Source of the DNA: Alkalicoccobacillus plakortidis
GTDB lineage: Bacteria; Bacillota; Bacilli; Bacillales; Bacillaceae_D
NCBI RefSeq assembly: GCF_023703085.1
Contig: NZ_JAMQJY010000001.1
Location: forward strand, 2,480,001 to 2,544,000
Length of the DNA: 64,000 nt
Reading direction: 5' to 3'
Made by a program: the position numbers and the translations under genes. Below the pieces are notes generated by a model. That model was not told where the DNA came from. It did no database searches and was given only the letters and a program-made list of their open reading frames with translations. This document shows, in pieces, positions 1 to 64,000 of this stretch (positions are counted from its first letter, which is position 1; each line of letters begins with the position of its first letter).

Positions 1-774
1 TCATATTCCTTAAACTCTGTTAACTTCATCAGTTCTTTATCATCAATAACAACCAGACGTTTTTGATTCATTTGATGAATCATTATGAGTAGCTGCACGG
101 TTAACTTTTTATAAATAGTGAATTCGATATTTAACTGATACTTTATGTTCATTTCATCCACTAATCTAAAAACGCTTTCAATTGTCTGTGAATCCACCCA
201 TGACTGAAAATGCTGAATAACAAAATCCTTATAGTTTTCTTTTTTCACATGAATAGAAGTGAAAAAGCTCTCAAGTAGGATTCTTTTTTGCATTTCTGTT
301 CCAAGCTAGTTTAATCCCCTTAAACACCCTAGTATCAATTGATACATCAATTCCTAGAGAATAAATGTTTATCGTGAGCTTCTGCATACGACTTCGAATC
401 GTTTGTGGCGAATAATAAAAGGCTTCTGCTAGCTCTTCATAAGTAGTGTATTCATCTCTATTCATTAAGAATTGGATGATTTCAAACTCAAGAATAGCCT
501 CTTCAGGTTCCTTATTTGTTAGATCAACCTCCTCTTGATTTCCTTGGCTATCGTCAGACATCATTGCATATCCTTGAGGAGATGAGACGATGACGATATC
601 ACTGAAGTTCTCATTAATATCTTTTATATAATTACGAATGGTTCGATCTGTAACGTTTAACATGTCTGCTAACGTTGCAGCCGATACGTAACCTTGGTTT
701 TGCTTTAATAGAAAGTCAATTAATTGTTTACGTTTTTCATGCAAATCAACCACAACCTTTCTATGACTCAACAA
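1..774 (-). CDS. PRD-type transcriptional regulator/antiterminator, N-terminal part (runs off left edge; frameshifted)
   Basis: The start at 774 opens with a helix-turn-helix of the HTH_11/BglG-activator type (about residues 15-60, LADMLNVTDRTIRNYIKDI). A second winged-helix-like segment follows at about residues 90-150. This order is that of LicR/MtlR-like activators controlled by PTS phosphorylation through PRD domains. The frame breaks at 301-306. Reading CCAAGC as CCAGC continues the protein as KLAGTEMQKRILLESFF and then open to base 1 in a PRD-like helical region. The rest of the PRD, EIIB and EIIA domains would lie left of the window. A cre-like box sits just upstream at 791-804. The substrate is unknown. 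Confidence 0.75.
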
Positions 775-790
775 TAAGACACCTCTATTG

Positions 791-804
791 AAAGCGCTAT
801 ATCA
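791..804. promoter_or_regulatory. cre-like box upstream of the PRD regulator
   Basis: TGAAAGCGCTATAT matches the CcpA consensus TGWAARCGYTWNCW at 13 of 14 positions and lies 17 bp before the start at 774. Catabolite control of a PTS-linked regulator would be ordinary. Confidence 0.45.
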
Positions 805-876
805 GTAGATTTTCCTACTGCTAGGAAAAAATACACCTTGTTAGTAACAATAGCTCTACCACCAGCTTTTAAAACA

Positions 877-909
877 AAAAAAAACAAACCAGATAACGGT
901 TTGTTTTTT
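877..909 (-). terminator. Rho-independent terminator of the aldo/keto reductase
   Basis: A CAAACC/GGTTTG hairpin flanked by A and T runs lies just past the stop at 924 in the minus direction. Confidence 0.75.
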
Positions 910-923
910 TATCCTTTATTCGT

Positions 924-1862
924 TTATGGGATCATATTGTCTGCCGCCGCGTACAACTCATACCATTCTTCTCTTGTTAATGGAATGTCTGATCCTGCTG
1001 CGGACTCTTGCAGACGACCCGCATTTGTTGTGCCAAGTACCACTTGAATGTTTGCTGGGTGGCGTGTGATCCACGCGACTGCAATGGTGGTTGGAGTGAC
1101 ATCATATTTAGTGGCTAAGCGCTCAAGCACTTTGTTTAATGTAGGAAAACGCTGATGATCACCTACAAAGACCCCATCAAAGAATCCCGTTTGGAATGGC
1201 GACCATGCTTGTAGCGAGATATCGTTTAATCGGCAATACTCCAGTGTGCTGCTATCTCTATTGACTGCATTTTCTGTGTTCATATTTAAGGACACACCGG
1301 AATCAATTAATGGTGTATGCGCTAAGCTGAATTGAACCTGGTTCACCACTAGTTTTTGATTTAAGCTCTTTTGTAACAGCTCAATTTGCATTGGATTATG
1401 ATTAGATACACCAAAATGACGTACCTTTCCAGACTCATGTAGTTGATCAAACGCTTCTGCTACTTCTTCTGGTTCCATTAACGGATCTGGACGATGTAGC
1501 AACAAAATGTCCAAATAATCCGTTTGCAGTCTTTTTAAGATATTGTCAACGGATGACAGGATATGGTCCTTAGAAAAGTCATAATAACCAGTCGCCCCTC
1601 TTCTAATCCCACATTTACTCTGAAGAATCATTTTTTCTCTCACATTTTTATCCATAGAAAGCGCTTTCGAAAACTGTTCTTCACAACTGCCTCCACCATA
1701 GATATCTGCATGATCAAAAAAGTTAATACCCGATTCCTGTGCTGTATGAATCAATGTTTCCGTTTCTTTTAGTGTAAGATTGTTAATTCGCATATTGCCC
1801 ATGATAATATTGGATACATGTAGATCGGTTCCTTTTATGTTAAATGTTTTCAATTTTCGCAC
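924..1862 (-). CDS. Aldo/keto reductase, YdhF-like
   Basis: This 312-residue protein is an NAD(P)H-dependent oxidoreductase of the aldo/keto reductase superfamily with a (beta/alpha)8 barrel. The catalytic tetrad is visible: Asp50 and Tyr55 in FFDHADIYG, Lys83 in QSKCGIR, and His123 in LLHRPD. Phe-Asp-His-Ala-Asp and the closing AWITRHPANIQVVLGT resemble the E. coli YdhF branch, whose substrate is not settled. It is monocistronic, with a terminator at 877-909 and an AGGAGGGTG-like RBS before the ATG. It is intact and has no unusual residues. Confidence 0.9.
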   Translation of the reverse strand: MRKLKTFNIKGTDLHVSNIIMGNMRINNLTLKETETLIHTAQESGINFFDHADIYGGGSCEEQFSKALSMDKNVREKMILQSKCGIRRGATGYYDFSKDHILSSVDNILKRLQTDYLDILLLHRPDPLMEPEEVAEAFDQLHESGKVRHFGVSNHNPMQIELLQKSLNQKLVVNQVQFSLAHTPLIDSGVSLNMNTENAVNRDSSTLEYCRLNDISLQAWSPFQTGFFDGVFVGDHQRFPTLNKVLERLATKYDVTPTTIAVAWITRHPANIQVVLGTTNAGRLQESAAGSDIPLTREEWYELYAAADNMIP

Positions 1863-1926
1863 CCTCCTATTAATCGCATCTATCTTATGAATAGCATACT
1901 AAATTGCAGGGGAACTGTATACTTTT

Positions 1927-1962
1927 AAGGAGTTAGAGATGATTTATCTCTAACTCCTTTTT
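1927..1962. terminator. Terminator between ohrR and the aldo/keto reductase
   Basis: An AGGAGTTAGAGAT/ATCTCTAACTCCT inverted repeat with T and A flanks lies directly behind the ohrR stop at 1964. Confidence 0.8.
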
Positions 1963-1963
1963 C

Positions 1964-2395
1964 TTATTTTTTAACATGCTTGAGGAATGTCGTAAGTAGC
2001 TCATCTAGCTTTTTGTAGTCCTCGAATTCTAGAGATAGATTCTCTACTAATTGTGATGGTATACGTGTCGCTTTTTGTTTTAATGCTTCTCCCTCAGCTG
2101 TTAGTGTAATAATAACACTGCGCTCATCCTCAACCGACCGCTTTCTTTTTAAGAGTCCATGACTTTCCATTCGTTTTAACATCGGCGTTAAGGTTCCTGA
2201 ATCGAGCAATAGCTTTTCTCCTAATTCTTTAACTGTGTTCGCATTTTTTTCCCATAAGACTAGTAACACAAGATATTGTGAATAGGTTACATTTAGTTCC
2301 TCTAATAAAGTACGGTACATCTTCATTATTTCACGTTCTGCCGTGTACATCTTAAAGCAGATTTGATTTTCTAGCTTTAGTATCTCGTTATCCAC
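1964..2395 (-). CDS. ohrR: MarR-family organic peroxide sensor OhrR
   Basis: This 143-residue MarR-family winged-helix dimer is a repressor that senses organic hydroperoxides through an N-terminal cysteine. Cys13 lies in the ENQICFKMYTAEREI segment characteristic of OhrR, followed by NVTYSQYLVLLVLWE. The DNA-recognition helix is at about residues 60-80 (LLLDSGTLTPMLKRME). It is divergent from the ohr gene at 2561, the usual arrangement, and probably represses both through the palindrome at 2456-2470. The length is normal and the gene is intact. Confidence 0.92.
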   Translation of the reverse strand: MDNEILKLENQICFKMYTAEREIMKMYRTLLEELNVTYSQYLVLLVLWEKNANTVKELGEKLLLDSGTLTPMLKRMESHGLLKRKRSVEDERSVIITLTAEGEALKQKATRIPSQLVENLSLEFEDYKKLDELLTTFLKHVKK

Positions 2396-2455
2396 GTTGG
2401 TCCCCTTTCCCTATCTATTACTATCTATCATACACAATCCGGCCCATTAATGACA

Positions 2456-2470
2456 AAATTAAATTTTGCA
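2456..2470. promoter_or_regulatory. Putative OhrR operator
   Basis: CAAAATTAAATTTTG is a perfect 15-bp A/T palindrome in the ohrR-ohr intergenic region. It resembles the TACAATT-AATTGTA half-sites of known OhrR operators. Further AATTG/CAATT half-sites lie at about 2471-2500, overlapping the ohr promoter. Confidence 0.6.
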
Positions 2471-2481
2471 CAATCTAATTG

Positions 2482-2510
2482 TTGACTAATCAAATTGTGA
2501 GCGTTATTAT
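2482..2510 (+). promoter_or_regulatory. Sigma-A promoter of ohr
   Basis: TTGACT and TATTAT are separated by exactly 17 bp, about 50 bp before the GTG start. CAATT-type half-sites fall between the boxes, which suits repression by OhrR. Confidence 0.7.
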
Positions 2511-2560
2511 GATTGTAAGCTATTCAGTTTTGCGCAACTTAATTTCAGGGGGTTTTTATT

Positions 2561-2983
2561 GTGGAAGCTTTATATACAGCAAAAGCAACAGCAGATGGTG
2601 GACGTCAAGGGAAGGTAACAAGTAGTGACGGTACGCTTGATCTCACATTGTCCATGCCTAAGTCATTAGGCGGACAAGAAAAAGAAGGATCAACAAACCC
2701 AGAGCAACTATTTGCTGCAGGCTATTCTGCTTGCTTCGATAGCGCATTGAATGCCGTTGCCAGACAGTTTAAAAAAAGAATTGAATCTAAGGTTACATCT
2801 GAAGTATCTATAGGGAAAGATTCAGAAGGCGGTTTCAAACTTGCAGTTGTTCTTTCCGTTGTAGTTAACGGTGTTTCACTTGAAGAAGCGGAAGAGTTAG
2901 TCGAGCAAGCTCATTCATTTTGCCCATACTCAAAAGCAACTAAAGGGAACATAGACGTAGAACTAAAAACATCCTTGTTTTAA
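2561..2983 (+). CDS. ohrA: Organic hydroperoxide resistance protein (Ohr/OsmC family)
   Basis: This 140-residue peroxiredoxin-like thiol peroxidase reduces organic hydroperoxides in the cytoplasm. Both redox cysteines of the family are present, in AAGYSACFDSAL (about Cys57) and HSFCPYSKAT (about Cys121). The start is GTG at 2561, preceded by CAGGGGG at a good distance. It is divergent from ohrR. The C-terminal GNIDVELK is typical of Ohr and the gene is complete. A hairpin at 3004-3041 ends the transcript. Confidence 0.93.
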   Translation: MEALYTAKATADGGRQGKVTSSDGTLDLTLSMPKSLGGQEKEGSTNPEQLFAAGYSACFDSALNAVARQFKKRIESKVTSEVSIGKDSEGGFKLAVVLSVVVNGVSLEEAEELVEQAHSFCPYSKATKGNIDVELKTSLF

Positions 2984-3003
2984 GTTGAATAATGTCTAGG
3001 AAT

Positions 3004-3041
3004 AAAAAAGGATTAGAGGCACTCTTGCCTCTAATCCTTTT
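3004..3041. terminator. Bidirectional terminator between ohr and the YesN-type regulator
   Basis: An AAAAGGATTAGAGGC/GCCTCTAATCCTTTT stem lies between convergent genes, with A and T flanks on both sides. Confidence 0.85.
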
Positions 3042-3799
3042 CACATCGACTCTCTTAAAAACTGCTTTGGCGACATTCCAATGTATTTCTTAAAGACATG
3101 ACTGAAGTACTTGTAATCACTAAACCCAGTAGTCTCAGCAACCTCGTATACAAGCATTTTTTCATTTTGAAGCTTATCAAGTGCTTTTGTAATTCTGTAC
3201 CTGGTAAGAAATTCGTTGAAACTGTATCCAGTTGTTTCTTTAAGCTTAGTATTAATGCTGACAGTGGAGAGACCAATTTCCTCACTAAGCATGGCTAGAG
3301 TGATTTTCTGGTCATAGTACCCTTTAATGTAGCGAACGGCATCTGCGGCATAGGTTGATTCCGCCTCAGAATCCAGTGTAAATTGAAGCAAGTCGTTCAT
3401 AACTTTTGACTGTTCGTGCTGCTTTTTTTCCTGAACATCTTTCGTTAATTGTTTTAACGATTCACTAAGCTCCTTCAAATCGATTGGCTTCAACAGATAA
3501 TCCCGAACACCGAGACCAATGGCTTGTTGAGCATAGGTGAATTCACCATAACCTGATAGAATAATGGCTTCATATTGTTGAATGGGCTTCGTTTCCTTCA
3601 ACATCTGCAAACCATCTTTAAATGGCATTCGAATATCTGTAATCACAATATCAGGCTGTGTCTCAGCAATGATTTGGCAACCCTCTTCTCCATTTTCTGC
3701 CGTTCCGACAACTACGCAGCCACTGCTAAGCCAATCCATGCGATAAAGCAGTCCTTTAAGAATCATAGGCTCATCTTCTACTAATACGACCTTTATCAT
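3041..3799 (-). CDS. YesN-type response regulator with AraC DNA-binding domain
   Basis: This 252-residue two-component response regulator has a receiver domain at residues 1-120 with the phosphoacceptor Asp55 (IVITDIRMP) and the conserved Lys of DYLLKP. A C-terminal AraC double helix-turn-helix at about 150-250 ends in YKYFSHVFKKYIGMSPKQF. It starts 7 bp behind the YesM-type kinase stop, so the two are co-transcribed. The cluster suggests it controls the upstream ABC importer genes. It is intact. Confidence 0.9.
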   Translation of the reverse strand: MIKVVLVEDEPMILKGLLYRMDWLSSGCVVVGTAENGEEGCQIIAETQPDIVITDIRMPFKDGLQMLKETKPIQQYEAIILSGYGEFTYAQQAIGLGVRDYLLKPIDLKELSESLKQLTKDVQEKKQHEQSKVMNDLLQFTLDSEAESTYAADAVRYIKGYYDQKITLAMLSEEIGLSTVSINTKLKETTGYSFNEFLTRYRITKALDKLQNEKMLVYEVAETTGFSDYKYFSHVFKKYIGMSPKQFLRESM

Positions 3800-3806
3800 T
3801 ATTGCC

Positions 3807-5484
3807 TCACCCCTTATATGGAATTCGCAAAGAAATGACGGTTCCTTCTCCTAATGTTGTCTCTATATCAAGCCCATATTCAGTGCCATACAAAAGCTGA
3901 ATTAGCTGGTGAGTATTCTTCATTCCGGTATGTTCGGTTTCCTTCAGGTCTCCTGCTAGAATCAACTGCACCAATGCTTGAGTCTCAGGCGACATACCCA
4001 AGCCCGTTATCTTTAACTTGAATCAGCATAAGTGTTTCATCAAGTACCTCTATTGTCAGTTCGACTAGCAAATAATGTGTTTCATTTATATTATGCTTTA
4101 TCGCATTCTCGATTAAAGGTTGAATCATCAGTTTTGGTATATGCGCCTCGTATACGTAGGGCTCTATTTGAATGGAGTAGTTCAGTCTTTTTCCATACCT
4201 CATCTTCTGAAGGGAAAAGTAATCTTCAAGATAACTCAAATCCTTCTTCAACGGTACTGTTGTATCTCCAAAATTTGCATTATAACGCATTAGCTTTGCT
4301 GTTTTGACAATCATATCCGAAGCATTTTCAGGATCAGCCAATGTTTCATACTTAATCATTTCGAGCACATTAAAAAGAAAATGCGGATTAAACTTTGCTT
4401 CAAGATGCTTCATCTCACTTAATCGTCTTTTCTCCATAATTTCTTGATTCTGATCAACCAGAAATTGAATTTCATTTATTTTACTCGTGTATTCTTCATA
4501 TATAGTCTGTACTTCATCAAAAATATGTTCCTTTTGAAAGTGTTGATTATGATTTTTAGTAGAAATCATCGTAACGAGCGCATCAAAAGGCTGCAGTGAC
4601 TTTTTTAATATTTTTGGTGTGACAATCCATACTACAAGGATCATCACCAAGCTGCTTACAACCATTGTTAGAAGCCCATAGAATAATAGCAAACGATATG
4701 AATTAATCGACGTTAGTGTAATAACTTGAATGTCATTTTCAGAGATGGTTGTACGTGTTTTATAAAAATAATCAGTATCAGATTGTATAAAGTGCCCTTT
4801 TTCAAGCTCTAACTTACCAAGAGTCGTTAAAGCAAAGGAATGACTATAAAAGATGACGTTATCAAATGGATCCGTCACAAATAATAGCTGATTATTGGTT
4901 GATGGAAGTTGATTCTCAAGAAAAAACATTAGATACCCAATCGTACCATCACTACCCGGTATCGCTGCTGTAAATACATAGGACGCGTCATGGTTCACAT
5001 CCATAATTCGCTTGTTTAATCGCTCTTCAATCATGCCGTTTTTATTTGCTTTGTTAACCAACTCATTCATAAAAATACTTTGACTCAGCTCCTGCTCGAT
5101 TCCATCATAATAACTAGTAGCTACGATCTCTTCCTCTTCATTTAGCAGAACAAAGTCAGCGTTCATCTGCTGTTCATTCCTAAAATCATAGAGGATACGG
5201 TTTGTTTCATTCCCCCCACTAGCTCCAGATAAAAATGACGTGATGGTTTCGTCTTTAATTAATGAAGACAAGCCAGCCCTATATTCTTCAAATCCTGCTT
5301 CAATCTCAGCAGCAACCTGCTCATTTATTTTTTGATTTGGCTTTACGATAGATACATTAAAAATCAGATATAAAGAAATCAAATACACAAAGAGAATAAT
5401 AGCTATAATGACAACTGCGTATTTTATAAAAGAGCGTTTGATATCATCTTTGATTTTTCTGCGTTCCATATATGCCAACTCCAC
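3807..5484 (-). CDS. YesM-type sensor histidine kinase (frameshifted near C-terminus)
   Basis: This membrane kinase has one transmembrane helix at about residues 21-43, an extracellular Cache-like sensor region, a second helix near 268-295, and then a His_kinase domain. That domain carries the phosphoacceptor segment EAKFNPHFLFNVLEM and the N-box PLIENAIKHN. The frame breaks in the ATP-binding G-box. Reading CCAAGC at 3998-4003 as CCAGC gives DNGLGMSPETQALV and a 558-residue protein ending at 3807. It lies behind the permease gene and directly before its response regulator. A weak hairpin at 5502-5527 may lower its expression relative to the transporter. Confidence 0.85.
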
Positions 5485-5501
5485 TATGCCTGTTTAAAAA
5501 T

Positions 5502-5527
5502 AGGGCTACCTTGATAGAAAGGCAGCC
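5502..5527 (-). terminator. Weak intercistronic hairpin (permease/kinase)
   Basis: GGGCT-CCTT/AAGG-AGCCC forms a hairpin followed by a short T-rich stretch on the minus strand. It could act as an attenuator between transporter and sensor genes. Confidence 0.45.
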
Positions 5528-5536
5528 CAATCACTT

Positions 5537-7201
5537 TTACAAATTCATTTCTTTTTTACCGGATAGCTTAAAGAACAATAACAGCGATAAAATCGATGTA
5601 ACAGTTAAGATCGCTGAGTAGGCCGAGGCATTTCCAAAGTTTCCACGAATAACCTCTGAATAGATTGATACAGCCAATGTTTGCGTGTTGCTTGAATACA
5701 AGATAATCGATGCACTAAGCTCACCAAGAATGGTAATCCAACTCATAATGGCCCCAGCTAACACACCCGGCATCATCATAGGCACAATAACTTTAAAGAA
5801 CGTTCGTTTTTCTGATGCACCCAGGCTAATAGCCGCTTCCTCCATACTTGGACTGATCTGACTAACTATGGCCGTACTTGAGCGGATCGTATACGGCATC
5901 CGGCGAATAACAAAGGCCAGTACCATAATCAACGCTGTACCAGTTAAGAAAAAAGGTGCATCATTAAAGGCAAATACAAGTGCGATCCCAAGAACAGAGC
6001 CTGGAATAACAAATGGCAGCATCGAAATGGTATCTAACATGGACGTAATAACGTTACGCTTACGAACAGTCAGATAGGCAATAAAGATACCAAGCACTAC
6101 AATGATAGCGATTGCAAATAACCCTAGTTTATAGGTATTGAGGATCATGGAAAGATCCCTATTAAATAAAATGGTTTCATAGTTTTGAAGCGAGAATCTA
6201 CCTGTGTATACCTGGCCACCCGTTGTCTCCAAGAAAGAAGTGTAGACTACTACTAGTTGCGGTAATATGGATAAAAGGGCAATGATATAAACAGCCCCAT
6301 GACTCAACACATTTTTGATGCCATAGCTTCTTTTCACTTCCATTGGTTTAAGAGCTGACATCGAGTATGCATACTGGCGTGAGATAATTCGCTGCACAAG
6401 AAACAGAGCAATCGTCACGATAATGAAGATAGCGGCAATGGCAGCGGCAAATCCTGCATCTCCACCAACCTCACTCATAAATTGAGTATATATTAAAACA
6501 GGGATCGTTCGATACCCTTCACCAATAAGCATCGGTGTCCCAAAATCTGCAATCACACGCATAAATACCAGTAGTGAACTAGCCAATATCGTTGGTGTAA
6601 TTAACGGTACCACGATTTTCATGACACGCTGAATCCCAGAATACCCAAGACTTTCCGCAGCTTCAATCAATGAATTATCTAAATTCTTAAGCGCTCCTGA
6701 GATATAAATAAAGATTAACGGAAATGACTGCAATGTCAGCACAAGCACGATGCCTGCAAATCCATAAATTCCATCATAGTTCATATCAAAGGTGTTATTT
6801 AGAAATTTAGTGACGATACCACCTCGGCCTAGCAATTGGATCCACGCATACGCTCCAATAAATGGAGGCGAAATATAGGAAACGATGACGAGAATTTGAA
6901 TGGTTTTGCTTCCAAAGATCTTCACTCGTCGTAAGATATACGCAAGCGGTAACCCTATTAAAACAGCTAGAAGCGTACTCACAATGGTAACTTTTATACT
7001 GTTCCATAAGGTAACCCAATAGAATTTACGTTCAAAGAAATGAGCAAAGTGCTCAAGTGTAAATGTACCTGACCCTGAATCATACACACTTTTATTCAGT
7101 ACAAGAATGACTGGAAATAAGATAAATAAAGCAAAGAATAGCATGATAAATAAGGTAATAAGGTTCCAACCATTAAGGCTTTTGCGCAGCATATTACTCA
7201 C
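5537..7201 (-). CDS. Iron/phosphonate-type ABC transporter permease, two fused domains
   Basis: This 554-residue membrane protein has about twelve helices and is a tandem duplication of the binding-protein-dependent permease domain, as in FbpB/AfuB/PhnV-like systems. Each half carries an EAA loop that docks the ATPase: EAAESLGYSGIQRVMKIVVP near residue 190 and EEAAISLGASEKRTFFKVIVP near 465. It overlaps the ATPase gene by 8 bp, indicating translational coupling. The substrate cannot be read from the permease. Iron(III), phosphonates and sugar phosphates are all transported by this family. Confidence 0.88.
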   Translation of the reverse strand: MSNMLRKSLNGWNLITLFIMLFFALFILFPVILVLNKSVYDSGSGTFTLEHFAHFFERKFYWVTLWNSIKVTIVSTLLAVLIGLPLAYILRRVKIFGSKTIQILVIVSYISPPFIGAYAWIQLLGRGGIVTKFLNNTFDMNYDGIYGFAGIVLVLTLQSFPLIFIYISGALKNLDNSLIEAAESLGYSGIQRVMKIVVPLITPTILASSLLVFMRVIADFGTPMLIGEGYRTIPVLIYTQFMSEVGGDAGFAAAIAAIFIIVTIALFLVQRIISRQYAYSMSALKPMEVKRSYGIKNVLSHGAVYIIALLSILPQLVVVYTSFLETTGGQVYTGRFSLQNYETILFNRDLSMILNTYKLGLFAIAIIVVLGIFIAYLTVRKRNVITSMLDTISMLPFVIPGSVLGIALVFAFNDAPFFLTGTALIMVLAFVIRRMPYTIRSSTAIVSQISPSMEEAAISLGASEKRTFFKVIVPMMMPGVLAGAIMSWITILGELSASIILYSSNTQTLAVSIYSEVIRGNFGNASAYSAILTVTSILSLLLFFKLSGKKEMNL

Positions 7202-8288
7202 CTGCCTTAATCAGTGTCATCTCACTCGCTGCATCAAACACATTAATCAACTTCGGCTTTACCTTCAAATGAACAGCTGTCCCTTCAGGAATAATGGCAT
7301 GATCCTCTATATTCTGGACCACTTCTACCTTCTCTCCTGATGTTAATGTGATGAAATAATGCGTATTAATGCCTAAAAACATTGTTTTGTCTACTACTCC
7401 AGCGATTGCACTTGTATCTGTTGTGACAACAAATTCCTGTGGTCTAACAGAGGCTAGCACTTGCTGACCTACTTTTACCGTATCAACAAGATTATTCAGT
7501 TTTTCACGGTAGCCATCATTAAAGACTACGTAGTTTCCATCCTGATGCTTTTCAACTATTCCTTTTACAACATTGGACGTTCCTATAAACTGAGCCACAA
7601 ATAAATTATTTGGTCGAAGATAGATGTTTTCTGGTTTACCAATCTGTTGAATAATTCCTTTATTCATGACCGCAATCCGATCAGAAATAGCTAACGCTTC
7701 TTCTTGATCATGCGTGACATATACAGTAGTAATGCCTACTTCCTGCTGAATCTCCTTAATAGCATTACGCATTTCGACACGAAGCTTCGCATCCAAGTTT
7801 GATAACGGCTCATCCATTAACAACACCTTTGGATTAATGACTAATGCCCGCGCCAGAGCTACCCGCTGCTGCTGCCCACCTGAAAGCTTATCAGGCTTCT
7901 TCGCATGATGATCCTCAATTCGAACAACCTTCATCATCTCATTGATACGACTCTGCATATTTTTCTTATCAACATTCTGTGCCTTCAGACCAAATGCAAT
8001 ATTTTCTTCTACAGTCATATGAGGAAAGATTGCATAGTTTTGAAAAACCATACCCATCTTTCTTTTATTAACGGGGATCGTATTAATTACTTGATCATCA
8101 ACCTTAATGGCACCTCCCTCGATAGAGTTAAACCCAATAATCATCCTCAGTAGTGTTGTTTTCCCACAACCTGATGGCCCAAGTAGAGTGAATAATTCAC
8201 CTGGTTTAATCGTTAATGACAGTCCGTTTATAACGGTATGATCCTCATACTTCTTAACTACTTTATCGATATGAATAGCTACACTCAT
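7194..8288 (-). CDS. ABC transporter ATP-binding protein (FbpC/PotA-like)
   Basis: This 364-residue ATPase has Walker A GPSGCGKTT (about residues 37-45), a Q-loop in MVFQNYAIFPHMT, signature LSGGQQQR, Walker B VLLMDEPLSNLD and the switch His in YVTHDQEEAL. The C-terminal 120 residues form a TOBE-type regulatory domain. It lies between the binding protein and the double permease. The family imports iron, phosphonates, polyamines or phosphorylated compounds. An AGGGAGAG-like RBS precedes the ATG. Confidence 0.9.
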   Translation of the reverse strand: MSVAIHIDKVVKKYEDHTVINGLSLTIKPGELFTLLGPSGCGKTTLLRMIIGFNSIEGGAIKVDDQVINTIPVNKRKMGMVFQNYAIFPHMTVEENIAFGLKAQNVDKKNMQSRINEMMKVVRIEDHHAKKPDKLSGGQQQRVALARALVINPKVLLMDEPLSNLDAKLRVEMRNAIKEIQQEVGITTVYVTHDQEEALAISDRIAVMNKGIIQQIGKPENIYLRPNNLFVAQFIGTSNVVKGIVEKHQDGNYVVFNDGYREKLNNLVDTVKVGQQVLASVRPQEFVVTTDTSAIAGVVDKTMFLGINTHYFITLTSGEKVEVVQNIEDHAIIPEGTAVHLKVKPKLINVFDAASEMTLIKAGE

Positions 8289-8323
8289 GGATAATCTCTC
8301 CCTTCGTCTCTATAAAAAATAGA

Positions 8324-8352
8324 CATGCAGAGATCCTCTCGTACTCTGCATA
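8324..8352 (-). terminator. Intercistronic hairpin behind the binding-protein gene
   Basis: An ATGCAGAG/CTCTGCAT stem followed by a T-rich run sits between the binding-protein and ATPase genes. Such hairpins commonly raise binding-protein yield over the membrane components. Confidence 0.55.
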
Positions 8353-8361
8353 TCCAGCTGA

Positions 8362-9388
8362 TTAATTCATTGATTGTTCGAGTACATCTACATAACGAGC
8401 TGTAATGTCATCCGTGTTTTCGATAATATAATCCTCATCATAATCCTCAAATAAAGAGATCTCATCCTGAGGAGTCATATAATCCGCTACCTCTACACCA
8501 TCACGCAATGGGCGAACCGTTAGCTCCATACCAGTGCGACTTTGCACTTCTTCAGATAGTACATAATCGATAAACTTCTGAGCGCCCTCTAAATTATCTG
8601 TTCCTTTGATAATTTGTACAGACTGACCAGGATAGATAACACCTTCAGTTGGGAACACCACATCAACTGCTGCTCCACTTTGCATGTAATGAATAACCGG
8701 ATCTTCCCACGTTAGACCAACCACATACTCGCCATCAGCTACACCACGATGCACCTGACCCGAGCTACCCTGAACCTTACCATCAAGATTAGCAAGGAAT
8801 TCTTCAACAAAATCCCATGCCTCATCAGCCATTGGATCTCCATCTCCCGCTGCATACAGCATCGCTACAAGTGATTGGAAAGCAGAGCTTGAATTAACGG
8901 GATCACCAAACGCAATACGTCCCTTTAACTCTGGATTTAAAAGATCCTGAAAGCTATCAATTTGAATATCACCCGCAAGATCTGTATTTACAATAAACAC
9001 CGTTGGATCCGAAAACGCTTGGAGAGAAAAAGCCTGTTGTATTCTTAAAGCCTTCCATCATAAACTCATCCTCAGGAGAAACGTACTCCTCAAACAAATC
9101 CGTCTTATCATGCAGCATCGTCACGTCCGCTGCCCAGAGAATATCCCCCTGCGGATTATTACGCTCCGACTCCACTCGTGTCACAACCTCACCCGTTCCC
9201 GCCGAAATCGTCTGCACCTTGATGCCCGTTTCTTTCTCAAAGCTTGGAATGACCGCCTCGTTCAAGTTCTCACTCCGAGTCGTATAGATTACAAGCTCTC
9301 CTTCACCAGAACCTGAACTTGAATCCCCACAACCAACCATCAACGCAGCAGCTCCGGCTGTTAATACAACTAATTTAAGCGCTTTCAT
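8362..9388 (-). CDS. Extracellular solute-binding lipoprotein of the iron/phosphonate-type importer (frameshifted)
   Basis: The lipoprotein signal is clear: MKALKL, a hydrophobic stretch, then a lipobox ending LMVGC with Cys20. The mature part is of the bacterial periplasmic binding-protein family 1 (FbpA/AfuA-like): VIYTTRSENLNEAVIPSFEK, then GDIQIDSFQDLLNPELKGRIAFGDP and WEDPVIHYMQSG. The frame breaks at 9017-9022. Reading GCTTGG as GCTGG gives GFFSPAFSDPTVFIVNTDL and a 341-residue protein. It is the first gene of the importer/two-component operon. The ligand is not determinable here. Confidence 0.87.
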
Positions 9389-9491
9389 AATAACCCCTCC
9401 TCTTTACTAGCTAGCTCTATCGTATAGCAGAGACCCGGAAGCCGGAATCCTAAAATTGATAAAATATATCTGATATTTGCTAAGCACATAG

Positions 9492-9528
9492 AAAAAAGCT
9501 GACCAAGTTTATCTTAGTCAGCTTTTTT
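9492..9528 (-). terminator. Terminator of mqo
   Basis: An AAAAAAGCTGAC/GTCAGCTTTTTT stem lies 10 bp behind the mqo stop. Confidence 0.88.
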
Positions 9529-9537
9529 CATTACCTA

Positions 9538-11061
9538 TTACGCCTGCTTCAACAAATGTTTTCCACTTGTTTGATTCGGATCTTGTAACTCCAACACCTC
9601 TGCTGTTGTAGCATGAACGTGATCGAGCAGTTCTTGGTTATTCATTAGAAATTGTCCGTATGAAGGTACCATTTCTTTGATCTTTGCATCCCACTCCTGC
9701 ATGCGCTCTGGGAAACATCGATTTATGACATCAAGCATCACGTGAACAGCTGTTGAGGCACCAGGCGACGCACCGAGCAGTGCGGCGATGGAGCCATCCT
9801 CTGCACTAATAACCTCTGTACCAAACTGAAGTGTACCTTTGCCGCCAGCTTCCGTGTCCTTAATAACCTGCACACGTTGACCGGCAATGACTAAGTCCCA
9901 ATCCTCTGATTTGGCATTTGGAATAAAATCACGTAAATCATTCATGCGTTGTTCTTTAGATAACATCACTTGCTGAATTAAGTATTTTGTCAGTGACATA
10001 TTTTTTGCTCCCGCAGCAAGCATCGTCACAAGGTTATCCGCTTTTACCGAAGTAAATAGATCCATTACCGAGCCATGCTTCAAGAACTTTGGAGAAAAAC
10101 CGGCGAACGGCCCAAATAAAAGCATTTTTTGATTTTCAATAAATCGTGTATCCAGGTGAGGCACTGACATTGGTGGAGCACCATTCTTTGCCTTCCCGTA
10201 CACTTTTGCATGATGCTGCTCGACCACATCCGGATTATTACAGGCCATAAAGATGCCACTTACAGGGAATCCACCAATATGTTTGCCCTCAGGAATACCG
10301 GACTTCTGAAGTAGGTGCAAACTTCCTCCCCCGCCTCCAATAAAGACAAACTTAGCCGTATGCGTCTCGGTTGTACCGCTTTCAAGATTACGTACTTTTA
10401 CTTCCCATAAGCCTGCACTTGTGCGTTTTAAATCTGTCACACTGTGATTATAATGCATATCAACCCCAAGACCCTCTAAATGGTCGAACATCTTATGAGT
10501 TAATGCACCAAAATTCACATCTGTGCCAGTGTCGATTTTTGTAGCTGCAATCCGATCCTCTACTGGCCGATCCTTCATCATAAGTGGAATCCATTCCATC
10601 AATTTCTCTGGATCCTCAGAGAATTCCATGCCTTTAAACAGAGGGTTGTCTGAAAGCGCTTTAAAACGTTTTTTTAGAAAATCGACGTTTGCTTGCCCTT
10701 GTACCATGCTCATATGAGGAAGTGCTTTTATAAATTCCTGTGGCGACTCAATTAGCTTTTGGCTAACAAGATACGACCAAAACTGCATTGAAACTTGAAA
10801 CTGTTCGTTAATTTTTATTGCTTTACTAATATCCATTGAACCATCAGGCTTTTCGGATGTGTAATTCAGTTCACACAATGCCGCATGCCCTGTTCCCGCA
10901 TTATTCCATTCATTAGAGCTTTCTTCACCTGCATTTGATAACTTTTCAAAAACCGTCATGTTCCAGTCCGGTGCCAATTCTTTCAACAGTACGCCCAAGG
11001 TTGAGCTCATAACCCCAGCACCAATCAATATAACGTCCGTACTATGTTGTGAGTTCGTCAT
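9538..11061 (-). CDS. mqo: Malate:quinone oxidoreductase
   Basis: This 507-residue peripheral membrane flavoprotein oxidises L-malate to oxaloacetate and passes electrons to quinone. It has the N-terminal dinucleotide-binding motif [10 protein letters not shown] (about residues 11-20) and the strongly conserved [19 protein letters not shown]. Later conserved blocks are [20 protein letters not shown] and [17 protein letters not shown]. The length matches the family. It is monocistronic, with its own terminator. A cre-like sequence lies inside the coding region near 10650, probably by chance. The RBS is AAGGACTG. Confidence 0.95.
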
Positions 11062-11340
11062 ATATTTTCAGTCCTTATACGTTAAGATTCGAAGAAAAAT
11101 TTTGAATATGTTTCCTGTTCCTATTGTAGCACTAATAAAACAATTTTAAAATATCACCCGCTTTTTTACATAAGTAAAAGTTGGAAAATTAAATGTCTGT
11201 ATATAATAACAATTCAAATAATTAGGTCGGTTTTCTTACTATATGTAACTAAATTAGATATCGTCCATAGACTTGCTTGTATTTAGCTTGTTCAAAAACA
11301 TCGATGAGATGTTGATTAGCAAGGATTGAGTGAACGTTCA
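11062..11340. other. Intergenic region upstream of mqo
   Basis: This AT-rich spacer between divergent mqo and the SDR gene must hold the mqo promoter. I see no convincing boxes, operators or ORFs before the repeat array begins. Confidence 0.4.
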
Positions 11341-11735
11341 TGGTTGCATCGTTTTGATTTGGTGTTTTATCGTTTCAATTCGTGCTCCATCGCTCCAATT
11401 TGGCCTTCTATCGTTTCAATTCGTGCTCCATCGCTCCAATTTGGCCTTCTATCGTTTCAATTCGTGCTCCATCGCTCCAATCCGTCCTTCTATCGTTTCA
11501 GTTCATGCTCTATCGCTCCAATTTGGCCTTCTATCGTTTCAATTCGTGCTCCATCGTTTCAATTCGTGCTCCATCGTTTCAATTTGGCCTTCTATCGTTT
11601 CAATTCGTGCTCCATCGTTTCAATTTGGCCTTCTATCGTTTCAGTCAATGCTCCATCGTTTCAATTTGGCCTTCTATCGTTTCAATTCGTGCTCCATCGT
11701 TTCAATCCATCCTTCTATCGCTCCACTTTCCCCTC
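11340..11735. repeat. 41-bp tandem array 1 (20 + 21 bp half-units, TCGTTTCAAT core)
   Basis: The core CGTTTCAATTCG recurs at 11371, 11412, 11453, 11494 and 11535 (exactly 41 bp apart), then at 11555 and 11575 (20 bp apart). Each 41-bp unit is two half-units sharing TCG-TCCAAT or TCGTTTCAAT. One half continues TTGGCCTTCTA and the other TCGTGCTCCA. The unit has no stop codon and 41 is not a multiple of 3, so all three plus-strand frames stay open. This is a property of the repeat, not evidence of a protein. The plus strand is pyrimidine-rich. Confidence 0.9.
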
Positions 11736-11840
11736 CATCACCACAATCACATAACTCCTCCTCTCTCCTCAGGCACAATTTATAGCATCCCCCAATTAAA
11801 TCCGTTACACTAAAACAACCTAATCTAAAGGAGTGGAAGT

Positions 11841-12559
11841 ATGCAATCAATTACAGGAAAAGTGGCATTAATTACGGGAGCTTGGGCGTGGAATCGGCCG
11901 AGCTACTGCTGAGGAGTTTGCTAAAGAAGGCATTCACGTTGGTCTTGTTGGTCGCACGCTTGAGAACCTGCAAAAAGCAGCAGAAGAATTAAAACAGTAT
12001 GACGTAAAGGTAGCGATTGCTGCGGCAAACATAGAGGATTTAGATTCAATCACAGCGGCAGTCGAGAGCATCCGCGCAGAGCTTGGTCCAATTGATATTC
12101 TAGTTAACAATGCTTGGGATCTCGAAGTTCGGTGGTTTTATGGACTTAACGCCAGAAGAATGGACAAATATTATTGATGTGAATGTAAAAGGAGTGTACT
12201 ACACAACCCGTGCGGTATTACCGGAAATGATCGAGCGCAACACAGGAGATATCATTAATATCTCTTCAACAGCTGGTCAAAAAGGTGCGCCTATTACCAG
12301 TGCGTACACAGCATCAAAAGCAGCGGTTATTGGCCTAAGTGAGTCGTTAATGATGGAAGTGCGTAAGAAAAACATCCGAGTTACAACTCTTACACCAAGT
12401 ACTGTTGCAACAGATATGGCTGTTGAGTTAAATCTAACAGATGGTAACCCTGAAAAAGTGATGCAGGCAGAGGATTTGGCCGAGCTAATGGTTGCTCAGC
12501 TTAAACTTCACCCTCGTGTGGTGCTGAAGACTGCTGGCATTTGGTCAAATAATCCGTAA
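11841..12559 (+). CDS. Short-chain dehydrogenase/reductase, FabG-like (frameshifted twice)
   Basis: The start at 11841 follows AAAGGAGTGG. Removing one T from GCTTGG at 11880-11885 and at 12112-12117 gives a 238-residue SDR. It has the cofactor motif ITGAGRGIGRA, the NNAGISKFGG structural motif, catalytic Ser in INISSTAGQ, and the YTASK Tyr-Lys pair. These are NAD(P)-dependent oxidoreductases; the Rossmann motif and length fit 3-oxoacyl-ACP reductase relatives. The specific substrate is unknown. A strong terminator follows at 12558-12605. Confidence 0.87.
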
Positions 12560-12605
12560 AAAAAAGGAAGTGAACACGTTTCTCCGTGCTCACTTCCTCT
12601 TTTTT
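12558..12605. terminator. Bidirectional terminator between the SDR and HAD genes
   Basis: An AGGAAGTGA-CACG/CGTG-TCACTTCCT stem has A8 on one side and T7 on the other, between convergent genes. Confidence 0.9.
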
Positions 12606-12609
12606 TAGA

Positions 12610-13332
12610 CTAATTTTCACAGATCAAGGTGTTTGTTTCTGTCCATAATTCGTGGACATCTTTTATTATATAATCCGTATAGGTTGAGAGTGTTGGGAAT
12701 GTGCCGACACCTGAGAGTACGCCGATTCCATGTAAACAGTGCTTGGAGAAGGCTAGGTCAACATCTGTATCTCCAACGTGAATCACTTCGTTTGGGGATA
12801 GATTCATCTTTTGGCAAAATGCGTCCATTGCCTGTCTCTCTGGTTTTTTGTTATATAGATCGGCCGTTCCAATGAAGTCAATATATTCATAGATCCCTAG
12901 CTTCTTAAGGGTAGCATTTGTGCTGTAATAATTGTCTGCCGTAATCACACCAAGTCGATATCCTGCTTGTTTTAGTGACTCAAATAGTTTAGGCAAATCG
13001 CCAATTGCTTCAATGCGCTCCAATTTGTGTTCGATCTCTTCATCATAAGCTTGGTTCACTTCTTTAAGTACAGATGATTCTGGAACATGAAGAATATCGG
13101 CAAAGGCTGCGGCGAAGTCCTTTGTTGTTCCACTTGCTAAAAAGCCATGCTCGCTTACATCGTTTCCATTTAAACCAATGCTTTTAGCCAGTTTTTCCTT
13201 CAAATGATCATCATCAGCATGACCAAACGTATCAGCGAGTGAGTCTATGACCTGATACGTGGCATCAATCCACACCGATTCAAATCGAATTAAGGTTCCA
13301 TCCTTGTCAAATATAATTCCTTTAACAGTCAT
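12610..13332 (-). CDS. HAD-family hydrolase, phosphoglycolate-phosphatase-like
   Basis: This 240-residue cytoplasmic phosphatase has the HAD nucleophile motif IIFDKDGTL (Asp9, Asp11), motif II ITADN, the conserved Lys region NKKPERQAMDAF, and motif IV VIHVGDTDVDLAF. A helical cap lies between residues 20 and 90. It is the last gene of the importer/PHP operon, starting 2 bp behind the PHP stop, so it is translationally coupled. It likely dephosphorylates a product made by the PHP enzyme or imported by the transporter. The substrate is inferred only. Confidence 0.85.
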   Translation of the reverse strand: MTVKGIIFDKDGTLIRFESVWIDATYQVIDSLADTFGHADDDHLKEKLAKSIGLNGNDVSEHGFLASGTTKDFAAAFADILHVPESSVLKEVNQAYDEEIEHKLERIEAIGDLPKLFESLKQAGYRLGVITADNYYSTNATLKKLGIYEYIDFIGTADLYNKKPERQAMDAFCQKMNLSPNEVIHVGDTDVDLAFSKHCLHGIGVLSGVGTFPTLSTYTDYIIKDVHELWTETNTLICEN

Positions 13333-13334
13333 TT

Positions 13335-14756
13335 CTAATCAAGCCTCTCTAATACATCGCCCCATGTGTGCAGCGAAGGATTGCGTCTCCCATAATAAAC
13401 TGGGTTCGTAAACCCAATTAATGTTCCGTCCTGTTTACGAACGGTCACCCGTAACCATGAATATGAATTTGTCTTCCACTGAAATGAGTAAGAATCATTT
13501 TTGCCAATTGTTTCATGGACCACTTCCCCATTTTCTACCCATTGAATGATAAGTGGTTCGTTAGTTTGCAAAGTAACCTGCGCATCTCCAGACGGATCTG
13601 AGAGGGAGCTTCCCGGAAGATGACCATCTACCTGAAAATCTATTCGTACATTTTCTCGTGCCACAAACACATGTCCCTGTTTTACATTTCTAAGCAATGC
13701 GTTTGCGCTATTTTCGTCACTCCAGACATAGGTTCCTGGATCTCCGATAAGTGATGGCAATGTGCTACCTGGATAGGTCTCGTCAGGACGAAGGTGAGAG
13801 TCCGAACCCCCAATGCCTGTTATAGTCCAACCATCATTCGTTAATAGATCCCACGTTCGAAGCGCTTCTTCAGTCGCCTGCACGTTATCAGAATAGGTTG
13901 GATCATTCCAAACTTCGAAAGTATCTATTAGTGCTAAAGGCGTTTTCGTAAATAACCATTTCCATTCCGTCAGAAACGGATGATTCATGGAGTTGAGTCC
14001 ACCGGTTTCCTTTGTTTTCTTTAAAATGTCGACTATACCCTCTTCCGTTTCCATAGAAGCCACATCCTGGTCAACATATGGGTATTGCTGAACGCCAAGA
14101 ATGTTAAAGTGACCTTTTTTGGCTGTTATTTCGATCCCAGGAATCACTAGCAGATCAGGTGAAGGTGTCCATGAAGTAGGAACTAGGTTATGATCTGTAG
14201 CTACGAAAAAGTCGAGCCCTTGTTTTTCTGCTTGGTTTACATTGTCTTCACGAGTCATCTGACCGTCGGACGCAATCGTATGCGTATGAAAATCACCTTT
14301 ATACCATCTTGCGGTTTCTTCTTTTACTTGTTCCCACTGATATTGATTTAATACAAACTCTCCGGTTTCATCGATCCATGTTTCCCCAAAGTCAGCTTTG
14401 GCATTCTCATCTGTATTCCGCAGAAGGATAGTAGCTACCTGTTTCTGCGTAACCTCTCGTCCCATTACTTGTACATGTAAGGTCCATTCTCCAGATGGCA
14501 TAGGTCCTGGCACCGTATTGGGACTTGTTGATTTAGTTGTTTCTCCAACCACAACAGGCTGGATAGTCTTGCCTCCAACATATTGCGCACGAACCTCTTG
14601 ATTAGCATCCACAAGCTGATATTGCAGCCAGACCTTTTCTTCTAATTCCACTTGAATCATTAATTTTTTATGGTTTCCTTCCTTCCATTCAAAAGGAAAG
14701 GCGATGGAGGCTTGATTCTCTTCCTCCATCACAACCGAGCATGTAAAATCAATCAT
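13335..14756 (-). CDS. PHP-domain metallophosphoesterase, CehA/McbA-like
   Basis: This 473-residue protein has an N-terminal beta-rich domain (about 1-150) and a PHP metal-binding domain. Metal ligands are visible in GDFHTHTIASDG (His157, His159), ATDHN (Asp188, His189), IPGIEI (Glu209), KGHFNILG (His216), MNHPF and GGSDSH. CehA-like PHP proteins hydrolyse phospho- or carboxyl-esters. No signal peptide is seen, so it should act in the cytoplasm. Its place between the UgpB-like binding protein and a HAD phosphatase suggests hydrolysis of an imported phosphodiester, such as a glycerophosphodiester. That is inference from context. Confidence 0.82.
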   Translation of the reverse strand: MIDFTCSVVMEEENQASIAFPFEWKEGNHKKLMIQVELEEKVWLQYQLVDANQEVRAQYVGGKTIQPVVVGETTKSTSPNTVPGPMPSGEWTLHVQVMGREVTQKQVATILLRNTDENAKADFGETWIDETGEFVLNQYQWEQVKEETARWYKGDFHTHTIASDGQMTREDNVNQAEKQGLDFFVATDHNLVPTSWTPSPDLLVIPGIEITAKKGHFNILGVQQYPYVDQDVASMETEEGIVDILKKTKETGGLNSMNHPFLTEWKWLFTKTPLALIDTFEVWNDPTYSDNVQATEEALRTWDLLTNDGWTITGIGGSDSHLRPDETYPGSTLPSLIGDPGTYVWSDENSANALLRNVKQGHVFVARENVRIDFQVDGHLPGSSLSDPSGDAQVTLQTNEPLIIQWVENGEVVHETIGKNDSYSFQWKTNSYSWLRVTVRKQDGTLIGFTNPVYYGRRNPSLHTWGDVLERLD

Positions 14757-14768
14757 CTTTTTCCCTCC

Positions 14769-16057
14769 TTACTCGTTCACATCATCCAATGCAGCTTGAG
14801 CTTGGTTCTTTGCTTCTGTTAAGGCTTCTTCTGTTGAAATATTCTCTAACTCTACCTTATCAGCTGCAATTTCTAACGCATCAATAATTTTATTTCCAGT
14901 TGGATCTATGAATGCAGCTGCCCCAATTTGAGCCTGCTCAAAAGGAATGGTTAAGTATGGATTTGCATCTGCAAACTCCGCGTATTCAGGAACTTCCATT
15001 GCTGATTCGCGGACAGGAATATACCCGATTGTCTGAGCCCAGTCTGCCGTTACCTCAGGTGAAGTAAAGTACGACATCCACTGCCAGCCTGCTTCTTTCT
15101 CTTCATCAGACAAGGCATCCGGAATCGCCATAACCAATCCATCAATTGTTGGTTGTGCTGGATTTCCGTTCATACCTGGTTGGATTGCCGAATCAATGAT
15201 CTCAAAATCCAAGTTTCCTTTATCACCCGAAGATCCTGTGTACCCTACAACTGTGCCATTCATTACGTCATCAATTGTGCGATACCAATATTCCCATCCT
15301 TGGCCACCAGAATTAATTTTCATTGACCTTTCTTCATGAATGGCTGTACGAATAAACTCCCAAGCTTCAATCCACTCTGGACTATCAATCAACACCTCTG
15401 TTCCTTCGTCATTAAGTATCTGACCACCATTACTTTGAGCGATATCAATAAGATTCGGCTCTCCCCACATTGGCGCCCAACCAAAGGAAGCATCTGTTTG
15501 TTCAACAATTTTTTTGCCTGCTTCATCTAAGCTTTCCCAAGATGAAAATGCCTCTTCTGCATCGACACAGCTTCCTCAAACAAATCTTGACGATAATACA
15601 TCACCTGTGTAGTACCATAACCGGGCAAGCCATAATACGTATCATCAAGTCTGACATTTTCCATAAATACAGATAGGAAATCACCCTCGTCATAGATTTC
15701 ATCAGCAGCCATATATTCATCTAGTGGCGCCAATACTTCTCGTCCTGCTAGATCCATCATTGTTGAATTTTCTAATAGGACAACGGCAGGAGCGGTACTC
15801 GCAGCAAGACCTGCTTGTAAATTTTGGTAAGTCTCTGAATAATTTGCTTGAGCCACACCTTTTAGAACAACCTCATCCTGCGACTCATTAAAAGAAGTAA
15901 TTAGCTCCTCCATTTTGTTACCTGCTTCACTACCTAAGCCATACCAAAATTCAATTTCGATTGTTCCATCTGTTGATCCGCTTCCTTCCGTCGAACACGC
16001 TGCAAGTCCTGTACAAAGTGCTATTCCACCTAATAACATACCCATTTGTTTTTTCAT
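14769..16057 (-). CDS. Carbohydrate/glycerophosphate-type ABC binding lipoprotein, UgpB-like (frameshifted)
   Basis: The lipoprotein signal ends in LAACS (Cys21). The mature part is of binding-protein family 1: EIEFWYGLGSEAGNKMEELI, GLPGYGTTQVMYYRQDLFEEA, and in the C-terminal half GWQWMSYFTSPEVTADWA with TIGYIPVRESA. The frame breaks near 15566-15572. Restoring one lost base (CACAGC to CACCAGC) gives EEAGVDAEEAFSSWESLDEA and a 429-residue protein. The FWYGLG and GYIPVR blocks resemble UgpB, which binds glycerol-3-phosphate and glycerophosphocholine. It is followed closely by the PHP gene. Confidence 0.84.
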
Positions 16058-16084
16058 TTCACATTACCTCCTACATCTATTTTT

Positions 16085-16930
16085 TTATCCTTTAACCCCG
16101 TTATCACTAATACCTTTCACAAACCATTTTTGTAAAACGATAAATAAGATAATGAGTGGCGCCACAGCAAACACATTTGCTGCCATAATAAGTGGCCACT
16201 GACTCGCAAAGGTTCCTTGTGCCGTAAAGAATTGTCTCAGTCCAACTGTAATTAAATACTTTTCCTGACTTGAAACAATTAATGATGGCCATAGATAATT
16301 GTTATACATCTGAACGAAGCTAATTAGCGCAACAGTAAAAATCGAGGATTTGGCCATCGGGAACATGATTTTCCACAGAATTTGCCAATCTCCAGCACCA
16401 TCTGCTCGCGCCGCTTCAATCATCTCCCTTGGCACCTGTAAAAAGGCCTGACGAATCATAAAAATACAGAATACACTGGCAATATTAGAAACGATGATGC
16501 CTGACAATGTATCCAATAGACCTAATCGAGCTAAGATCACATAACTAGGTACATATGTAGCTGCTGCCGGGAGCATATAAGAGGCCAGAATTGCCATAAA
16601 CAATAAATGCTGACCCCAGAATTTCAGCTGTGTAAGTGCATAAGCCAACATGCATGATAAAACTACTTGAAACAACACGATTACAACCGCAGTAAAAATA
16701 CTGTTCCAGATATATAGGCCAAATGGCGCCATCTCTAAGGCTTCAACAAAATTCTGCCATTGTGGACTTTCCGGAAACCACGTAAGAGGTACAGCAAAGA
16801 TTTCATCACCGGTTTTTAATGCGCTTAATATCATCCAAATAAATGGAAAAATCATAATTAAACTAATAATGCTAAGCGTCCCGTACAATAAGGCCCGCTT
16901 TGGCAGACGCGACCAAGTTGTTCCCTCCAT
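16085..16930 (-). CDS. ABC sugar/glycerophosphate transporter permease, UgpE/MalG-like
   Basis: This 281-residue inner-membrane permease has six predicted helices and the EAA loop EAARADGAGDWQILWKIMFP near residue 190, which contacts the ATPase. The N-terminal LISLIMIFPFIWMILSALK is typical of the MalG/UgpE subfamily. It pairs with the preceding UgpA-like subunit (13 bp gap) and precedes the binding protein. It is intact. Confidence 0.9.
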   Translation of the reverse strand: MEGTTWSRLPKRALLYGTLSIISLIMIFPFIWMILSALKTGDEIFAVPLTWFPESPQWQNFVEALEMAPFGLYIWNSIFTAVVIVLFQVVLSCMLAYALTQLKFWGQHLLFMAILASYMLPAAATYVPSYVILARLGLLDTLSGIIVSNIASVFCIFMIRQAFLQVPREMIEAARADGAGDWQILWKIMFPMAKSSIFTVALISFVQMYNNYLWPSLIVSSQEKYLITVGLRQFFTAQGTFASQWPLIMAANVFAVAPLIILFIVLQKWFVKGISDNGVKG

Positions 16931-16943
16931 TTTCGGGACCTCC

Positions 16944-17817
16944 TTAATAGTGAACGTACTTTTTTGTTAATCTAAATTGTAAAGCTGATATGATACCTGT
17001 AATTGCAACAAGTAATGTGGCGACCGCTGTTGCTTGTCCCATATTAAATTGTTCAAAAGCAAGCTGATAATAGTAATACAATAATGTACGAGTACTACCT
17101 GATGGTCCCCCCTGCGTCATAACTTGGATCTGGTCATAGGCCTGGAGTGCATCAACCGTTGTAATGATGCTAAGAAACAAGGTTGTTGGCGAAACCATTG
17201 GCAGGGTGATCGTAACGAATCGTTGCCATGCTGATGTATCTTCTAATTGACTTACTTCATATAGATCTCTTGGAATACGTTGAAGTGCTTCACTATAAAA
17301 AATCATCGCCCAAGCCCGCATTTTTCCAAACCGTAACAATAATAATTGCCCAGATCGCAAAAGTTGAGCTTTGCAGCCATGCTGGTTGCGGCAGATTTAA
17401 CAAGCCAAGTATTTCATTTAATAAGCCTAAATCAGGTTCAAAAATCCACGTCCATACAATAGACATCGCGACCATCGGTGTAATCCAAGGCGAAAACAAA
17501 AATGCGCGAAATAACGTGCTTCCTTTCAGCTTACGATGAAGCAAAAGTGCCATTAACAGACCCAAAATTAACGTTGGAATGATCGTCATCACCGTGAAAA
17601 GAAAGGTATTATTAAGAGCCTGATAAAAATCGGAACTAGTTAATAGAGACGTATAATTATCCAAGCCTACTACACTGTAACTTGGACTGATATAATCCCA
17701 ATCTGTAAAACTCAGCCATAGTGACACAGCCATGGGCACAAACCAAAACACAACCAAGGGCAGCATCGGGATTCCAACAAATATTAATAATTTTGTAAAA
17801 TTAATAGATTGTTTCAA
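16944..17817 (-). CDS. ABC sugar/glycerophosphate transporter permease, UgpA/MalF-like (frameshifted)
   Basis: Six membrane helices begin with FVGIPMLPLVVFWFVPMAVSLW. The EAA loop region is YEVSQLEDTSAWQRFVTITLP. The frame breaks at 17310-17315. Reading CCAAGC as CCAGC joins VTVWKNAGWAMIFYSEAL and gives 290 residues. The start overlaps the ATPase stop by 4 bp (ATGA), so translation is coupled. It forms a heterodimer with the UgpE-like subunit. Confidence 0.87.
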
Positions 17818-18871
17818 TTCAGAATCGCCTCCTCTGTAACAGGATCAAAATAGTGACACTGCTCCTGCTGAAAGGAAATGCGTATCTGGTCCCCGACCTT
17901 CAAATGCGCATCACCTGAAACTCTAACGATGATTTTGTCTTCGCCTATACTCACAGTGGCAAACAAATGGATACCGGTTTGCTCCGTGTGTTCTACTGCG
18001 GTCTCTATTCCTCCCGTTTTTACAATCTTTATATGCTCCGCCCGTATTCCAATAATGATGTCTTTGTGCTTCTTTTCAGGCATACTCACTTCTAACAAAT
18101 GTGAGTCATTCACTAACACTCCATTTTCTACAACCTTCCCATACATCACATTCATAGATGGAGCCCCAAGAAAACGAGCCACAAATAAATTAGCTGGCTG
18201 ATTGTACACATCCATTGGCTTCCCAATTTGTTGAATCAGTCCATCCTTCAACACAACAATTCGATTTGCCATAGTCATGGCTTCTGTCTGATCATGAGTA
18301 ACATAAATGGTTGTTGTTTTAAGTTGCTTATGTAATCTAATAATCTCAGCCCTCATTTGCACTCGAAGTTTTGCATCTAAGTTTGATAAGGGTTCATCCA
18401 TTAATAAAATATCCGACTTTCTCAAAACAGCTCGACCAAGTGCTACTCGTTGTCGCTGCCCGCCTGATAGCGCTTTAGGTTTACGCTCCAGCAAATCGGA
18501 TAAACCAAGCAGGTCCGCAACTGTTTCGACATCTTCTGTTCTTTTTTCTTAGGAACCTTACGCATCTTTAACCCATACGCCAAATTATCAAAAACCGTCA
18601 TATAAGGAAACAGCGCATAATTCTGAAAAACCATTGCTACCCCACGATCACTTGGTTTAGATTGATTCATGTTGGTACCATTGATTTCAAGGACTCCATC
18701 TGTTATGTCCTCAAGCCCTGCAATCATGCGTAATGTAGTTGATTTCCCGCAGCCTGAAGGACCAACAAACACAACAAATTCATGCTCATGAATATCCATT
18801 GAAAATTGTTGAACCACGACTTTTTTGTCGTCATATGATTTCTTTAGATTTCTAATCGCAATTTTCCCCAC
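17814..18871 (-). CDS. ABC transporter ATPase, UgpC/MsmX-like (frameshifted)
   Basis: Walker A GPSGCGKSTT (about residues 36-45), Q-loop MVFQNYALFP, signature LSGGQRQR, Walker B ILLMDEPLSNLD, the switch His in VTHDQTEAMT, and a C-terminal TOBE/OB domain are all present. One base is missing in an A run at about 18542-18547. Restoring it gives KKKRTEDVETVADLLGLSDL and a 352-residue protein. This is a homopolymer error, unlike most others in the window. It is the first gene of the operon, with a clear AGGAGG RBS, divergent from the DeoR regulator. Confidence 0.87.
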
Positions 18872-18885
18872 ATAATACCTCCTGT

Positions 18886-18966
18886 TTCATGTGTTTTTAT
18901 TTGTTTTGTTGTGTGAATATAATTTACCTTAACATATATTTGTGTATTTTTGTTGTATATTGTGTT
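18886..18966. promoter_or_regulatory. TTTGTTGTG-type direct repeats, putative DeoR/GlpR operator region
   Basis: The region between the divergent operon and the DeoR gene holds repeated TTTTGTTGTG, TTTGTGTATT and TTTTGTTGTAT elements in the same orientation. DeoR/GlpR repressors often bind such direct repeats. The promoters of both transcripts must lie here. Confidence 0.5.
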
Positions 18967-19107
18967 TAATTTGAGTAAATAACGTAAATACCTGTCCAAT
19001 AATTTGGATTTTTGTGGACATATGTAACTTTTCCGTTATAAACTAAACAAGAGCCGATTACCCTTGTGGCTTCCGAGGATACTTTTAAGGAATATGGTGA
19101 TACATAC

Positions 19108-19887
19108 ATGCTTGCCCATGAAAGATACCAATTAATATTGGATGAACTAGAACAGCATGACATTGTAAAGGTTGCGGGTTTAACTAAGACGTTTAACGTC
19201 TCCACAGAAACCATCAGAAGAGATTTAGAGCATCTAGAAAAAGAAGGAACACTAAAAAGAGTACGCGGGGGTGCAATTCCACTCCCTACAAATATTAAAC
19301 AAACAAACTTTGTTCTAAGAGAAGAACAATATCAAGAAGAAAAACAATCTATTGCGCAACACGTTTTACAATTTGTTACAGAGGGTCAATGTATTGCACT
19401 TGATGTCAGTACCACCAACACCGAAATCGCTCGTATGCTCGCTACACAATTTAAACACCTGACGATTATTACAAATTCCCTGACAATCGCTGAGGAATTA
19501 AAAAGCACAAATTTCACCGTCATCCTTCCAGGGGGTGTGCTTCGCAACTCTGAATTGTGTATCGTTGGCGATTCAGCCATTCAATTTATTAACGGATTCC
19601 ATATCGATTTGTTCTTCATGAGCATCAGTGGCATCTCCCTCACCGAAGGATTAATGGATTATGGCGTAGGAGAATGTGAAATCAAACGAGCAATGTACAA
19701 AAACGCAAGACAAGTCTACGCCGTGGCCGATCATAGTAAATTTAACGTCACCGCCATGCTGCGCATCTGTCCTGTTGACGCCATTAATGGCATCATAACG
19801 GATGCCCACGTTCAAGCCGAAACACTAAAAGAATTTGAAGAAGCAGGGGTCTTGGTATTTTCAGCTGAAAAGCAATCGGAGAAATAA
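19108..19887 (+). CDS. DeoR/GlpR-family transcriptional regulator
   Basis: The start at 19108 (MLAHERYQLILDEL) is preferred over upstream GTG 19066. It has GGTGA at a good distance, and DeoR proteins begin at this point. The 259-residue product has an N-terminal HTH (KTFNVSTETIRRDLEHLEKEG, about residues 25-55, then the family motif RVRGGAI). The C-terminal sugar-phosphate-sensing domain has the blocks IALDVSTTNTEIAR, LPGGVLR and YAVADHSKF. It probably represses the divergent UgpC-AEB/PHP/HAD operon and responds to a phosphorylated intermediate. Confidence 0.87.
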   Translation: MLAHERYQLILDELEQHDIVKVAGLTKTFNVSTETIRRDLEHLEKEGTLKRVRGGAIPLPTNIKQTNFVLREEQYQEEKQSIAQHVLQFVTEGQCIALDVSTTNTEIARMLATQFKHLTIITNSLTIAEELKSTNFTVILPGGVLRNSELCIVGDSAIQFINGFHIDLFFMSISGISLTEGLMDYGVGECEIKRAMYKNARQVYAVADHSKFNVTAMLRICPVDAINGIITDAHVQAETLKEFEEAGVLVFSAEKQSEK

Positions 19888-19943
19888 CCATACGAAATCA
19901 TGCGTCTACGCTATTTTTATAGAAATCTCGACTTTCTGAAGTG

Positions 19944-19969
19944 AACCGCCTTGCTAAATAAGGCGGGTT
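19944..19969 (+). terminator. Hairpin behind the DeoR gene
   Basis: AACCGCCTT/AAGGCGGGTT forms a strong stem 57 bp downstream of the DeoR stop. No long T run follows, so it is a weak candidate. Confidence 0.4.
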
Positions 19970-20093
19970 CTTGGAGGAGGGAGGGGCTCTCTTGCTATTT
20001 AGGCGGGCTTCTTGGTTCTTCTCGCTTTCCTCTTGCTATCACCCCGCTCTTCTTGGCTCTTCCTGCTTTCCTCTTGCTATCACGCCGTGCTTC
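19968..20093. repeat. 41-bp tandem array 2, left part (interrupted by the IS element)
   Basis: About three units of the form CTTCTTGG-N13-CCTCTTGCTATCACGCC-N3, 41 bp each. The last unit ends in CGTGCTTC, the 8-bp target duplicated by the IS256-family element. The TCTTGG and TCTTGCT cores alternate every 20-21 bp. Confidence 0.85.
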
Positions 20094-20201
20094 AGTAGAG
20101 TCCATATAATTGTGTAAAAGTAAAAATAAAAAAAAGGCCAATGGCCCATCCTCGTGATACACTATTTTCGCCAAGAAAATCATCAACAGGAGGAATGGGA
20201 C

Positions 20202-21371
20202 ATGACCCAATTTAATTTTAACGTAGATATGGATGTAATTAAAGAGGAATTAATAGGCTCAAATTTAAATGCGACGATTAAATCTTCGATTATTCTGATT
20301 CTCAATCAAATGATGGAACAGGAGCGCGATGAGTATCTGAAATCCAGCTCTTATGAACGCACTGGAGATCGGGTTGATTATCGTAATGGGTACTATGAGA
20401 GAGATTATATGCTTTCAATTGGGAAGATCACTCTTAAGGTGCCTCGTTCGCGTAATGGAAAGTTCTCTCCGTCTCTTTTTGAGCGCTATCAACGAACAGA
20501 TCAAGCACTGATAGCAACGATGGTTGAAATGGTTGTCCAAGGGGTTTCAACACGCAAAGTGACTCAAGCGGTCGTGAAACTGTGCGGAGAAAATGTGTCT
20601 AAATCCTTTGTATCAAGTCTAACAGAAAGGTTAGATCCTTTCGTCAAAGAGTGGTCGAGTCGATCTTTAGTTGGAAAAGAATATCCTTATATCTATACTG
20701 ATGCGCTTTATATTAAGGTACGCGAGTACCAAAAAGTCGTGTCCAAAGCAGTCTACATCGCTGTGGGCGTGAATGAAGATCACAAAAGAGAAATCATTGG
20801 TTTTCATATTACACATGATGAAACGAAAGTTGGATGGGAATCTTTCTTCGAAAGTCTTCAATCGCGTGGGCTTTTATCTCCAAAACTCGTGATATCAGAT
20901 GCCCACAAAGGCTTAAAAGCAGCGATCCACGAAGCATTTACAGGCTCAAGTTGGCAGCGGTGCACCGTTCATTTTAAACGAAATATCTTTAGCGCCCTTC
21001 CAAAAAAAGAAACAGAAACGTTTCGCTCATTGATTAAAGATATCTTTACTCGCCAAACTCAAAAAGAAGCACGAGCCCTTTATCAAGAGATCGCATCCAA
21101 TTACGAAGGACAGAAGAAGTATGAGAACGCGTTAAATAAACTTGAAGAAGGACTTGAAGATGCCATTCAATATATGAGCGAGCAGAAATCGTATCATCCG
21201 TTATTGCGAAGCACAAACAACCTAGAGCGGTTGAATTCAGAAGTCCGCCGTCGAGAAGGGGTCATACGTATTTTCCCTAATCAACAATCCGCGTTCCGTT
21301 TGATTGGAGCGGTTCTGAAGGATTACGACGAAATGAAGTTGTGTAAGAGAAAGTATTTGCCTGAAACGTAA
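20202..21371 (+). CDS. IS256-family transposase
   Basis: The start at 20202 follows AGGAGG at a good distance. The longer frame from 20154 lacks an RBS. The 389-residue Transposase_mut protein carries the DDE acidic triad: Asp in YIYTDALYIK, Asp in LVISDAHKGLKAAI, and Glu in STNNLERLNSEVRRREG. The C(2)H-type signature WQRCTVHFKRN lies between. It appears full-length and without frameshift, so the element could be active. A GAGGAGCC/GGCTCCTC hairpin follows. Confidence 0.94.
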   Translation: MTQFNFNVDMDVIKEELIGSNLNATIKSSIILILNQMMEQERDEYLKSSSYERTGDRVDYRNGYYERDYMLSIGKITLKVPRSRNGKFSPSLFERYQRTDQALIATMVEMVVQGVSTRKVTQAVVKLCGENVSKSFVSSLTERLDPFVKEWSSRSLVGKEYPYIYTDALYIKVREYQKVVSKAVYIAVGVNEDHKREIIGFHITHDETKVGWESFFESLQSRGLLSPKLVISDAHKGLKAAIHEAFTGSSWQRCTVHFKRNIFSALPKKETETFRSLIKDIFTRQTQKEARALYQEIASNYEGQKKYENALNKLEEGLEDAIQYMSEQKSYHPLLRSTNNLERLNSEVRRREGVIRIFPNQQSAFRLIGAVLKDYDEMKLCKRKYLPET

Positions 21372-21379
21372 TATGAAAT

Positions 21380-21404
21380 AGAGGAGCCGACGGCTCCTCT
21401 ATCC
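21380..21404 (+). terminator. Terminator of the transposase
   Basis: An ATAGAGGAGCC/GGCTCCTCTAT stem-loop lies 9 bp behind the transposase stop. Confidence 0.65.
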
Positions 21405-21491
21405 TAAACCGATAATGAAAACAAATTATTCATTAAGATCAAGACTTGAAAATAGTGACGAGGTATTTTACACATAAATTAGGACTTGACC

Positions 21492-21760
21492 CGTGCTTCT
21501 TGGCTTTTCCTGCTTTTCTCTTGCTATCATCCCGCTCTTCTTGGTTCTCCCTACTTTCCCCTTGCTATCACGCCACTCTTCTTGGCTCTCCCTGCTTTCC
21601 TCTTGCTATCACGCTGGGCTTCTTGGTTCTCCCTACTTTCCTCTTGCTATCACGCCGCTCTTCTTGGCTCTCCCTACGTTCCTCTTGGTGTATACAGTGT
21701 CCTTCTTGATAAGCGATGCCTCTCTCTTGTTAACATGCCGCTCTTCTTGGTGTTTGCTGT
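21492..21760. repeat. 41-bp tandem array 2, right part
   Basis: Five to six 41-bp units follow the IS. The half-units begin TCTTGG (21 bp) and TCTTGCT (20 bp). The units decay toward 21760. Open frames here are caused by the stop-free repeat. Typical units contain TTCTCCCTACTTTCC and ATCACGCCGCT. The plus strand is strongly pyrimidine-rich. Confidence 0.88.
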
Positions 21761-21787
21761 TTTGTTCCAATTAACAATTGCTGCACA

Positions 21788-21838
21788 CAAAAAAACTTCA
21801 AACCCGCCATACATCCAACGGTCTGAAGTCTTTTATGC
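21788..21838 (-). terminator. Terminator of the Crp/Fnr-type gene
   Basis: ACTTCAAACC and GGTCTGAAGT pair across a 15-base loop. The A7 run on the plus strand becomes a U tract in the minus-strand transcript. Confidence 0.65.
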
Positions 21839-21843
21839 TTTAT

Positions 21844-22512
21844 TTAATGCCTCAACCCCTCAGCCAACCCCAGCAAAGCCTGCTCATCCTTAATTAAAAA
21901 GGACCTTCCCTCCTTCTCTAAAAAACCTTTCTCACAAAACTGATGGATTACATGCAAAAGGTGCCGATACGAAACGCCTAAATAATCGCATACTGTCACA
22001 TGTTTTTCCTGATATATACCTTGATCGGAAAGTTCGAGAATAAAATGCGCCAATCGATTTTCGAGTGGGAATGCCTGACTCTGCGATGATTTTGTCGCCA
22101 TAAATGTCGCCTTTTTACTTAAAAAGGTTGTGAGCTCACGGAGAAAGGTAACATCCTCGAGTAATTTGGTGCGGCATTCTTGAAATGGGATAGCAAAGCA
22201 AATGGATCTGGCAGCTACTTGAATGCCTTTTGAGTAATAGCTCTCGTGGATCAGCTCCATTTCGCCGATATAATCATGTGGTTTGATAAAATTGATTAAT
22301 GACACTTTGCCGTTTTGGTGCGTGGTATAGATCTTGGCCTTCCCCTCTACCATATAAAAGAGATAGTCTGGCTTCTTGCCTTCTCGAATAATCCATTCAT
22401 TTCGCTGATAGTCGTGCACTTCGATATATGTATCGATTGGAAATGAAAAGTGATTTGAAATCGAATGCTCCTTCAAATACTGCTGCTTTTTTTCACCTGA
22501 ATAAACGTCCAT
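21844..22512 (-). CDS. Crp/Fnr-family regulator, YeiL-like
   Basis: This 222-residue protein has an N-terminal cyclic-nucleotide-binding-type beta-barrel (about 25-140, with WIIREGKKPDYLFYMVEGKAKIY and KPHDYIGEMELI). The C-terminal winged HTH (about 165-215) has the recognition segment VSYRHLLHVIHQF. YeiL-type proteins are distinct from cAMP-binding CRP, and the cAMP-contact arginine pattern is not evident. It is divergent from the MFS gene at 22599, which it may regulate. Confidence 0.8.
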   Translation of the reverse strand: MDVYSGEKKQQYLKEHSISNHFSFPIDTYIEVHDYQRNEWIIREGKKPDYLFYMVEGKAKIYTTHQNGKVSLINFIKPHDYIGEMELIHESYYSKGIQVAARSICFAIPFQECRTKLLEDVTFLRELTTFLSKKATFMATKSSQSQAFPLENRLAHFILELSDQGIYQEKHVTVCDYLGVSYRHLLHVIHQFCEKGFLEKEGRSFLIKDEQALLGLAEGLRH

Positions 22513-22598
22513 TCGCCACCTCTAAAATGTGAGATATCTCCTATTATTCTTTCTTGTTCCCATGATATCATGCTTATGATATGGATGGAGGAAACAAC

Positions 22599-23750
22599 AT
22601 GAACACACATCAGTGGATGAGCACGAGGTTTTTTAGCTTCTTTTTGACTTGGGGAATTTTTCTTCCTTATTGGACAGGCTGGTTAGTTCATACAAAGGAA
22701 TTGTCAGTGACAGATGCTAGTTTCATCATGAGCATGGGCTTGGTTGCTAGAGGTCTTTCAACACTTTTTGCGTTTCCTTATTTATCAGGGAAGTTCAGTA
22801 ATAAAATCATTTTACAAGGAGCTGGCATTGGTACACTAGTTGCTGTGCTCTGCTATATTCCTGCGCAATCATTTAGTAGTTTATTACTTGTTACCATCTT
22901 CTTTCACTTTTTCTATCCACCATTAATGCCTATACTCGACACAGCTGCGGGCACCTTGGTTCAGAACAATCAGTTAAAACATTACGGAAAAAGCAGACAG
23001 TGGGGTTCAATTGGATTTGTGTCTGTGGGCATCATCTTGTCTCTCTTCATTGCACTATTGGGAGATGACGTGATTTATTATGCGTTATTACTTGGCGTGG
23101 CTGTTTTGGTGTACCTTGGCTTTCGTGAAGCTCCTGCAGTTTTATCACAAAAACCGGCCGCAAATCCAGTGGAGACAAGCGGTTGGCTGAAAATGTTCCA
23201 TATGAAACATTTTTGGTTGGTACTTCTGATTGTCATTCTGCTACAAGCAGCTCATGCTTCCTATTACAATTACGGCTACTTGTACCTTCAGGAAATCAAC
23301 GCTCCGGGCTATTTAATTGGTGTAATTATTAACATAGCGGTTCTTGCTGAGATCGTTTTCTTCTCAAACGCTGACCGCTCATTTAAACGGTTTTCGATTG
23401 GCTCACTCCTTACCATTGCAGCTTTCGGATCAACGCTACGCTGGATTCTGGTCTTTGCCTTTCCAAACGTTATTATGTTCTCCATTGCACAGGTTCTGCA
23501 CGCCTGCTCGTTTGCAATGGCGCATTATGCTTTTATGAAATACTTGATTCGAAACGTTCCACCAGCACAAGTTCCCAAAGTACAAGGCCTATACTCCGCG
23601 CTTGCACTCAGTTGGAGCACAGCTGTATTCACTTTATTTGGTGGATTTTTATATGAGATTAAACCGGGCTATGCGTTTCTTGGCATGATAGTATGTACGT
23701 TGCCAGCTGTGGTGTTGGCGCTTAGGTATCGGAGCATTGAGGTAAAATAA
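22599..23750 (+). CDS. MFS transporter, HcaT (3-phenylpropionate)-like
   Basis: ATG 22599 follows GGAGGAAAC and is preferred over 22581. The 383-residue product has about 12 membrane helices. The N-terminus STRFFSFFLTWGIFLPYWTGWL and the block LKHYGKSRQWGSIGF are characteristic of the PPP/HcaT family, whose characterised member imports 3-phenylpropionate. The true substrate is unknown. It is divergent from the YeiL-like regulator and is terminated at 23750-23792. Confidence 0.82.
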   Translation: MNTHQWMSTRFFSFFLTWGIFLPYWTGWLVHTKELSVTDASFIMSMGLVARGLSTLFAFPYLSGKFSNKIILQGAGIGTLVAVLCYIPAQSFSSLLLVTIFFHFFYPPLMPILDTAAGTLVQNNQLKHYGKSRQWGSIGFVSVGIILSLFIALLGDDVIYYALLLGVAVLVYLGFREAPAVLSQKPAANPVETSGWLKMFHMKHFWLVLLIVILLQAAHASYYNYGYLYLQEINAPGYLIGVIINIAVLAEIVFFSNADRSFKRFSIGSLLTIAAFGSTLRWILVFAFPNVIMFSIAQVLHACSFAMAHYAFMKYLIRNVPPAQVPKVQGLYSALALSWSTAVFTLFGGFLYEIKPGYAFLGMIVCTLPAVVLALRYRSIEVK

Positions 23751-23792
23751 AAAAAGACCCCAAAAACTAGATTCTCACTCTAGCTTTTGGGG
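23750..23792. terminator. Bidirectional terminator between two MFS genes
   Basis: A GACCCCAAAA-CTAGA/TCTAG-TTTTGGGGT stem with an A7 leader and a T5 tail lies between convergent genes. Confidence 0.85.
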
Positions 23793-23798
23793 TGATTT

Positions 23799-25077
23799 TT
23801 ATGCGCTCTCCCCGTAACGTTCTTCTTGTATAGTTTCAAGAGATCTTCCCCTAGTCTCAGGTGCCATTATTACACCAATAATCAGACTAATAACTAGAAA
23901 AGCAATCATGATGAACCCTGATGCTTGAAAACCTATGCCCGTAATCATCGCTGGCACAACTAAAGATATCAAACCAACGCCAACTCGAACTAAACAAAAC
24001 ATAAACCCTTGAGCCTGCGCTCTATATTTTGTATGGAATAACTCACTGGCAAACAGGGCGTAAAAGGCCTGGGCACCAAATCCGGCTGCTATACCCCATA
24101 ATGTTACGAATATCCATAGTTCAACGACACCCATTCCTCCAAGTGTGAGAACAAGCCACGCAACAATACCCATTACGGCACCAATACTAAACAACAGTTT
24201 GCGATTCACTTTATCACCAAGCTTTATAAAAACAAGGTACGTTGAGATCACTGTAAAGGTCCAGAGAACACCTTGTAGTAGATTAGCTTGGCTAGCTGTT
24301 ATTCCGCCTACTGTTTCATAGATATACGGCATAAAATAACCCATTGTGCCAGCTACAAGATTCCAGAAAAAGTAGATTCCAACTAAAAAGATAAGCGCTT
24401 TTATATTTGCCTTAACTGTAAACAGATCCTTCATCGAACCTTTTTTAATCAGTTTACCTTCCGCAAGACCCGCCTTCTCTTTTTTCTGTTCTTTCTCCCA
24501 GATCGATGACTCATTAATTTGTTGTTGTAGAATCCACGTAATAATGGCTACAACAAATAATTGTGCAAAAATCAACCGGCTTCCTAGCAATCCGAGTGGT
24601 GCAAGGGCAACAGATAGAAATAGAGTTATTGCCGGACCAATTGACCAAGCCAACTGACTCCAACCTACCCGTGCTGCTCGTTCCTTAGGTGGTGCTTCTT
24701 CTGCGATATAGGTCCAAGCTGCCGGTATTAACGCACCCACTGCAATTCCGACGATAATATAACCAGCTAGTAGCACTGGAAACGAAAAGGAAAAGATGAT
24801 AAGAAGCATACCTGCCATGTAGATCAGTAAGTCATACTTATAGATGAACTTTCTCCCATAACGGTCTACAAAATAGCCTCCAAGCAAGGCACCAATTGCA
24901 GCACCGAAACCGTTTGCACTTAAAGCCCCAAGCAAACCAACCCAAAGATCTGTCAGGTTTAAGTACTCCACCCATAAAGATAATCCTCCAGCTCCTGCTA
25001 CAATGGCGCCAAGCTTCCAAATAATTAGACATCGCAACCGTAATTGTTGCTTTCATGCTGCTATTTTTTGTCGCCAT
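23799..25077 (-). CDS. MFS sugar transporter, probably for L-rhamnose (frameshifted near N-terminus)
   Basis: This is a 12-helix major facilitator of the sugar porter type with GGYFVDRYGRKFIYKYD in loop 2-3 and the C-terminal PETRGRSLETIQ. The frame breaks at 25009-25014. Reading CCAAGC as CCAGC gives SNYLEAGAIVAGAGGLSLW and a 425-residue protein starting at 25077 behind AGGAGAGG. It follows the rhamnose mutarotase by 15 bp, so L-rhamnose is the likely substrate, although no other rhamnose genes are in view. Confidence 0.84.
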
Positions 25078-25092
25078 CCAACCTCTCCTAAC

Positions 25093-25407
25093 TTATGCTA
25101 GATAAAAGACTTCCTTAAGTTCTTTTGAAATTGGACTATTGTCTACATTTGTCTCCATAAGTGGTTCCATGTACACCCACCACTTCTGGCAGATCTCTGT
25201 TTGTGAAACTTTTTGATAAAGCGCTTCATCAGCTACATGCATGTAGGCAAACAGTTGACCTGTTTCTTCTAATAGAAAAATAGAATATTCACTCACTCCA
25301 TGAGCTTTTAGCATGTCTTCCATCTCTGGCCACAATTCATCGTGTCTCTTTTTGTACTCTGCATATTGATCTTTATATACCTTCATCACACTTGCCTTAC
25401 GTATCAT
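25093..25407 (-). CDS. rhaM: L-rhamnose mutarotase
   Basis: This 104-residue dimeric ferredoxin-like enzyme interconverts the alpha and beta anomers of L-rhamnose. Family features are the N-terminal [20 protein letters not shown] (catalytic His region), [26 protein letters not shown] and [12 protein letters not shown]. It is the first gene of an operon with the MFS transporter. A perfect cre box lies 59 bp upstream, indicating catabolite control. Confidence 0.92.
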
Positions 25408-25465
25408 GTAAAACCCTCCCTTTTAGATAAGCACTTTATTCCTTGTAAATATAACTATCATTTAT

Positions 25466-25479
25466 AGTAAACGCTTTCA
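25466..25479. promoter_or_regulatory. cre box upstream of the rhamnose operon
   Basis: On the minus strand the sequence TGAAAGCGTTTACT matches the CcpA consensus TGWAARCGYTWNCW at all 14 positions. Confidence 0.75.
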
Positions 25480-25527
25480 AATTTAATTACTATGACTGCA
25501 TTAGGGGAATAGATTGTCCTTATTTGT

Positions 25528-25563
25528 ACAAAAAAGATGACCTTCAACTAACGAGGTCATCTT
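25528..25563 (-). terminator. Orphan minus-direction terminator
   Basis: An AGATGACCT/AGGTCATCT stem followed by T6 on the minus strand. No intact gene ends here. It may belong to a decayed gene in 25570-25745. Confidence 0.5.
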
Positions 25564-25630
25564 CATTACACCACTAAATGGTCGGCACTTGGCTTGATTA
25601 CAACAGTCTCGCTTACTTAAAGAAATAATA

Positions 25631-25744
25631 ATGGAAGTAGAAGATGCTCAACAAAAATTAGAAGAATCGAAACAATATCTTCAAGATATTCTTGATTCAG
25701 ATATTTCATGCGATCATGGTTTTGGTAAAACCAATCAACATTAA
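25631..25744 (+). other. 37-residue acidic helical ORF, probable gene remnant
   Basis: An ATG at 25631 opens a 37-codon frame reading MEVEDAQQKLEESKQYLQDI and ending at TAA 25744. No good RBS is visible. Heptad-like Leu/Glu spacing suggests a fragment of a coiled coil from a larger protein. I do not recognise the parent family. It lies in a 390-bp gap bounded by terminators on both sides. Confidence 0.25.
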
Positions 25745-25749
25745 TCGAA

Positions 25750-25786
25750 AAAGAGGACCCCGGAAATCCGAGGTCCTCTTTCATCT
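25750..25786 (-). terminator. Terminator of the wall-anchored protein gene
   Basis: AAAGAGGACC-CGG/CCG-GGTCCTCTTT lies just past the stop at 25802 in the minus direction. Confidence 0.85.
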
Positions 25787-25801
25787 TTATTTCGTTACTT
25801 T

Positions 25802-27130
25802 TTACGCGTTATCTCCACTTGTCTTACGACGGAATACATACAGTCCACCAAGTGCTGCTGCTGCAAGTCCGCTTAACCAAACCATCATGGATGAATCATT
25901 ACTTGCGCCACCAAATCCAGTTTGAGGCATTTCTTCAGGCATTGCCTCGCTACCAAATTGGTCAGGCATTTGTGTCTTGATTGCTCCACCTAGTGTTTCA
26001 CCAATACCAAACATGAATGCATACCCTTCACGGTACGTTTTCACACTTGCTTCATAGTCTTCTTCTACAAACTGGTCAAACGTTTTGATCACTTGTTCTT
26101 CATGTGCCCAAACAGCTTCTTGTGCTGCTTCTTCAGGCAGGTTACCTTCTGTTGCTGTAGCTAGGAATGCACCAAAGTCTTGAGAGAACGTTTTAAGATG
26201 CTCAATCGCTGCATCACGTGCTTCTTGGTCACCTTCAAGCGTTGCAATAGCTAGATCACTTTGTGCGTTAATGTGGTCTTGCTGCCAAACCGTTTCAAAC
26301 TGGTCGGCTCCTTCTGCTCCATAAATGCTTTCAATGGCTGCTTTAAAATCAGCTGTGTGCTCATCTTCAGCCCATGTTACAAAGTCAAAGTCATCGGCTT
26401 GTGTGTAGCCTTTTTCAAGCTCTAATGATGCAAGTGCAAAGTGCTCACCAGCTAGTTTGTTTAATGTAGCTCTTAGCTCAGCATCTGCTGAATCTACAGA
26501 ACCTGAGAACATATCAGGGAATTGAGCCACAATCGCTCCAGATAATACTTTACTAATATCAAACATTCTATCGAAACCTTCACGGTAGCTAGTGTACGCT
26601 TCCATGTAGTCTCCTGCTGCGTAATGATCAAACGTTGCCTGCACGTCATCTTCATGGGCTACTAGTGCTTCCTCTGCGGCTTCTTTTGGAAGATTCCCTT
26701 CTGTTGCCCCATCAAGGAATGTTGAAAATTCATCAGCAAAACCTGCGATGTTATCTTCTGCTTCTTGTTTAGCTGTATCATCACCGTCTTTGACAGCTTT
26801 TACGTAATCATCGGTGTATCCATTATGTGATTCAAAGATTCGAACGAATTCGTCTGCACCTTCTTCACCATATAACGGCTCAAGGGCTGTTCCCATATCC
26901 TGTACGTTTTCATCTAACGCCCATTCGACTTCTTCCCAATCTGGTGATTCATCATATGCTTTTTGCATGGATGAAACGGCTAGAACAAAGTGCTCCGAAA
27001 GTAGATGGTCGAGATCAGCACGAAGATCTGATGCTCCTGAGAATTGGCTTTCTCCTCCGTCTGCGGCTTGTGCGAAAGATGGTATGACTAGTGCTGCGCC
27101 AAGTGCAACAGCTGTAAATTTTTTATACAT
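25802..27130 (-). CDS. Cell-wall-anchored protein with two tandem helical repeats, function unknown
   Basis: This 442-residue secreted protein has an N-terminal signal peptide (MYKKFTAVALGAALVIPSFAQA). Two internal copies of a roughly 185-residue all-helical domain follow at about residues 30-210 and 220-400. Both copies share EHF-LA, YGEEGADEF/YGAEGADQF, ATEGNLP-EAA, AHE and REGF/REGYAFMF. The end is a sortase-type signal: MPQTG (a variant of LPXTG) at about 405, a hydrophobic helix WLSGLAAAALGGLYVF, then RRK. The composition is very acidic. Similar Bacillus proteins are sometimes labelled copper amine oxidase-like, but no catalytic motif is visible, so I do not assign that function. Confidence 0.78.
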   Translation of the reverse strand: MYKKFTAVALGAALVIPSFAQAADGGESQFSGASDLRADLDHLLSEHFVLAVSSMQKAYDESPDWEEVEWALDENVQDMGTALEPLYGEEGADEFVRIFESHNGYTDDYVKAVKDGDDTAKQEAEDNIAGFADEFSTFLDGATEGNLPKEAAEEALVAHEDDVQATFDHYAAGDYMEAYTSYREGFDRMFDISKVLSGAIVAQFPDMFSGSVDSADAELRATLNKLAGEHFALASLELEKGYTQADDFDFVTWAEDEHTADFKAAIESIYGAEGADQFETVWQQDHINAQSDLAIATLEGDQEARDAAIEHLKTFSQDFGAFLATATEGNLPEEAAQEAVWAHEEQVIKTFDQFVEEDYEASVKTYREGYAFMFGIGETLGGAIKTQMPDQFGSEAMPEEMPQTGFGGASNDSSMMVWLSGLAAAALGGLYVFRRKTSGDNA

Positions 27131-27302
27131 GTGTGTTCTCCCCTTTTCAATGTGGTTAAGATACTAGGGTAACGAGAACTAGGCGAAAGTGGATCACTAT
27201 TTTTGAAAAAAAAAAGAAAAAAGTTTTAATCTACTTTGGCAACGAAAAATTACTTCATTAATAAATTTTAGCTTCATCATAATTGTCTACATTATCTCTC
27301 TC

Positions 27303-27355
27303 CCCAAAAAAGGACCAGCGTCGTACGCATAGTACGTAGACACTGGTCCTTTTTT
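27303..27355. terminator. Bidirectional terminator behind the ROK kinase
   Basis: An AAAAAAGGACCAG/CTGGTCCTTTTTT stem has an inner GTAC-containing stem. It sits beside the ROK stop at 27371. Confidence 0.85.
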
Positions 27356-27370
27356 CTAATTGCTCAAAGT

Positions 27371-28283
27371 CTATTCTTCTTTTCTAGATTGTTCAAAGTG
27401 ATAAAGCGCGCCATACAAGTTAGCATCATTCAAAAAATGGCACGCAACAATATGTGGCGTTGCGACATGAAAGTCATTCACTTTCTTGATCTCGTCGATT
27501 GCCTGGTTAATGCGCTCAATTAAAATGGGTTGCGCACTAATCCCACCACCGATGGCGATCAGCTCTGGATCAATGACGTAGTGAAGATTAAGGATTTGAA
27601 TGGCAATCAAGTTACAATAGGTATCAAATACCTCCATTGCCTGCTCATCGCCGCTGTTAATATACTCAAAAACAGCTTCTCCATCCGTTTCATCCTTTAG
27701 GTTCTTGAGCTTGGAGATTTTTTTAACCATCTCAACAGCCGAGCAATCGAGTCCAAAATAACCAACTTCCTTTGTTTCAGGATTAAAACGATGGTTGATA
27801 TAGCTAACTTCTCCTGCCGATAAGTTCGCCCCTCGATGAAGCTTTCCATCAATAATTATGCCCCCACCGATGGCACTGCCTAATATTAATACAATAGCGT
27901 CCTTCTTATCTTTAATACTGCCTAACCAAAGCTCTGCAAGTGCAGCGCACTTTGCATCATTTTCAATCGTGACAGAAAGCTGATATTTATTTTGGATAAT
28001 CTCTACTAAATTGACTTAATGGAGAAACGGAAAAGATCCTCCATGATAAATAATGCCTGTCTTTGGATCAACCGTGCCCGGACAACTCATTGCAATGCCT
28101 TCCAAGCTGATTCAGATCATGTTCTTCGATTACAGAAAAGAGCATTTCGCAAAAGCTATTTAAGTCCTCTTTAGCAATTGGCTTTCTGCCTTTAGACAGG
28201 AATTCGCCCTCCAAATTCATTGTTACGTACTTAACAAATGTTCCTCCGATATCAAGGACTAAATACATCTCTCCACAACCCAT
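27371..28283 (-). CDS. ROK-family sugar kinase/regulator (frameshift and in-frame stop)
   Basis: The N-terminus has the ATP-binding motif VLDIGGTFVKY and is preceded by AAGGATG. Reading CCAAGC at 28102-28107 as CCAGC gives NQLEGIAMSCPGTVDP. Then come GGSFPFLH, an in-frame TAA at 28016-28018 where an AAA Lys is expected, and VNLVEIIQNKYQLSVTIEND. The rest is ROK-like: IVLILGSAIGGGIIIDGKLH, AGEVSYINH, and IAIGGGISAQPILIERI. The usual ROK zinc-binding CxCGxxGC motif is not seen. This fits the non-zinc glucokinase/BglK branch. The total is 303 residues. Confidence 0.8.
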
Positions 28284-28486
28284 CTTTCATCCTTATTCTA
28301 GTTAAAATCTGGTATTTATTATATTTTTCAAGTGTATATTTCTCATTGTAAGGGAAAAGAAAAGGGAACGACTAATATTTTCGACTAATTTCTACAACTT
28401 TCCACTATTTTTAATAGGTTTACGGTAATATGAAATAAGAACTATATTTATCATTATTAGAACCTGCGAAGAATGGAGGCTTTTAG

Positions 28487-31257
28487 ATGCCCGAAGAACA
28501 AACAAGGTATTCAAGACTTGCGAATATCACAAAAATGATCAATATGAAGCAGGAGTTACGTGAAGTGTTGGAGCAGGTTACACAGGCAATATCAGAAGAA
28601 ATTGTCCGCTGTGATTCTGTGGGCATTTATTTGCCACAAAAAGACGGAACCTTCAGAGGATATGTTGGAAAACCCGAGGTCCTTAATGGTTGGACTTTAG
28701 ATATGCATGTTGTTGATACCGAGTTTGATTTACTGGCTAAAGAAGTGATTGAAACAAAAAAGACTATATATATTCCCGACACTTCAAACGATAATCGACC
28801 TGACCCGAGGGCAGTTAAGGGGTTCCAAATTAAATCATTATTAGCCCTTCCAATCTCTTTTGAAGAAGAGTTATTTGGTCTTGTATTTCTATTTGACTAC
28901 GGCATTCCAATGAACCTTACAGCGAATGAAATACAAACGGTTGAAGCGTATGTAAGTATGGCTGCTGTTGCAATCCAAAATGCAAACAACCTAGCTCATA
29001 AAGAACATCTCATTAAAGATAAACAACTGTTGCTTGATGTGACGCGTGAGTTATCCATGTGCTCTTCTTTACAAGAGAGCTTAGATATCTGTTTTTTTCA
29101 CGTCGCAAAGGTTTTAGATAACTCGAATATTGGCGTTCATTTATTGGATCCGATAGCAGAAAAGAGTGTGAAACCAGCCAAGTTAAGTAAGGATAGTGAT
29201 TGGACAGAAGAGAACTGGATTAAAACTCACGACAAAATCAAAATTGACCAAAGTAACGACGCAGTGATGCAAGAGGTTTTTGAAACAAAAAAAGCCATTC
29301 TTATTCCGGATGTATTTAAGGACACCCGACCTAATCATGATGTCTGTCGCAACTTTGGAATTAAGGGTCTCGCAATGTTCCCCTTGATTTCAATGGGTGA
29401 AATTTTGGGTCAAATATCGATCGTGAATCTTGATGATAAGACTTTTTATTACTCAGAATCCGAAACCCAGTTAACACAGTCCATTGTAGACGCTACAGCC
29501 TCTACCTTATCTAACCTTATTTATATGGAAAAGCAAGAAATCATTATTGAGAATCGGACTTCGGAAGTTATTGAAAAGAACAAGGAGCTTGAAAGTGTTG
29601 TTAGAGAACTTTCTCAGCTTAGTCGTGAAATAGAACTTATTCTTAACTCTGCAGGTGAGGGAATTTTCGGGTTGGATCTGGATCGGAACATTACCTTTTG
29701 TAATCCAAGCTTGGCGCGCATATGCTCGGGTACAAAACAGAAGCAGAGCTCATTGGAAAATCAGCAGAGCCCATCATAAGCGGCAAGGAACAACCACTGC
29801 AAACATCTGATACAGAATATGATAGCTACTATAAAGATAAGGTCTTTTTTCGAAAGGATCACACAAGCTTCCCAGTTGAATACGTCATTTCCTTTATAAA
29901 AGAAGGAAATGAGGTTGTTGGAGAAGTCGTCACATTTAAAGATATAACACAAAGAAAACAGCTGGAAGATAAAATTAAGTACCATGCTTACTTTGACAGC
30001 TTAACAGACCTTCCCAATCGCAACCTATTATTAGACAGACTTACTCAAGGGTTAAAGTATGCCAAAGAAAACGGTGAAAAACTGGCCATTCTTTATTTGG
30101 ACTTAGACCGCTTTAAGCTTGTGAATGATTCACTTGGGCATAGTTATGGGGATCTTATACTAAAGGAAGTTGCCGCCCGTTTAGTCGACTGCGTGCCAAA
30201 AGGGGCCACGGTATCACGTCAAGGTGGCGACGAATTTACGATCTTTTTGCCTTCAATTAAAAGTGAAAAAGAAATTGTGAAGGAAATTCAATGTATACAT
30301 GATGCTTTCTCGCTCCCATTCAAATTATCAAACCAAGAGATGTATGTAAAAACAAGCATAGGCATCAGTCTATATCCTGATAATGGCGAGACAACCGAGC
30401 TATTAATTAAAAATGCCGATACAGCCATGTACAAGTCGAAGGATACACCAGGTAACAGCTATCATTTCTTTAGTGAAGGCATGGATACAAGAACTTTTGA
30501 AAGCATCCAGCTTGAAAATGAGTTGTACAGAGCGTTAGAAAAAGAAGAATTGGTTCTGTTCTATCAGCCTCAAATCAACTATCAAACAAATAGCATGACA
30601 GGTGTTGAAGCATTAATTAGATGGAATCATCCAACAAAGGGACTAATTGCACCAGATTTGTTTATTCCGATTGCTGAAGAGACTGGCTTAATCGTACCGA
30701 TTGGTGAGTGGGTGCTTCGTGAAGCCTGCAAGCAGCTAAAGGAATGGCATCAAGTGGGCAACCCTTCACTTAAGATGTCCGTTAATTTATCTGTTCAGCA
30801 GTTTGAACAAAGTCACTTATTTTCAATTGTACAACAGATACTTGAGGAAACAGATATTTCTCCAGAGTATCTAGTTCTTGAGATTACAGAGAATCTGATT
30901 GTAAAAAATACCGAGCTCACCTTAAAAACGATGAAGCAACTAAATGGCTTAGGAATCGATTTAGCCATTGATGACTTTGGCACTGGCTATTCATCTCTAG
31001 GCTATTTAAAAAACCTACCAATCTCCACCCTAAAAATCGACAAATCCTTTGTTCAGGACATGTTACGAGATAATGCTGCCATTACAAAAACCATCATTAC
31101 ACTTGCTCACAACCTAAACCTTGAGGTCATTGCCGAAGGGGTAGAGACAAAGGACCAGGCAGATTTTTTAACCTCTATAGATTGCCAGTTGATGCAGGGA
31201 TATTTTTTCAGTAAACCAGTACAATCGACCGACATTATGATAAAATATTTCCAGTAG
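28487..31257 (+). CDS. GAF-GAF-PAS-GGDEF-EAL cyclic-di-GMP protein (double insertion in the PAS region)
   Basis: The reconstructed protein is 922 residues: GAF at about 20-165, a second GAF at about 185-345, a coiled linker, PAS at about 385-490, GGDEF at about 500-660, and EAL at about 670-920. The frame shift at 29705-29714 lies in CCAAGCTTGG. Reading it as CCAGCTGG gives [20 protein letters not shown], a classic PAS segment. The cyclase motif RQGGDEF is intact, but no RxxD inhibitory site precedes it. EAL residues are present: [28 protein letters not shown] and AEGVET. So it may be a diguanylate cyclase, a phosphodiesterase or both. It lacks membrane helices and is cytosolic. Confidence 0.88.
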
Positions 31258-31291
31258 TGTTTGAAATTATAACCTAAAGGAGATTGTTATC

Positions 31292-32928
31292 ATGAAAGCA
31301 GCTCGCATGGTCTTAGAGTATTTAAAAGGGAATGGCGTTCAACATATTTTTGGTATTCCAGCAGGATCAGTTAATGCATTCTTTGATGAACTTTATGAAA
31401 TGAGTGAAATAACACCCATCGTAACAAAACACGAAGGAGCCGCATCCTACATGGCTGCAGCGTATGCCAAATATACCGATCACCTAAGTGTTGCGATTGG
31501 CTGCAGCGGACCTGGAGGCACAAACCTCGTAACAGGTGCAGCCAATGCCATGCGAGAGCACCTACCAGTCTTATTCATTACTGGCGCTGTTCCTGTGAAT
31601 ACCGTTGGATACAATGCCTCACAGGAATTAGACGCTGAACCTATCTTCCGCCCTGTGACTAAGTATAGTGTCACAGTAAACGAGGCAAAAGATGTGCTGC
31701 CAGAACTAGCAAAGGCTTACGAAATGGCAATTTCCGGCGTACCTGGCCCCGTACATATTGCCATCCCAATCGATGTGCAACACGGAGAAGTTGAAACAAC
31801 ACAACTACCTGCTTCACCCGCTCGAGACCAAATCGTTCCTGACTTAAACACAATCAAACAAGTAGCAGACGAGCTTGTTTCACGTGAAAATGGATACATC
31901 TTAGTTGGACAAGGTGTACGAAACTCTGTAGAGCAACTAATCGAGCTTGGCAGAACTTTTAAACTGGCCAATCGTTACCACTCCACAAGCAAAAGGCTAC
32001 ATTCCAGATAACCACCCCCTTCTAGTTGGCGTATATGGCTTTGCCGGTCACGAATCTGCCTCACAATTGATAGCAGAAGGCAATGGAAACGTATTGCTAA
32101 TCGTTGGTTCCAAGCCTAGGAGAAACCGCAACAAATAACTACAACGTCAAACTCACAGAAAATCGCTTCACTGTGCAGTTAGACTTTGATCAAACCGTAT
32201 TTAACCGCAAATATAAAACAGACCTACCTGTACTAGGAGATATTAATCTCAGCCTATTATTTTTAAATGAAGAACTACGCACAAGAGGACTCACTAAGTC
32301 AGAACTTGCGCCTAAAGCTACTGAAACAGTGCAGGACCTTGAAGAGTATAACACCAAAAATGTGCTCTTATCTCTACAAAACTATCTACCAGCCTCAACT
32401 AGATATACCATTGATATCGGCGAATTTATGTCCTATGTCATTAATCATATGAAAGTACTAGACTCCGACACCTATGGCATTAACGTTCACTTTGGCGCTA
32501 TGGGAACTGGAATCGGGTCTGCCATCGGATCAAAACTAGCCGAACCAGAACGCCCCGTTGTCTGTATCACTGGCGATGGCTGCTTTTTCATGCATGGCAT
32601 GGAGATCCTAACAGCTAAAGAGCATAATCTGCCGATCCTATTTGTCATCATGAATAACGCCCGCTTAGGCATGGTTTATCACGGACATAACTTACAATTT
32701 AAACGTACACACCCAACATTCGAACAACAACAAATTAACATTAGTGCAATGGCAGCTGCTATGGATATCCCAAGCTTCCAAGTAAACGATATCGCAGACC
32801 TAAATCAAGCCACAATCGACAGCCTAATGAACCTAAACGGACAAGCCGTACTAGAAGTTTCACTCATCGATCAAAACACACCACCAATGGGAGACCGCGT
32901 AAAATTCCTCTCTTCTTTTGGAAAGTAA
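31292..32928 (+). CDS. Thiamine-diphosphate enzyme, acetolactate-synthase-like (frameshifted twice)
   Basis: The start at 31292 follows AAAGGAGATTG. Deleting one base in GCTTGG at 31945-31950 and in CCAAGC at 32110-32115 gives a 544-residue enzyme. The catalytic Glu lies in KHEGAASYMAAAYAK. The central domain has PQAKGYIPDNHPLLVGVYG. The C-terminal ThDP motif begins ITGDGCFFMHGMEI and ends near VIMNNARLGM. The fold is that of acetolactate synthase, pyruvate oxidase and related decarboxylases. The exact reaction is uncertain. Its own terminator follows and no partner gene is adjacent. Confidence 0.83.
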
Positions 32929-32932
32929 AAAT

Positions 32933-32975
32933 AAGGGAGACGGCATTGATTATGCCTGTCTCCCTGTTTTTATAT
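32933..32975 (+). terminator. Terminator of the ThDP enzyme gene
   Basis: AAGGGAGAC-GCAT/ATGC-GTCTCCCT followed by T5. Confidence 0.85.
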
Positions 32976-32977
32976 GG

Positions 32978-33445
32978 TCTGGAGCTTGGTAAGTCGGTGC
33001 AGGACTTGGTGTTGAGCTCCGGTTCTTGCTTAGGCGGACAGGGCTCTTGGTGTTCAGCTCCGTCTCTTGCTTAGGCGGACAGGGCTCTTGGTGTTCAGCT
33101 CCGTCTCTTGCTTAGGCGGACAGGGCTCTTGGTGTTCAGCTCCGTCTCTTGCTTAGGCGGACAGGGCTCTTGGTGTTCAGCTCCGTCTCTTGCTTAGGCG
33201 GACAGGGCTCTTGGTGTTCAGCTCCGTCTCTTGCTTAGGCGGACAGGGCTCTTGGTGTTCAGCTCCGTCTCTTGCTTAGGCGGACAGGGCTCTTGGTGTT
33301 CAGCTCCGGTTCTTGGTAAGCTGGACGGGTCCCGTGGTATCTGGCTTCGGTTCTTGCTAAACTACTTTTCCCTCTGGCTAACCGACTCCTCTTCTTGGAC
33401 TTCTCTTCCCTCTAGCTATCAGGCTCCTCTTCTTGCTTTTCTACT
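32978..33445. repeat. 41-bp tandem array 3 (TTAGGCGGACAGGGC units)
   Basis: TTAGGCGGACAGGG recurs at 33030, 33071, 33112, 33153, 33194, 33235 and 33276, exactly 41 bp apart. The copies are almost identical. Half-units begin TCTTGGTGTTCAGCTCC (20 bp) and TCTTGCTTAGGCGGACAGG (21 bp). Flanks at 32978-33029 and 33300-33445 are degenerate units. It lies between two convergent genes. The TCTTGG/TCTTGCT alternation is shared with array 2, although the rest of the unit differs. Confidence 0.93.
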
Positions 33446-33474
33446 CTAATTTACTTTTTGTGATCATAAATAGT

Positions 33475-34074
33475 TTACATTTGTGAATAAGATTCTTTGA
33501 TAACCTGCAAGATTGCACCCATCGTCCTACCTTTAAATTCATCAGGAACCGCATCTCCGCTTGGATTTTCGTAATAGCAGCCACCCGTGGACTCATCGTA
33601 CAAATACCCAATGGCGGTTAGAGAGTCTTTAAGTTCTTTAGGTAACGCAGACGCACCCGACTGTTCCGCAAAATAGGATGTCGGATACACCTTAACATCT
33701 ATGTCCCCCTCACCCGTCCAAACAACAAAAAGATCCGTCTCTTGTTGCACAACCCACTGACCTTTAGAAAATAATGATATTCTCGCCCCATCGAGTGCAG
33801 AGATTGCATCTAGATTAACCCCAAAGATGTTGTTGATGATTTGGCGAATTTGCACGCCACCTAGCTCTCCACTGTGCTGTGCCAGATGAGTTGCAATCGC
33901 CTCTTCGGATGTGGTTCCAGGAGAGAAAACAGTCCCTCTCGCCTCAGTTGGAAGGATTGGCAGCTTATCCAAGTTGATTTGATAAACCGAAGAGACGATT
34001 GACTGGATGTCTGCGCTAGTGATGGGATGATCTAAGGTATGTAGTTGGTGATCCATTGCTTCTGCTTTTTTCAT
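33475..34074 (-). CDS. Hypothetical protein, family not recognised
   Basis: The start at 34074 (MKKAEAMDHQ) has GGAGGT five bases upstream. The longer frame from 34149 is less likely. The 199-residue soluble product has no signal peptide or membrane helix. It has DIQSIVSSVYQINLDKLPIL, a repeated-looking helix pair (QIRQIINNIFGVNLDAISAL), and a beta-rich middle (FVVWTGEGDIDVKVYP). The C-terminal part contains YLYDESTGGCYYENPSGDAV. The two QI-N-L helical segments may be an internal duplication. No catalytic motif is evident. Confidence 0.6.
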   Translation of the reverse strand: MKKAEAMDHQLHTLDHPITSADIQSIVSSVYQINLDKLPILPTEARGTVFSPGTTSEEAIATHLAQHSGELGGVQIRQIINNIFGVNLDAISALDGARISLFSKGQWVVQQETDLFVVWTGEGDIDVKVYPTSYFAEQSGASALPKELKDSLTAIGYLYDESTGGCYYENPSGDAVPDEFKGRTMGAILQVIKESYSQM

Positions 34075-34320
34075 TTGTTGACCTCCGGATATATGGAATA
34101 GTTGATGATAAATCATTCTTTTCTCTCGATGATCCTCAGTTAGAACCATTTGGTTTATCCAATTAGTTGCCGCTTAGTGTGAGTTTTTTCTATATAATAT
34201 CTACCCATATTTTACTACAAAAAAACGAAACAGCTAGCTTTTATCACCCTCAAAACGTTTCCTTGTTAATCTCCACTATTCGAATCTGTTATGATGAGTA
34301 TAAACCAAGATACAGAGAGG

Positions 34321-35316
34321 ATGTTTTCACGGATGGCTCAACAAAAACCCGCTGAAATTAGTAAGGATGGATCGTTTAAACGTCAAGTTAACCAATTCAC
34401 GACACCGTTTGGAGACAAGCCAGATGAACTGCCAGTTGAGGCAGGTCGCTATCGTTTGCTGTGGTCGGCGGCTTGCCCGTGGGCACATCGTTCGGTGATT
34501 GTGCGCAAGATTCTTGGATTAGAGGATGCGATCAGCTTAGGAACGGTAAGTCCAATGCGGCCGAAAATTGGTCGAGTAGATTGGGAATTCTCCTTAGATG
34601 CAGATGGAGTTGATCCTGTGCTTGGAGCCCAATATATCAGCGAAGTCTATCAAAACTCGGATCAAGATTATTCTGGTCGACCAACGGTACCTGCGATTGT
34701 CGATGTTCAGTCCAAAAAAGTTGTGAATAATGATTACTTTAAACTCACCAACTATCTTGAAGCCGATTGGAAACCACTGCATAAGAAACAAGCTCCGGAC
34801 TTATATCCCGAGTCTTTACGTGAAGAGATTGATGCTCTAAACGAAATTATTTTTAATGATGTAAACAACGGTGTCTACAAATGTGGGTTCGCGCACTCTC
34901 AGGAATCTTATGAGGCTGCCTATGCGACGCTGTTTACACGTTTGGACGAGTTTGAAAAGCGTCTCTCAACCCAAAGATTTTTACACGGAGACTTCATCAC
35001 TGATTCAGATGTCAGACTCTACACCACTCTTGTGCGTTTTGATGCGGCTTATTTTACAGCCTTTAATACCAATCGAAACCTGATCCGTGAATTTGAAAAC
35101 CTGTGGGGTTATGTACGTGATCTCTATCAAACAGGTGGATTTGGCGACACAACTGACTTTGATGCGATCAAAAGGCATTACCACTTGTCGATTACCATTT
35201 CACCTGACAAAGCCGAACCAACCATTTTGCCAAAGGGACCAGACCTCGCAATTTGGGTTACAGAGCATAGTCGCGAACAACTAAGTGGTCGGGAAGGAAA
35301 ATTTCTTATTCACTAG
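34321..35316 (+). CDS. Glutathionyl-hydroquinone reductase (Xi-class GST, YqjG/ECM4-like)
   Basis: The protein is about 330 residues. A thioredoxin-like N-domain carries the catalytic Cys in WSAACPWAHRS, which reduces glutathionyl- or other thiol-conjugated hydroquinones. The helical C-domain has GVYKCGFAHSQESYEAA, RFLHGDFITDSDVRLYTTL and RFDAAYFTAFNTN, all hallmark blocks. Possible starts are 34291, 34321 and 34333. AGAGAGG sits just before 34321, and the 34333 ATG has it 12 bases upstream, so the first residues are uncertain. Low-GC Gram-positives often lack glutathione, so the physiological thiol may differ. Confidence 0.88.
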   Translation: MFSRMAQQKPAEISKDGSFKRQVNQFTTPFGDKPDELPVEAGRYRLLWSAACPWAHRSVIVRKILGLEDAISLGTVSPMRPKIGRVDWEFSLDADGVDPVLGAQYISEVYQNSDQDYSGRPTVPAIVDVQSKKVVNNDYFKLTNYLEADWKPLHKKQAPDLYPESLREEIDALNEIIFNDVNNGVYKCGFAHSQESYEAAYATLFTRLDEFEKRLSTQRFLHGDFITDSDVRLYTTLVRFDAAYFTAFNTNRNLIREFENLWGYVRDLYQTGGFGDTTDFDAIKRHYHLSITISPDKAEPTILPKGPDLAIWVTEHSREQLSGREGKFLIH

Positions 35317-35426
35317 TTAGCTAGTTTGTCGCTTTATGAAGTCTTCGTTAATTCTCACCATAAAAACAGGACTTCAAATCATAAAATGGAATAGTACTTT
35401 CATAGAACTGAAAGGAGCTGAGCTTT

Positions 35427-35798
35427 ATGAGGACTCCATTGCCAATTAAAACAAGGCTACTATTTTTTATGATTGTTGCAATTCTTACTTCACTCATTGT
35501 TGGATGTTCAGTAGGTACAACCGAGAATGAAGAGAATACGCTAGAAGGCATTGTCGCATTAATAAACGATGATCAGATATTATTAGTAGAAGGCTTAACA
35601 AGTGAGGAAGTTAAAGGGTTGACAGAGGTAGAGGTTCTCCATGAATCTGATGGCGCTGCAGCTTATCTTGTATTAGCAGAAGGTGTTGAAAATTTGACGA
35701 TTGGTGATAAGGTCAAGGTTTGGATTGAAGTCTTAGATGAATCTGCACCTGCCTATGGAAATGCTAGTAAAGTAGAAATTTTAGAAAAAGTTCATTAA
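35427..35798 (+). CDS. Small lipoprotein, DUF3221-like
   Basis: This 123-residue lipoprotein has a signal with hydrophobic core FFMIVAILTSLIVGCS and lipidated Cys about residue 27. The mature domain is a small beta-barrel-like fold: LEGIVALINDDQILLVEG, then IGDKVKVWIEVLDESAPAYG. This pattern is that of DUF3221 proteins on the Bacillus surface, whose function is not known. AAAGGAGCTGAG precedes the ATG. It is intact. Confidence 0.75.
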   Translation: MRTPLPIKTRLLFFMIVAILTSLIVGCSVGTTENEENTLEGIVALINDDQILLVEGLTSEEVKGLTEVEVLHESDGAAAYLVLAEGVENLTIGDKVKVWIEVLDESAPAYGNASKVEILEKVH

Positions 35799-35827
35799 CT
35801 TTAAACTGATTGGTAGTTGATCACAAT

Positions 35828-36337
35828 ATGGAAAAGCTAGAGATTCATGATGCCAAAAAAGACATGTACTCGGATATCAAGGATCAACGCCTTGAAGCCT
35901 ATCACATATACAAGGACCGGCTGCCCGCGGACCATTGGAACGCCTTAGCGCAAAATCTTTCATCAGATGCCGATACGCAAGAGGGTGTGGAGCTAATTGT
36001 TGCCACACTAAATGAAAAAGTAGTTGGCAGCGTTGTTCTTTTTCCAGCCAAAACGAGTGCCTATGAATTCATCGATGAGCTAGACTATCCGGAAATTCGT
36101 ATGCTTGCCGTTGCCAAAGAAGCGCAGGGCCAAGGTGTGGCATCTGCCTTAGTGAAGGAATGCGTGAATCGTGTAAAAGCAAAAGGCTTACCTGCGATTG
36201 GCTTGCACACCGGAGAGTTTATGACGGATGCGATTCGTTTGTATGAAGGATTGGGATTCAAACGATTGCCCGAGTTCGACTTTGTTCCGGCGGATGATGG
36301 CATTGTTGTGAGGGCGTATTATTTGGAATTAGAATAA
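35828..36337 (+). CDS. GNAT-family N-acetyltransferase
   Basis: ATG 35828 (MEKLEIHDAKK) is the likely start, 30 bp behind the lipoprotein. A TTG at 35810 in the same frame is possible. The roughly 170-residue product carries the acetyl-CoA binding loop EIRMLAVAKEAQGQGVASAL, where Q-x-x-G-x-A/G is the pyrophosphate loop, and the closing GLHTGEFMTDAIRLYEGLGF. The substrate is unknown. Confidence 0.82.
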   Translation: MEKLEIHDAKKDMYSDIKDQRLEAYHIYKDRLPADHWNALAQNLSSDADTQEGVELIVATLNEKVVGSVVLFPAKTSAYEFIDELDYPEIRMLAVAKEAQGQGVASALVKECVNRVKAKGLPAIGLHTGEFMTDAIRLYEGLGFKRLPEFDFVPADDGIVVRAYYLELE

Positions 36338-36351
36338 AGATAACCCTTGTA

Positions 36352-36384
36352 GAGTCTTTGATTATGATATCAAAGGCTCTTTTC
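36352..36384. terminator. Terminator between GNAT and MBL genes
   Basis: An AGAG-CTTTGAT/ATCAAAG-CTCTTTT stem lies between convergent genes. Confidence 0.7.
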
Positions 36385-37067
36385 TCAAGGCCAAACTCGG
36401 CGTATTTTCTCCGAGGCATTGGAAGTAATCGGCCTGCCATGACCGAATACAATTGCTTCATAATCCATCTTTCCTAGTTTCCTCTGACTCTCTCTCCCTA
36501 TTTTTTCATTCTCAAAACCTATCGGGTCCCCGATAGACAAAAGATTTGTACCTATATCACCGGCAAACATCACTTTATCCTCTTTCCATAGAAGAACAAT
36601 ATGCCCTGCACTGTGACCAGGTACGTGAACCACTTTAAATCCACCAACCAATTCAAGGACATCGCCATCTTTGAGGGTTTGATCAATGTGAAAGGACTCA
36701 AAACGCTTATTGGGATGCCAAAAAATGCGAAATAACACCCTCTGTAAAAGACCAGGAGCAGCCCTCATAGTCCTAAATCCTCCACCTTCTTCAGCAATCT
36801 TCGCATCTGCTTCATGCATATACGTTTTAGCTCCTGTCGCCTTTATAATGGCAGCGGCACTTCCTACATGGTCAAAATGACTATGCGTAAATATGATGTG
36901 TCTAAGATCCGATAGGGGGCGACCTAGCTTCCTAATCGCATCAAATAAGACTTTTTCTTTCTTTGGAAAACCACGTCAATTAGTATTAGCTCCGGTCCTG
37001 TCTCAACAAGATATACGTTGGCAGAACCTAACGAAATCATGTATATACCATCGTGAATTTTTTTCAA
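36385..37067 (-). CDS. MBL-fold metallo-hydrolase (frameshifted)
   Basis: TTG 37067 follows AAGGAGAG. The protein begins LKKIHDGIYMISLGSANVYL. One G is missing at about 36972. Restoring it joins LILIDVGFPKKEKVLFDAIR and gives about 227 residues. The zinc motif HSHFDHVG, the later His in HVPGHSAGHIVLL and Asp in MFAGDIGTN are present, as is the final His in IVFGHGRPI. It resembles hydroxyacylglutathione-hydrolase-like proteins. The substrate is unknown. Confidence 0.82.
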
Positions 37068-37151
37068 GATACTCTCCTTTTTAAAAATGGTTACGTTTAT
37101 CATGACATTAATTAAGAATTCAGTAAATTAATTCAAGATTTTCACAATGAG

Positions 37152-37184
37152 CAAAAAAGCATAGACACTCGTCTATGCTTCTTC
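37152..37184 (-). terminator. Terminator of murB
   Basis: AAGCATAGAC/GTCTATGCTT stem with A and T flanks directly behind the murB stop. Confidence 0.8.
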
Positions 37185-37187
37185 CAC

Positions 37188-38114
37188 TTATACTTGCTCC
37201 TCAAGATCTTCACCCAATACAATCACTTCTGTATCCAACTCAACATGGAAAGTGTCTTTAACGGTTGCTTTCACCAAATCAATTAGATCTAGATAATCCT
37301 TAGATGTTGCTTGATCAATATTGACGATAAACCCAGCATGCTTCTTTGAAACCTCTGCTCCACCAATTCGTGTTCCTTGGAGGTTGCTCTCTTGAATTAA
37401 TTTGCCGGCAAAATGGCCTGGCGGTCGTTTGAAAACACTGCCACAAGAAGGATATTCAAGGGGCTGCTTTGATTCTCGTGCTTCTGTTAGTGCATCCATT
37501 TTGGCCTTAATGACAACCGGATCACCTTGGCTAAGGCCAAACTCTGCCTCCAGAATCACATAGTCGCTTTCCATGAAGATGCTTTCCCTGTAACCTAGGG
37601 CCAGGTTCTCCGTTTCGATCGTCAGAATTTCACCATCCTGTGTCATAACGGTCGCTCGATCAAGCACCTCAGAAATCTGCCCTCCATAAGCGCCCGCATT
37701 CATGTATAATGCGCCACCGACACTACCCGGGATTCCGCAGGCAAATTCAAGACCAGAAAGCCTGTGCTCCAACGCTTTTCTTGAAGCTTCAATAATGGCT
37801 GCTCCAGACTGAACAACCAATCTCTCACCCTCGATAAAAAAGTTCGTCATTTTGCTCATGCCAATGGTCAAACCACGAATGCCGCCATCTTTTATAATGA
37901 CATTGGATCCGCTGCCTAGAATGGTCAAAGGAATATCCGTTTTTTTTCGGATATCTAGAGCCGCTTTTAGTTCATCTATACTTTCCGGTGTCACAAAAAG
38001 ATCCGCGTTCCCGCCAAGCTTTGTGTAGACATGATTTCGTAGTGGTTCTGAAAGACATACATTTTCTTGTTTTATATGATTAAGTAGTTCATTATAAATA
38101 GATTCATAATTCAT
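37188..38114 (-). CDS. murB: UDP-N-acetylenolpyruvoylglucosamine reductase
   Basis: This 308-residue FAD enzyme performs the second committed step of UDP-MurNAc synthesis. The FAD-binding PCMH domain has TILGSGSNVIIKDGGIRG. The active-site blocks are ACGIPGSVGGALYMNAGAYGG and GYRESIFMES. The catalytic Ser is in YPSCGSVFKRPPGHFAGKLI, followed by IGGAEVSKKHAGFIVN. It has the short type IIa/b-like architecture common in Bacillus. It is monocistronic here, away from the usual division cluster, so it may be a second paralogue. Confidence 0.94.
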   Translation of the reverse strand: MNYESIYNELLNHIKQENVCLSEPLRNHVYTKLGGNADLFVTPESIDELKAALDIRKKTDIPLTILGSGSNVIIKDGGIRGLTIGMSKMTNFFIEGERLVVQSGAAIIEASRKALEHRLSGLEFACGIPGSVGGALYMNAGAYGGQISEVLDRATVMTQDGEILTIETENLALGYRESIFMESDYVILEAEFGLSQGDPVVIKAKMDALTEARESKQPLEYPSCGSVFKRPPGHFAGKLIQESNLQGTRIGGAEVSKKHAGFIVNIDQATSKDYLDLIDLVKATVKDTFHVELDTEVIVLGEDLEEQV

Positions 38115-38337
38115 TATACTCGCACCCCGTAGTTTAAAATAACTTGATACCTAGTATACAATATGGAAAATGATTTGCTAACGTTCTTTTGAATGATTTT
38201 TTTCCTGTATTTTGGCTTATATTTAGTTTAACAGGTTTTTTGGTTTCATACCGTCTTCTACACATCAAAAAAGCTCATCGACGATTCATCGATAAGACAT
38301 TGATTCAGCTTTCCTTACTAAGGAAGATCATTGCAAA

Positions 38338-38372
38338 CAAAAAATGCGGTCAGAAAGCACCGCATTTTTTAT
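38338..38372. terminator. Terminator of the nucleoside transporter
   Basis: A perfect AAAAAATGCGGT/ACCGCATTTTTT stem lies next to the stop at 38386. Confidence 0.88.
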
Positions 38373-38385
38373 ATGAATTGAAATT

Positions 38386-39579
38386 TTAAATAAACAACCC
38401 AACCATTGTACCTGACATCAAGCTAACCAATGTCGCAGCAGCCAAAAGCTTTAGACCAAAGGATGCTACTTGCTTTCCGGTTTTTTCATTGATAGCCTGT
38501 GCCGTTCCTGCAACAATCCCCACAGAGCCAACCCCAGCAAATGAAGTCAAGAATACGGAGATAATGCCGGTAGCTTTTGGCGTTAAATCCATGTTTACAA
38601 AATCCAGCATGGCAACAAATTCATTAGCGACGAGTTTCGTTCCCATCAAGTTACCTGTCTGCAATAGATCAACTGTAGGAATACCCATCAACCAGGCGAA
38701 CGGTGCAAAGATATAGCCCAGTAGCTCCTGCAGAGTTAGTCCAATAGTAGCGGCAAACATTCCGTTAAGCATGGCAATGATTCCGATGAAGGCAACTAGC
38801 ATGGCCGCAACAATTAGAGCAACCTTCCCTCCATCTAGCGCACCGCGACTGATCGCATCAAATAAAGATGATCCTGACTGTTCGCGTAATGCCTTCGTAT
38901 CAACCTCCAATTGTTCATCGATCTCACGCTTCTCTACAGGTGCAATAATCGAAGCCACAATCAGACCATTAATCATATTTAATAACATAGCCACCAAAAC
39001 ATACCTAGGCTCTAACATCGTAAAGTAGGCACCAATAATAGAAGCAGATACGGAAGCCATCGCTGACGTTGTAACTATAAATACACGGTTTTTTGTCATC
39101 GTTGGTAGCTGACTCTTAATCGCAAGCAAAGCCTCAGATTGACCAAAAAAGACACTGTTAACCGCATTAAAGGTCTCTACCTTTGGCAACCCTGTAATCT
39201 TAGCCATTAATCCACCAACATACTTAATCGCCACTGGCAGAACCCCAGTAAATGTTAATATAGACAGTAAGGCGGATGTAAATATAATGATCATTAAGAC
39301 ATCAAGGAAAAAAACAGATCCCCCCTCTACAATCATTAAGTCCCCGAGAACAAAGTTAACCCCCTCATTCCCATAAGAAATAACGGTGGAAAAAGCGCCT
39401 GAAATTGTCTCTACAATAAAAAGACCTATATCTGTTCTGAACATAAATAAGGTAATAACGACTTGAAGCCCGAGCATAATCGCCACTGACTTATAATTAA
39501 TCGATTTTTTCTTGTTAGACATTAGAAAAGCAAGTCCTAAAAATACGACCACTCCTAATATCCCAATAAGTATAGACAT
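38386..39579 (-). CDS. NupC-family concentrative nucleoside transporter
   Basis: ATG 39579 (MSILIGILGVVVFLG) has AAGGGG seven bases upstream and is chosen over ATG 39630. The 397-residue protein has about nine to ten membrane helices. Signature blocks are VNSVFFGQSEALLAIK (the FGQSEA nucleoside/cation site), MTKNRVFIVTTSAMASVSAS, and TNEFVA-like LVANEFVAML. It imports nucleosides with a cation. A 350-base leader with an internal terminator precedes it. Confidence 0.9.
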   Translation of the reverse strand: MSILIGILGVVVFLGLAFLMSNKKKSINYKSVAIMLGLQVVITLFMFRTDIGLFIVETISGAFSTVISYGNEGVNFVLGDLMIVEGGSVFFLDVLMIIIFTSALLSILTFTGVLPVAIKYVGGLMAKITGLPKVETFNAVNSVFFGQSEALLAIKSQLPTMTKNRVFIVTTSAMASVSASIIGAYFTMLEPRYVLVAMLLNMINGLIVASIIAPVEKREIDEQLEVDTKALREQSGSSLFDAISRGALDGGKVALIVAAMLVAFIGIIAMLNGMFAATIGLTLQELLGYIFAPFAWLMGIPTVDLLQTGNLMGTKLVANEFVAMLDFVNMDLTPKATGIISVFLTSFAGVGSVGIVAGTAQAINEKTGKQVASFGLKLLAAATLVSLMSGTMVGLFI

Positions 39580-39719
39580 GGATAAACCCCTTTTAATACA
39601 GTATTTGCACAGGCAGAACAGCCCATACACATTAATAAAAATATCCCTGTTAGACTATATCGTAGCCTTCCCCCATGTTTCAAGTGGTCAATGTTAGAAT
39701 CGGTTCTTATATAAAGAAA

Positions 39720-39885
39720 ATAAAAGGGTACGGAGTGTCTTCTCCATTACCCTTTTGCTCATGGTCTTACACTTATTTGTATTAGAAAATTCAGCTCGTT
39801 TTTTTACGTAAAACTACAGTGATGTCTGGTCTGGAGAAGGCACCATACTGATTTTATCGGTTCCCACCTCTATCAATCATATTTA
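39720..39885 (-). promoter_or_regulatory. Structured leader with internal terminator upstream of the nucleoside transporter
   Basis: On the minus strand an AAAAGGGTAATGGAGA/TCCGTACCCTTTT hairpin with a T-rich tail (39722-39756) lies between the probable promoter and the RBS, a layout of transcription attenuation. Upstream, GATAGAGGTGGGAAC (39874-39860) and AGTATGGTGCC resemble the 5' block of the lysine L box as I remember it. The remaining L-box core is not visible. No purine-riboswitch core was found. Confidence 0.4.
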
Positions 39886-40009
39886 AGAGAAGCATGCTTC
39901 TTTCATTTGTTCATTCTCCTATAAAATAATCAATTGACAAAAGTGATTAATATTGTAACCATATTACTGTAAACAAAATTCAACAATTCATACAAAAAGG
40001 GGTAACCAC

Positions 40010-40960
40010 ATGGCCACGTTCATCATTGATCAAGAAATTATCAGCTCAGAGTCGCTGCCCGCGTTTTCCCTTACTATCAGCGATTCCTTTGTTACTACCA
40101 TCTACTGTGATACAGATAAACAAACAGAGCTAGCTAAAAACCTAAACACTAATAGCAACATCCCCCTCTTTGACCAAAAAGACGGCTTATACATGCGCCT
40201 TACAGTCGAGGACAATGTGGCTTTTTTTCATAAATGGTTTGCACATAGTACAACTCTTCCCGAAATCTTAGTGCAGTTTGAACTACATAGCTGCGCAAAG
40301 AAACCATTACATACATGCACCGAATCTGAAATTCGACGCGTATACTTTGCCAAATACTTTTTGAGTGATGCCAAGTCCATGGTTTTTATCGAGCCCATTC
40401 ATGGTGTAGATATTAAAACCACTCAAACCTTTATCAAAATGCTCGAAAAGATGAGAAGCCACCCTATGCCTATACTCATTTTAGTGTCCAACATGGAACA
40501 CGCTTTATTACTTGGTGACGTCCCATATAAACTTCAGCAAAACGGACTAAATAAAATCGAGATTGCTGAGGAGAAAGAAGAGATTGCAGAAGAGGAGGCA
40601 CCTCCTTCTACTACATTTGATCACTTATTCAAAATTCCTGCAAAGGTCGATGACAAAATTATTTTATTTGATCCGCTTGAGATCGATTACATAGAGAGCG
40701 AAGATGGAAAAGGAAAAATTGTCATTAATGATGAGTCCTATCTTATGGATTCAACGCTCGCAGAAATCGAGCAAAAATTAAATGTCTATGGATTCTATCG
40801 ATGCCATCGTTCTTACATTGTGAACCTGCAAAAAGTACGCGAGATCATTACATGGTCAAAAAATGCCTACTCGCTCAGAATCGATAACAGCGTACAATCA
40901 ACCATCCCATTGTCTCGAACCAAAATCCAGGAGATCCAGGAGAAATTCAGCCTTAAATAG
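40010..40960 (+). CDS. LytTR-domain regulator with degenerate ABC-ATPase-like N-terminal domain
   Basis: This 316-residue protein starts behind AAAAGGGG. The C-terminal 100 residues are a LytTR DNA-binding domain (DKIILFDPLEIDYIESEDG, FYRCHRSYIVNLQKV). The N-terminal 190 residues align in order with an ABC ATPase: LTVEDNVAFFHKWF, a decayed signature SEIRRVYFAKYFL, a Walker-B-like MVFIEPIHGVD, and an H-loop position SNMEHALLL. No Walker A GKT/S is present, so it should not hydrolyse ATP. It precedes an ABC transporter with a set of LytTR-like repeats between them and likely regulates it. Confidence 0.83.
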   Translation: MATFIIDQEIISSESLPAFSLTISDSFVTTIYCDTDKQTELAKNLNTNSNIPLFDQKDGLYMRLTVEDNVAFFHKWFAHSTTLPEILVQFELHSCAKKPLHTCTESEIRRVYFAKYFLSDAKSMVFIEPIHGVDIKTTQTFIKMLEKMRSHPMPILILVSNMEHALLLGDVPYKLQQNGLNKIEIAEEKEEIAEEEAPPSTTFDHLFKIPAKVDDKIILFDPLEIDYIESEDGKGKIVINDESYLMDSTLAEIEQKLNVYGFYRCHRSYIVNLQKVREIITWSKNAYSLRIDNSVQSTIPLSRTKIQEIQEKFSLK

Positions 40961-41056
40961 GTACAGTTCAGCGTAAACAGTTGGTACATTAAGCTTATTT
41001 TCGGTAGTTTTTAATACAAGTTTGGTACCGTTCACTCTTAATTGGGTACATTTCGG
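40960..41056 (+). promoter_or_regulatory. Five phased GGTAC-type repeats, putative LytTR operators
   Basis: GGTACAGTTCA (40960), GGTACATTAAG (40983), GGTAGTTTTTA (41003), GGTACCGTTCA (41024) and GGTACATTTCG (41045) recur every 20-23 bp, about two helical turns. LytTR proteins bind paired 9-bp direct repeats spaced by about two turns. The array sits between the regulator and the ABC transporter start at 41125. Confidence 0.68.
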
Positions 41057-41124
41057 TTGAAATCGAATGCTTCATAAACTCCTACAGGCTATGATGAAAG
41101 CAATCAACCGATGGGGGTAATCAA

Positions 41125-41973
41125 ATGACAAACGCAATCGAATTAACCGGAATGAAAAAAGTATTCGGGTCACACACCGCTATTAAGGACGTAACACTTA
41201 CAGTTAAAAAAGGAGAGATTTTTGGATTACTTGGTCCAAGTGGATCTGGAAAAACAACGACAAATAAAATACTAACGGGCGAACTTTCAGCAACTGCTGG
41301 TGACGTAAAAGTACTCGGAATGGATTCAACTAAATTTGGATCAGCTGCTTTCAAATCAAAAATAGGCGTCTTATCTGATAACAGCACATTATACGATCGA
41401 CTTACAGTACGTGATAATTTAAAACTATTTTGCAAATTATATGGTGCACCACTAAAACAAATCGACGTGATCTTAAAAGAAGTAAATTTACAAGATGAAG
41501 GATCGAAAACCGTCTCCAAGTTATCAAAAGGCATGAAGCAACGTGTCCTTTTAGCAAAAGCACTTATTCATAAACCTGACCTTGTTTTTCTTGATGAACC
41601 GACATCTGCCCTAGATCCCGGAAACATGACACATATTCACCGTGGATTACAGAGATTAAACGAAGCCGGAACCACCATCTTTTTAACGACTCATAATATG
41701 GAGGAAGCTACTGAGTTATGTGATCGTGTTGCTTTCTTACACAATGGAGAGCTGCAGGAAATAGACAGTCCCTCTGCCCTCAGGTATAAATACTCAACAC
41801 ATGCTTTTCATGTAGAAACAGTTACTGGTGAACAATTAGTTATTCAAAACAAGCCAGAGAACGCGGGTCAAATAAACGAGTTAATCACAACAAACCAAAT
41901 TAAATTTATGCATTCCGACAACCCGTCCCTTGGCCAAATCTTCCTAAAAGTTACCGGAAAGGAGCTAGTCTAA
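41125..41973 (+). CDS. ABC-2-type transporter ATP-binding protein
   Basis: This 282-residue ATPase has Walker A GPSGSGKTTT (about 36-45), a Q-loop-like GVLSDNSTLYDRLTV, signature LSKGMKQRV, Walker B LVFLDEPTSALD and the H-loop TTHNMEEAT. The C-terminal tail is short, as in export/immunity ABC-2 ATPases. It overlaps the permease start by one base (TAATG). It is probably controlled by the LytTR regulator. Substrates could be a drug, bacteriocin or lantibiotic. Confidence 0.88.
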   Translation: MTNAIELTGMKKVFGSHTAIKDVTLTVKKGEIFGLLGPSGSGKTTTNKILTGELSATAGDVKVLGMDSTKFGSAAFKSKIGVLSDNSTLYDRLTVRDNLKLFCKLYGAPLKQIDVILKEVNLQDEGSKTVSKLSKGMKQRVLLAKALIHKPDLVFLDEPTSALDPGNMTHIHRGLQRLNEAGTTIFLTTHNMEEATELCDRVAFLHNGELQEIDSPSALRYKYSTHAFHVETVTGEQLVIQNKPENAGQINELITTNQIKFMHSDNPSLGQIFLKVTGKELV

Positions 41974-42668
41974 TGAATACTCAACGTATAGCTGCCATTT
42001 TTGAAAAGGATTATAAAGACTTCATGAAAAATACAGTGTTACTCGTCACGGCCGCCCTTCCCATTGTGATGGCTTTGCTTTATAGCCAGATAGGTGATGG
42101 TGAAGCGGCAGTCTTTCTGGTTTATATGATTATTGGCATTACGTTTTCAGCTGTAACATCTAATATGATTATTACCATGATGGCTGAAGAAAATGAAAAG
42201 AAAACATTACGTGGTTTAATTCAATCGCCAGCTTCATTTTTCGATATCATTATTGGGAAAAGTCTAGTCACCACCATTGTCACATTTGTAGCACTTGCTA
42301 TCTCACTCGTGATCACAGGATTTGATCCGTTACTAAACGTCAGGGCAATCATAGGGGTTCTCTTACTATTTATGTTCTTTCTCTTACTTGGAATTGGTAT
42401 TGGACTGTACGCTAAAAGCGTGGCCTCAACTTACGTGTACATTATGCCCATTATGTTTTTGTTTGGTTTTACACCAATGCTTTTAAACTTGGAGTTCTTT
42501 GTAAATAATGAAATCGCCGCTACCATTATTGAATATGTCCCCATCATGCAAGCCATTGGAATCCATGACACCAATTCATGGTTACCACTTGGGGTCATTT
42601 CCATATGGGTATTGGTTGCAGCAATAGTAGTGTACATTTGCTTTAAGAAAACAACGACGGATGATTAA
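41973..42668 (+). CDS. ABC-2-type transporter permease
   Basis: This 231-residue membrane protein has six helices, including LLVTAALPIVMALLYSQI, VFLVYMIIGITFSAV, and the last LGVISIWVLVAAIVVYICF. The segment MAEENEKKTLRGLIQSPAS is the ABC-2 coupling region. It is translated with the preceding ATPase and forms a two-gene exporter. A bidirectional terminator follows. Confidence 0.85.
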   Translation: MNTQRIAAIFEKDYKDFMKNTVLLVTAALPIVMALLYSQIGDGEAAVFLVYMIIGITFSAVTSNMIITMMAEENEKKTLRGLIQSPASFFDIIIGKSLVTTIVTFVALAISLVITGFDPLLNVRAIIGVLLLFMFFLLLGIGIGLYAKSVASTYVYIMPIMFLFGFTPMLLNLEFFVNNEIAATIIEYVPIMQAIGIHDTNSWLPLGVISIWVLVAAIVVYICFKKTTTDD

Positions 42669-42687
42669 ACCATCATCACAAATGTAT

Positions 42688-42726
42688 AGAAAAACACACT
42701 CCCGCTATGTAGAGTGTGTTTTTCTC
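42688..42726. terminator. Bidirectional terminator between permease and chemoreceptor
   Basis: AAAAACACACTC/GAGTGTGTTTTT stem between convergent genes. Confidence 0.88.
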
Positions 42727-42729
42727 TTA

Positions 42730-44739
42730 CTATTTGTCTTCTAATTCAAACTGTAACGCCAAATCCTGTAATTCCTCCGCTACTTGAGAAAGACTGCTGA
42801 CTGCAGCGGAAATCTCTTGCATGGATGCAAGCTGTTCTTCTGTTGAGGCAGTTACGTTTTCTGAGTTTGCTGCCGTTAGTTCTGCAATCGTTGAGATCTC
42901 TTGGAATGTTTGAATAAACTGATTGGTACCTGAGTCTAATTGTTTAGTTTCTTCATAGACATCTTTTATTTCTTCAGACACCCCATCAATGAATTGCTTA
43001 ACCACACCAAATGTATCGCCAGCATTATTAACGACCTCAATACCTTTTTGAACCTGCTCTGTACTTTCTTGCATTTTCACAGTAGTTTGGTTCGTTTCTT
43101 TCTGGATGGATTCAAGGATCTTCTTAATAACCTTTGCCGATTCTGCAGATTGTTCTGCCAGACGACGAACCTGCTCGGCCACAACCGCAAACCCTTTTCC
43201 TTGCTCACCTGCCCGAGCGGCTTCAATAGCTGCATTTAAAGCTAATAGATTGGTTTGTTCCGCTATACCAGTAATTTCATCTATCACTTTATTAACCTCA
43301 GTAGCTCTATGTCCAAGACCCGTTACACTAGTTGAGAGCTCTTCAACCGTTTGTTTTACCTGCTGCATTTGCTGAATACTACTTGAGATTGCTGTATGCC
43401 CATCCTCCACAGCATGAGTGGCTTGAATTGTATTTGTCAGTACTGTTTGTGATCGTTTCGTAACCGATGAGACACTCTCTGTCATCTTTTTCGTAGCCAG
43501 GCTTCCTCTTTGAATAAGGTCCCTTTGTCTGTCTACTTTTTGAGCCATCTCTTGTACATCTTCAGATATTTGCTCCGTTGCTTTTGTATTTTCCTCCGCA
43601 CTTGCAGAGAGCTCTTCTGATGAAGAAGCAACATACTGAGATTTATCCTGCACATGTGAAATCATCGTGGATAACGATTGCCTCATCGTCTCAAACGCGC
43701 GACTTAAACGATTGATCTCATTTTTTTGATTGGACGACGCATCAAACGTCACACTTAGGTCTCCCTCACTCATTCGTTCAGCTGACGTTGTTAGCTTTTC
43801 AAGTGGTTTCGTGATCGAACGTAATAACATGATGACGATGATCATTCCAATCAGAATAGAAGCTACGGTAACAATTGCTGACGTGACGAGAATAGGATGT
43901 GTCGCTTCCCCAACCTCTTTATCTAAAGAAACAGCAACAATCTTCCAGCCTGTCTCTGCATTTGTCACATAGTTTAGCGTTGTAGCCTCACCTTTGTACG
44001 TATATCCAAGCCTGCCTTTTTCACTCTCTTGAAAAGTAAGGAATTCACCACTCGCTTCTTCTCCGATTGTTTCAGTAGGGTGAGAGATATAGTGGTTCTC
44101 TGCATCAAGTAAAAAGACAAATCCCTCATTCCCAATCGTAATCGTAGAAAGCATATCTGTAATCGCATTTAACGTAATATCAATACCCGCCACTCCCAGT
44201 CCATCCTCTGTCGTCTTTGCAATTGTTGTTACGACAGAATCAGTAGAAGCTGATACATAAGGTGGCGTAATGACAATCTGTCCACTTTGTTCTTTTGCTA
44301 ATTGATACCAAGGACGTACCCGAGGGTCATAATCTGGATCTGCCGGAGGATCAACTGGTGACTGCATAAAATGACCTTGCTCAGTCCCCACAAATGTTAG
44401 TTCTACGTTTGATCTAGAATCCTGAAAATCATCTAATAGCACTCTCTGACCTGATGCATCTTCCTCTAAAAAGGTAGACACATCACTCGTATCAGCTAAA
44501 TAGTCGATGTTCTCTTTCTGAGTCATTATAAAATTAGTAATTGTATGATCAATAATGGCCAGACTCTCTTCGGCAGCACCTTCAAGCTGCTGATCCACAT
44601 TTTGACTAGCACTATAAAAAGAAATAATAGCAATCATAAGGCTAGGTCCTATCAAAATGAGTAAAAAGGAAAGAATGAGCTTAGTTTTTAAAGAAGTCTC
44701 CAGAAATGAAAAGATGTTACGACGTCTGATGTTGTTCAT
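42730..44739 (-). CDS. Methyl-accepting chemotaxis protein with dCache sensor
   Basis: This 669-residue transmembrane chemoreceptor has TM1 at about 19-41, an extracellular dCache domain with [20 protein letters not shown] and [18 protein letters not shown]2 at about 285-310, and HAMP at about 310-365. A long coiled-coil signalling domain follows. The hairpin tip that contacts CheA/CheW is [20 protein letters not shown] followed by [18 protein letters not shown]. The RPWY motif is typical of amino-acid-binding dCache sensors. It is monocistronic. Confidence 0.92.
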
Positions 44740-44974
44740 GTGGTGTTTTCCCCTATTCTTAATTTGTCAAATCATTCTGTCTACTTTAGTCAAACAAAGT
44801 ATTATAATTATCTATCGGATAGCTCACACCCTTTGTGAATGGTGTGTGAGCCGATCATATATAAAAATTTTGTGGCGGCGCTTTCTTTTAACTTTATAGG
44901 GTTCAATTAACAAAAAGTGGTTTTATTAAGAGCCCTTAAGGTAATAGAACATTAAAAAAGTAGGAGTGATGATC
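44740..44974. other. Intergenic region, nothing assigned
   Basis: This AT-rich spacer must hold the chemoreceptor promoter on the minus strand and the promoter of the small ORF at 44975. I see no ORF with an RBS and no strong inverted repeat. Confidence 0.35.
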
Positions 44975-45094
44975 ATGCACTCTCCTGAAAATCAAGAAAT
45001 AAAAGACGCAAATAAGCCTTCCTATAAGAAACTGCTTGCGGCACTTTTTTTAGGAAAGCTTGTGGCGTATGTTCTTATTTATTATGTGTTTTAG
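44975..45094 (+). CDS. 39-residue single-span membrane protein
   Basis: ATG 44975 has AGGAG eight bases upstream. The frame reads a polar, charged N-terminus (MHSPENQEIKDANKPSYKK) and then one hydrophobic helix, LLAALFLGKLVAYVLIYYVF, to the TAG at 45094. The RBS quality and the clear charge/hydrophobic division support a real small protein. I do not recognise a family. It lies between the chemoreceptor and the racemase-like gene. Confidence 0.6.
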   Translation: MHSPENQEIKDANKPSYKKLLAALFLGKLVAYVLIYYVF

Positions 45095-45182
45095 ATATTT
45101 GGCTAGCTTAGAACCATTCTCCGGAGCTATATAGTAAAATTAAAAGTAAGGATTGAAATGAACTAGAACAGGAGATGAGTTT

Positions 45183-45842
45183 TTGAAAAAGCGATTGGGT
45201 TTTCTTCATGCGCACCATACGAACATCGAACACATAGAAACATGTTTCTCTCCATACGAAGTTGAGTTAGTTCATTTTGTTGATCCTGGTTTATTACTTC
45301 AAAAGGACATTAATAAGGTGCTTTCTCAAAATAGAGTAAAAGATCAATTAGAGTGGATTGCTACATGTGAAGTGGATGCCATTGTTGTTACTTGTACAGA
45401 ATACATAACCATGATAGATGAGAGCATATTCATGATAGAAGTACCTATCATAAAAATCGATGAACCTTTTTTTGACCACATTTGTTGTTCTGAACAACCT
45501 CAATTGATGCTATTTACAAATCCGAATACGATTAATGGAACCATAAAACGTCTTAATGATTACGCATATTACCACCACAAACAAGTAAATTGCAAACCAC
45601 TTATTATTGAAGAATCATTTGACTTACTATTACAAGGTCGCGGAGAGGAATACGAACAAAAGATACTAGAATTCTTACTAAATCATACAAACAAACACGT
45701 ATCAGTTGGTCAGTTATCAATGGTAGGTGCTGCAAAGGAATATGAGAAACAAACGTCCCAGAAAGTTGATAATCCATTGGATGCATTGCTATCCTTCATC
45801 ATTAATCAATTAGACATACCCCAAAAAATCAAACAGCACTGA
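45183..45842 (+). CDS. Asp/Glu racemase-like protein
   Basis: This 219-residue protein starts at TTG 45183 with AGGAGATG upstream. The N-terminus KKRLGFLHAHHTNIEHIE, the central VDAIVVTCTEYITMID with a Cys in the position of a racemase catalytic Cys, and a later VSVGQLSMVGAA suggest the Asp/Glu/hydantoin racemase fold. The second catalytic Cys of true racemases is not evident. The biochemical role is therefore unresolved. Confidence 0.55.
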   Translation: MKKRLGFLHAHHTNIEHIETCFSPYEVELVHFVDPGLLLQKDINKVLSQNRVKDQLEWIATCEVDAIVVTCTEYITMIDESIFMIEVPIIKIDEPFFDHICCSEQPQLMLFTNPNTINGTIKRLNDYAYYHHKQVNCKPLIIEESFDLLLQGRGEEYEQKILEFLLNHTNKHVSVGQLSMVGAAKEYEKQTSQKVDNPLDALLSFIINQLDIPQKIKQH

Positions 45843-45859
45843 TCTCATGTATAACGGGA

Positions 45860-46741
45860 CTAGCCTCCCTTCTTCAATTCCTCCACCAGTTCCTGAAAAT
45901 GACGAAATGGTGCCCCCATCCAAAGATTGCGGTGGTAGACAAAATAAATTTGCCGTTCGAGCTCTTTGTTTTCGAACTCGATATAGGCAAGATGGTCTTC
46001 ATTTTCGATTAGTTTCTTGGAGATTAAGGCTACTGCCTTGCCGTAGGATAGCATTTTGATAATCGTTGAGACTGAATCTAGTTGGATCATCTCCATTTGT
46101 AGCTTCTGCTCTCTTAGCCATGATTCTGAGAAGTGACCGGTTGAGCTTGAGAGTCTGTGCACAAGTAAGATCTGCTCTTTGAGGTCTACCTTTTCAAAAG
46201 AAGGTGCACTTGCAAATGGGTGCGACCGGCTAAAGGCTAATACGATTTTGTCACTCGTGATGGGTTCATACATCAGCTCTTCTTCTTTCTTCCCTGTTTC
46301 CATCAATAGACCACAATCAAGCTCCTGTAAAAGGAGTCTTCTTTCTATTTCCGGGGCGGTTTGCACATCTAGTGAGACTTTGATCCTTGGGTATCGTTCA
46401 GCCAGCTGATGAATCAACTCTGGCATAAACAACTGAGCTGGCACTCCACTTGCTCCTAAATTGATCGATCCGTTCTCCCCGTTCTTATAATCTTCGACGC
46501 TTTTAACTAGTGCTTGGTTCACTTGACTGAGCTGCTTCGCATAATGATGAAGCATTTCCCCTACATCTGTCAGCCTGTATCCTCCTGCATTTGTCCGAAA
46601 AAGTTTCACTCCATAGTCTTCTTCAAGCGACTTAATGTGAAAGGAAACCGTTGGTGTAGATAATCCCAAGAGCTTTGCGGTTTGGGTCATTTTTCTTGTT
46701 TCTACTAATGAGAGAAAGACCTGTAATTTTTGCAGATTCAC
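45860..46741 (-). CDS. LysR-family transcriptional regulator
   Basis: This 293-residue protein has an N-terminal winged HTH (residues 1-60, MTQTAKLLGLSTPTVSFHIK, with the wing YGVKLFRTNAGGYRLTD). A C-terminal periplasmic-binding-like effector domain spans about 90-290. It is divergent from the ABC/beta-CASP/CYTH operon at 46890. Two T-N11-A palindromes lie between, as is usual for LysR control of the divergent operon. Confidence 0.88.
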   Translation of the reverse strand: MNLQKLQVFLSLVETRKMTQTAKLLGLSTPTVSFHIKSLEEDYGVKLFRTNAGGYRLTDVGEMLHHYAKQLSQVNQALVKSVEDYKNGENGSINLGASGVPAQLFMPELIHQLAERYPRIKVSLDVQTAPEIERRLLLQELDCGLLMETGKKEEELMYEPITSDKIVLAFSRSHPFASAPSFEKVDLKEQILLVHRLSSSTGHFSESWLREQKLQMEMIQLDSVSTIIKMLSYGKAVALISKKLIENEDHLAYIEFENKELERQIYFVYHRNLWMGAPFRHFQELVEELKKGG

Positions 46742-46760
46742 TTTATCCTCCTACAGTAGT

Positions 46761-46775
46761 TTAGATAATTTCTAA
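46761..46775. promoter_or_regulatory. LysR-box palindrome TTAGA-N5-TCTAA
   Basis: This perfect 15-bp T-N11-A palindrome lies 20 bp before the LysR start, a typical autoregulatory site. Confidence 0.6.
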
Positions 46776-46813
46776 CGATAGGTAGATCTTATCAGATTCT
46801 TTTTAATGAATTG

Positions 46814-46828
46814 TTAACAGTTCGTTAA
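46814..46828. promoter_or_regulatory. LysR-box palindrome TTAAC-N5-GTTAA
   Basis: This second perfect 15-bp T-N11-A palindrome lies 62 bp before the ABC ATPase start. It is a likely activation site for the operon. Confidence 0.55.
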
Positions 46829-46889
46829 TCCTTTCTAAATACTTCATCACTACACTTAGAGACGAAGAGAAAAATGAGGAGAGGGTAAC

Positions 46890-47858
46890 ATGATCATTCG
46901 CTTAGAGGGCATTGAGAAGACATTTGGCCAGGTACAAGCTGTGAAACCAATCAATCTCACCATAAAAGACACCTTTGTTACGATACTCGGTCAATCTGGT
47001 TGTGGGAAAACAACGTTACTAAAAATGCTAGTTGGGCTTTCTGAACCATCAGCTGGGGACATCTTTTTCGATGACCGGACGATCTTCTCAAAGGAAAAGA
47101 AGATTAATGTGAAGCCAAACAAACGCCAGATTGCGATGGTGTTTCAGGATTTTGGATTATGGCCACACATGAGTGTCTTAGAGAATATTGCCTTTGGCCT
47201 TCGCGGAAAAGTATCGAGGAGGGAACGAGTTGATCTAGCTCGTGAGGCCTTGTCAAAAGTGAAACTCGAAGCAAAAGCGAACGTGTTGCCCGGCGATTTG
47301 TCTGGTGGTCAACAACAACGTGTTGCGTTGGCACGAGCAATTGCTGTTAATCCCAAACTCATTCTTTTCGATGAAGCACTTAGTGCTCTGGATGCCGTCC
47401 TGAGAGATCAAATGCGCGAGGAGATCCTGACGATCGTTCAATCAATTGGCGCACAAGGCATTTTTGTTACACACGATCAAACCGAAGCAATGGCCATGTC
47501 AGATAGCATGATTGTCATGGATACGGGAGAGGTTGTTCAAACAGGCTCACCTGAAGACATCTATCACACTCCCGCCAACTCCTTTGTGGCAAATTTCATT
47601 GGCAAAACGAATTGGCTAGAGGATCAGAACAGTATGGTTCGTCCAGAGAATGTCTTTCTGCAGCCTCGTAAACACACGATCCTACGATCTGGTGTGGTCG
47701 CAAAGAGTATGTATGAAGGTGATCGCTACGTTATTTTTGTTAACACGCATGAACAGCTATGGAAATTCTATGACAATAAGCCTCATCAAGAGGGATCTAC
47801 AATCAAGCTTTATATTGATGAACATCACATACATTCACTAATGAAACGGGAGGCATAA
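46890..47858 (+). CDS. Iron/phosphonate-type ABC transporter ATP-binding protein
   Basis: This 322-residue ATPase has Walker A GQSGCGKTTL (about 34-43), Q-loop MVFQDFGLWPHMS, signature LSGGQQQR, Walker B LILFDEALSALD and the switch His in VTHDQTEAM. The Walker B aspartate is followed by Glu-Ala rather than the usual Glu-Pro. A short TOBE domain (ENVFLQPRKHTIL) ends the protein. It is the first gene of a five-gene operon and the binding-protein gene starts 2 bp later. Confidence 0.9.
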   Translation: MIIRLEGIEKTFGQVQAVKPINLTIKDTFVTILGQSGCGKTTLLKMLVGLSEPSAGDIFFDDRTIFSKEKKINVKPNKRQIAMVFQDFGLWPHMSVLENIAFGLRGKVSRRERVDLAREALSKVKLEAKANVLPGDLSGGQQQRVALARAIAVNPKLILFDEALSALDAVLRDQMREEILTIVQSIGAQGIFVTHDQTEAMAMSDSMIVMDTGEVVQTGSPEDIYHTPANSFVANFIGKTNWLEDQNSMVRPENVFLQPRKHTILRSGVVAKSMYEGDRYVIFVNTHEQLWKFYDNKPHQEGSTIKLYIDEHHIHSLMKREA

Positions 47859-47860
47859 TC

Positions 47861-48901
47861 ATGAAAAAAATGAATCTATTAACCATCGCAGGTGTTTCTG
47901 CATCCGTACTACTACTAGGAGCTTGTGGAGCTGATGCTGGTGCGACTGACACCACAACAAGTACGAAAACCGAAGCAGCCTCATCTGAAACAGCTACAAC
48001 ACCAGAGACCTTAACTGTATACTCTGCGGGACCAGAAGGATTAGCTGAGAATATTCAAGCAGCATTTGAAGAAGAGACAGGCATTAAGGTTGAAATGTTC
48101 CAAAGCACCACAGGAAAAATCCTCTCTCGCCTAGAAGCAGAATCCAATAATCCAATTGCTGATGTTGTTGTGCTTGCATCGATCCCGTCCATGGAAGGCT
48201 TAAAATCAGAAGAGAAATTACAACCCTATGAGCCGGAAAATGCCGATAGCATGAACCCTGAATGGAGTGATTCCGATCATTATTACTACGGGTATAGTGC
48301 CTCTGCTCTTGGTGTTGCCTATAACACCAATCAAGTAGATTCTCTAGATGCTGATTGGAATGAGTTTGGCGAATCCGAATGGCAAGGCCGTGTAACCATG
48401 CCTGATCCTACTTCCTCTGGATCAGCGGTCGACTTTCTTTATGGACTAACTGATGCTGATGAGAAAGGCTGGGACATCATCCAAGGCTGGATGGACAACG
48501 ACTTACTAATTGCTGGAGCAAACAAGGAGTCACTCGACGCTGTCATCACTGGAGATAAAGACGTTGTAGTCGCTGCCGTTGATTACATGACCTACAAAGC
48601 GAAAGAAAGTGGCGAACCTGTTGATATTTATTATCCAGAGAGTGGTACAGTGATTAGCCCACGTGCAGCAGGTATTGTAGCTGACTCTAGTAATATCGAT
48701 GCTGCTAAAGCGTACATGGATTTTCTATTATCTGATACAGCTCAAGAGCTTGTTGCTGATGCATACATCCTTCCTGGTAACGAGGAGATTGAATTAAGTA
48801 ACCGTGCAGTACTAGCCGATATCCCAACTCTTCCATTTGAATTTGACGGGATTGAAGACAAGCAAATCGAAACGTTAAACACCTTCTTATCAATGGACTA
48901 A
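47861..48901 (+). CDS. Extracellular solute-binding lipoprotein (FbpA/AfuA/PhnS-like)
   Basis: This 346-residue lipoprotein has a signal LTIAGVSASVLLLGACG with Cys about 22, then a Thr/Ser/Ala-rich linker. The binding domain contains TVYSAGPEGLAENIQAAFEE, GIKVEMFQSTTGKILSRLEAE, DVVVLASIPSME, and SPRAAGIVADSSNIDAAKAYMDF. The STTGK-ISRLEAE block is shared with importers of phosphorylated sugars and phosphonates as well as iron. The bound ligand is unknown. Confidence 0.88.
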   Translation: MKKMNLLTIAGVSASVLLLGACGADAGATDTTTSTKTEAASSETATTPETLTVYSAGPEGLAENIQAAFEEETGIKVEMFQSTTGKILSRLEAESNNPIADVVVLASIPSMEGLKSEEKLQPYEPENADSMNPEWSDSDHYYYGYSASALGVAYNTNQVDSLDADWNEFGESEWQGRVTMPDPTSSGSAVDFLYGLTDADEKGWDIIQGWMDNDLLIAGANKESLDAVITGDKDVVVAAVDYMTYKAKESGEPVDIYYPESGTVISPRAAGIVADSSNIDAAKAYMDFLLSDTAQELVADAYILPGNEEIELSNRAVLADIPTLPFEFDGIEDKQIETLNTFLSMD

Positions 48902-48931
48902 TGCGTTAAGAAACTTATTGGAGGAATACAT

Positions 48932-50587
48932 GTGATCTTACGTAGACATGCCCCATTTACAGTGCTATTCCTAATACTGTGTCTCCTAGCAGTAGCACCA
49001 CTAATTTCAGTCCTCATCTACACCTTTGTGGATGAGGGCTCCCTATCATTTGAATCCATGCGTTATGTTCTAACAACAAATAGCATCATTCAAACGATGC
49101 AGAACTCCTTACTACTTGGTGTCTATGTGATTGCGGCTACAACATGTATTGCCCTGCCACTCGCCATCTTCCGAACAAAAACTGCTCTAGTTAAAAGCAA
49201 TTGGTTGGACATTGTTTTTGTGATCCCGTTTATGACCCCGCCCTATATCGGTTCCATGGGATGGATCTTATTTATGCAGAACAATGGCTATTATGAGCAA
49301 CTCTTTGGAGGTAAGGCTCCCTTCACCTTCTTTAATGTCGCCGGCATGGTGGTTGTGATGAGTATGCATCTCTATCCTTTTTTGTATCTGATGCTGAAAA
49401 ATGCGCTTATGCGAATCAATGGATCTTTTCTGGATGCGACCTTAATCTACGGGGGCAATCCCGTCTTCAACTGGATTCGGGTTGTATTACCATTACTCAT
49501 CTCAAGCTATGTCATGGCAAGTCTGCTCGTATTTATTAAGACATTAGGTGAATTCGGTACACCTGCCACATTTGGAAAACGAATTGGCTATGACGTGTTA
49601 ACGACTGACATTCATGCGTATCTCTCACGCTGGCCGATCAATATCTCTGCAGCCACGAGCTTATCCTTGGTTTTACTTAGTATTTGTATGGTGATCTGGT
49701 ATCTGCAAAATATCATTAGTCGAAAATATTCGTATGGCATACATTCCGGTAAGTCTGGAACCACAATGAAACCAAAAGATTCACTATGGATTCGAGTGCT
49801 TTCCAGTGGCTATGTGTTCATCATTCTCGGCCTGTCTATTGGTGTCCCGTACTTCTCGATTATTGTGACGTCTCTACTCAAAATACGAGGAGACGGGTTA
49901 AATCTCAGTAACCTAACATTCAGTCACTACGCCGACCCATTTACGATTGGCTCGGCTAGCTTCACCGCACTGATGAACAGCATTAACTTTGCCTTCATCG
50001 CTTCAACGATTGCTGCCGTGATCGGTTTTAGTGCCGCACTCTTTATACGCGCAGGGCAAAAGAAGTCACAGCAACTCGTTGATTTCACAAGTATTCTCTC
50101 TAATATCATTCCGGGTATCGTTTTTGTTGTCGGTCTAATCCTATTTTGGAATACACCGTGGTTTCCATCCACGATTTATAACACAACCTGGATGCCAATT
50201 GTGACGTACATTGTCCTGTTCCTGCCGTACTCTGTGCAGTATACAAAGTCTGCCTTATCACAGCTTCATTCGTCCATTCATCAATCAAATGCTGTCTTTG
50301 CCCAGAACGAATGGCTGATTCTTATCAAAGTTTGGTTGCCCCTTTTAGGACAGGGCATCCTAGCTGGTTGGGTGATGACATTTATTATTTCCATGCGTGA
50401 ACTTGTTGGTTCCTTGCTTATTCTTCCGCCGTCCGTTGAAACAAGTGCAACATTCATTTATAGCCAGTTCGAACAAGGAGATGTCGCCAAAGGTATGGCC
50501 ATGGCCGTTGTGACGGTGCTCCTAACCATCCTTTGTATCTTCATCATTGAATCCTTACAGCGAAGGGCCTTACGAACAAAAATATGA
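48932..50587 (+). CDS. Iron/phosphonate-type ABC permease, two fused domains
   Basis: This 551-residue protein has about twelve helices with two permease domains. EAA-like loops are LDATLIYGGNPVFNWIRVVLP (near 165) and a degenerate QSNAVFAQNEWLILIKVWLP (near 450). The start is GTG behind TTGGAGGAA. Its stop overlaps the next start by 4 bp (ATGA). It is similar in layout to the permease at 5537-7201, but clearly a diverged paralogue. Confidence 0.87.
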   Translation: MILRRHAPFTVLFLILCLLAVAPLISVLIYTFVDEGSLSFESMRYVLTTNSIIQTMQNSLLLGVYVIAATTCIALPLAIFRTKTALVKSNWLDIVFVIPFMTPPYIGSMGWILFMQNNGYYEQLFGGKAPFTFFNVAGMVVVMSMHLYPFLYLMLKNALMRINGSFLDATLIYGGNPVFNWIRVVLPLLISSYVMASLLVFIKTLGEFGTPATFGKRIGYDVLTTDIHAYLSRWPINISAATSLSLVLLSICMVIWYLQNIISRKYSYGIHSGKSGTTMKPKDSLWIRVLSSGYVFIILGLSIGVPYFSIIVTSLLKIRGDGLNLSNLTFSHYADPFTIGSASFTALMNSINFAFIASTIAAVIGFSAALFIRAGQKKSQQLVDFTSILSNIIPGIVFVVGLILFWNTPWFPSTIYNTTWMPIVTYIVLFLPYSVQYTKSALSQLHSSIHQSNAVFAQNEWLILIKVWLPLLGQGILAGWVMTFIISMRELVGSLLILPPSVETSATFIYSQFEQGDVAKGMAMAVVTVLLTILCIFIIESLQRRALRTKI

Positions 50588-51669
50588 TGGATGTAACAAT
50601 CCTCGGAGGCGTAAAAGAATACGGTAGAAATTGCTTTATCCTAACCGACCACACAACCAACACACGCATTATGCTCGACTGCGGCGTACGTAACGGAACA
50701 CCTGAAGTCTATCCAGACATCACAGAAGACATCGCCCAATCAATACAAGCCGTCTTTATCTCTCATACACATAACGATCACATCGGAGCCCTGCCCTTGC
50801 TCGCGGAAAAAGGCTTTAAAGGAGACGTCTGGATGTCCGAAGCAAGCCTCGAGCAACTAGCCATAATCTTGCCAATATGGCGTCAGAAAAGACCAGACGC
50901 TCCAATTGATAACCTGCAATTTCGTGCACTTGCCACGCAAACACGCGGCAAGCAGGTGATTATCACCAAAAACCTAAGCATCACCTGGGGCTATAGCGGA
51001 CATATGCTAGGCAGCGTTTGGTACATCTTTTTTGTGAATCAGCAAGCCACCTTCTTCTCAGGAGATCTGGCACTGACCTCTCCCCTTTTGGTCACGGACA
51101 CACCTTTAATACGTTCCTTTGACCTGGCGTTGATTGATAGCGGCCATGCTGCTTACACCATGCCGTACAAAAAAAGTACCAAAAACATCATAGCTCTACT
51201 CGCTGACCCATTAGAAAAATATCTCATTCCAATTACGATCTCTGGAAAAGCGTGTGATCTCTTATTCTCTCTTTATCAGCTACTTCCTGATCGCACTTTT
51301 TTTATCGATCGACCGTTACACGGCCATCTGCACAGCTACCTGCAGCATCACGAAAACTTACGTAATGAGCGAATTTGTGAACTAGAAGCTATGCTGAGCA
51401 GTGATCGCCTGCAGATAGCTAAAAACAAGAAGCAACCAGGTGTTTATCTATTAAAAGGAAAAGCATCCGACTGTACAGTTATTCAAACAGGGATCTATAA
51501 AAATGAACACTCTCCCTTTTACAAATCTCACCCGGATCGCGAAGATCTCCAAACACTCGTCCGACAAATCAATGCTAGAAACACGATTTTCTTCCACAGC
51601 AAAGAACGAGATTTAGAACTAATTCTAAAAAACCAAACATTGGAGGACGTATCACATGAAAAAAACTAG
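50584..51669 (+). CDS. MBL-fold, beta-CASP-like hydrolase
   Basis: This 361-residue cytoplasmic protein has the zinc motif SHTHNDHIGALPLL, then YSGHMLGSVW (the AGHxLGS block of RNase J/CPSF-type beta-CASP enzymes), FSGDLALTSPLL, and a late His in FFHSKERDLELIL. Residues between about 190 and 320 correspond to the beta-CASP insertion. Known relatives act on RNA or DNA; others cleave phosphodiesters. It is translationally coupled to the permease by a 4-bp overlap and to the CYTH gene by 14 bp. This context suggests it processes an imported phosphoester rather than bulk RNA. Confidence 0.75.
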   Translation: MMDVTILGGVKEYGRNCFILTDHTTNTRIMLDCGVRNGTPEVYPDITEDIAQSIQAVFISHTHNDHIGALPLLAEKGFKGDVWMSEASLEQLAIILPIWRQKRPDAPIDNLQFRALATQTRGKQVIITKNLSITWGYSGHMLGSVWYIFFVNQQATFFSGDLALTSPLLVTDTPLIRSFDLALIDSGHAAYTMPYKKSTKNIIALLADPLEKYLIPITISGKACDLLFSLYQLLPDRTFFIDRPLHGHLHSYLQHHENLRNERICELEAMLSSDRLQIAKNKKQPGVYLLKGKASDCTVIQTGIYKNEHSPFYKSHPDREDLQTLVRQINARNTIFFHSKERDLELILKNQTLEDVSHEKN

Positions 51670-52450
51670 TATTGTAGCCGCCTTAACATTTGCTTTTCTT
51701 ACAAGTACAGCCCATCCCGCCCAAGCAGAAAGCCCAATTGATCCAGGCTATGAAGTGAAATTCAACCTCGATCTAGATGCCTTCGCGAATCAAGCTGACA
51801 TCATAAATGCATTTAATGCCACGCACGATGAAGACGTAAAGGTCTATTACTTTGATACACCTGATCAAACCTTCCGTGATCAAGGATATATTCACCGTCT
51901 GCGTGTGTATGCAAGTGATAAGAAAACAAATATCACCTATAAAAAGGTCTTCCCTGGCGTATCCGTACAAGACGCCATTGCAGAAGCAACAGCCAAAGGC
52001 TTTCACAACGACATGTCCAACTACAAATTCGAAAACGACCGCAAAGAAGGCACCGATACCTTCTCCATCAGCCGTAAAGAAACATTTAAACAGAACAAAA
52101 AACTAACTTTTGATGGCATTGATGTCGACTACGCGATCAACCTTTTCAAAGATGAAGCTCCTAAGAAATATAGTAACTGGGACAATGAAGACTGGTACCA
52201 AGAAACCCTGAGTCAAACGATTCCATATGGTCCTGCCCTAGCGAAAACATATGAAGGCCAGTACTTAGGCATCGATGCAGATGTAGAAATCTGGACCTAT
52301 AAAGGGGATACAATTGCCGAGATCTCAACGAAGGTTAGTGACAAGGAACTAGCTGATTCGATTGAAGAAACCTGGTTGAACGGATTAATAGAAGCTGAGT
52401 GGTTGAGTGAGGAGCAGACTTCGAAGACGGGGTTTGTGATGGATAAGTAA
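51656..52450 (+). CDS. Exported CYTH-like domain protein
   Basis: This 264-residue protein has a cleavable signal (MKKTSIVAALTFAFLTSTAHPAQA). The mature part resembles a CYTH / triphosphate-tunnel domain: YEVKFNLDLDAF (E-x-K strand), VYYFDTPDQTFRDQGYIHRLRVY, KKTNITYKKVFP, VDYAINLF, and DADVEIWTY. CYTH enzymes act on triphosphates, polyphosphate or thiamine triphosphate. An exported copy is unusual. It ends the five-gene operon and is followed by a strong terminator. Confidence 0.7.
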   Translation: MKKTSIVAALTFAFLTSTAHPAQAESPIDPGYEVKFNLDLDAFANQADIINAFNATHDEDVKVYYFDTPDQTFRDQGYIHRLRVYASDKKTNITYKKVFPGVSVQDAIAEATAKGFHNDMSNYKFENDRKEGTDTFSISRKETFKQNKKLTFDGIDVDYAINLFKDEAPKKYSNWDNEDWYQETLSQTIPYGPALAKTYEGQYLGIDADVEIWTYKGDTIAEISTKVSDKELADSIEETWLNGLIEAEWLSEEQTSKTGFVMDK

Positions 52451-52458
52451 ACGGAAGA

Positions 52459-52488
52459 AGAAGGTGTCTCATATAATTAGACACCTTC
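52459..52488 (+). terminator. Terminator of the ABC/beta-CASP/CYTH operon
   Basis: AAGGTGTCT/AGACACCTT stem 10 bp behind the CYTH stop. Confidence 0.8.
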
Positions 52489-52489
52489 T

Positions 52490-52720
52490 ACAGGGTTAAA
52501 GACAAGGTCAGAGCTGATACTTCCAAAAACGATTGAGCTCGCTATAAGAGGCAGTAAGGACAAGGAATATCTCTTTTTACTAAACTACAGCAGAGATGTG
52601 CAAACCATTACTCTGAATGAACCATTGAACGAGCTTTTATCTGATGTAACTCTCCAAAGTACGGGTACGGTCGGGCCTTATGGCGTTATGATACTTACAA
52701 AGGTCAAAGCTGAGAAATGA
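52490..52720 (+). pseudogene. C-terminal remnant of a GH42 beta-galactosidase
   Basis: One frame reads RSELILPKTIELAIRGSKDK, EYLFLLNYSRDVQTITL, NEPLNELLSDVTLQSTG and TVGPYGVMIL to the TGA at 52720. This is the C-terminal beta-sandwich end of GH42 beta-galactosidases (YLFLLN and PYGV blocks). No start or catalytic domain precedes it, since the CYTH terminator lies immediately upstream. The rest was lost by deletion, next to an intact alpha-galactoside cluster. Confidence 0.65.
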
Positions 52721-52758
52721 TGTATTCTATGCTCAAGTATTAAGAAAAAGAGTATATA

Positions 52759-52802
52759 AATAAGCCAGGTAAAATCATATGATTTTTACCTGGCTTATTT
52801 TA
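52759..52802 (+). terminator. Terminator of the former GH42 gene
   Basis: AATAAGCCAGGTAAAA/TTTTACCTGGCTTATT perfect stem, 38 bp behind the remnant stop. Confidence 0.85.
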
Positions 52803-52912
52803 ATATGCTTCGCTTGATGATGTGCAGATAAAATAATAACAAGCATTAAACCATATTCTCAACGTCTTAAGACATATCTTAAGTGCGAGATTATAAGATA
52901 AAATACCACTAA

Positions 52913-52926
52913 TGAAAGCGCATACA
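52913..52926. promoter_or_regulatory. cre-like box upstream of the alpha-galactoside operon
   Basis: TGAAAGCGCATACA matches 13 of 14 positions of the CcpA consensus, 31 bp before the first permease start. Confidence 0.6.
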
Positions 52927-52957
52927 ATTTAGCTGATTTTATAAGGAGGCGTGGATA

Positions 52958-53855
52958 TTGGGTGGTAGAAAGAAAAGGAGAAATAATCAAACATTGATAT
53001 TTTATTTGTTTATTTCGCCTTGGTTGTTTGGATTCTTAGTTCTAGCGGTTGGGCCTATGATTTATTCTTTATACATGTCATTTACTGATTGGCAGATTTT
53101 TGGTGGGGCTGAATGGATAGGTTTAGAAAACTATAAGAATTTATTCTTTGATGATCCGCTATTCTGGAAAACGCTTTGGAATACTTTTTATTTTACTTTT
53201 TTTGGAGTACCACTAAGTTTAGTATTTGGATACTTACTAGCTGTCTTATTAAATCAAAAAGTTAAATTTATGGGAGTGTTTCGGACGATTTTTTATCTGC
53301 CTTCTATTGTTCCAGCTGTAGCAAGCTCTTTATTATGGCTTCTCATTTTCCAAGCCGGAATTTGGTTTAGCAAATGCAGTACTTGATTTTTTTAGTTTAC
53401 CTACTTCTAATTGGATACTTAGTGAATCAATGGTTAAACCAACCTTAATTATCATGGGGTTATGGGGTGTAGGTGGAGGAATGGTTATTTATTTAGCCGG
53501 TCTACAAGGAGTACCACCAAGCCTATATGAAGCTGCTGATATCGATGGAGCTGGTAAGTTCAGAAAGTTTTGGAATGTAACCGTTCCAATGACCTCACAC
53601 GTTATATTCTTTAATCTAATTATGGGGATTATTGGGTCATTCCAAGTTTTCACTCAAGCATATGTAATGAGTAATGGTGGACCAAACTACGCCTCATTAT
53701 TTTATGTTCTCTATCTCTATCAGAATGCATTCCAATTCTTTAAGATGGGTTATGCTTCTGCATTAGCGTGGATATTATTCTTAATCATACTTGTATTTAC
53801 ACTTTTACAATTTAAATTCTTTGGTAAGAAGGTCTACTATGAGTACGATGATTAA
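52958..53855 (+). CDS. ABC sugar permease, MsmF/MalF-like (frameshifted)
   Basis: TTG 52958 follows AAGGAGG. The 298-residue reconstructed protein has six helices starting [20 protein letters not shown]. The EAA loop is [21 protein letters not shown]. The frame breaks at 53350-53355. Reading CCAAGC as CCAGC gives [20 protein letters not shown]. It is the first gene of an alpha-galactoside uptake operon and pairs with the permease at 53873. Confidence 0.88.
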
Positions 53856-53872
53856 TAGAGGGGGTGAGTAGA

Positions 53873-54749
53873 GTGGAGAAAGCGGTTTTGAGTACTAATA
53901 TCAAACCACATAAAAGTTACAAGAAGAGTAGAACGATTGACAGAATAATGATCTACGCGCTTTTAATTGGTTTTTCAATCTTATTTATACTACCGTTCAT
54001 CTGGTTAATTAGTACCTCCTTAAAAACAGAGTCTCAGGCGATAACATACCCACCTTCCATTTTGCCTTCTCCATTCGATTGGGGCAATTACAAGGAGGTT
54101 TTCGAACTTGTCCCGTTTTTAAGGTTTTACATGAATACAATTATCGTTACTGGATTCACAGTCCTTGGAACAATCGTTTCAAGTTCGATTGTAGGTTATG
54201 CTTTTGCAAGGATTAAGGGCAGAGGGCGAAACTTTTGGTTTGTTATTTTGCTAAGCACTATGATGCTTCCACCTCAAGTGACAATGATTCCCGTTTACCT
54301 TATCTTCTCTAATTTAGGTTGGGTAAATACCTTTTTACCTTTAATCGTCCCTGCATTCTTTGGAAACGCCTTCTTTATATTCTTATTAAGACAGTTCTTT
54401 AAAGCCATTCCAAAGGAACTGGAAGAATCCGCAATCATTGATGGCTGCTCGACATTTGGAGTGTTTTGGCGAATTGTCGTTCCGCTATCTAAGCCCGCTT
54501 TAATAACTGTTGGGATTCTATCATTTATGGGGAGCTTGGAATGATTTTCTTACTCCTTTAATCTATCTAAATGATACAAGCAAATATACTCTTGCCTTAG
54601 GTATTCAACTATTTAATGGCCAACTAAACATGCAATGGGGTCCTATGATGGCTGCTAGTACGATGGTAATATTGCCGCTTGTTCTTATCTTTTTCTTTGC
54701 ACAAAAGCATTTTATTGAAGGAATTGCTTTATCAGGTATAAAAGGATAA
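53873..54749 (+). CDS. ABC sugar permease, MsmG/MalG-like (frameshifted)
   Basis: GTG 53873 (MEKAVLSTNI) follows GAGGGGG; a GTG at 53864 is also possible. The protein has six helices and an EAA loop LEESAIIDGCSTFGVFWRIVVP. The frame breaks at 54534-54539. Reading GCTTGG as GCTGG gives SFMGSWNDFLTPLIYLND, a standard MalG segment, and 291 residues. Removing a G from the preceding GGGG would give MGAWNDF instead. It is followed by the binding protein. Confidence 0.87.
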
Positions 54750-54768
54750 AAAATTAGGGGGAGATTTT

Positions 54769-56031
54769 ATGAAGAGAAAATGGCTAATGGGTCTAGCAGG
54801 GACAATGCTAATTACCGGTTTGGTTGGATGTGGAAGTGAATCCGATGGGGATGCCTCCGATAATAAATCCGTTACGTTAAGAATGCTTGCATGGGGGAAT
54901 GGGCCTGCAGAGCTTGAAGGCGACAAAGAAATTTTAGATGTGTTTGAGGAGGAGAATCCTGGAATAAAGGTTGAACTAATCCATGTACCTTACGATAACG
55001 TGAACGAGAAATTTGTAACCATGTCTGCGGGTGGAGACAAGCCTGATGTGACTTGGGTTCGAGATACAGCCTTGCAAAGCTTTGCTAGTCAGAATCTATT
55101 AATGGAATTAGATGAGTTGCTTGCAGAAGCAGGATTAAGTGAAGATGAGTGGCTTCCTGGAGCGTGGGAGATGGGGAGATACGAGGATAATGTGTATGCC
55201 CTACCTCGGGATTTAATTACTCATCATATTGTGTATAACAAGGATATGTTTGATGAAGCGGGTGTCGACTACCCTGAAGAAGGTTGGACATGGGATGACT
55301 TTTTAGAGAAGGCAAAAGACTTAACTGTAGAGGAGAACGGAAAAATAACTCAATTTGGAACTAGTGGATACTATTGGATGGAAGCGTTACTTCAAAATGG
55401 TGGAGAAGTATTCAGTATGGATGGAACAGAAGTTCTAATTGATACTCCTGAGTCTGTTGAAGCCATTTCATGGATTCGTGATCTATCTAACTTGCATAAA
55501 GTTTCACCAACGGCTACTGAATCTGAAGGCTTAGGCGATCTATTTTTAGCTGGTAGAGCAGCGATGGGTATAGCTGGTCCTTGGCATTGGCGTGCATATG
55601 CAGAAGACGGGAATTTTGAATGGGATATTCAAGAAATGCCTGGAGGGAAGGAAGGTAATAAGTCTCAGCTGCTAGGACTTCCAGTTGCCATTGGTTCACA
55701 AACCGAACACCCTGAAGAAGCTTGGAAATTACTTGAGTTTCTAACTCATGGAAAAGGACAAGAGATTCAAGCTGATATCGTTGGTGCTTATCCTTCTGTA
55801 ATTAGTGCAGCCGATACATTTGGAACAAGTCATTATGCACCTGATAATATCGCAATTGTAGCAAAAGCTATGGAAGAAAACACGGTTGTACAGAGCTTTT
55901 TCCCTGAAAAATCCGAAGCTCTTACAAATGTTCAGCCGGTCATTGATCAGATCAATAATAAAGATTTAGATGTTGAAGATGAACTCAAGAAGTTGGGTGA
56001 TAAGCTACGAACGGAATATAATAAAAAATAA
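54769..56031 (+). CDS. Sugar-binding lipoprotein, MsmE-like
   Basis: This 420-residue lipoprotein has a signal ending in LVGCGS (Cys21). The family 1 binding-protein blocks are VTLRMLAWGNGPAELEGD, SAGGDKPDVTWVRD, YALPRDLITHHIVYNKDMFDEAGVDYP, GRAAMGIAGPWHW, and PEEAWKLLEFLTHGKGQ. It should bind raffinose/melibiose-type oligosaccharides, given the neighbouring alpha-galactosidase. No ATPase is in this operon, so a shared MsmX-type ATPase is needed. The UgpC-like protein at 17814 or another elsewhere could serve. Confidence 0.88.
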   Translation: MKRKWLMGLAGTMLITGLVGCGSESDGDASDNKSVTLRMLAWGNGPAELEGDKEILDVFEEENPGIKVELIHVPYDNVNEKFVTMSAGGDKPDVTWVRDTALQSFASQNLLMELDELLAEAGLSEDEWLPGAWEMGRYEDNVYALPRDLITHHIVYNKDMFDEAGVDYPEEGWTWDDFLEKAKDLTVEENGKITQFGTSGYYWMEALLQNGGEVFSMDGTEVLIDTPESVEAISWIRDLSNLHKVSPTATESEGLGDLFLAGRAAMGIAGPWHWRAYAEDGNFEWDIQEMPGGKEGNKSQLLGLPVAIGSQTEHPEEAWKLLEFLTHGKGQEIQADIVGAYPSVISAADTFGTSHYAPDNIAIVAKAMEENTVVQSFFPEKSEALTNVQPVIDQINNKDLDVEDELKKLGDKLRTEYNKK

Positions 56032-56035
56032 AAGT

Positions 56036-56068
56036 AAGGAAGCCCTTTTATTGGGCCTCCTCCTTTTC
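56036..56068. terminator. Terminator between binding protein and AraC gene
   Basis: A GGA-GCCC/GGGC-TCC stem followed by CTCCTTTT between convergent genes. It is weaker than most here. Confidence 0.5.
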
Positions 56069-56890
56069 TCCCCTATTATGCTTTTGTTCCATTCTATAAT
56101 TTTTAGGGGAGATTCCAATTTTATTTTTGAATAACTTGGAAAATAACAATGAGTCAGGATAGCCGACTGAACGTGAAATGTCTCCAATTGCATGGTCGGA
56201 ATCTTTCAGAAGAAGACAAGCTTTCGATAATCGATAATTAACAAGATATTCCTGAATACTTAGACCAATATACGTTTTGAAGAGAGATGTGAGATAGCTT
56301 CTATCAAGACCAACAAATCTAGCAATTTGAAAGACTGTAAGTTTATCAGAAAAGTGCATATCGATAAAATCGATGACCATTTTAACATAGTTTTCTTGTT
56401 TAGATTCCGTTAGATCAAAGTGAACTTGACGAGGATTTGATTTCGTCAGGTCATCAAGTAATAGATATAAAAGTGCCGTTTGTCTTAATGCAGAGTTCGC
56501 TTTAAGCATTTGTGTTATGTGACTAGCAAATGAGGCGTCTTTATCTTGAAAAATGGGTTGTTTTCTTGTTAATGAAGTCTGCTTAATAAAGTGCTTTGCT
56601 TGAAGGCCATGAAAACCTACCCAACAATATTGCCATGGGTATTCTACATCTGCTTGATAAAAAGATACGATATCTGGTGGAATTAAAAAACCTTGACCAG
56701 CTGAAAGCTCAAACAGTTGATTGTCAATCTTATAAATTCCTTTTCCTTCAAGAACATAATGTATAAGATGGTACTCTCTAATAGCAGGCCCATAAGAATG
56801 ATAAGGTTTACATTTTTCCTCACCGAAATTATGCAGATACAAATCAAGAAAATGAATGTTCTTAGAAACATAAACCATTTTTTGAGACAT
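56048..56890 (-). CDS. AraC-family regulator, RafR/MsmR-like
   Basis: This 280-residue protein has an N-terminal cupin-type sugar-binding domain (about 15-150, with GPAIREYHLIHYVLEGKGIY and AGQGFLIPPDIVSFYQ). The C-terminal AraC double HTH (about 175-275) has QIARFVGLDRSYLTSLFKTY and VGYPDSLLFSKLFKNKIGISP. It is divergent from the alpha-galactosidase gene and probably activates it and the transporter in the presence of raffinose or melibiose. It is intact. Confidence 0.88.
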   Translation of the reverse strand: MSQKMVYVSKNIHFLDLYLHNFGEEKCKPYHSYGPAIREYHLIHYVLEGKGIYKIDNQLFELSAGQGFLIPPDIVSFYQADVEYPWQYCWVGFHGLQAKHFIKQTSLTRKQPIFQDKDASFASHITQMLKANSALRQTALLYLLLDDLTKSNPRQVHFDLTESKQENYVKMVIDFIDMHFSDKLTVFQIARFVGLDRSYLTSLFKTYIGLSIQEYLVNYRLSKACLLLKDSDHAIGDISRSVGYPDSLLFSKLFKNKIGISPKNYRMEQKHNRGEKEEAQ

Positions 56891-56967
56891 AGAGTTAGCT
56901 CCTCCTAGTTGTCTTGTTAAATATTTTACCTTATTACTTACTATTAAAAAAGTATCGGAGGTTATTT

Positions 56968-59124
56968 ATGGTTATTTATTCACATAAAGAAGAAGGATTG
57001 TTTCATCTCCAATCAAAAGAGATGAGTTACGTATTGTCCATTAACGAAGGTTACCCTGTTCATCTATATTGGGGGGCACGGTTACATGATAATCAGAATC
57101 TAATAGATATTGTACAAGATGATGAAAAATACGGGTTAGATCGATTACCACAAGAATACCCTCAGTATGGTACGGGAGATTTTAGACATCCTGCATATTT
57201 AGTTCAGCTTGAAGATGGAACAAGGGTTACTGAAGCTCTTTATAAAGGTCATCGTATTTTCAAGGGAAAATCTCCATTAGTAGGTCTTCCATCTGTATAT
57301 ACTGAGAAAGAAAGTGAAGCGGAAACGTTAGAGATTGAACTCTATGATTCATACGCTAGTCTTACCATTTATTTATCGTATACCATTTTTCATGATCGAT
57401 CTGTTATATGCAGAAATACTAGATTTAAGAACAATGGTACGGAATCATTACGCCTTTGGAGTGCATTAAGTGCAAGTATTGACTTTCCTGAGGGAGATTC
57501 ATTTGAATCGCTTTATTTATCAGGTGCTTGGGCACGGGAAGGAAATATTGAACGGCGTGCATTAAGTTCTGGTAGCACCATTATTGAAAGTCGTAGAGGG
57601 ATGAGTAGTCATCAACTTAATCCTTTTATGGCATTGGTTAAGCCCGAGACCAATGAAAATCGGGGTGAGGCATACGGCTTTAGCTTGGTTTATAGTGGTG
57701 GTTTTAAAATTGAAGCAGAGGTCAATTCGTTTCAATCGGTAAGGCTGTCTCTAGGAATTAATCCATTTGATTTTAACTGGGTTCTAGAGGTAGGCTCTGA
57801 GTTTCAGACGCCTGAGTCCGTGATGGTATTCTCGCAAAGCGGAATCGGTCAAATGTCGCGAACATATCACTCATTATACCGAGAACGTTTATGTAGAGGG
57901 AATTTCCGTGATAAAGAGCGACCAATTTTAGTGAATAACTGGGAAGCAACCTACTTTAACTTTGATGAAGATAAGCTACATGCGATCGCTGAAGAAGGAA
58001 AGGAAGTTGGAATTGAATTATTTGTGTTAGATGATGGCTGGTTTGGGAAAAGAGACGACGATACCACATCTTTAGGTGATTGGTCTGTTGATCATAGAAA
58101 GCTTCCAAATGGTTTAAAGCATTTGGGTGAGAGTATTAACAAAAAGGGTATGGAATTTGGGCTATGGGTTGAACCAGAGATGATATCACCTGAAAGTAAC
58201 CTTTATAGAGAAAACCCAGATTGGTGTATCCATGTAGAAGGGCGAAGAAGATCAGAACATAGAAGTCAACTCGTCCTGGACTTAACAAGAGAGGATGTTC
58301 GGGAGTATTTGTATTCTACTCTAAAAGACTTGTTTCAATCGGCACCCATCCGTTATGTGAAATGGGATATGAATCGTAGTCTTACAGAGATAGGCTCAGC
58401 CAACTTATCAAGTGAAAATCAAGCAGAAACAGCACACCGCTATGTACTGGGCCTATATAGTTTATTAGAGCGAATTACATCTGAGTTTCCTGATATTCTA
58501 TTTGAAAGCTGCTCAAGTGGCGGAGGTAGATTCGATCCAGGTATGCTCCATTACATGCCGCAAACATGGACAAGTGATAATACAGACGCTATTGAACGAT
58601 TAAAGATTCAATACGGAATAAGCTTAGTCTATCCAATTAGTAGCATTGGTGCTCATGTTTCTACGGTTCCAAATCATCAGGTTCACCGTTTGACACCTCT
58701 TGATATACGAGGGGATGTTGCAATGTCTGGTACATTTGGTTATGAACTTGATTTGACAAAACTTACGAATGAAGAGAAACAAAGTGTCAAAGAACAAGTT
58801 GCTGCTTATAAAGAAATCCGACCGCTTATTCAATATGGAGATTTTTACCGCTTAAAAAGCCCATTTAATGAAAACGAAACGAGTTGGATGTTTGTGTCGA
58901 AAGATCAGAAGGAAGCCATTGTCTTTTTCTTTAGAGTATTGGCAGAGCCTGTACCTATTAGAAAACGAATTAAGTTAAATGGCTTGAACCGTAACTGGCA
59001 GTATTTTATTAAAGAACAAAATCGATCTGATTATGGAGATCGCCTCGAACAAATTGGATTGGATATACCTGTAATGAAAGGTGATTTTGTCAGTGTGATC
59101 TATTCATTAAAAGCAAAGACATAA
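56968..59124 (+). CDS. Alpha-galactosidase, GH36
   Basis: ATG 56968 has GGAGG six bases upstream and is preferred over 56914. The 718-residue cytoplasmic glycosidase removes alpha-1,6-galactose from melibiose and raffinose. An N-terminal beta-supersandwich precedes the catalytic barrel. Visible are VLDDGWFGKRDDD, the nucleophile Asp in RYVKWDMNRSL, CSSGGGRFDPGMLHY, and the acid/base Asp in TWTSDNTDAIERLKIQYG. The family length is about 730. It lies behind the ABC importer and is divergent from its likely AraC activator. Confidence 0.95.
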   Translation: MVIYSHKEEGLFHLQSKEMSYVLSINEGYPVHLYWGARLHDNQNLIDIVQDDEKYGLDRLPQEYPQYGTGDFRHPAYLVQLEDGTRVTEALYKGHRIFKGKSPLVGLPSVYTEKESEAETLEIELYDSYASLTIYLSYTIFHDRSVICRNTRFKNNGTESLRLWSALSASIDFPEGDSFESLYLSGAWAREGNIERRALSSGSTIIESRRGMSSHQLNPFMALVKPETNENRGEAYGFSLVYSGGFKIEAEVNSFQSVRLSLGINPFDFNWVLEVGSEFQTPESVMVFSQSGIGQMSRTYHSLYRERLCRGNFRDKERPILVNNWEATYFNFDEDKLHAIAEEGKEVGIELFVLDDGWFGKRDDDTTSLGDWSVDHRKLPNGLKHLGESINKKGMEFGLWVEPEMISPESNLYRENPDWCIHVEGRRRSEHRSQLVLDLTREDVREYLYSTLKDLFQSAPIRYVKWDMNRSLTEIGSANLSSENQAETAHRYVLGLYSLLERITSEFPDILFESCSSGGGRFDPGMLHYMPQTWTSDNTDAIERLKIQYGISLVYPISSIGAHVSTVPNHQVHRLTPLDIRGDVAMSGTFGYELDLTKLTNEEKQSVKEQVAAYKEIRPLIQYGDFYRLKSPFNENETSWMFVSKDQKEAIVFFFRVLAEPVPIRKRIKLNGLNRNWQYFIKEQNRSDYGDRLEQIGLDIPVMKGDFVSVIYSLKAKT

Positions 59125-59305
59125 CCAACAATAAAAATGAGCAGATTATCCATTCAGAACATCCCGATAGAATCAAAACGAACCAACTTTCTTTGTTAAT
59201 AACTTATATAGACGGGGCTTTCTCTAACTGTAGCTCTTATGAACCTTTACTTAATCTAGCTATAATTTTAGAATACTCTATTAATTAGTTAGGTGGATGA
59301 ACTTC
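59125..59305. other. Intergenic region, nothing assigned
   Basis: No terminator with a clear T tail follows the alpha-galactosidase. A TATAAT-like box near 59263 could serve the small ORF at 59306. Confidence 0.3.
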
Positions 59306-59452
59306 ATGAACGTATTTATAACAGAGTTGAAGGTTAACCAAAAGAAGAACTGCGGTACTTTCTATTTAAGTGGGTTACCGAATGTAAGTTTTCAATTTAG
59401 CATAGACGAAAGCGGTTTTACTAAACTAAACCAAGAATTGATTTATGAATAG
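59306..59452 (+). CDS. 48-residue small protein of unknown function
   Basis: ATG 59306 follows AGGTGG at nine bases. The frame reads MNVFITELKVNQKKNCGTFY, LSGLPNVSFQFSIDESGF, then a short Leu/Glu-rich end and TAG 59452. The alternating pattern suggests a small beta structure. No family is recognised. It might be a truncated copy of a longer protein. Confidence 0.4.
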   Translation: MNVFITELKVNQKKNCGTFYLSGLPNVSFQFSIDESGFTKLNQELIYE

Positions 59453-59546
59453 TAAGTAAAAACCATAGAGAACATAGTATTATTTGAGAAGATAGAAACT
59501 GTTTTAAAAGCAATCGTAAATCCCTAATACGTTAATGAATCGAAAT

Positions 59547-59583
59547 AAAAGAAGCACTTGCCTGCAGGCAAGTGCTTCTTTAT
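59547..59583 (-). terminator. Terminator of the rap-phr cassette
   Basis: A perfect AAGAAGCACTTGCC/GGCAAGTGCTTCTT stem directly behind the phr stop codon. Confidence 0.9.
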
Positions 59584-59702
59584 TAAGTTTCTATATCCGT
59601 CTTGCCAGTTGGGGTAAAAATAGGCTCGTCCGACACCGGAGTTGAAGCAAAGAAGAACAGCAATACCATAGTTGCAACTAGTAGTTTATTTAGATTTTTC
59701 AA
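59583..59702 (-). CDS. phr: Phr-type signal peptide precursor (39 residues)
   Basis: TTG 59702 has GGGAG eight bases upstream. The frame overlaps the rap 3' end by 17 bp in another frame. The product is a classic exported precursor: a positive start (MKNLNKLL), hydrophobic core VATMVLLFFFAS, then TPVSDEPIFTPTGKTDIET to the stop. Phr precursors are secreted, trimmed to a C-terminal penta- or hexapeptide, re-imported by Opp and bound by the cognate Rap. The mature peptide probably lies within TGKTDIET, with Lys in the usual basic position. It is too short for standard gene calling. Confidence 0.82.
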   Translation of the reverse strand: MKNLNKLLVATMVLLFFFASTPVSDEPIFTPTGKTDIET

Positions 59703-60801
59703 TGTCAACACTCCCTAACTGATTTTGTTTTGTATTCATTTGTAAGGCTAATTTAGCATAAGTCAAAGCTTGTCCTAATTGTTCTTTCTCTTCATAATAT
59801 CGGCTAAGTTCCTCAGCCATTTCACTAGCGTCAAAATATAATTCATGACTTATTAACTGATTTATTCCCTCATTAATCTTTTCTTCATTAATTTGTCCAT
59901 GGGTTCGTTCTATATATAAGTGATGATAAATAAGACGTTTTGCTTTATATTCAACATTATCATGCCGTTCTAACCAACGATCAACTTCTACTAATAAAGG
60001 CATAGCAGACCCTATATCATCAAGTCTTAGATGAACAAATGCTAAATCCGCTTTTGTTTTATTTCCAACCACGGTATGTTCATGGTTTCCAGTTTTTAAA
60101 GCCTGTTCAAAATAGGATTGTGCTTCACCTTGTTTGTTTTGTCTCACTCGATTTAATCCTAAACTCCTCAAAATTAATGAATGCACTTTAGGATAATCTT
60201 GTGCCTCAATTAGAGCTTTTATATATCTGGCTTCTGCTCGTTCGAAGTTCCCTAATTCAGAATCAATAGCAGCAAGCAATAAATAGCCATTAAGTTCTTT
60301 ATTACGGTAGCTTTTATCTGTTTTAAATATCGTAATAGCTTGATTCAGATACGATACCGCAAATGTAAATTGATTGATTCGATAATATCCGTTCCCTAAA
60401 CGCATATAAAATTCAGCACGTTCATAGTGATCTGAAACTTGATCTAAAAGCTTCTCAGCTTGGCCATAAAGCCTTACTGCAGATGTGTATCTTTCTTCAT
60501 AAAATTCATATTGTCCCTTTAAAAAATAATACATGTACTTTAAGTATGGCTCTGTTTCTGAATGCTCTAAGCCTTGTTCTTGAATAAGTTCATTTGATTG
60601 TGGAGTTTGTATTAATAGGTTATATCGAAATAGAAGTAGATTATAATAAGCAATGACTTTATCGTCCGGCTCCATCTCTTGAATCATGCCTTTAAGTTCG
60701 TGCTTCAATACAGTTGCTTTTTCAAAATCACTTTGAATCATACAGCTATACCACTCTACGCATTTAGAACCTACTATCACAGCAGGTATTTGACCACTCA
60801 T
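59686..60801 (-). CDS. rap: Rap-family tetratricopeptide regulator
   Basis: ATG 60801 (MSGQIPAVIVGSK) follows GAAGGGAG and is preferred over TTG 60819. The 371-residue cytosolic protein has an N-terminal three-helix bundle (about 1-70). TPR repeats (about 90-360) include YKIN-like GNGYYRINQFTFAVSYLNQAI, AAIDSELGNFERAEARYIKAL and RVRQNKQGEAQSYFEQAL. Rap proteins dephosphorylate Spo0F or block ComA/DegU-type regulators, and their Phr peptide inhibits them. The phr gene follows directly. The target cannot be told from sequence. Confidence 0.9.
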   Translation of the reverse strand: MSGQIPAVIVGSKCVEWYSCMIQSDFEKATVLKHELKGMIQEMEPDDKVIAYYNLLLFRYNLLIQTPQSNELIQEQGLEHSETEPYLKYMYYFLKGQYEFYEERYTSAVRLYGQAEKLLDQVSDHYERAEFYMRLGNGYYRINQFTFAVSYLNQAITIFKTDKSYRNKELNGYLLLAAIDSELGNFERAEARYIKALIEAQDYPKVHSLILRSLGLNRVRQNKQGEAQSYFEQALKTGNHEHTVVGNKTKADLAFVHLRLDDIGSAMPLLVEVDRWLERHDNVEYKAKRLIYHHLYIERTHGQINEEKINEGINQLISHELYFDASEMAEELSRYYEEKEQLGQALTYAKLALQMNTKQNQLGSVDIEKSK

Positions 60802-61015
60802 AGGCTTTTCTCCCTTCAATCTACTTATTTCTACTACCTATTATATCGGCAAATATTTTACATTTATATACTATTTATGTATTTCCCAATAGGAAGGGCT
60901 TTAAAAACGGAGTCCGTCTAAGGATAAGCGAATCAGATATATTGCTCATTGCTCCTGGTATCGAACCTCTGTCAAAATCGGAAGAAATCTGTCAGTAGAT
61001 AACCAGTAATTGGAG
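60802..61015. other. Intergenic region, nothing assigned
   Basis: This spacer holds the rap promoter on the minus strand. No second gene or strong hairpin is seen. Confidence 0.3.
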
Positions 61016-61669
61016 TTAAGACCTAATGAAAGCAGATCTCGCATGTCTCTTTACAGCACCATTACTTATCATCAAACTTATAATTAACCCCCATCCGTAG
61101 GCCACCAAATAAAATAGTCGTTGTAATAACCCTCCAATTTCAAAAGGGGTTACAATCATCACAAAAAAACTAACAAACAAAACACTCAGAAGAATACAAG
61201 CTACGTACGAGAGCCCTTTTCCTTTATTAAATTTCATTGCATATAATCCAATTGCTGGTCCAATGACCATCATGGACAAAACACTAGGGATGGTATGCCA
61301 TAGGAAATTAAGATTTGCTGGTATCACACTAAAACCAACACCCACCGCAAAAATAATAAGGCCGACATTTGCTAATTGAACAACTTGGCTCTTATCTACC
61401 TGTTGATAGATATAAATTGAACCAATGAGCAAGGCTATACTTGTTAGGAAAAACAAAACATTCACTACGTAAGCGTGAGGTGAACAGAGTTCATATGCTG
61501 CTAAAATATAGGTGTCTTTACCACACTCTGTTACACCTAAATCACTCATCGGTTGTTGAATCCAATGATAGGGTGCAGTGGTCGCGCGAATGGCGAATGG
61601 TTCATATAAGAAATACGCAATCGCAAAGATCCAGCTGCCTATTCCTAAGGATGCTGAAATTTTCATCAT
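61016..61669 (-). CDS. DUF998-type membrane protein
   Basis: This 217-residue protein has about six membrane helices. The N-terminal loop IQQPMSDLGVTECGK carries the SDLG motif typical of DUF998 proteins. Helices include VVNVLFFLTSIALLIGSIYIY and LSYVACILLSVLFVSFFVMIV. GGAGGTT precedes two adjacent ATG codons; either may start. Function unknown. It is monocistronic. Confidence 0.72.
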   Translation of the reverse strand: MMKISASLGIGSWIFAIAYFLYEPFAIRATTAPYHWIQQPMSDLGVTECGKDTYILAAYELCSPHAYVVNVLFFLTSIALLIGSIYIYQQVDKSQVVQLANVGLIIFAVGVGFSVIPANLNFLWHTIPSVLSMMVIGPAIGLYAMKFNKGKGLSYVACILLSVLFVSFFVMIVTPFEIGGLLQRLFYLVAYGWGLIISLMISNGAVKRHARSAFIRS

Positions 61670-61967
61670 AACCTCCTATCCTACTAATTTCCTTTTTATG
61701 ATTTAGTTAGGATATATCTTCTATTATATCGTTTTAAACCACTAAATTTAACCATTACGTTCAAACTTTTTAATTCTTATATTATTATGTAGCTGGTAGC
61801 GCATTTAAGTATTAAAACACCATGTAAATTGACTTGCGTCCATAACGAGTTAAATATCGAACTCACAAAGAATTGCTTGCTCGTATTCCTGTTTTAATTG
61901 AGGTGAACCCCTGAAAGTAGATGCCAGGAGTTTACTAGGTATTACTAGATTTCTAGGCTTAAACAGA

Positions 61968-62084
61968 ATGACTGAAGCTTTTAATATGAGTGTATTAATG
62001 AAACAGCCCTTGAAAAATAAAAAGAACACCCGAGAAGAAATCGCGGATGTTCTGATATATTCGTTTATATTGAACTTAGGCTAA
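61968..62084 (+). pseudogene. 38-codon remnant, possibly of a MazG-like pyrophosphohydrolase
   Basis: The frame from ATG 61968 ends with NTREEIADVLIYSFILNLG. The EEIADVLIY helix is typical of MazG/nucleotide pyrophosphohydrolase proteins. No upstream catalytic part or RBS is present. The rest of 61670-62190 shows scattered short frames only, so this is decayed sequence. The assignment is weak. Confidence 0.3.
62020..62058 (-). terminator. Possible terminator downstream of the phospho-beta-glucosidase
   Basis: An AGAACA-CCG/CGG-TGTTCT hairpin followed on the minus strand by a T-rich tract, about 130 bp past the stop at 62191. It overlaps the remnant above, so it may be coincidental. Confidence 0.4.
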
Positions 62085-62190
62085 GATGGGTAATATTAGA
62101 TCCCTTGAAGGGAACAAGTCATTTACTTTCTACCCTTTTTAAGCCCCCCCAAAAAAAGTTAGACATGTTTAATTACATAGACCAATTTCC

Positions 62191-63615
<1,425 letters not shown>

Positions 63616-63623
63616 TCATACTA

Positions 63624-64000
<377 letters not shown>

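Follow-up and report, generated by a model that had tools for sequence, protein, structure and literature searches.

Organization and conservation of the cassette

The window, a 64,000-nucleotide stretch of Alkalicoccobacillus plakortidis DNA, contains five closely spaced forward-strand genes, a divergent regulator gene, and a promoter array between them (Table 1). As the original prediction had stated, these genes encode an ATPase, a substrate-binding (SBP) lipoprotein, a double permease, a metallo-β-lactamase (MBL), and a CYTH-like protein. We confirmed their positions, including the overlaps of 4 bp between permease and MBL and of 14 bp between MBL and CYTH-like protein, and our Pfam assignments agree with the families.

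Table 1. Features of the cassette, in window positions
Feature	Position	Strand	Basis or remark
Divergent LysR-family regulator	45860..46741	-	Pfam LysR_substrate and HTH_1; divergent position kept in 24 of 26 named loci
PhoP-box-like array	46803..46841	+	Four TTAAYA-like hexamers, 11-bp period: TTAATG, TTAACA, TTAATC, TAAATA
Putative -10-like hexamer TACACT, after the array	46851..46856	+	Sequence and alignments
ABC importer ATPase	46890..47858	+	ABC_tran 112 bits, TOBE_2
SBP lipoprotein	47861..48901	+	SBP_bac_6 (Pfam)
Fused double permease, PhnU2-like, 551 aa	48932..50587	+	BPD_transp_1, two stretches
β-CASP MBL hydrolase (predicted), 361 aa	50584..51669	+	Lactamase_B_2 (Pfam)
Exported (predicted) CYTH/tunnel-fold protein, catalytic metal site incomplete	51656..52450	+	CYTH PF01928

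We found that the order and orientation of all six genes, including the LysR gene, were identical in 24 of the 26 named loci, which are those retrieved with the CYTH alignment. One of these 24 (L040) has a shortened MBL frame, and the two exceptions consist of a CYTH gene without the other genes (L033) and of fragments (L050). L050 and L133, on contigs of equal length, probably represent one locus, and so do L027 and L097. The divergent LysR position recurs in most of a further set of regions.

We also searched a sample of 398 genomes from the class, which is Bacilli judging by the named relatives; the sample includes the genome studied here and many from one genus. SBP orthologs (>500 bits) and the MBL (E ≤ 1e-25) co-occurred in an identical set of 36 genomes, and in all 36 the two genes are adjacent, with the MBL starting 1671-1877 bp downstream of the SBP on the same strand. 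The Fisher values for class-wide co-occurrence (4.8e-52 and 1.3e-25) ignore kinship among the 398 genomes. With the SBP profile (A7), built from loci selected for CYTH or MBL, the 36 orthologs were set apart from three proteins at 380-418 bits and from 50 more rows below 231 bits, 24 of which we inspected (20 regions, and three more of which one holds two rows). The region maps come from our own ORF caller, whose antisense frames can mask genes (e.g. SurE and TIM in L162 and L163); one region (L096 and L134) was left out because the caller chose overlapping antisense frames. Since gene order is conserved in 24 of the 26 named loci and SBP-MBL adjacency across all 36 genomes, the arrangement is not due to chance. 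The original prediction had staked itself on two points, conservation of the gene set in relatives and a CYTH fold for the last gene; the first is borne out here, and the second by the structure prediction described below.

A PhoP-box-like array precedes the operon

Upstream of the operon lie direct repeats of the form TT(A/T/C)A(C/T)A at an 11-bp period, the sequence signature of the Pho regulon. The array, conserved in promoter alignments A8 and A9, scored 21 out of 24, a value reached by 0 of 300 shuffles, and the -10-like hexamer that follows has aligned counterparts in Shouchella (TATACT) and Lysinibacillus (TATAGT). Of 34 distinct family promoters, 26 scored at least 20, versus 7 of 222 control promoters, and the mean score over 21 lineages was 20.3 at period 11 versus 16.7-17.7 at other periods. 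Three promoters of the same genome, taken as positive controls, scored 23 (pstS), 22 (phosphonate operon), and 21 (tua-like operon). The signal is uneven: for 6 of the 21 lineages, 14-62 of 300 shuffles equaled the observed score, and Paenibacillus-type promoters (L084, L085, L093, L094) scored 18-19. The array is one of four exact matches in the genome to the three-repeat pattern, two of which, before polA and next to prkA, lack an evident connection to Pho, and across the genome the pattern shows no enrichment (54 matches versus 52 in the reversed control). All three Rfam matches that a riboswitch search returned in 44000-54000 were below the gathering score. The array suggests that the operon belongs to the Pho regulon and would be activated by PhoP~P.

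The binding lipoprotein carries a phosphate clamp

When solved structures were searched with a profile of the SBP family, P5PA ranked first and AfuA third. The phosphate clamp of AfuA, as listed in the accessible text on that protein, comprises Ser37, Gly38, Thr60, Ser148, Gly149, and Thr150. The AfuA/P5PA clamp positions map to T84, G85, S107, S186, G187, and S188 of the SBP, with the offset between chain and published AfuA numbering taken from our own count. The first five are invariant in 21 of 21 rows, and S188 is Ser in 19 and Thr in 2, so the family has the AfuA clamp. The AfuA sugar determinants His205, Asp206, and Glu229 are not retained; they align with position 244 (A/T/V), a gap, and position 266 (S/T/N), and the SBP family instead has invariant D241, Y242, M243, and Y245.

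The MBL is a β-CASP protein with a substitute in related loci

The HxHxDH and GHxLGS motifs of the MBL read H61xH63xDH66 and GH140MLGS. Its motif 1-4 residues (D32, H61, H63, D65, H66, H140, and D161) are invariant in 40 of 40 rows, as are D185, H316, and H338, which we take to be β-CASP motifs A, B, and C. The β-CASP fold extends over the whole chain, and no signal peptide was seen. The protein is thus a β-CASP family member, in line with the β-CASP-like protein of the original prediction, and is predicted to be a hydrolase. To our knowledge, characterized β-CASP enzymes act on nucleic acids, a point against a role in cleaving an imported compound. The MBL also gave a weak match to PDEase_II (E 0.087). 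In the three genomes with intermediate SBP scores (380-418 bits), its slot is occupied by an ApaH-like protein of the Metallophos family (PF00149), scoring 89.8, 81.1, and 59.8 bits against an ApaH cut-off of 176.

The exported CYTH-like protein lacks part of the catalytic metal site

The last protein matches CYTH PF01928 over residues 32-97 (24.6 bits, cut-off 23.2), and its predicted structure has the tunnel fold of the CYTH/TTM superfamily; a sequence search of solved structures with it yielded nothing useful. By inspection it has a Sec-type signal peptide, as originally noted, without a lipobox. According to PMC8233210, ExExK is the N-terminal hallmark of catalytic CYTH/TTM triphosphatases. 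In all 42 aligned members, the first Glu is replaced by Gly, Ala, Ser, or Thr, while E33 and K35 are invariant. At the C-terminal ExE, E222 is invariant and the second Glu, for metal 2, is replaced by S224 in 42 of 42, in a register inferred from the order of the strands and from the distance to the acidic residue before it, because the alignment with the YjbK profile is confident over residues 33-100 only. This distance is 11 in 12 of 12 YjbK-like proteins, and among the 42 CYTH members it is 11 in 23 and 17 in 19. Since two catalytic metal-site residues are replaced throughout, binding appears as likely as cutting for this protein.

The gene is optional: at E ≤ 1e-10, CYTH had no match in 11 of the 36 genomes with the MBL. 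Where it stands apart from the operon, no Pho-like array precedes it (score 16-18 in 11 of 11 tested), which counts against direct co-regulation at those loci. Given the altered metal site, the 11 genomes without CYTH, and these stand-alone genes, extracellular trimming by the CYTH protein, as originally proposed, is not supported. A class IV adenylyl cyclase, which would have a small residue in place of the central Arg and an HF motif ahead of ExExK, is also not indicated, as R81 is invariant in 42 of 42 and inspection found no HF motif in the window protein. Because of R81 and the weakness of the PDEase_II match, we rejected a reading in which the CYTH protein makes cAMP and the MBL serves as the phosphodiesterase.

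Proposed function and competing explanations

Taken together, the features that we observed directly, namely the linkage, the predicted folds, the conserved residues, the array with the genes behind such arrays, and the enzyme replacement, suggest that the cassette is probably a Pho-regulon scavenging system for a phosphorylated organic compound. When phosphate is limiting, PhoP~P would switch on the operon via the 11-bp array, and the LysR protein may contribute substrate control. The lipoprotein would bind a compound with an exposed phosphate (phosphomonoester-like) end, the ABC importer would carry it into the cell, and the β-CASP enzyme, or in some relatives the ApaH-like calcineurin phosphoesterase, would cleave a phosphoester bond in the cytosol. 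The exported CYTH protein may play an accessory part near the surface, binding a polyphosphorylated form and perhaps processing it. The general idea of import followed by hydrolysis inside was already part of the original scavenging model and, unlike the outside trimming, it stands; it is further supported by the array, the phosphate clamp, and the MBL replacement in three related loci. Also in favor of the scavenging system, a related clade of importers has SurE as a neighbor in 11 of 20 regions, 9 of which hold PHP and TIM-barrel genes besides.

The alternative that fares best, although we consider it unlikely, is that the system imports a nucleotide, a dinucleotide, or a dinucleoside polyphosphate: the CYTH protein would act on a triphosphate outside, the importer would take up a mono- or dinucleotide, and either the β-CASP protein or the ApaH-like enzyme would split it. 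All the enzyme folds of the set are found elsewhere acting on nucleotides, nucleic acids, or triphosphates, as in the β-CASP nucleases, the diadenosine tetraphosphatases related to the MBL-slot protein, and the CYTH tripolyphosphatases, and SurE, which adjoins sister importers, is a nucleotidase. However, the binding protein showed no nucleobase-recognition feature that we could identify, the ApaH-like proteins of the three genomes fall far under the ApaH cut-off, and none of the six scanned genes is a nucleoside-catabolism gene.

It is improbable that the array is read by another OmpR-family regulator such as WalR, which would place the operon outside the Pho regulon and still allow phospho-compound import. 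WalR sites share the helical spacing. In addition, the model that best fits the response regulator encoded next to the PhoR-like kinase is YycF/WalR (282 of 340 bits), and the promoter of this regulator, scoring only 18, lacks a strong array. The hexamers, however, are TTAAC/TTAAT and not the TGTAA of WalR sites, and the same type of array precedes the three control genes and operons.

Still less probable is a phosphonate or 2-aminoethylphosphonate (2-AEP) importer with the MBL in a PhnP-like role. Pho-like control would be consistent with it, and the importer proteins do match the corresponding models, but all fall far under the curated cut-offs: 281.9 of 457.7 bits for the ATPase (PhnT2, TIGR03265), 115.8 of 392.75 for the SBP (PhnS2, TIGR03261), and 145.8 of 593.25 for the permease (PhnU2, TIGR03262). 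The ATPase is PhnT2/PotA-like, yet it did not reach the cut-off for any of the 25 NCBIfam models listed. Furthermore, the surrounding genes that were scanned include neither a C-P lyase nor a phosphonatase gene, a separate operon of the PhnCDE type (L220), with PhnC and PhnE above their cut-offs, is present in the genome, and the MBL is a β-CASP protein.

Very improbable is a cargo of iron or another inorganic anion, with the MBL as an RNase kept in the operon for regulatory reasons: many structural relatives of the SBP are FbpA-type iron-binding proteins, but its best family-profile match is P5PA, and a calcineurin phosphoesterase in the MBL slot does not fit an RNase role.

Two further candidates were rejected. 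For thiamine triphosphate, the window protein lacks W-x-R-x-R, and thiamine-type SBP matches stayed under their cut-offs (45.9 of 93.4 and 18.5 of 317.15). For anti-phage defense, a padloc search found nothing beyond generic ATPase matches to the ATPase (best mad3, 94.8 bits) and weak matches of LmuA to the MBL (20.8 bits) and of PDC-S10 to the L126 phosphoesterase (19.2 bits); the CYTH protein, the SBP, and the L083 MBL had no match.

Returning to the scavenging system, a more specific version is possible but doubtful: the β-CASP fold, familiar from RNA and DNA processing, may have been recruited as a small-molecule phosphoester hydrolase for a single imported cargo, while the exported CYTH protein, its catalytic metal site dismantled, may capture polyphosphorylated compounds at the surface and so feed the importer, the two forming an unnamed phosphate-scavenging pathway of Bacilli. 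The cassette would give a physiological role to this unassigned CYTH branch and, outside RNA metabolism, to the importer-adjoining β-CASP branch. It also suggests an organic source of phosphorus, named nowhere that we could find, that may serve Bacilli under phosphate scarcity, and the calcineurin phosphoesterase in the β-CASP slot makes the chemistry directly testable.

Comparison with known systems

Among the papers inspected in our literature search, with most subscription papers outside its reach, none describes the set. The hexose-6-phosphate importer AfuABC and the pyridoxal phosphate importer P5PAB share the SBP fold family and the clamp residues, and import a phosphorylated organic compound, as proposed for the cassette. 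Unlike the cassette, they have no hydrolase or CYTH partner mentioned in the accessible text, and the sugar determinants of AfuA give way to the family's own invariant residues. The putative 2-AEP importer PhnS2/PhnT2/PhnU2, whose models rank first or second among the named ones for each of the three importer components, has the fused double permease in common with the cassette, from which it is set apart by the model scores and the scanned genes described above.

The β-CASP nucleases (CPSF73, Integrator 11, aCPSF1, TTHA0252, RNase J, and Cas14) share the whole fold and motifs 1-4 and A-C with the MBL, whereas the MBL has a trimmed β-CASP domain and an importer as its operon partner, and in the window protein the sequences of motifs B and C are YKSHPD and FFHS, respectively. 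Similarly, the CYTH protein keeps the tunnel fold and the RxR, Lys, and site-1 Glu positions of the CYTH/TTM triphosphatases (AtTTM3, ygiF, and the YjbK group), from which it differs in being exported and in the two replaced Glu residues, the C-terminal one in the inferred register. Lastly, in Ugp-type uptake an ABC importer for an organic phosphate is under Pho control, and UgpQ cleaves phosphodiesters inside the cell; the cassette has a different SBP class, and a β-CASP protein where Ugp has a glycerophosphodiesterase.

Conservation of the gene set

Gene coordinates bear out the predicted overlaps of 4 bp and 14 bp within the operon. Using an alignment of the exported CYTH-like protein (CYTH) as the query, we obtained 26 named loci, 24 of which carry all six genes, those for the divergent LysR regulator, ATPase, substrate-binding lipoprotein (SBP), permease, β-CASP metallo-β-lactamase protein (MBL), and CYTH, in identical order and orientation. 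The whole set occurs in Alkalicoccobacillus, Gracilibacillus, Ornithinibacillus, Shouchella, Oceanobacillus, Terribacillus, Lysinibacillus, and Viridibacillus; in one complete locus, L040, the MBL frame is shortened. The exceptions are L033, where CYTH stands without the other genes, and L050, which holds fragments only. CYTH is 94% identical between the window and the named A. murimartini locus L025, and it was found in 4 of 40 relatives searched, namely the own genome and three of four other same-genus genomes (84-94%).

In a sample of 398 genomes of the class (Bacilli, judging from named relatives), own genome included, MBL (E ≤ 1e-25) and SBP (over 500 bits) were each found in 36, and these were the identical 36 genomes. 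In every one, the two genes share a strand and MBL follows SBP 1671-1877 bp downstream, which fits the permease. Conservation of the gene set, one check proposed with the original prediction, is upheld by both the complete loci and the SBP-MBL linkage.

Features of the operon, its surroundings and other loci (window positions unless a locus is named)
Feature	Position	Strand	Basis or remark
219-aa ORF	45183-45842		behind LysR
LysR gene	45860-46741	minus	gene listing
Four TTAAYA-like hexamers, 11-bp steps	46803-46841	plus	conserved in alignments; TACACT then follows
ATPase	46890-47858	plus	Pfam ABC_tran
SBP lipoprotein	47861-48901	plus	Pfam SBP_bac_6
Permease, 551 aa	48932-50587	plus	Pfam BPD_transp_1
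MBL	50584-51669	plus	Pfam Lactamase_B_2
CYTH-like protein	51656-52450	plus	Pfam CYTH, barely above cut-off
Short permease frames, next ABC operon (sugar type)	52958-53386, 53430-53855, 53864-54544
Second β-CASP gene, L085	6692-8119		beyond LysR
Second β-CASP gene, L094	7728-9086		beyond LysR
Multi-repeat TTTAC array, L212	around 4458-4495		between PhoR/PnpS-like kinase gene and polA

Around the operon, the 219-aa ORF has no Pfam match above cut-off and no NCBIfam match, and is absent from that place in L025. The short permease frames of the next operon suggest decay or assembly errors. Elsewhere, the second β-CASP genes of L085 and L094 have an upstream array score of 20, and motif residues are intact in the aligned L085 copy. 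CYTH and LysR fragments persist in L133 (genome G251) and L050, probably one locus, with the remainder of the operon gone, as if the cassette had been lost jointly.

Position of the CYTH gene

CYTH (E ≤ 1e-10) was found in 31 of the 398 genomes, 25 of which have MBL; at this threshold it was not found in 11 of the 36 MBL genomes. In each of the 25, CYTH lies 2.3-3.4 kb from SBP. Its place varies among loci. The 24 complete named loci and L089 have it as the final operon gene; in L084 and L095 it stands across LysR. L085 and L094 carry it downstream of MBL, L088 also downstream but on the opposite strand, and L093 beyond LysR. That CYTH has moved repeatedly yet stays close to the same importer speaks for a functional link between the two. 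Among the six CYTH genomes without MBL, CYTH adjoins a related importer in G246, three (G112, G148, G180) keep CYTH in a region that lacks an importer, G251 has CYTH fragments near a LysR fragment, and the G343 match contains stops. CYTH seems to be an optional accessory outside the cell, with an active site that looks suited to binding more than to cutting. In three genomes of one genus (L130-L132), an exported CYTH gene is kept with no importer in the region and adjoins a gene whose 211-aa product looks secreted (Cu_amine_oxidN1 in L131).

The binding protein

When a 21-member SBP profile was compared with solved structures, P5PA ranked first (E 9e-35) and AfuA third, with numerous iron-binding proteins below them. 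The phosphate-clamp residues of AfuA and P5PA, as named in PMC4546632 and PMC8427247, align with SBP T84, G85, S107, S186, G187, and S188 (a chain-to-paper numbering offset of two was counted by hand from that profile comparison). These are kept in 21/21 members, position 188 being Ser in 19 and Thr in 2. The sugar-reading residues of AfuA are missing from the family, which has invariant D241, Y242, M243, and Y245 instead. Since the clamp is kept and the sugar-reading residues are replaced, the ligand likely carries a phosphate end, with its other part differing from the AfuA sugar.

Different hydrolases beside related importers

Three genomes (G335, G325, G246) with intermediate SBP scores of 380-418 bits have no MBL match, and in all three the post-permease gene encodes a calcineurin-like metallophosphoesterase (PF00149, 59-71 bits). 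ApaH is the nearest model, yet the scores fall below its cut-off; the L126 protein is similar to solved diadenosine tetraphosphatases. G246 alone has both CYTH and LysR beside the importer. In G325 LysR is present, and the fetched G335 region has neither. Importers of a more remote clade, whose SBP is about 30% identical, have different hydrolases beside them: by BLAST with typed L135 and L136 proteins, SurE adjoins in 11 of 20 regions, nine of which have SurE, PHP, and TIM-barrel genes, and SurE occurs in 2 of 3 additional regions. As MBL, metallophosphoesterase, and SurE-type hydrolases all adjoin related importers, at least three unrelated phosphohydrolase folds accompany them. This variety is the strongest argument that the cargo would be a phospho-compound hydrolysed in the cytosol. 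The SurE-bearing loci (L135, L136, L164-L169, L171-L173, L175, L181), most of which add PHP and a sugar-isomerase-like TIM-barrel gene in the same row, may represent a further unnamed cassette for organophosphate uptake.

The promoter array and candidate Pho control

The LysR-ATPase intergenic region is conserved in alignments. PhoP boxes of a Bacillus promoter are tandem TT(T/A/C)ACA (PMC6327384), and Pho boxes are 11-nt direct repeats (PMC4415409). Array scores of at least 20 (of 24) were found for 26/34 distinct family promoters versus 7/222 controls. Across 21 lineages, the mean score was 20.3 at period 11 versus 16.7-17.7 at the remaining periods between 6 and 17. In 14 lineages period 11 beat every other period outright, and in 19 it ranked first or shared first place. 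In 15 lineages no more than 4 of the 300 shuffles reached the observed score; in the other six, 14-62 did.

A three-repeat pattern has four exact matches genome-wide, including the window array and one upstream of a tua-like operon; teichuronic acid genes are Pho-controlled (PMC4415409). For the sugar dehydrogenase of that operon the best-scoring model is TuaD; its 601.9 bits fall short of the TuaD cut-off (700) but exceed the general one. Same-genome scores were 23 for pstS, 22 for the phosphonate operon, and 21 for both the tua-like and window operons; pstS, PhnC, and PhnE exceed their own cut-offs. Several results count against the Pho reading. The remaining exact matches lie before polA and beside prkA, and with at most one mismatch the pattern gave 54 hits, no excess over 52 in a reversed control. 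Paenibacillus-type promoters score 18-19, and CYTH genes apart from the operon 16-18. The response regulator beside the PhoR-like kinase has YycF as best model and a promoter score of 18; because it is not clearly typed as PhoP, our confidence in the best explanation is slightly lowered.

Comparison with known systems

Linkage, clamp, enzyme replacement, and promoter would be jointly explained if a Pho-type importer takes up a phosphorylated organic compound and a dedicated cytosolic phosphohydrolase acts on the cargo. The window importer scores below membership in every importer family tested, and a literature search, with subscription papers mostly outside its scope, found no paper on this gene set. 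The use of a β-CASP protein is the most surprising part of the system, whose proposed way of working is similar to that of AfuABC and Ugp-type systems.
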